Positions 1-20,812 of a DNA stretch of 20,812 bases are shown in pieces (the first letter of the stretch is position 1; the number at the start of each line of letters is the position of its first letter). Origin of the DNA: a virus. The stretch spans positions 1 to 20,812 of IMG/VR virus record IMGVR_UViG_3300025127_000359. One strand, written 5' to 3'. The notes beneath the pieces are model-generated. The model searched no databases. It saw nothing but the letters and a program-made list of their open reading frames with translations, and was not told where the DNA came from. Both the position numbers and the translations under genes were made by a program.

Positions 1-63
1 CACCTTAACTAGCGGTTGCCAGTAAGTTTATTCAGTCACTCCCATGTTGCGTCCAACAAATAT
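1..63 (-). other. Leader of the next transcript (no gene seen)
   Basis: After the predicted start near 57, the minus strand has GTTGGACGCAAC, a short 4-bp dyad, and a five-codon ATG frame (45-28) ending in TAA. No longer ORF begins before the window edge. It is probably the 5' leader of a downstream early gene; in cyanophages, recombination genes often follow gp23 (established context, not seen here). Confidence 0.4.
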
Positions 64-91
64 ATTATAGCATAAAAAAAGAGGGTGTCAA
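64..91 (-). promoter_or_regulatory. Consensus sigma70 promoter nested in the gp23 terminator
   Basis: On the minus strand TTGACA (91-86), 16 nt of spacer and TATAAT (69-64) match the bacterial consensus exactly, with the extended -10 TG (72-71). The -35 box lies in the terminator loop and 3' arm; the spacer includes the T-run. Transcription would start near 57 and leave the window. This is the host-type (early) promoter form used by T4-like phages, not the late motif seen elsewhere here. Confidence 0.8.
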
Positions 92-99
92 GCACCCTC
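74..99 (-). terminator. Rho-independent terminator after gp23
   Basis: On the minus strand a perfect 7-bp stem (GAGGGTG with CACCCTC) encloses a 5-base loop (CTTGA), and seven T follow. It begins 21 nt past the gp23 stop, so it ends the gp22-gp23 transcript. Its loop and 3' arm also contain the -35 box of the promoter annotated separately. Confidence 0.85.
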
Positions 100-120
100 C
101 TAAAAAATATGTAATCCGAA

Positions 121-1497
121 TTACATGATGTTTGTAACTTGAACTCTTCTGTAGTACTTGTTAGCGTTAGCTGTAAGTGCTCCAGATCCCTGTGTAAGTC
201 CACCTGAGAATGGGTTTGATACCATACCGTAACGAGTCTTAAACCCGATTTTTGGTTGGAATGTGTTAGGGTTGATTGCTCTAACTTGCTGTAACGGAAC
301 GTATGGGCAGTAGAAAAGACCTGCATCGTAAGGAGATGTGCCTTTGTAACCTGCAACATAGAAGTGCTTATCAGCAACGTTAGCAGAGTAAGGATCAACG
401 TAAACCTTGATCTTACCGTTTAATGTTCCAACAAGAGTTGAAGATGTGTCATCAACACCAGCAAGAGCATTGTTACCAGCAAGTGCAGGTGCGTAATCTA
501 GAACGCCTGCCATACCGAGAGCAGATGCAACGTCTGCAGAGCAGATTAAGATGTTGCCCTTCCCGCGACGAGTTTGCTGACCGATTGCGTTAGCATCTCT
601 TTCGATCTGGAATAGAAGTCCTTTGAACTTCTCAACAGACCATCTTCCATTTGAGTCAACGTCAAGGTCGAAGATACCTGCAGTAGCAGTATTGTTCTGA
701 GCACCTTTAACAGCGTTAACATAGATTGTTCTAACAACTTCCCTGTTAATTTCAGCAAGGATTTCAGTTGAAAGAATGTTTGCTAACTCTTGCTCGGCAT
801 CAAGACCATGAATTGCTTTCAAGTCTTGAGCAAGCTCGATGCTGTACTCTGCCTTTAACGCACGAGATTTCGCTGTAACAGTTACTTTCTCGATACTGAA
901 TCCCATTTCACGGAATGCAGTTGAAGTAGCACTGTCGTCTAATGCTTCAGCAGTCGATGTAGACATACCTTGAGCATCACCTGTTAACTCGTAAGTTCCT
1001 GGTGAAGAATCGTTTAGAACGGATGGGTTGTTACCTTGAGCGTCGTTAGTTGCATCAGTTGCACCAGGATCGTATGCTCCAGGACCACCAGAGACACCTG
1101 CGTTTGGCTCGTCGAAGAATGCTTCGTCGTAACCAGATGCGTTTGGATCTCTTTCAGCACCGTAGTTAGTTCTCATCGCAAAGATAAGTCCTGTAGGACC
1201 TGTCATTGGTTGAACGCCTGCGATGTCATATGCGATCAACATAGGCATTGATCTTCTGATCAATGAAATTAGAACTGGGTCGAAACCTGCAACAGGACCT
1301 GTAGCGGTGCTGCCACCTGTATAACCAGTTGTTTGTAAAGTCTCATTAAGGATTTGTCCTTCTTCGACTTGTGCTTTCTCTTGGTTCTCTAAAAGTTGTG
1401 CGACTACGCCTCTCTTATGAGCATCTTCAATTTCTGGAAGTGCTTCGTGATTTAGAACGGGTGCCCACTTCTCTTGGAGTTGCTTAATGTTAGCCAT
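121..1497 (-). CDS. 23: Major capsid protein gp23
   Basis: Encodes 458 aa; T4 gp23 is 521 aa and most cyanophage copies are near this length. It builds the head shell. Core signatures: GPVAGFDPVLISLIRRSMPM and LIAYDIAGVQPMTGPTGLIF, then FREMGFSIEKVTVTAKSRAL, KAEYSIELAQDLKAIHGLDA, NREVVRTIYVNAVKGA, and near the end GLFYCPYVPLQQVRAINPNT and FQPKIGFKTRYGMVSNPFSG. The N-terminal 52 residues are helical and polar and are probably removed by gp21: ILNE (49-52) fits the L-x-E rule. Upstream has GGAAA 9 nt before ATG. The stop is followed after 21 nt by a hairpin terminator. Confidence 0.97.
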   Translation of the reverse strand: MANIKQLQEKWAPVLNHEALPEIEDAHKRGVVAQLLENQEKAQVEEGQILNETLQTTGYTGGSTATGPVAGFDPVLISLIRRSMPMLIAYDIAGVQPMTGPTGLIFAMRTNYGAERDPNASGYDEAFFDEPNAGVSGGPGAYDPGATDATNDAQGNNPSVLNDSSPGTYELTGDAQGMSTSTAEALDDSATSTAFREMGFSIEKVTVTAKSRALKAEYSIELAQDLKAIHGLDAEQELANILSTEILAEINREVVRTIYVNAVKGAQNNTATAGIFDLDVDSNGRWSVEKFKGLLFQIERDANAIGQQTRRGKGNILICSADVASALGMAGVLDYAPALAGNNALAGVDDTSSTLVGTLNGKIKVYVDPYSANVADKHFYVAGYKGTSPYDAGLFYCPYVPLQQVRAINPNTFQPKIGFKTRYGMVSNPFSGGLTQGSGALTANANKYYRRVQVTNIM

Positions 1498-1531
1498 TTA
1501 AGTTTCCTAAGTTTAGTAGTTTGTTAATTAA

Positions 1532-2563
1532 TTATTTGGACCAACGAGCGATTGCATCAACGTATTTCGACATTGTGCCACTTGCTGTTTCTTCCACAAG
1601 GGGTTCAGAACTTTCTTCTGTGGGTTCTGTCTTTGCTTCTGCAACGACTTCAGCCTTCTTAGTAAAGTATGATTCCTTGATGGTTTCGACTTTCTTGCGA
1701 TAGTCTTCCTCAGTTTCAAACTCAACACCCTCTGCAAGTTTGGTTAGCTTCTCCTTTTGGGTTTCTGCTAGTCCAGTTGCAATTTCGTTCACGATTTCCA
1801 TTTTGACAAACTCACCAATTCTCTTATTTAAAGATACGTTAGTGTCGATTTGCTCGTTGAGTTTAGCTTCCATATCATCTATTTCCCCTGCCATACCATC
1901 TAGCAGGTTGTACTTTTCTTCTGGAACGTTGAAGTTATGCTCCAAGAAAAGATCTTTGAGTCCGTTAAAGAACGACTCTGCCATCTCAGTCTTAATACCG
2001 TGCTCAATCTGGAGTGAATTTTCTTTCATCCATGACTCAGCAGCATAAGATAGGTAGTCGTCTACTTTTTCAGACAATTCTGTTTTGATCTTCTCTACTT
2101 CTTCAGTTAGAGTAGATTCAAATGCTTCTTGCAACGCTTTAGTTTCATCATTGACGCGAGCAGTTACTGCTGCCTCAAAGATAGTTGCTGCTTTCACTCG
2201 GAATTCTTCTGAGAGTTCCTCACCAGCGACAAGAGCGTCAACATCTTGACTAAAGTCGTACTTGGTTTCAGTGATTTCTTCTTCTGCTTCTGATTCATTT
2301 TCCTCCATTTTAGATGAAGCGGATGATGGTTTAGTAGATAAAGATTTAGAACCTTCGTGTTTTACTGCATTAGATGCAGATTTACCAGCGTTCTTAGTAC
2401 CTTTAGCTCCTTCTTCTGAATCAGTATTAACATCGATAACCTTTGATATTTGAGAACCAGATGTGTCAATAGGATCACCAGGTTTCGCATTCTTGGTTAC
2501 GGGGTTAGAGCCTTCGGTCACTTTTTCCATGTTATCTAACTCTTTAGTAGAGGTCTCAGACAT
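1532..2563 (-). CDS. 22: Major prohead scaffolding core protein gp22
   Basis: Encodes 343 aa; T4 gp22 is 269 aa. It fills the prohead and is broken down by gp21 before packaging. Residues about 1-95 are polar and probably disordered (Ser, Lys, Thr, Glu). From about 100 onward it is a long acidic helical stretch (LSEEFRVKAATIFEAAVTAR, EEVEKIKTELSEKVDDYLSY, EMAESFFNGLKDLFLEHNFN). LDGMAGEIDDMEAKLNEQID and VKMEIVNEIATGLAETQKEK follow, then SGTMSKYVDAIARWSK at the C-terminus, a usual cyanophage gp22 ending. Several L/I-x-E sequences could be gp21 cleavage sites. It precedes gp23 by 34 nt and should be co-transcribed. Confidence 0.93.
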   Translation of the reverse strand: MSETSTKELDNMEKVTEGSNPVTKNAKPGDPIDTSGSQISKVIDVNTDSEEGAKGTKNAGKSASNAVKHEGSKSLSTKPSSASSKMEENESEAEEEITETKYDFSQDVDALVAGEELSEEFRVKAATIFEAAVTARVNDETKALQEAFESTLTEEVEKIKTELSEKVDDYLSYAAESWMKENSLQIEHGIKTEMAESFFNGLKDLFLEHNFNVPEEKYNLLDGMAGEIDDMEAKLNEQIDTNVSLNKRIGEFVKMEIVNEIATGLAETQKEKLTKLAEGVEFETEEDYRKKVETIKESYFTKKAEVVAEAKTEPTEESSEPLVEETASGTMSKYVDAIARWSK

Positions 2564-2598
2564 TGTATTCTCCGTTATGCATTAGCGTTGTCTATGTT

Positions 2599-2605
2599 TA
2601 TTTAT
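2599..2605 (-). promoter_or_regulatory. Late promoter motif ATAAATA before gp22
   Basis: ATAAATA on the minus strand, ending 35 nt before the gp22 ATG (2563), just after the gp21 stop. No matching motif occurs in the 34-nt gap before gp23, so gp22 and gp23 likely share this promoter. Confidence 0.65.
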
Positions 2606-2608
2606 AAA

Positions 2609-3253
2609 TCATAAACTCTTAAGAAACTTCGCAAACGCGGAAATTTTGCGTTCTTGTAGATTTATAAGGGTTGCTTGATCTATTTCTGTTTTTATTTCGG
2701 CTACAGCTGCCTCTTTTAGGACTCCATTGTCCCAAACCCACTCCTTTCCTTCCATGATTCCATTAACAAATGCATCAGGTGCAGAAGGATCAGCGACTAT
2801 ATCAGCAGCAGTTGCTAACATAAAGTCGTCCATAACAACGTTACAGTTCTCTTCCTTGCGGATTGAACCCATGCCTCTAGATGAAACACCTAGTTTGACA
2901 CCCTCACCTAAGAGGTCTTTTGCAATTCTTCCCATAGGAGTGTCAAGTAACTTTGCCTTACCGATAAAGTTATTTCCATCTTCTTTGAGAGAAATTATTT
3001 TATGAGAAACACGATCTAAATTAATAGACGGACCATCAGGATGACCTAATTCTCCAAGAGCACGACCCTTGTCAATATAGTTCTCGCTGTATTTAGCAAC
3101 TTCTTTTTGTAAAGTTCTCAAAGGATACATTCTATTGTTGCGGTTTTTTAGTTCCGCTTGTAGAAAGATACCTTCGATAAAGTAATTCTTTTTGCCTTCT
3201 TTCTCTTCTTCGAGAAATTGGACGTTAGTAATTTCTTCAGCTATTAGTCTCAT
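2609..3253 (-). CDS. 21: Prohead maturation protease gp21
   Basis: Encodes 214 aa; T4 gp21 is 212 aa. This serine protease of the herpesvirus-type assemblin fold cleaves the scaffold and trims gp23 after Leu/Ile-x-Glu. Visible catalytic elements are H71 (ALGELGHPDGPS), S124/S125 (VKLGVSSRGMGS) and an acidic DIVADPSAPDAFV region (151-163). The N-terminal FIEGIFLQAELKNRNNRMYP is a strong family signature. The start lies 17 nt inside the previous gene, with GAGGA about 8 nt upstream. The C-terminal part (from about 178) is helical and probably removed or regulatory, as in other members (inference). Confidence 0.95.
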   Translation of the reverse strand: MRLIAEEITNVQFLEEEKEGKKNYFIEGIFLQAELKNRNNRMYPLRTLQKEVAKYSENYIDKGRALGELGHPDGPSINLDRVSHKIISLKEDGNNFIGKAKLLDTPMGRIAKDLLGEGVKLGVSSRGMGSIRKEENCNVVMDDFMLATAADIVADPSAPDAFVNGIMEGKEWVWDNGVLKEAAVAEIKTEIDQATLINLQERKISAFAKFLKSL

Positions 3254-3587
3254 CTGTTGGTTCCTCGGTTGGTTCTACAGAAGAAGGTGTTGCGTCAACA
3301 ACTGGTTCTTCTATTTCTGCTTTTGGTTCTTCGGGTGCAACAACGTTACCTTGAGTTGGTTCCATTGGTTTTTCAGTACCGTCAGGTAGCTTGTCTGTGA
3401 TTTCATCAGCAGCAGCTTGAGCAGTATCATCTAATTCAAAACCCATTTGTTTTGCAAATTCAACCTTTCTCTGCTGAATAGCATCATAAGATGCAGCAGC
3501 AAGAGCATCCTTTACGGAATCGACAGCTTTCGCTTTCTCGTCTCCGAAAATTTGATCTACTATTTTTTGTGCAATTTCGCTTGGCAT
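3237..3587 (-). CDS. Acidic prohead core protein, gp68-like position
   Basis: Encodes 116 aa. The first 60 residues are helical (EIAQKIVDQIFGDEKAKAVD, SVKDALAAASYDAIQQRKVE) and the remainder is Pro/Glu-rich and disordered (GTEKPMEPTQGN, EEPKAEIEEPVVDATPSSVE). In T4, the small core proteins gp67 and gp68 lie between gp20 and gp21 and help form the scaffold core, to be later removed by gp21. This gene takes that position, but the sequence does not by itself prove homology. Its last 17 nt overlap gp21, whose GAGGA ribosome site sits inside it. Confidence 0.7.
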   Translation of the reverse strand: MPSEIAQKIVDQIFGDEKAKAVDSVKDALAAASYDAIQQRKVEFAKQMGFELDDTAQAAADEITDKLPDGTEKPMEPTQGNVVAPEEPKAEIEEPVVDATPSSVEPTEEPTDETNS

Positions 3588-3606
3588 AGTAATAAGTCAC
3601 TAATAA

Positions 3607-3613
3607 TATTTAT
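3607..3613 (-). promoter_or_regulatory. Late promoter motif ATAAATA before the gp68-like gene
   Basis: ATAAATA on the minus strand ending 19 nt before the ATG at 3587, in the 29-nt gap after gp20. A second overlapping CTAAATA copy (3614-3620) lies partly in the gp20 stop region. Confidence 0.55.
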
Positions 3614-3616
3614 TAT

Positions 3617-5218
3617 TTAGAATTCTCCCCGCTTGGCATCCGCAGGTTCTACCTGTGGTGCTTCTTGTGGTTGTCCTTCTACCCCTTGTGGGGCTGCATT
3701 AGGATCCATAGAGGGATCCATCTCTGCTGCAGGATCAGGTATAACACCTGATTGCATTTCAGAGTCGATTTGTTTGTCAATTTCTTTGATCTCCTGTTCA
3801 GTTTGTTTCAACACTTGACGACGCATGTAGTCAACTGAGAAGTATTTACCAACATAAGGATCCATTACATTGACTTGATTCATTCTTTCGTTACGAATTT
3901 CAATCTCTTTTAATTCAGTAAAGTAATTATCTGCGATGAAATCGAATTGAATGTGCTCTTTATAATCATCATATTCCTCAATGGACATAACTCCTTTCAG
4001 AATAAGTTGAGTTTTTAAAAGATCCATGAATAATTCACTGAATCTCTTACGGAGACGTGCAATGAATTTCTGGAACTTAACTTCATCTCTAGTAATTTCA
4101 GCAGCACGACCTATGTTAAAGGTTGTTTCTGTTTCTAATCTAGATGATGGAACGTTCAGTGCTTTATATAGTTTCTTTTGGAAGTACTTGACATCTTCAA
4201 GTTCTCCAAGATTTTGTCCACCTGGTAACGTAGTGATCTCAGTTCCTCGTCCACCTTCTCGTCTGGGTAACCAGAAGTCTTCGAGCATTGACATGAATTT
4301 TTTGTCATCTTTAATCTCTCCAGTGTTTGCATCATACACCAATTTATTACGATACCTTCCCATAACTTCACGGAGATATTGTTCCGCTTTGTTCTTAGGA
4401 AGGTTACCTACATCGATGTAGAAAATTCTTCTTTCTGGTGCTCTTGATAATCTGTATATAACCAAACTATCTTCAATCATTCGTAGTTGATTAACTGCTT
4501 TGATTGCTTTATGAAGATGAGATAAAGTCATGTTCTTATTGAGATCCTGTATACCAGAATGACAATAAGTGATTGAATCAGATGCAATTTTCATGCCCTG
4601 ATTAGTTGAGTTCTTTAATCCTTTCGGATTGTATAAGAAATAATCTGCACTCTTTTGAGTTAGTTGAGTATTAAGATCAACACCACGAAGTTGTTCGGGA
4701 CGTTTCTGTTCATACTCAGTTACCTTACGGATCTTCCTAGGATCAATATATCTTAGTTCTGTGAGTCCTCCTTTCGGATTCTTCGGGTCGATTACCTTAT
4801 GGTAGAACAATCTTCCATCAACATACCACCTACGAAAAATTTCGTAAGAACGATTATCAAAATCAAGCAAACGAAGAATTGTATCGAATTCCTCTCTGAT
4901 TAATTTTTTAATCTTGTCTGATGCTTTTAGATTTGATAGTTCAACTTCGACAGGTACATTGTCAAAGTTACCACAAATTGTCTCGTTAACGATATCATCG
5001 ACTGCACTGTCACACTCTGGTTGTAAAACCATCTCTCTATATCGAGTGATAAGTTCATAATCATTGCGGACTGTCCCATCAAAATCAACCGAATAACCAT
5101 AGTACCCGCCTCCTACAATAGGTTGCGAGCCATCCATTGAATCCTTTTGAACAAAAGAAGGTCCCTTAGGAACCTTCTTAGCTCTGTCTAAGGAAAAACC
5201 GAAGAGCTGATTTGCCAT
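3617..5218 (-). CDS. 20: Portal protein gp20
   Basis: Encodes 533 aa; T4 gp20 is 524 aa. It forms the dodecameric ring at one head vertex, initiates prohead assembly on the scaffold, and is the docking site for the terminase and neck. Family segments include VRNDYELITRYREMVLQPEC, DSAVDDIVNETICGNFDNVP, YEIFRRWYVDGRLFYHKVID, YIDPRKIRKV and PERRIFYIDVGNLPKNKAEQ. FWLPRREGGRGTEITTLPGG and ETTFNIGRAAEITRDEVKFQ are also typical, and gp20 is the common cyanomyovirus marker gene. The C-terminus (residues about 495-533) is Pro/Asp/Gln-rich, a likely disordered tail. The leader lacks a good ribosome site. Confidence 0.97.
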   Translation of the reverse strand: MANQLFGFSLDRAKKVPKGPSFVQKDSMDGSQPIVGGGYYGYSVDFDGTVRNDYELITRYREMVLQPECDSAVDDIVNETICGNFDNVPVEVELSNLKASDKIKKLIREEFDTILRLLDFDNRSYEIFRRWYVDGRLFYHKVIDPKNPKGGLTELRYIDPRKIRKVTEYEQKRPEQLRGVDLNTQLTQKSADYFLYNPKGLKNSTNQGMKIASDSITYCHSGIQDLNKNMTLSHLHKAIKAVNQLRMIEDSLVIYRLSRAPERRIFYIDVGNLPKNKAEQYLREVMGRYRNKLVYDANTGEIKDDKKFMSMLEDFWLPRREGGRGTEITTLPGGQNLGELEDVKYFQKKLYKALNVPSSRLETETTFNIGRAAEITRDEVKFQKFIARLRKRFSELFMDLLKTQLILKGVMSIEEYDDYKEHIQFDFIADNYFTELKEIEIRNERMNQVNVMDPYVGKYFSVDYMRRQVLKQTEQEIKEIDKQIDSEMQSGVIPDPAAEMDPSMDPNAAPQGVEGQPQEAPQVEPADAKRGEF

Positions 5219-5248
5219 TATTTAAAGTTTAAATTATTGGTCCTGTTC

Positions 5249-5255
5249 TATTTAG
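5249..5255 (-). promoter_or_regulatory. Late promoter motif CTAAATA before gp20
   Basis: CTAAATA on the minus strand, ending 30 nt before the gp20 ATG (5218), in the 44-nt gap after gp19. No strong Shine-Dalgarno precedes this start. Confidence 0.62.
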
Positions 5256-5262
5256 TATAGCA

Positions 5263-5844
5263 CTATTCGCTTACTTTTGTTGGAGTCCAGTACTGAACTT
5301 GTAGCTCTACTGTAAACTCTTCAACAGCATCATTGCTTCCGTAATCTAAATCGATTGCTGCAATGTTACTTGGGAAAACGTTATAGAATCTATATGCTTT
5401 TAGCACTTTAGGTGCTTTGCCTGCTCTAATATCTCTAGATAATTGCTGAACTGTCATGTCTGCAAAATAACCAGTGCTATCGTCGCGGTCTCCTAGACCC
5501 CTAGCAACTGTAAAGTTTTCAGCATAACCTTGAATACTTGATGCCCATTTTTCAAATGCTGCTCTGAGTTTGAACTTACTGTCGTTCATAACAGTAATAG
5601 TCCAAGGTTCAAAGGTTCTATCACCTGCAATTTTAAGTGTTCTACCTCTAAATGGAACTTCAATAACACCAATCTGAGAAGAAGGAAGATTTGCTGCACG
5701 AACAGTAAACTTACCTAGTCTAACTAAGGATGCGTTGTTAATTATTCCAGAGGGGAAAGCGAGATCTACTTGAAATAGATTAGGACGTGCAAAGTCTGAG
5801 GCGACATTCGCTTTAAAATCGTCAATTCTTCCTCTTCTTGCCAT
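5263..5844 (-). CDS. 19: Tail tube protein gp19
   Basis: Encodes 193 aa; T4 gp19 is 163 aa. It stacks as hexameric rings to form the rigid inner tube through which DNA passes. Family-like segments are DFARPNLFQVDLAFPSGI near the start, VRAANLPSSQIGVIEVPFRG (68-87) with RTLKIAGDRTFEPWTITVMN, and FYNVFPSNIAAIDLDYGSND with EFTVELQVQYW near the end. The order and the beta-rich fold match sheath-tube neighbours. It has its own promoter motif and sits after a terminator, so it can be expressed at a level distinct from gp18. It ends 44 nt before gp20. Confidence 0.94.
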   Translation of the reverse strand: MARRGRIDDFKANVASDFARPNLFQVDLAFPSGIINNASLVRLGKFTVRAANLPSSQIGVIEVPFRGRTLKIAGDRTFEPWTITVMNDSKFKLRAAFEKWASSIQGYAENFTVARGLGDRDDSTGYFADMTVQQLSRDIRAGKAPKVLKAYRFYNVFPSNIAAIDLDYGSNDAVEEFTVELQVQYWTPTKVSE

Positions 5845-5871
5845 GGTTTTTAAAAATAACTCCGTCTTTTA

Positions 5872-5878
5872 TATTTAG
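5872..5878 (-). promoter_or_regulatory. Late promoter motif CTAAATA before gp19
   Basis: CTAAATA on the minus strand, ending 27 nt before the gp19 ATG (5844). It directly follows the gp18 terminator. Confidence 0.68.
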
Positions 5879-5885
5879 ATAAATG

Positions 5886-5919
5886 AAAAATTTCAGAGCC
5901 TCTTGCGGAGACTCTGAAA
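5886..5919 (-). terminator. Rho-independent terminator between gp18 and gp19
   Basis: On the minus strand an 8-bp perfect stem (TTTCAGAG pairs with CTCTGAAA) continues past one mismatch by four more pairs around a 3-base loop (GCA). A run of T follows. It lies 24 nt past the gp18 stop and 8-14 nt upstream of the gp19 late promoter motif, so gp18 and gp19 transcripts are separable. Confidence 0.78.
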
Positions 5920-5943
5920 CTCATTTGGATTGTTTAGTTGTAA

Positions 5944-8199
5944 TTAATTAGCGATCTCTGAGAATGCAACTCCAGTTCTGGTAGCAACAAAGGTTAGAGT
6001 GATAAAGTTAATTGTTCGTGTTGGTTTCACAAATATCTCTGCGAAAAATTCACCACGATCGATTGACTCAGCAGGGTTATTAGTTCCATCACACTTAACC
6101 AAGAAGTCGATTACACCTCTACGACCTTGAACGTCGCGGAGATATGGTTCAACAATGTTGACGAATAGACTTCTTTGTGCATCGTCGTTTTGCTCGAAGA
6201 GTTGTGATCTTGCAGCACCTGCAATAACTCTTTCGATTGTTAGGAATAGACGACGAATGTTGATTCTATCAAATGCGGATGACTGTGCTAATGCAGTCTT
6301 GTCACCGAACAATACCACACCTTGACCAGGGAATGATACGATTGGGTTAATCCTATTTGCGTATAGAGTGTCTCTCTGTGTCTTTGTAGGTGTGTATGCT
6401 AGTTTAATAGCATTTCTTAAGATACCTCGTTGGAAACCTGCTGGTGAGAACCATGGTTCAGCAACTTCAGTAGTCTGTAAGCAAAGACCTGCAACGTCAC
6501 CATTACAAGGGATGTAACGATAAACATCATTATACTTGTCGTAGATGTACTTGTATCCAGAATCAAATACTAAGTAAGAAGAACTAGGAAGTTTCTTGAA
6601 GAAAGAAACCATGTTAGTTGTAATTGTAGCAGCACTACTGATTCCAATTACGTTTCCTCTACGAGGTGAACAGAATACAATACAGTCTCTTCTCTCTTCA
6701 GCGATATTTACAAGAGTTGAAATCTTGGAAACAGCAGCTGCATCATCAGCACCAGAAGGACCTGCAAGTATAAAGTCGATTGTTTGTGACTCAGGATCTT
6801 CGATTAGTTCATATGCAGTTGTAATGTCTACTTGACCTACTGAATATGTTCCACCAGATAAACCATAATCAACACCACCACTTAATCTGTAGTAGTATGA
6901 TGAGTTGTTTACAGAACCTATAGTCTTGAATGTGCCAGGATAATCTGTAGTACCTGCACTAGAGCGTAGTAAGTTAAACTGTCTAGCAGCAGCTGTTTGA
7001 CCCCAGTTACCATCAGATGCTGATGAAGTTGCATTAAAGAATCCTGTCTCGTGCTCTGCCCAGTATATGTAAGCTGATTTTGCTTTTAATACGTTTGGAT
7101 AGTAGTTAGTCTCTCCAACAGATGTTTTTGCATCAGATGCTTTAGAAAGTCCAACAAATCTCTCAAGTAAAGCACCAGGTGTTCCACTGACTTTACCGTC
7201 AACATCAAGAACTAAAACGTGCATCTCGTCTCTATGTCCACCTTGTTGTGTAGCATATAGAGAAGTGCCAGGTCTAGGAGCAACGTTGATCCATTTTACG
7301 CCAGGTAGATACTCACGCTCTGAATACTCATCTCTTACTGAACTGACTGAAGCAGCAGTTGAGTTAGTATCTGAGATTGAATCAGAAGCAGCAAAGTCAA
7401 TGCTACCTTTGTTTAATCCGACATACACACGACGCTCAATACCAGCAGTTGAGATAACAGCAGTATTAGTTGTGCTTTGAGTCATTGTCTGACCGTCAGC
7501 AATAATACCTGTGATACCACCAGAAGGCATTCCGATTTCTATTTTCTTATTCTCTTCATCTACTGCGAGGACATTAACTGTTTGTGCTGATCCAGAGATG
7601 GAGATCGTTGCAGTTGAACCTGCAGTGATTGTTCCAACAAATGCATCAACTGTTAATACGATACTATACTTGAAGACTTTACCAGCAGCACCTGATGTTG
7701 CACTTACTGCTTCATCAGCCACATATTCGTGATCGTTACCAGATCCAGGTGCAGGAACGACCAAGATTTGATCAGGTCCAGCGTCTGTAGTGAATACAGC
7801 GATTGAGTTACCTTTAGTACCTGCTGTGCGAGAAACCCATTTGAATGAGTTACTTGCTGATTCGTAACTTGTTTCGTATTCTAATAAATTCTTGATTAAT
7901 GGTGGAGTTCCAGAATCTGTAGCGTTTTTTAGGGATGAAGATGTTACGCGAATTGCTTTTAAAGTTCCACCGTAAGACAAGAACTGAGCAGCTGAATACC
8001 AGTACTCGTAGTTATAATCGTTTGGTTTTCCAAAAACGTCTGCTAATTCTCTTTCTGAAGCGATGTCAACGATCTCTTCAACGGGTCCCAATTCAAACGG
8101 TGCTGCAAGAACACCAATGTTCGCACTCGCTACGGTTGTTACTGTAGTTAAATCTCTTTCTTGAAAAACTACACCAGGCGAGGATTGATTGACTGCCAT
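5944..8199 (-). CDS. 18: Contractile tail sheath protein gp18
   Basis: Encodes 751 aa; T4 gp18 is 659 aa. It polymerises around the tube and contracts on infection. The N-terminal core begins SSPGVVFQERDLTTVTTVAS and GPVEEIVDIASERELADVFG. The conserved C-terminal core is clear: ILRNAIKLAYTPTKTQRDTL, ANRINPIVSFPGQGVVLFGD, RRLFLTIERVIAGAARSQLF and the NINFITLTFVATRTG-like end. Residues about 155-255 form an added surface domain (VSATSGAAGKVFKYSIVLTV, FVGTITAGSTATISISGSAQ, TVNVLAVDEENKKIEIGMPS), which explains the extra length. It has a late promoter motif and a good ribosome site; a terminator follows the gene. High expression is expected, as each tail has over a hundred copies. Confidence 0.96.
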   Translation of the reverse strand: MAVNQSSPGVVFQERDLTTVTTVASANIGVLAAPFELGPVEEIVDIASERELADVFGKPNDYNYEYWYSAAQFLSYGGTLKAIRVTSSSLKNATDSGTPPLIKNLLEYETSYESASNSFKWVSRTAGTKGNSIAVFTTDAGPDQILVVPAPGSGNDHEYVADEAVSATSGAAGKVFKYSIVLTVDAFVGTITAGSTATISISGSAQTVNVLAVDEENKKIEIGMPSGGITGIIADGQTMTQSTTNTAVISTAGIERRVYVGLNKGSIDFAASDSISDTNSTAASVSSVRDEYSEREYLPGVKWINVAPRPGTSLYATQQGGHRDEMHVLVLDVDGKVSGTPGALLERFVGLSKASDAKTSVGETNYYPNVLKAKSAYIYWAEHETGFFNATSSASDGNWGQTAAARQFNLLRSSAGTTDYPGTFKTIGSVNNSSYYYRLSGGVDYGLSGGTYSVGQVDITTAYELIEDPESQTIDFILAGPSGADDAAAVSKISTLVNIAEERRDCIVFCSPRRGNVIGISSAATITTNMVSFFKKLPSSSYLVFDSGYKYIYDKYNDVYRYIPCNGDVAGLCLQTTEVAEPWFSPAGFQRGILRNAIKLAYTPTKTQRDTLYANRINPIVSFPGQGVVLFGDKTALAQSSAFDRINIRRLFLTIERVIAGAARSQLFEQNDDAQRSLFVNIVEPYLRDVQGRRGVIDFLVKCDGTNNPAESIDRGEFFAEIFVKPTRTINFITLTFVATRTGVAFSEIAN

Positions 8200-8242
8200 G
8201 TTTAATGTCTCCTAGTATGTGCCAGTATCGGTTGTCTAAGAT

Positions 8243-8249
8243 TATTTAT
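8243..8249 (-). promoter_or_regulatory. Late promoter motif ATAAATA before gp18
   Basis: ATAAATA on the minus strand, ending 43 nt before the gp18 ATG (8199), in the 62-nt gap after gp17. The gp18 start also has AGGAGA about 8 nt upstream. Confidence 0.68.
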
Positions 8250-8261
8250 ATTTTTGAAACG

Positions 8262-9911
8262 TCACCTAAACTCCCACATATATGACTTGTCTCCATATTC
8301 CGCGACTTTCCAGACATCTCCCTGTGCATCTTTGAACTGATCCTCTTCAAAACCATCAGAAACAAATCCAAATGGAGCCATGTCTTGTTCTATAGCATCT
8401 CGTTGATCATCATATATTCTTTGTCTTACATCATTATCATGCATCTCTTTAAAGTAAGGTTGCATTGCCATCCATGAGAAAATAACCAAACACATTGCTA
8501 GGTCATCATTACACCCTTCTTCTGCAGCAAATGATTGACCTTTCTGAATGAATGTAGTTAGTTCCGCAATGGTATCGTAATCATTGATTGATAACTTATC
8601 TTCTTCTATTAATGCTTTTAGATTAGAACATCCAACTTGTTTTGCTGCTGTAGACATTTTTAAACCAAGTTGTGTCTTCTTACCAGAGAATCCTTGACCA
8701 AGTTGTTGACCTGCACGTCCTCTCATTGAACACATGAGAAGGTTCTCGTACTCTAAGTCATATTGAATGATGTCTGCAACCTGTCCACCTATATCATTTA
8801 CCTCACATAATATGTAAGCACCATTATAGTTCTTGGCTACATCAACAACTATATTAGGAAGAACAATAGGTTTCACTTCATTGTTTCTATACCTTGCTAC
8901 CATTTTATATGGTAATGTCGTTGTATCAAACACCACGAATGCAGAATAATCATTACCAATACCACGAGATACGTCCACAGTAACAATGTAATTATGTTCT
9001 TCTATCTTGTTTTCATATATTGCTAGACCTCTATTTTCCTTTATTGGATCATGATAAGGCATTGTTCTTAGTTTACTTGGTGCTATTAACGTATCTACAG
9101 ATCCCAAGAACTCACATTCAAACTCAACTCTAAACTGTTGTTCTGATGTGTTTTTAATTGTTTGTTCTTTCCATACCTCATCACGACCTGGCACTTCAGA
9201 CCAATGAACTTCAGTTGGGACGTATTCATTAGTTCCACGCTCTGCATCATGCCAGAGTTTGTAGAACATGTTCATTCCGTGAGGAGTAGATATGATAATA
9301 ACTTTTGTAGACTTACCTGAGGAGATAGTTGGATAAACAGAACTAAAAAACTGATCAGCGATATGATTTGGAATGAACGCGAATTCATCCAAAAATATAA
9401 TGTTAAACGACATACCCCTAACAGCAGAAGCAGAAGTAGATGCAGCCATGATCTTACTTCCATTCTCCAATTCCAATGATCCTCTGTTCCATTGGAGGAT
9501 TCCTTGTTGGAGGTATTTGGGGAGACTTTCATAACTTAGTTGTAAACGTTGTAGCATTTCACGAGCAGTCGCTGCTTTGTTTGCAAGGATTGCTACGTTA
9601 ACATTAGGATTGAATAGAACATACCATAAAAGATATGAGGTAACAATAGTTGATTTACCAGACTGTCTTGGTAGTTTTGCTATATTAAATCTATAGTCAT
9701 GGAACTTTGATACCATCTCTTCTTGGAAATGATACATGTCAAACGGAATCAAACCTTTGTCTAGAGATACTATCTTAATATAATTCCTGATAAAATACAC
9801 AGGATCTTCAGAACACTTCAGTACTTCCTTAACTTGTTTCTTAGTAAATTTCTGAGAAACATTTGCTTTTTTTAAATTAGGATTACCTAAGTATTGCTCA
9901 GTGCTTGCCAT
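8262..9911 (-). CDS. 17: Terminase large subunit gp17 (packaging motor)
   Basis: Encodes 549 aa; T4 gp17 is 610 aa. The ATPase domain has Walker A at 81-88 (PRQSGKST) and Walker B at 171-176 (IIFLDEF), followed by a coupling STP motif (IISTPHG, 207-212). The C-terminal nuclease of RNase H fold has D313 (IVTVDVSRGIGNDYSAFVVF), E370 (ILCEVNDIGG) and D469/D470 (GCNDDLAM), matching the catalytic acid triad of T4. It translocates DNA into the prohead at the portal and cuts concatemers when the head is full, with gp16. The start lies 25 nt inside the pcyA 3' end in a different frame, with no strong ribosome site. It ends before gp18's late promoter region. Confidence 0.96.
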   Translation of the reverse strand: MASTEQYLGNPNLKKANVSQKFTKKQVKEVLKCSEDPVYFIRNYIKIVSLDKGLIPFDMYHFQEEMVSKFHDYRFNIAKLPRQSGKSTIVTSYLLWYVLFNPNVNVAILANKAATAREMLQRLQLSYESLPKYLQQGILQWNRGSLELENGSKIMAASTSASAVRGMSFNIIFLDEFAFIPNHIADQFFSSVYPTISSGKSTKVIIISTPHGMNMFYKLWHDAERGTNEYVPTEVHWSEVPGRDEVWKEQTIKNTSEQQFRVEFECEFLGSVDTLIAPSKLRTMPYHDPIKENRGLAIYENKIEEHNYIVTVDVSRGIGNDYSAFVVFDTTTLPYKMVARYRNNEVKPIVLPNIVVDVAKNYNGAYILCEVNDIGGQVADIIQYDLEYENLLMCSMRGRAGQQLGQGFSGKKTQLGLKMSTAAKQVGCSNLKALIEEDKLSINDYDTIAELTTFIQKGQSFAAEEGCNDDLAMCLVIFSWMAMQPYFKEMHDNDVRQRIYDDQRDAIEQDMAPFGFVSDGFEEDQFKDAQGDVWKVAEYGDKSYMWEFR

Positions 9912-10585
9912 TTTGGTTTGTCAAATAAAACGTCATTGATGTATTCGTCTGCCCATTCGGGATCGAACCATTGACTAAGGACTGCTTTAGTCTTTGTATT
10001 CTTCCTTTGGGAAGTGCAATACCAACACTGGTCATCAATCCTTTTCATAGTATTTATCCATTGCATATCGAAGACAGCGTTTTCTACTATACCTCTATAG
10101 AGGTTAAGGGTATCTTTAATCATATCCAAATACATTTGTTTTTCCTTTTCAGTCTTGATACGAACGAACTTACACCCTTCTGAAAATATCTCTTCACCCC
10201 ATTGTGGTAAAATTCTATCCTCTTCAAAATTATACTTAAATGATATATCTTTGAATAGTTCCATTAATCTCTCCGTGCCACACACAGGTGATAAATCTAT
10301 GATTGCAGCAGTAATTACTTTTGGTGTTTCTACAATATCGGCACCAAAAATGGGTATAGGATAATCTACTGAAGGATACAATACACAATGCATCACTTCT
10401 ATATTATCCGTATACCCAGTTTCTAAATGCATCTTTCTCAGTTTTTTACTCTGATGCATTTCATTCATTATGAATACTTTATCGTTCTCAACAATAGGAT
10501 ATTTGTTCTCCATAGACTTGACATCTGGAAAACTCCTTAATTCTTTTCTAATATAATTAGATACTTCAGCCGTCAGACTTGTCAC
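9887..10585 (-). CDS. pcyA: Phycocyanobilin:ferredoxin oxidoreductase (PcyA)
   Basis: Encodes 232 aa, a ferredoxin-dependent bilin reductase. PcyA reduces biliverdin by four electrons to phycocyanobilin, the phycobilisome and phytochrome chromophore. From memory, Synechocystis PcyA aligns along most of the length: LRKMHLE (50-55), VMHCVLYP (64-71), PIFGADIVETP (78-88), ITAAIIDLSP (91-100), LPQWGEEIFSEGCKFVR (126-142) and NTKTKAVLSQWFDPEWADEY (196-215). The catalytic Glu, His and Asp (Synechocystis E76, H88, D105) correspond to E55, H66 and D83. The similarity favours PcyA over PebA/PebS/PcyX. One extra residue appears in WGEEIFSE relative to the usual WGEIFSE. The start is GTG, the in-frame codon just upstream region contains a stop, and the 3' end overlaps gp17 by 25 nt. 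Ferredoxin would come from host or phage. Confidence 0.93.
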   Translation of the reverse strand: MTSLTAEVSNYIRKELRSFPDVKSMENKYPIVENDKVFIMNEMHQSKKLRKMHLETGYTDNIEVMHCVLYPSVDYPIPIFGADIVETPKVITAAIIDLSPVCGTERLMELFKDISFKYNFEEDRILPQWGEEIFSEGCKFVRIKTEKEKQMYLDMIKDTLNLYRGIVENAVFDMQWINTMKRIDDQCWYCTSQRKNTKTKAVLSQWFDPEWADEYINDVLFDKPKWQALSNT

Positions 10586-10790
10586 TTTTTCTCATAAAGT
10601 ATTTTTGAATAACTTCAATTTGATCTTGATACTTAGCGATCATGTTTAGTTCTTCTTCGATTGCTTCTACAACGTTTGAGTGCTCACCAATACCAACAGG
10701 GTTTGTAAGATAAACTTCAACATTTGCTTTGTGTTTTGCAATATCTCCTTGTGCATGTGCTAGTAGTGCTTTAAGTAGTTGTTCTCTCAT
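10566..10790 (-). CDS. Conserved cyanophage hypothetical protein, 74 aa
   Basis: Entirely helical and acidic: MREQLLKALLAHAQGDIAKH, then ANVEVYLTNPVGIGEHSNVV, then EAIEEELNMIAKYQDQIEVI. I recognise this as a small protein widespread in cyanomyoviruses, without an assigned function. It is coupled to the 46-aa gene by TAATG and its last 20 nt overlap the PcyA gene start. Confidence 0.75.
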   Translation of the reverse strand: MREQLLKALLAHAQGDIAKHKANVEVYLTNPVGIGEHSNVVEAIEEELNMIAKYQDQIEVIQKYFMRKSDKSDG

Positions 10791-10930
10791 TACAGTAAAA
10801 TTGCTCCAATAATAAATCCTTTAGCGAATGAAATACACAGCATTTTGTAATCTGATAATTCAAACCTGTCTTGAAACTTTTTGATAAGTCTCTTATCCCA
10901 TTCAACAAATTTGTCGAAATACTTTTTCAT
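10790..10930 (-). CDS. Small protein with hydrophobic C-terminus, 46 aa
   Basis: A complete ORF starting right after the nuclease stop (GAGGG lies about 6 nt before the ATG) and ending in TAATG shared with the next gene. It begins with charged helix (MKKYFDKFVEWDKRLIKKFQ) and ends in a hydrophobic stretch (LCISFAKGFIIGAILL) that could touch or insert into a membrane. No known family comes to mind. The tight coupling on both sides supports it. Confidence 0.65.
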   Translation of the reverse strand: MKKYFDKFVEWDKRLIKKFQDRFELSDYKMLCISFAKGFIIGAILL

Positions 10931-11395
10931 TTAACCCTCGTTTAGTGTTCCAAATGATCTTCTTATTTCACGGAGTGCTTCAAGATTCATATCTTTCGTA
11001 CCTCCATCATAAGCATGAGCATACCCCTCGGTAATCATTTGCTCATTAAGGGACACATTTGAGTCCCCGACGTAAAGCCAACCGAGTAAGCGACCATACT
11101 TACCGACACCACCAACAAGTTCAGTCCTAATAGACAACTCATCATCACCAGCGATAGTTGACTCCAACTTCTCTTTGAGCCAGTTTGTTGCATCAATTCC
11201 AAGAGCTTTCTCCTCTAAATTTCGAGTTCTTTTCTCAGGTGTATCAACACCAGCGACACGTACCCGTTCCTTTTTATATAGATCAAATCCTAGATCGATT
11301 GTAACATCTATTGTGTCACCATCAAGTACTCGGTTGATCTCTGTTATTCGGAAGTTGTAACAACTCTTTCTGTTCGGGGGTATCATTGCTCCCAT
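10931..11395 (-). CDS. Staphylococcal-nuclease-like (SNase/thermonuclease) protein
   Basis: Encodes 154 aa. It carries the full SNase active site pattern, by alignment to S. aureus nuclease: D27 (VLDGDTIDV), R46 (RVRVAGVDTPE), D51, E54 and R102 (GKYGRLLGWLYVG), equivalent to D21, R35, D40, E43 and R87. The protein should therefore be an active Ca-dependent phosphodiesterase on DNA or RNA. No signal peptide is visible, so it likely acts in the infected cell, for instance in host DNA breakdown for nucleotide recycling (inference). The start at 11395 has GGAG 7 nt upstream; a second Met at codon 4 has poor spacing. SNase-fold genes are frequent in cyanomyoviruses. It overlaps the membrane peptide by 74 nt. 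Confidence 0.9.
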   Translation of the reverse strand: MGAMIPPNRKSCYNFRITEINRVLDGDTIDVTIDLGFDLYKKERVRVAGVDTPEKRTRNLEEKALGIDATNWLKEKLESTIAGDDELSIRTELVGGVGKYGRLLGWLYVGDSNVSLNEQMITEGYAHAYDGGTKDMNLEALREIRRSFGTLNEG

Positions 11396-11495
11396 CGCTC
11401 ATCTCCAAAAATGACATACGAAGTATATAGTAGATATACCACGACACTATTATTACAAGTATCGCAACCATCCATACTACTCCCCAGACAACCAT
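11322..11495 (-). CDS. Single-span membrane peptide overlapping the nuclease gene, 57 aa
   Basis: The ATG uses the last A of the previous stop (TAATG). Residues 2-25 form a strong hydrophobic helix (VVWGVVWMVAILVIIVSWYI and beyond), followed by LRMSFLEMSDGSNDTPEQKE, a polar tail. The last 74 nt lie inside the nuclease gene in another frame. The coupled start and a clear transmembrane segment argue for a real protein that fills what would otherwise be a 100-base gap. The tail may be unconstrained sequence. Possible roles (membrane or lysis-related) cannot be told from sequence. Confidence 0.55.
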   Translation of the reverse strand: MVVWGVVWMVAILVIIVSWYIYYILRMSFLEMSDGSNDTPEQKELLQLPNNRDQPST

Positions 11496-11653
11496 TATTC
11501 TTCTTTAATAACGTATTCTGATGAATGTTCCGTCAGAAGTCCTGGTAGATCTTCTTTTGCTTGCTTAATAGCATTGTATGCATCATCTGCATACTCACAA
11601 ATTTCATAATGATTATTGAGGTTATCGTGATAACCTACGGTATAATGGGACAT
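11495..11653 (-). CDS. Small acidic protein, 52 aa
   Basis: A complete ORF of 52 codons plus stop with a late promoter motif at the usual distance and GGAG about 10 nt before its ATG. The protein begins MSHYTVGYHDNLNNHYEICE, then YADDAYNAIKQAKEDLPGLL and ends in an acidic EYVIKEE. The layout (a short beta start followed by an Ala-rich helix) resembles tiny cyanophage proteins of unknown function. Its stop shares TAATG with the next ORF. Confidence 0.68.
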   Translation of the reverse strand: MSHYTVGYHDNLNNHYEICEYADDAYNAIKQAKEDLPGLLTEHSSEYVIKEE

Positions 11654-11678
11654 GATAGTTTCAACTCCATTTACCCTA

Positions 11679-11918
11679 TTATTTATTTGGGTTATGGTCT
11701 TTCATACCGCCATGGTTACCATCTCCTGGCAATTTACCGTAAGCAACATATTCGATTGCTTGCATAGAACCTTCGAGTCTAGTTAGATCTCTTTCTAACT
11801 TTACATACTCATCATATGCTGCTTGAAGTTCTTGCTTTCTCTGAGACAACTGTATAGTACGTTTAGTAAAACGTTGAATGAGTTGTTCAGAAGATTCAAC
11901 TGTTTTCATTCCTTTCAT
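11679..11918 (-). CDS. Coiled-coil small protein, 79 aa
   Basis: Residues about 9-55 are a continuous amphipathic helix (SSEQLIQRFTKRTIQLSQRK, QELQAAYDEYVKLERDLTRL), likely a coiled coil. The C-terminus is Gly-rich and polar (LPGDGNHGGMKDHNPNK). The first ATG (11918) is taken; a second Met three codons later is also possible. No clear Shine-Dalgarno; translation is probably coupled to the gene ending 2 nt before. Function unknown. Confidence 0.65.
   Translation of the reverse strand: MKGMKTVESSEQLIQRFTKRTIQLSQRKQELQAAYDEYVKLERDLTRLEGSMQAIEYVAYGKLPGDGNHGGMKDHNPNK
11680..11686 (-). promoter_or_regulatory. Late promoter motif ATAAATA before the 52-aa gene
   Basis: ATAAATA on the minus strand, overlapping the stop codon of the 79-aa gene and ending 26 nt before the ATG at 11653. 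It would drive the 52-aa, membrane-peptide, nuclease, 46-aa, 74-aa and PcyA genes and possibly gp17. Confidence 0.55.
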
Positions 11919-11920
11919 AA

Positions 11921-12184
11921 TTAATCATCTAGATCTTTTAGTTTTTTCTCGACCCAATGGTCTTCATTGTTTATTCCAGCTGCTTTTACATATCTCATAA
12001 TATGATCATCAATTTGATGAAAGATTGGATGTAAATCCAAATCCATATTAATATCATGAGCAATGTCTGCTACTTGGGATTCTGTTAAACAGTGGTCTGG
12101 ATGTAACAGATCACAAGTTGGAATTCTTTGTTCAATTAATTCATTGAGATTAAGTCTAATCTCATAGTCACGATAGACTGGCAT
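11921..12184 (-). CDS. Hypothetical protein, 87 aa
   Basis: The frame is open back to 12232, but the ATG at 12184 is preferred: AAGGAG lies about 8 nt upstream of it, and the longer version would lie across the 48-aa gene. The protein begins MPVYRDYEIRLNLNELIEQR, then has DLLHPDHCLTESQVADIAHD (acidic, helical) and ends acidic (VEKKLKDLDD). The regular I/L spacing suggests two helices. It overlaps the preceding small gene by 17 nt and is followed after 2 nt by the next start. I recognise no named family. Confidence 0.65.
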   Translation of the reverse strand: MPVYRDYEIRLNLNELIEQRIPTCDLLHPDHCLTESQVADIAHDINMDLDLHPIFHQIDDHIMRYVKAAGINNEDHWVEKKLKDLDD

Positions 12185-12314
12185 TTTCAAACTCCTTGAT
12201 AAGGGAATCGTATTTTCTAAACATTTTATCACCTGCGATATAGCATCGCTGACGCTTCCATAAAGCCTCTATGATTAATTTATAATCATCTTTGGTGAAT
12301 GTTTCGGTTGTCAT
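12168..12314 (-). CDS. Small conserved-looking protein, 48 aa
   Basis: This ORF starts with ATG overlapping the PTOX stop (ATGA) and ends with TGA inside the next gene. It is mostly charged helix: FTKDDYKLIIEALWKRQRCY near the start and KMFRKYDSLIKEFENAS near the end. No membrane segment and no recognisable domain. The tight stop/start overlap, the helical composition and the placement of the next gene's ribosome site inside its end (AAGGAG) support a real gene. Function unknown. Confidence 0.6.
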   Translation of the reverse strand: MTTETFTKDDYKLIIEALWKRQRCYIAGDKMFRKYDSLIKEFENASLS

Positions 12315-12817
12315 CTGATAAGCTCCATTGCTTGAGATAGTTCTTGAGCGTGTTTGACCTCATCATCTCTTATTCTAATGATGTCTTGATCATCTGGATG
12401 GTTTGTCAGGTATTTCTCATATGTTTCGGCAGCATGCCATTCTACTTTCTCATTTAGATCGTAAGCAGAAATAGGAAATAACCCGTAATAAACCACCATA
12501 ATCCAATAGTAGATAAGGACGAGAGATTTGGCAAAGATGCGGTCGATCCAATAATCAGCACCCCCACGAGACTCCATATGCTCAAGATGTTCCGTTTCGT
12601 TAAGTGTTTGACCAAAATGTTCCTCCATTAGTTTTATATGTACTGGTCCTCTAAGACCCATTGATTCTTTAAAATGTAATACGCTTAAAAACGCAAAATA
12701 GGGTGCACGAGCTATTTCCTCAAGCACCCAAAATCTTTGGAAGTCTCTGTCTTTGTAAAGCCAATCAATAATAGCAACCGTTATAGTTAAAACTATAGTA
12801 TTGAAAGATTTTAACAC
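12311..12817 (-). CDS. ptox: Plastoquinol terminal oxidase (PTOX, alternative oxidase family)
   Basis: Encodes 168 aa, a diiron membrane-associated oxidase that takes electrons from plastoquinol to reduce oxygen to water. All six expected diiron ligands are visible by alignment to plant PTOX from memory: E33 (VLEEIARAPYFAFLSVLH), E74 and H77 (NETEH), E126 (KVEWHAAETYEKYL), E153 and H156 (RDDEVKH). FAKSLVLIYYWIMVVYYGLF (95-114) is the hydrophobic membrane-facing segment. It is short: only about 14 residues link ETYEKYL to IRIRDDE, where plant PTOX has a much longer loop. The start is GTG; an in-frame stop lies just upstream and no strong ribosome site is seen. In an infected cyanobacterium it would act as an electron safety valve or shift energy balance, by known analogy with cyanophage PTOX. 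Confidence 0.93.
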   Translation of the reverse strand: MLKSFNTIVLTITVAIIDWLYKDRDFQRFWVLEEIARAPYFAFLSVLHFKESMGLRGPVHIKLMEEHFGQTLNETEHLEHMESRGGADYWIDRIFAKSLVLIYYWIMVVYYGLFPISAYDLNEKVEWHAAETYEKYLTNHPDDQDIIRIRDDEVKHAQELSQAMELIR

Positions 12818-12848
12818 TGATTTTTAATCACATCTGTACTATCTATAC

Positions 12849-12863
12849 AAGTAATGATTACTT
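12849..12863. repeat. Tight inverted repeat at the start of the PTOX leader
   Basis: The sequence is a 7-bp perfect inverted repeat (AAGTAAT / ATTACTT) around a single centre base. It overlaps the 3' end of the 72-aa gene and the short gap before PTOX. A one-base centre is too tight for an efficient hairpin terminator and there is no clear T-run after it on the minus strand. A dyad operator is possible but unproven. Confidence 0.35.
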
Positions 12864-13076
12864 AATATTTGCACGACGATGTGCCCATGTTTGACCACTT
12901 GTAGATCCTTTACATGGGTTTATACAACCTTTACTTTGATATCCGTAATCTTCTAATGTATTGCAAACTAAACCTGCTAAATCATGTGGATCTCCTTCTT
13001 GTCCACTTGACCAATATAATTGTCCACCCAACCATTGTGCACCACAGGTGGGACAAGTTGATGTTAGCAGTTCCAT
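12858..13076 (-). CDS. Small zinc-ribbon-like conserved cyanophage protein, 72 aa
   Basis: The N-terminus carries CPTCG (C8, C11), followed by AQWLGGQLYWSSGQ. Three further cysteines (C38, C51, C55) lie in LAGLVCN and GCINPCKGS. Two Cys pairs separated by about 40 residues suggest a small zinc-binding fold, though the exact ligands are inferred. The sequence resembles a short cyanophage protein family of unknown function. The ATG lies 13 nt inside the end of the 434-aa gene in another frame, suggesting coupled translation. A 40-nt gap follows before the PTOX gene. Confidence 0.72.
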   Translation of the reverse strand: MELLTSTCPTCGAQWLGGQLYWSSGQEGDPHDLAGLVCNTLEDYGYQSKGCINPCKGSTSGQTWAHRRANIK

Positions 13077-14368
13077 GCTCTGAGAGACTTAGATAGTCTA
13101 TCGTCGCCTGTATTATTAGATGGTTTCTGTCTCTTTCTCATGCCCTTCATTCTAGCACAGAAGGATGCCCTACGGGGGTTTCCAACTTTCTTGCTAGGTG
13201 CTTTAAGGTCAGATCCAGGATTTTCGCGTTCGTAACTTTTTCTGCCTTTTTCGTTGAGTCCTCCTGACTTATTTTTTCCTTCTTTTTTTGTCCATGCTGC
13301 TCCTTCTTCGACATTTTCAGTCTCCTCCTTCTTTACGCAACGGTTGTATTTCTTACCGAATAAAGTTTGTGAGCCTTTCTTTTCATAACCTTTCCAACAT
13401 TTCATACTTTTTTCTTGAAACTCTTGGAATGAGAGATTACCTTCAAATTCTTCTTTCTTACTTTTGTTTCCCCAATTCTTTGCTCCCACTTTTCGGCATT
13501 TGACAAGTGCACCGCTTGCATAAGCACTTGGCCAAACTGAATAACGAGACTTGACCTTGTGATAACAAGCGTCTTTTTTACCTTCTGTTTGTATTTGTTG
13601 TGTAGATTCGGTTTTCACGTTGATTGCTTTCCCTTTTCTATCAGGATTCGGATCTTTTTTATTTTTACGACGGAAGGCTGCGTCTTCTTCCTTTTTATTT
13701 AGGTTTCTCTTCATTTTAGAGGAACCGCATTTAGGTTTTGTTGTTTGTCCTGGTTGTTTTGCACAGGGTTTTCCTGCATATTTCCCACCCAACTGAACCC
13801 AACCAGGGGTGCCATCAGAAGAGCGACTCTTAGAAAACCAGTCACGCAAAGAACTATCACCACTCTTGGATTTTTCATTAATTGAACCATGTCCCAAGTT
13901 CTTTTCTTTTTCTTTTCCTCTGATTTTTTGAATAGCATTGACTCTCATAATAGTTTCAACGTTGTGTTTGTGAGGTTTTTCTACAGTACTCACTTTTTCT
14001 TTCATAGCAAGTTTAGTTGCTATAGCATATTTAACATTTTTATCACCATACCTTTTCTTCATATCTCTTGAACTTATAGCATCAGCAATTTCATCACGTT
14101 TCTTTATTTGTTTCTTAGTCATTACACCTTCACTCATGCCACCTCCCCCAGAATCACCACCAGAACCACTATTATTACTATTAGAGTCACCGTTACTACC
14201 ATTAGAGATTCCTGATTCTTCTGCTGCATCCTCTTGTTCAGATTTTGTAGCATCCTTTACAGAATATTTATCCCATAACCTACCACCATATGCACATTGT
14301 TTACGACTTTCTTTTTTACAACAAAGTCTACAATATCTTTTTTCTTGACCAGGTGTTTTAACGGTCAT
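13064..14368 (-). CDS. Mosaic basic Cys-containing cyanophage protein, 434 aa
   Basis: A long, lysine-rich, mostly disordered-looking protein built from small modules. These are: an N-terminal Cys cluster (C13, C16, C17, C25); a Gly/Asn/Ser linker (53-78); the helical module RDEIADAISSRDMKKRYGDK (91-110) with TKLAM; a GTPGWVQLGGKYAGKPCAKQ segment (186-205) with C202 and C214; DACYHKVKSRYSVWPSAYAS (266-285) with C268 and C291; CWKGYEKKGSQTLFGKKYNRC (324-344); and WTKKEGKNKSGGLNEKGRKS (359-378) leading to RRASFCARMKGMRKR and a final LRAWNC. These are segments I associate with several separate cyanophage proteins, here joined in one chain. It starts with ATG sharing an A with the previous stop. 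Function is unknown; a packaged or DNA-bound protein is one inference. Confidence 0.72.
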   Translation of the reverse strand: MTVKTPGQEKRYCRLCCKKESRKQCAYGGRLWDKYSVKDATKSEQEDAAEESGISNGSNGDSNSNNSGSGGDSGGGGMSEGVMTKKQIKKRDEIADAISSRDMKKRYGDKNVKYAIATKLAMKEKVSTVEKPHKHNVETIMRVNAIQKIRGKEKEKNLGHGSINEKSKSGDSSLRDWFSKSRSSDGTPGWVQLGGKYAGKPCAKQPGQTTKPKCGSSKMKRNLNKKEEDAAFRRKNKKDPNPDRKGKAINVKTESTQQIQTEGKKDACYHKVKSRYSVWPSAYASGALVKCRKVGAKNWGNKSKKEEFEGNLSFQEFQEKSMKCWKGYEKKGSQTLFGKKYNRCVKKEETENVEEGAAWTKKEGKNKSGGLNEKGRKSYERENPGSDLKAPSKKVGNPRRASFCARMKGMRKRQKPSNNTGDDRLSKSLRAWNC

Positions 14369-15096
14369 CAGTTATAATGATAGGATGGTTTTGTAGTTTT
14401 CTTTGGTAACTTGCCACTTCTGACTTTACTACCCGAAGTTGAGCCAGCACCCGTAGGGTGTGAACCTGCTCTGGATTTACCGAGAGAGATGGACTTATCT
14501 TTACTTCCTTTTTCAGTTGTGTGGAGTTTTGCAGGTTTGTTTTTATCTTTTGTAATGACAGACTCTTGACCATGCTTTCTGCCAAGACGACGCATGACCT
14601 TGCCGAAACGACGCTTGGACATTTTATCGGGTTTTGAGGTTTGATAAGAGACTTCACGACCTGTTCCTTCACCTGATGAATATTTATATTCTCCTACTCC
14701 TTTTTTATATCCTATTCCTTTTTTCTTTAAATCTTTTTCTAACCCCTTACGAGATGAACGATTCTTTGATTCATCACTACCTCTGTCTGCAGAGATGTGA
14801 CCAGTTACATTCTTTTTAGACTTAGAAAGCATCCTAGCAGTAGGATTACCTTCGACTAAATTGATAAAATCTTTATAGTACATAACCTTTAATTGATCTT
14901 GTAAAGCAAGTTTATTAGCAGTAAGTGTCATAACTTCTTTATCACGCTTACCATATAGTCTTTTGAATCTATGACTACTCTTATTCTTCATACCACGGAT
15001 AATTCTTTCTGCCTCTTGATTGACAGGACCAAGTTGAGAAGCCCCAAATCCTTGAGGCTTTTCTCTACCTAAATCTTTTTTCCGTTCGTTTAACAT
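14368..15096 (-). CDS. Basic protein with a K/R-rich phage module, 242 aa
   Basis: The protein is strongly basic (Lys/Arg throughout). Residues about 28-66 (AERIIRGMKNKSSHRFKRLY then GKRDKEVMTLTANKLALQ) match a short helical module also present in the next protein. Residues about 97-195 form a compact domain: VTGHISADRG, LEKDLKKKGIGYKKGVGEYK, SYQTS, RRFGKVMRRLGRKHGQESVI and AKLH. This order (S-A-x-R, long charged helix, GxGYxxxxGxY, F..xM..LG...GQxSV) recurs in phage proteins of unknown function. The C-terminus, KVRSGKLPKKTTKPSYHYN, is a basic tail. The gene overlaps both neighbours by start/stop sharing. A nucleic-acid-contacting or internal virion role is possible from charge only. Confidence 0.7.
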   Translation of the reverse strand: MLNERKKDLGREKPQGFGASQLGPVNQEAERIIRGMKNKSSHRFKRLYGKRDKEVMTLTANKLALQDQLKVMYYKDFINLVEGNPTARMLSKSKKNVTGHISADRGSDESKNRSSRKGLEKDLKKKGIGYKKGVGEYKYSSGEGTGREVSYQTSKPDKMSKRRFGKVMRRLGRKHGQESVITKDKNKPAKLHTTEKGSKDKSISLGKSRAGSHPTGAGSTSGSKVRSGKLPKKTTKPSYHYN

Positions 15097-15635
15097 TAGC
15101 CACCGACGACTTGAATTTCTTCAACGACGATTGCTCCAGAACCTGCAGTGATTTTAACTGCACGCTTTACTACTGCTTGACTACCAGAGTATGCATAAGT
15201 GTAATCAGCAGGTGCACTAGATGAATCGATATCAGTACTAATAGTACTACCTGTTACAGCAGTAACTTTTTTACCTGCTGTTCCTGCAGATAAGAAGTTA
15301 GAGTTTATGGCAGGTGATGTAGAATCATCTTCTACAGCAATGAAATCATCAACTGAGAATGGGTGTGTATCTGCTCTTTGTCCTAGATGAACTCCGAGTG
15401 TATAATCAGCAGTGCTATCATCTACTGCTTTTACAATTCTTGCTTGACCAGGTTTTGCTCCTGATTTAAGGAGGAGTGCTTCATTCTGAACTAATGTGAT
15501 AGCAGGTCCACCATTAAATGATACTGTAGATGCTGCTGCTGTTGCAAGAACTCTATAATATCCTGTTTGTACTACTTGATATTCTGTTGCTGATCCAGAG
15601 ATAGCATTAGTACTTAATACTTTTAATACGGGCAT
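15096..15635 (-). CDS. Probable virion structural protein, cyanophage-type, 179 aa
   Basis: The protein is rich in Ala, Ser, Thr and Val with almost no charged runs, typical of a beta-rich particle surface protein. Segments include EYQVVQTGYYRVLATAAAST, VSFNGGPAITLVQNEALLLK and IVKAVDDSTADYTLGVHLGQ, ending in ITAGSGAIVVEEIQVVGG. I recognise the style from proteins encoded next to gp16 in cyanomyoviruses, but no function is known to me. It has its own late promoter motif, so abundant late expression is likely. Its stop forms TAATG with the start of the following basic protein. A decoration or neck-associated role is a guess. Confidence 0.72.
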   Translation of the reverse strand: MPVLKVLSTNAISGSATEYQVVQTGYYRVLATAAASTVSFNGGPAITLVQNEALLLKSGAKPGQARIVKAVDDSTADYTLGVHLGQRADTHPFSVDDFIAVEDDSTSPAINSNFLSAGTAGKKVTAVTGSTISTDIDSSSAPADYTYAYSGSQAVVKRAVKITAGSGAIVVEEIQVVGG

Positions 15636-15647
15636 TGTCGTGTCGTG

Positions 15648-16079
15648 TTATTTCGTGTCCTTTTTATTTATCTCTTTTTGTTGCTTTAACATCTTTTGTA
15701 AATCTGCAGTGCTACCAATGAACATTGTATTGTTTACAGTAGATGGTGAATTCTTCTTTTCATCTTCATCTAGATCTTTCATTTTTTTCTGAAGATCAAT
15801 AAGTTTATCTGCTACATCTCCAACGTTTTTAATTAATTGACCTGCAACTTCATATGCACGAGGATGATCTGATGCTTGTGCTACTTCTAATATACCATCT
15901 ACTGCCTCTTGTCCTTTCATTACTAAATTATGTAACTGAGCACGAGACATCTCATAATCCTGTTGTATATCAGGACTATCAGTTTTCTTTAATTTTGGTT
16001 TAACGCTTTCAACGTGCTTTGCTAGTTCTGAAGGTTCATTACCAAAAGCATCATTTAAACCATCGTAAGGATTTGCCAT
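15648..16079 (-). CDS. 16: Terminase small subunit gp16
   Basis: Encodes 143 aa; T4 gp16 is 164 aa. The small terminase recognises concatemeric DNA and regulates gp17 cutting and packaging. Residues about 38-100 carry the family core: DIQQDYEMSRAQLHNLVMKG, then EAVDGILEVAQASDHPRAYE, then VAGQLIKNVGDVADKLIDLQ, predicted as the central coiled helices that oligomerise. The rest (TMFIGSTADLQKMLKQQKE) is the usual cyanophage C-terminus. The ATG overlaps the gp15 stop as TAATG. Unlike in T4, the large subunit gene does not follow; it begins 5.7 kb further on. The 3' end contains the late promoter motif serving the next gene. Confidence 0.93.
   Translation of the reverse strand: MANPYDGLNDAFGNEPSELAKHVESVKPKLKKTDSPDIQQDYEMSRAQLHNLVMKGQEAVDGILEVAQASDHPRAYEVAGQLIKNVGDVADKLIDLQKKMKDLDEDEKKNSPSTVNNTMFIGSTADLQKMLKQQKEINKKDTK
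15665..15671 (-). promoter_or_regulatory. Late promoter motif ATAAATA before the 179-aa virion gene
   Basis: The minus strand reads ATAAATA, ending 29 nt before the ATG at 15635. It lies inside the 3' end of gp16. Its spacing agrees with the six other motif copies in this window and with the known T4-type late promoter (TATAAATA, recognised by the phage sigma factor gp55 with gp33 and gp45). Confidence 0.6.
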
Positions 16080-17110
16080 TAGATTGCGTCATCGTTACCT
16101 GATACAGGATTACGTTTCTTTTGATCTGTGAACTCAGAATATAATTCACCAAATCCAAAGTCATCATCAGATTCTAGTAGATCATCATCTGCACTATCGA
16201 TCAATAATACGTTAGCACCTGCAGCAGCTGCTGCTTTAGTAGTTGAATTATATCCTCTAGTAACTGTAAGATTATTACCATTTATATTAGTTACATGCAT
16301 AACCTCAGATCCAATTTGAATCTCTTGCCATTGTGCAATACCTGATGCACTAGCAACTGTTATTAGTCTATCATTATCATCAATAAGATTCGCTAATGTA
16401 GTTACTGCAACACCATCTCTATCAACAAGTGATTTTGGAGTTGCTTGATAACGAACATTTCTTGGTGCTGATACTGTATTTGTATCTGCGTATATATCTG
16501 TGATTGCCTTCTTGATAACTTTCTGTTCTGTAACAGGACCGTATAGGAAGGTTTTAGTTGAGAATCTTAGGGTGTATATTATTGCTCTTCTAGTAGCAAA
16601 GTCTCCTTCGTAACTATCTTCGTAATCAATATTTTGTAAGACAACAGGAACATCCTTTGTCTCATTCATTGTAGGTAATAACTTAACTGATAGATTATAA
16701 TGAGGTTGAAAGAATGGTAAAATCTGTTCTAAAATTTGAAGACCATCTTCTTGGTTTTTAGAAATTATTGCTAATTCAAAATCAATATTATAAGGAACTG
16801 GCATGAATACATTAGAGTTCTTAGTACCTGATTTTGGTATTTTTATTTTTTGAGTAGGAGCAACTTTTCTAGTAGAATCATATGTAATACTTACAATCTC
16901 AAAACCAATTCTAGGTAAAGTAATCTGAACTCTTTTATTGGTTGGATCTGGAACAGCATCTAGTCTTGCTAAGAATTTTTGTTTAGGACCATATGCCAAA
17001 GGCACTTTCATAACCTCGTCATTACGACGAAGCTCAATATTATTAAACAACGTTCCAAAAGCAACGATTGTTTTTCTAAAAATTTCGTGATAAGAATAAG
17101 TGCCTAACAT
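16079..17110 (-). CDS. 15: Tail sheath stabiliser and completion protein gp15
   Basis: Encodes 343 aa; T4 gp15 is 272 aa. In T4 it forms a ring at the head-proximal end of the tail, locks the sheath and joins the neck. The start (MLGTYSYHEIFRKTIVAFGT then LFNNIELRR) and the middle (MPVPYNIDFELAIISKNQED, ILPFFQPHYNLSVKLLP) fit the family. Residues about 236-304 are extra: LIDDNDRLITVASASG, QIGSEVMHVTNINGNNLTVT, RGYNSTTKAAAAAGANV. That pattern (a hairpin-like 'sets property, Glu-Val, ..T..RG.n.T.A..H/A..G') is a small module seen in many phage tail proteins. An acidic C-terminus follows. Its stop shares TAATG with the gp16 start, indicating translational coupling. Confidence 0.9.
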   Translation of the reverse strand: MLGTYSYHEIFRKTIVAFGTLFNNIELRRNDEVMKVPLAYGPKQKFLARLDAVPDPTNKRVQITLPRIGFEIVSITYDSTRKVAPTQKIKIPKSGTKNSNVFMPVPYNIDFELAIISKNQEDGLQILEQILPFFQPHYNLSVKLLPTMNETKDVPVVLQNIDYEDSYEGDFATRRAIIYTLRFSTKTFLYGPVTEQKVIKKAITDIYADTNTVSAPRNVRYQATPKSLVDRDGVAVTTLANLIDDNDRLITVASASGIAQWQEIQIGSEVMHVTNINGNNLTVTRGYNSTTKAAAAAGANVLLIDSADDDLLESDDDFGFGELYSEFTDQKKRNPVSGNDDAI

Positions 17111-17112
17111 GC

Positions 17113-18045
17113 TTAAATTGTAGTATCATTAGTAGAACCAACAGTTCCAAATGGATTTGATTCAGTGAAGTCAATAATATCATCATCAGCAGTCTCAAAG
17201 ACAAAGTTCTGATCGATAGTATCTTCTGTATTAACGTTATTTAGGGTATTATATGATGCAGATGTCCAAGCAGCACCTGAGGTCTGTCCTGTGACCGTCT
17301 CAGGGATCGTAAAGATGCCACTCCTATTGAATACCTGTAACTGTCTATTAGAGGAATCCCATGCCTTAACCTCTGCAGTTACATTAGATGCTCCACCTGC
17401 AACTATCTCACCAACTGTGAAATCACCAGTGCCTCCAGTAGCAAAGTTAACTGTAATAGCATTAGCAAAGGCAACTTCAACTGCATCGATCTCTGCGATT
17501 CCTGTGTCGATGTCTTCGTCGCTGTACTCGAATAGTTCACATTGAACTTCCCAAACATAACCTTTTCCTAATTGATAAAATGGTCTTTCTGCTTCTACAA
17601 ATTTAATTTCAAACAAATGCTTTGTTACAGGAAACCAAATTAGATCCCCTTCATTGGGTCGTCCTTCGACATTAAGGACTTCAAGATCATCAACCTTTTC
17701 TTTAAATTTTTCACGGGAGAAAATAAAAGTTGTCTTGTCTTCGATACGGACTCCAAATTTGCTAAGTAACTCACCTTGTCCTTCCCATCCTTCAACATTA
17801 TTGACATATGCTCTAATCGCTCTCGCACTATCGAATTGCGAATCCGAGTCCTCCCCAAAGACCGTATCTTTGTTGACAATCGTTCTCGGAACATAGTAAA
17901 TGTCTTGCCCATAAATTTCAATAGTTTCAACTAATAAGTTTTCAAAAAATTTTTGTTCTTGAGCAGAACCGTTTAATTGTAAACGTGAACTACTACTATA
18001 GTTAGACTGGTTGTAGTCTTGTGCTGGTGAGTTGGATATAGCCAT
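17113..18045 (-). CDS. 14: Neck protein gp14 with an added beta-rich module
   Basis: Encodes 310 aa; T4 gp14 is 256 aa. With gp13 it forms the head-tail neck. Residues about 30-180 look like the family core: QKFFENLLVETIEIYGQDIYY.PR near the start, then DLIWFPVTKHLFEIKFVEAERPFYQLGKGYVWEVQCELFEYSDE. After it, residues about 198-268 form a Gly/Thr/Val-rich stretch with GDFTVGEIVAGGASNVTAEV and GIFTIPETVTGQTSGAAW, a repeat style found in phage surface and fibre proteins and echoed in the fibre-like protein of this window. The tail (DIDFTESNPFGTVGSTNDT) is acidic and polar. It starts with ATG 6 nt after gp13 and is followed at 2 nt by gp15, consistent with one transcription unit. Confidence 0.9.
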   Translation of the reverse strand: MAISNSPAQDYNQSNYSSSSRLQLNGSAQEQKFFENLLVETIEIYGQDIYYVPRTIVNKDTVFGEDSDSQFDSARAIRAYVNNVEGWEGQGELLSKFGVRIEDKTTFIFSREKFKEKVDDLEVLNVEGRPNEGDLIWFPVTKHLFEIKFVEAERPFYQLGKGYVWEVQCELFEYSDEDIDTGIAEIDAVEVAFANAITVNFATGGTGDFTVGEIVAGGASNVTAEVKAWDSSNRQLQVFNRSGIFTIPETVTGQTSGAAWTSASYNTLNNVNTEDTIDQNFVFETADDDIIDFTESNPFGTVGSTNDTTI

Positions 18046-18051
18046 TAGTGA

Positions 18052-18858
18052 TTACCCCACTAAGTCTAAAGGAGGAAGTTCGTAGGTCTTACGAAGTGTC
18101 TCTTCAAGATCTTTTTTAAATTGACTAGCATCTTCTAGAATTCTACGACCGTTAAGTGTAACACCACCTAACATTTGAATCCCATCATACTTACTTAGGT
18201 TCCTTCCCCATTGCTGCATGAATAATGCTTCAACATAATCCTTTAACCAATTATCATTAAACATACTTGTAAATGTAACTGGATCTTGTCTTAAAGACAT
18301 TTCAACTAATAAGAAATCACCTGCTGTTAAATCTGCCCAATCCATATCAAGATATAATCTACCTTGATGTTCATTAAATCTTACTCTACGATCTCTTTGT
18401 GAGTTAGTAACCCAATCAAGAGTTTCAAGATACTGTGAAGTTAAGAAGTAATGTAAAATATGTCCATGCGTCATAGCATAGATATCATTTAAAAATATTT
18501 GATATTTAATATTGAAAATATTACCTGGCACAATACTAGATGCACCAATCTGTGAATACACATGATTGACTCCTAAAGTACCTGGTGGTAAATCAACATA
18601 ATTATTTGCTTCATACCATGCTGAAGAACCTGCTTGAGTAGTTCCTTGTGCAGCAGTCTTGATAGCGTCTGTAACCTCTATCTTCATAAAGGTTTTGTAA
18701 CTACCATTGTAATGATACTCTTGGTAGTAATCTATTGCTTCTTCAATTAGATCATCTAATTGTTCTGTAGCAACGTTAATGTCTATCGTAGGATATCCTA
18801 ATCTACGAAGAGCATAGTCTTTTAGTTCTGTTTTAGAAGCTGGTTTAGTAGCAGACAT
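18052..18858 (-). CDS. 13: Neck protein gp13 (head completion)
   Basis: Encodes 268 aa against 309 aa for T4 gp13. In T4, gp13 and gp14 form the neck that closes the filled head at the portal and receives the tail. The N-terminus (KTELKDYALRRLGYPTIDIN, then a DDLIEEAIDYYQEYHYNGS stretch) is the typical cyanophage gp13 start. The middle carries YQIFLNDIYAM and LRQDPVTFTSMFNDNWLKDY. The identification also rests on place: gp14, gp15 and gp16 follow immediately in T4 order. It starts with ATG 6 nt after the fibre-like gene stops and ends 6 nt before gp14 starts, so it is probably translated from a shared transcript. The shorter length comes without any visible frame break. Confidence 0.9.
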   Translation of the reverse strand: MSATKPASKTELKDYALRRLGYPTIDINVATEQLDDLIEEAIDYYQEYHYNGSYKTFMKIEVTDAIKTAAQGTTQAGSSAWYEANNYVDLPPGTLGVNHVYSQIGASSIVPGNIFNIKYQIFLNDIYAMTHGHILHYFLTSQYLETLDWVTNSQRDRRVRFNEHQGRLYLDMDWADLTAGDFLLVEMSLRQDPVTFTSMFNDNWLKDYVEALFMQQWGRNLSKYDGIQMLGGVTLNGRRILEDASQFKKDLEETLRKTYELPPLDLVG

Positions 18859-18864
18859 TTGTTA

Positions 18865-20812
18865 TTAACTGAATGAATTAATAGTCAAGGCAGAAACATC
18901 ATTAGCAGCGACAGTTTCTCCTTTTTTGAAGAATCCATCAACATTATCAACGGTAATTTGATTAGTTCCAAGAGCAGTGATAGTTCCAGTAGTTCCACTG
19001 GTTGCTCCTGTGACAGTTGATCCGACTTCCATTGTTGTAATGTCAGAGAGTGCTAATGTTGCATTAGTTGCAACGGTAGCGATATCAACTGTTGCACCAT
19101 TACCATGAATTGCAGAAACAGGTATAGTAGCACTGTTTCCATGTATAGCGGATACTGGAAGTTGTGCTCCATTTCCATGAATTGCTGTTACATCAAATGT
19201 AAGAGCAGCAGCACCGCCACCACCAAGTTGTGCATCTAAAACAGTGACTGTTTCATTGACAATGAATCCAGATCCATCATCTGTGACGGTAACAGAATCA
19301 ACAGTTCCACCAGTGCCAATCACAACGGTGAATGTTGCGTTAGCACCAGATGCTTGAGTAGAATAATTAGATGTTCCTAAGTTATAAGTGCCAGGAGTTC
19401 TTGCTGCATCAGTTGCACCAAAGTTACCTACAGTCTTAATTCCAGAAGCATTAGCATTAACAATAGTTATAACTTCAGATGCTGCATATCCAGATCCATC
19501 GTTATTAATCGTTGCTCCTGTTATAACACCATTTGAAGTTGTAATATCAAGAGTTAATCCAGTTCCTGATCCAGATGATTGTGTAGTAATAGCAGTTCCG
19601 TTTGCATATCCTGTACCTGCATCACTGAACGAACCAAGAGTATTAACACCAGTTGCGTTTGCATTTGTGATAGTTAGAACTTCACTAGCAGCATATCCAG
19701 ATCCTGCAGCATTAAGAGCGACAGCTGTAAGTTGACCATCTGCATTAACAGTAAGATCAACGGTTGCACCAGTTCCAGATCCACTTGAAGAAGTGGCGAC
19801 TCCTGTCAATGCTGAGTATCCAGTACCAGCAGCACTAATAGAACCTAAAGTCTTAATATTGGTTGCGTTTGCGTTAACAATAGTTACTGTGTCACTAGCA
19901 GAGAATCCAGTTCCACCAGCATTGATAACAATGTTTGTAAGGACACCAGCATTTGCTGTAATATCAGCAGTCATTCCAGATCCATTTCCTCCAGTAACTG
20001 CAATTCCAGTTCCACTAACATATCCAGTTCCACCAACGATAGATGCTAAGTTAAGTGTTAGTGCTTTACCTGCATTTGCGTTCGTAATTGTAACTGTATC
20101 TGTAATTAGATAATCAGATCCACCTGAGGATACTGCAGCATCAGTAATGTTTCCATTGCCATCAACTGTAGTTGTTACAGTTAATCCAGATCCACCACTA
20201 GCAGCACCAGAAGTTGCAACTCCACTAGCAGCAGAGAATCCTCCTCCACCACCATTAGAAACAGATGTTAAAACAACAGCACCTGGTGTAGGATCTCCAG
20301 AAAGATTAAGTGTAAGAGTTGTAGATGTTGCAAGGTTATTAAGCATTGCACTTAACTGTTCAAATGCATGGTCAAGTTTTGTCTGAACTCTTGCTTCTGT
20401 AAAGTATAATTGTGCTGATCCTTCAGCTAAATCATCTGTAGTATGATTAGCAAGATTTGCTGCTTGAGTTGCAGTTCCAGTAACATTACCTTGAACATTA
20501 CCAACAAGAGTATTAGTGAGGGCTATATCGTCAACGTAAAGAGCTGACCATTTCTTACTACTTTGACCAAGATTTCTAGTTGAATCTGTATCAGGATTTA
20601 TATTTCTTGCTACAGTAATAGATGATAAAAGATTACCTGTGAGATCTCCTACTACATTACCAGTCATGGTATCAATAGCTGCAGCATCAGCATGGATATT
20701 AGACCATTGTTTGCTTGAAGTTCCTAAAGTACTTGCTGAATCTACAGCAGGTTGGATATTATTTGAAACAGTAATAGATGCTGTCAAATTACCGTCTACG
20801 TTTCCAACTAGG
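18865..20812 (-). CDS. Tail-fibre-like repetitive virion protein (partial, N-terminus outside window)
   Basis: The reading frame is open to the window edge; the first possible internal start is a TTG at 20787, so the true N-terminus lies beyond position 20812. About 650 residues are visible. Counting from that TTG, residues 1-105 carry fibre-type repeats (ITVSNNIQPAVDS..LGTSSKQWSNI, then ITVARNINPDTDS..LGQSSKKWSAL). Next comes a TTDDLAEGS.QLYFTEARV segment (116-134), of a kind common in cyanophage fibre-like proteins. Residues about 180-520 hold five imperfect repeats of about 70 residues, each ending near TI(T/V)NANA. Three short AIHGN units follow (535-566), then a TVTGATSGTTG beta module (590-630). 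The position just before gp13 matches the T4 gene 12/wac area, but I see no homology that would justify either name. A fibre or baseplate-linked structural role is inferred from composition and place. Confidence 0.7.
   Translation of the reverse strand, partial: LVGNVDGNLTASITVSNNIQPAVDSASTLGTSSKQWSNIHADAAAIDTMTGNVVGDLTGNLLSSITVARNINPDTDSTRNLGQSSKKWSALYVDDIALTNTLVGNVQGNVTGTATQAANLANHTTDDLAEGSAQLYFTEARVQTKLDHAFEQLSAMLNNLATSTTLTLNLSGDPTPGAVVLTSVSNGGGGGFSAASGVATSGAASGGSGLTVTTTVDGNGNITDAAVSSGGSDYLITDTVTITNANAGKALTLNLASIVGGTGYVSGTGIAVTGGNGSGMTADITANAGVLTNIVINAGGTGFSASDTVTIVNANATNIKTLGSISAAGTGYSALTGVATSSSGSGTGATVDLTVNADGQLTAVALNAAGSGYAASEVLTITNANATGVNTLGSFSDAGTGYANGTAITTQSSGSGTGLTLDITTSNGVITGATINNDGSGYAASEVITIVNANASGIKTVGNFGATDAARTPGTYNLGTSNYSTQASGANATFTVVIGTGGTVDSVTVTDDGSGFIVNETVTVLDAQLGGGGAAALTFDVTAIHGNGAQLPVSAIHGNSATIPVSAIHGNGATVDIATVATNATLALSDITTMEVGSTVTGATSGTTGTITALGTNQITVDNVDGFFKKGETVAANDVSALTINSFS
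19090..19185 (-). repeat. Short AIHGN tandem repeat (three units)
   Basis: The translation reads AIHGNGAQLPVS, AIHGNSATIPVS, AIHGNGATVDIA: three units of 12 residues (about 36 bp). It sits between the long repeats and the C-terminal beta module of the fibre-like protein. The regular His-Gly-Asn spacing suggests a fibrous or metal-binding stretch, which is inference only. Confidence 0.8.
19228..20250 (-). repeat. Five imperfect ~207-222 bp coding repeats in the fibre-like gene
   Basis: The translated repeats have a core of GSGYAASEVITIVNANA followed by a spacer, GTGY, and an SGSGTG..DIT segment. The first N of the NANA core falls at residues 236, 305, 375 and 444, with a degenerate fifth copy at about 518. 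The spacing is therefore 69, 70, 69 and 74 residues. The copies differ at many codons, so this is an old protein repeat and not a recent DNA duplication. Confidence 0.8.

Follow-up and report, generated by a model that had tools for sequence, protein, structure and literature searches.

What ends the transcript of the major head protein gene gp23 in this virus of marine cyanobacteria, and what is begun on the same DNA just beyond it? The window (the whole stretch analysed here, 20,812 nt) carries gp23 on the minus strand; its stop codon lies at 123-121, and a hairpin follows on the same strand some 20 nt further on. A preliminary description had proposed that a gp23 terminator and a promoter, TTGACA-N16-TATAAT with an extended TG, share bases at this point. 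This was confirmed on the minus strand, and the 7-bp stem, 5-base loop and T7 run after gp23 are exactly the bases described (Table 1). The hairpin has the sequence form of an intrinsic terminator, a GC-rich stem of 7 to 9 bp and then the U-tract (T7). The stem can be extended to 9 pairs (101-79) when one G-U and one A-U pair are included, and folding of the core is predicted at −10.8 kcal/mol (−13.5 kcal/mol with flanks). The promoter matches the sigma70 consensus at 12/12 positions, with a 16-nt spacer (85-70, minus strand) and the extended TG. It is also, as had been claimed, the sole consensus match in the window, no second 12/12 site being present in the 20.8-kb record, where the runners-up reach 10/12.

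Table 1. Features of the gp22-gp23 region and of the fused element, in window coordinates
Feature	Position	Strand	Details
gp23, major head protein	121..1497	minus	gene upstream of the hairpin; 458-aa ORF, PHROG_138, E 2.1e-178
T4-late-type TATAAATA	2599..2606	minus	36 nt upstream of gp22; basis is position only
Intrinsic-terminator hairpin	81..99	minus	7-bp stem GAGGGTG (99-93) / CACCCTC (87-81), loop CTTGA (92-88)
T7 run, terminator U-tract	74..80	minus	inside the promoter spacer
−35 box TTGACA	86..91	minus	TTGA in the hairpin loop, CA in the 3' arm
Extended −10	64..72	minus	TG (72-71), C, TATAAT (69-64)
Predicted transcription start	57 ± 1	minus	seventh base past the −10; inferred from spacing
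manA RNA (RF01745), 5' part	1..58	minus	model positions 1-61 of 192; cmscan

Although the first reading was right on the overlap of terminator and promoter, it overlooked both the product, the manA RNA (RF01745), and the fact that the contig ends at base 1. Used as a query, the first 130 bases matched many unrelated places in cyanophage genomes, and a conserved element past the −10 box was therefore suspected. With gathering scores as the threshold, Rfam had given no match for the window as a whole; a rescan of the 130 bases by E-value detected the manA RNA, positions 58-1 scoring 52.1 bits (E = 3.8e-13, 3'-truncated; cmscan). The scan at gathering scores was empty because the RNA is truncated: the cut-off of 55.2 was set for full length, and the 58 nt present score just under it. 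The RNA is incomplete because the contig ends inside it, so that the closing pseudoknot strand CCUCCC in the 3' half, present at orthologous loci, lies beyond the contig end. Full-length homologues at the orthologous gp23 site score 172-190 bits against RF01745, well over its curated threshold, with 186.9 bits for locus L323, the closest relative found (91% identical over 1.5 kb). The start predicted from the promoter falls on model position 1-2 of the manA RNA.

Elsewhere, too, manA was found within 100 nt of a contig end, in 7 of 52 fully covered viral contigs against 1.8 expected. Assemblies probably break at manA because this stretch is so alike between viruses, and with viral contigs tending to break there the RNA would be under-seen in metagenomes.

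On the sequence evidence, we consider it very probable that an intrinsic terminator and a sigma70 promoter are fused here into one compact element, which ends the gp22-gp23 transcript and starts the manA RNA. The hairpin (99-81) and the T7 run would stop the late gp22-gp23 transcript at about 74-80, and the host RNA polymerase with sigma70 would use the same stretch of DNA, binding at TTGACA and TATAAT and starting at ∼57. That start would be the first nucleotide of the manA RNA, giving it an exact 5' end of its own. Sharing of the bases is possible since each use concerns a different transcript. The fusion would also insulate the two units, heavy late capsid transcription being halted ahead of the manA RNA; that such insulation is the selective reason for the design we infer, as we do the early timing and the working of both signals. 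For the other end of the late transcript, the T4-late-type TATAAATA upstream of gp22 is a plausible candidate start, one of three such matches in the window, a number not above chance.

The assignment of a promoter to the manA RNA was borne out by manA loci gathered from viral contigs and isolates. A sigma70 promoter of 11-12/12 stands immediately upstream of 134 of the 159 distinct loci, compared with 0.7% of control windows, and most of the remaining loci have, by eye, TTGACA with TATAAA at longer spacing. A T-run hairpin overlaps the −35 box in 72 of 157 manA promoters (46%, against 1.3% of random positions) and is absent from about half of the loci; the loci share ancestry, and these counts are not independent. 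A Watson-Crick stem of at least 6 pairs is formed by 35 of 140 loci with their own arms, compared with a mean of 8.3 and a maximum of 17 when arms were swapped between loci. Much of the pairing is thus lost on swapping, which shows co-variation of the two arms about a TTGACA that stays constant. In four loci (L111, L131, L147 and L160) a tRNA-Thr ends just 5' of the manA RNA, with zero bases between the two in L111 and L160, which fits a discrete 5' end. Exactly one manA RNA was found in each of six complete phage genomes, its site in complete genomes varying between after gp23, after regA, after pstS and before gp32. Each of 12 complete cyanophage genomes contains 2-9 exact matches to TTGACA-N15-18-TATAAT, all lying on one strand, compared with 0-2 matches to the reversed pattern.

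Five manA promoters (L026, L040, L101, L120 and L158) combine TTGACA with TATAAATA, that is, a sigma70 −35 joined to a T4-late-type −10, and dual early and late use of these promoters is possible. When 84,980 bacterial and archaeal genomes were scanned for the pattern, six matches were obtained, three of which were confirmed as manA RNA. One lies on a 189-kb contig of a Prochlorococcus single-cell assembly; a host origin was rejected for this copy, since contig 3 of the assembly has a gp23 (65% identical), making it probably co-captured phage DNA.

Is the manA RNA a transcript in its own right, or does this promoter make an ordinary mRNA with the manA RNA as its 5' leader, controlling the following gene in cis, for instance as a riboswitch? 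Weinberg et al. 2010 (PMC2864571) scored both the RNA nature of manA and its cis-regulatory role as certain, and a switch function as probable; Rfam also classes it as cis-regulatory, and a promoter at the 5' end of the RNA suits a leader too. Among 122 distinct loci, 64 have a close ORF, starting a median of 23 nt after the manA RNA with no terminator between, so that a leader role is possible at such loci; these ORFs include at least 15 that are gp32-like and 8 that are talC-like. Against a leader, the next gene is preceded by a terminator in 29 of the 122 loci, by a terminator-like GACC element in 11 and by a tRNA in 8, the remaining 10 having none of these features (terminators were counted by simple rules, and are present in 1.3% of random windows). 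Thus, manA is closed off in 48/122 loci (about 40%), and the published 'cis-regulatory' label misfits some copies. At the gp23 site itself a terminator follows the manA RNA in L323, P-HM1, MED4-213 and L047. Moreover, the downstream genes are of many kinds, and an expression platform shared among them was not seen. We therefore regard a leader as a somewhat unlikely product of this promoter.

In many phages the manA RNA has the look of an independent unit, and in others it may serve as a leader. At the window locus it probably forms a transcript of its own, ∼230-250 nt long and ending at a second terminator like that of the nearest relatives, and we lean towards a stable RNA that acts in trans; a cis-regulatory role is unlikely there, the label in general standing unrefuted. 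A broader proposal, which we put forward tentatively, is that manA may be mainly a free-standing, trans-acting early RNA with a dedicated promoter, present once per cyanophage genome, and that the fusion may be a repeatedly evolved packing and insulating module. No literature on manA RNA expression was found among open-licence papers, and the P-HM2 transcriptome paper (PMC5082946) makes no mention of noncoding RNAs.

Two further arrangements were seen 3' of the manA RNA. A conserved element of ∼41 nt, AGACCTAAGATGCAACTC..GAGTCGGGCAGATGGTCT, lies directly 3' of it in 20 distinct loci (e.g. L019 from 3492, L049 and L087), often with a T-run next, and has no Rfam match. In L029, L036 and L059 the terminator after the manA RNA is followed directly by another TATAAT, so repeating the order of terminator then promoter.

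At the orthologous site the hairpin and the boxes are both kept in P-HM1, MED4-213, P-RSM4, S-SSM5 and L323, with the spacer shortened to 14 in P-HM1 and the −10 reading TATAGT in P-RSM4. The order in L323 is gp23, the fused terminator/promoter, the manA RNA and a terminator (AAGACCTTCGGGTCTT plus a T-run). By alignment, TTGACA is retained in all related manA loci at gp23. The comparison of relatives that had been suggested at the outset thus gave co-conservation of the stem and the −35 box where the manA RNA comes after gp23. In metaG-MbCM1 the boxes are perfect and the stem is weakened, so the hairpin is dispensable. In five cyanophages with no manA after gp23, the alignment gives a terminator with another stem and loop and no TTGACA. 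A terminator kept without the boxes had been named as a pattern that would speak against the promoter; it does occur in cyanophages lacking manA at this place. It assigns the terminator to gp23, and the boxes to the unit that comes next, and leaves the promoter in the window unrefuted.

These comparisons also bear on whether the hairpin might be merely a palindrome around the −35 box, a regulator's site or a DNA structure, and no terminator. In many loci the dyad has its centre at or close to the −35 box, which is consistent with this; however, the U-tract comes after the stem, phages lacking the promoter still have a standard terminator behind gp23 at that position, and the stem sequences vary with compensation, unlike a protein operator. 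We judge the palindrome to be very improbable.

In L320 the fused element occurs twice (300-370 and 1418-1488), as a 71-nt direct repeat (92%) flanking an insert of ∼1.1 kb between gp23 and the manA RNA. The insert holds one 334-aa ORF of PHROG_2615 (unknown function) with no Pfam match, which suggests that cargo was inserted along with a copy of the fused element.

The preliminary description also missed that the fused design is not peculiar to gp23: the fusion is found as well at manA loci after regA, at a glutaredoxin-like gene and at further genes, and in other phages. Nor is it exclusive to manA, an idea that was dropped in view of the glutaredoxin-like gene and the further cases. This cassette stands ahead of the glutaredoxin-like gene in P-SSM7 (homologue: PHROG_22 thioredoxin domain), and in L279 the fusion follows gp23 and precedes a small ORF, with no manA RNA there. 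Scanning viral contigs for TTGACA...T6ATG.TATAAT gave 98 distinct cases. A hairpin of at least 6 pairs is present in 16 of 65 clustered non-manA cases, compared with 1.5 expected and a maximum of 6 when upstream flanks were swapped. The fusion thus stands ahead of protein genes as well and reappears with stems that are unrelated, which makes it a reusable module. Earlier reports of fused terminator-promoter elements in phages were not found among open-licence papers, and may exist.

That two AT-rich signals merely came to lie together by chance is extremely improbable. In favour of chance, sites of at least 9/12 are in no excess in the record (53, against 59.4 expected from shuffles), and the exact match, from which chance had earlier been argued to be unlikely, was insufficient alone. 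What excludes chance is the conservation between loci and between phages, with the co-variation of the arms and the recurrence with unrelated stems against it as well.

The observation is real; its parts are known (a terminator, a sigma70 promoter and the manA RNA), and their combination is new. An orphan RNA described in 2010 and widespread in marine cyanophages is tied to a defined strong promoter and a predicted start, so that its function becomes directly testable in cultured phages. Sequence evidence also points to a compact design in which one transcript is ended and the next begun within about 45 bp, and which recurs with unrelated stems.

The host-type sigma70 promoters of T4-like cyanophages were equated with T4 early promoters by Sullivan et al. 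2010 (PMC3037559). The window promoter has TTGACA-N16-TATAAT in common with these early promoters and differs from them in having its −35 in a terminator hairpin and a U-tract in its spacer. The intrinsic terminators of gp23 in Syn19, S-RIM12, ACG-2014a, P-SSM4 and P-SSM7 likewise consist of a GC-rich hairpin and T7-T8 just past the gene; unlike that of the window, their loops are without a −35 box, and in P-SSM4 a consensus promoter stands apart from the terminator, some 25 bp past it, whereas the two are fused in the window. The published manA motif (RF01745; PMC2864571) belongs to T4-like cyanophages, as with the relatives of the window; it was published as cis-regulatory, whereas here it starts at a consensus promoter of its own and, in relatives at the gp23 site, is followed by a terminator.
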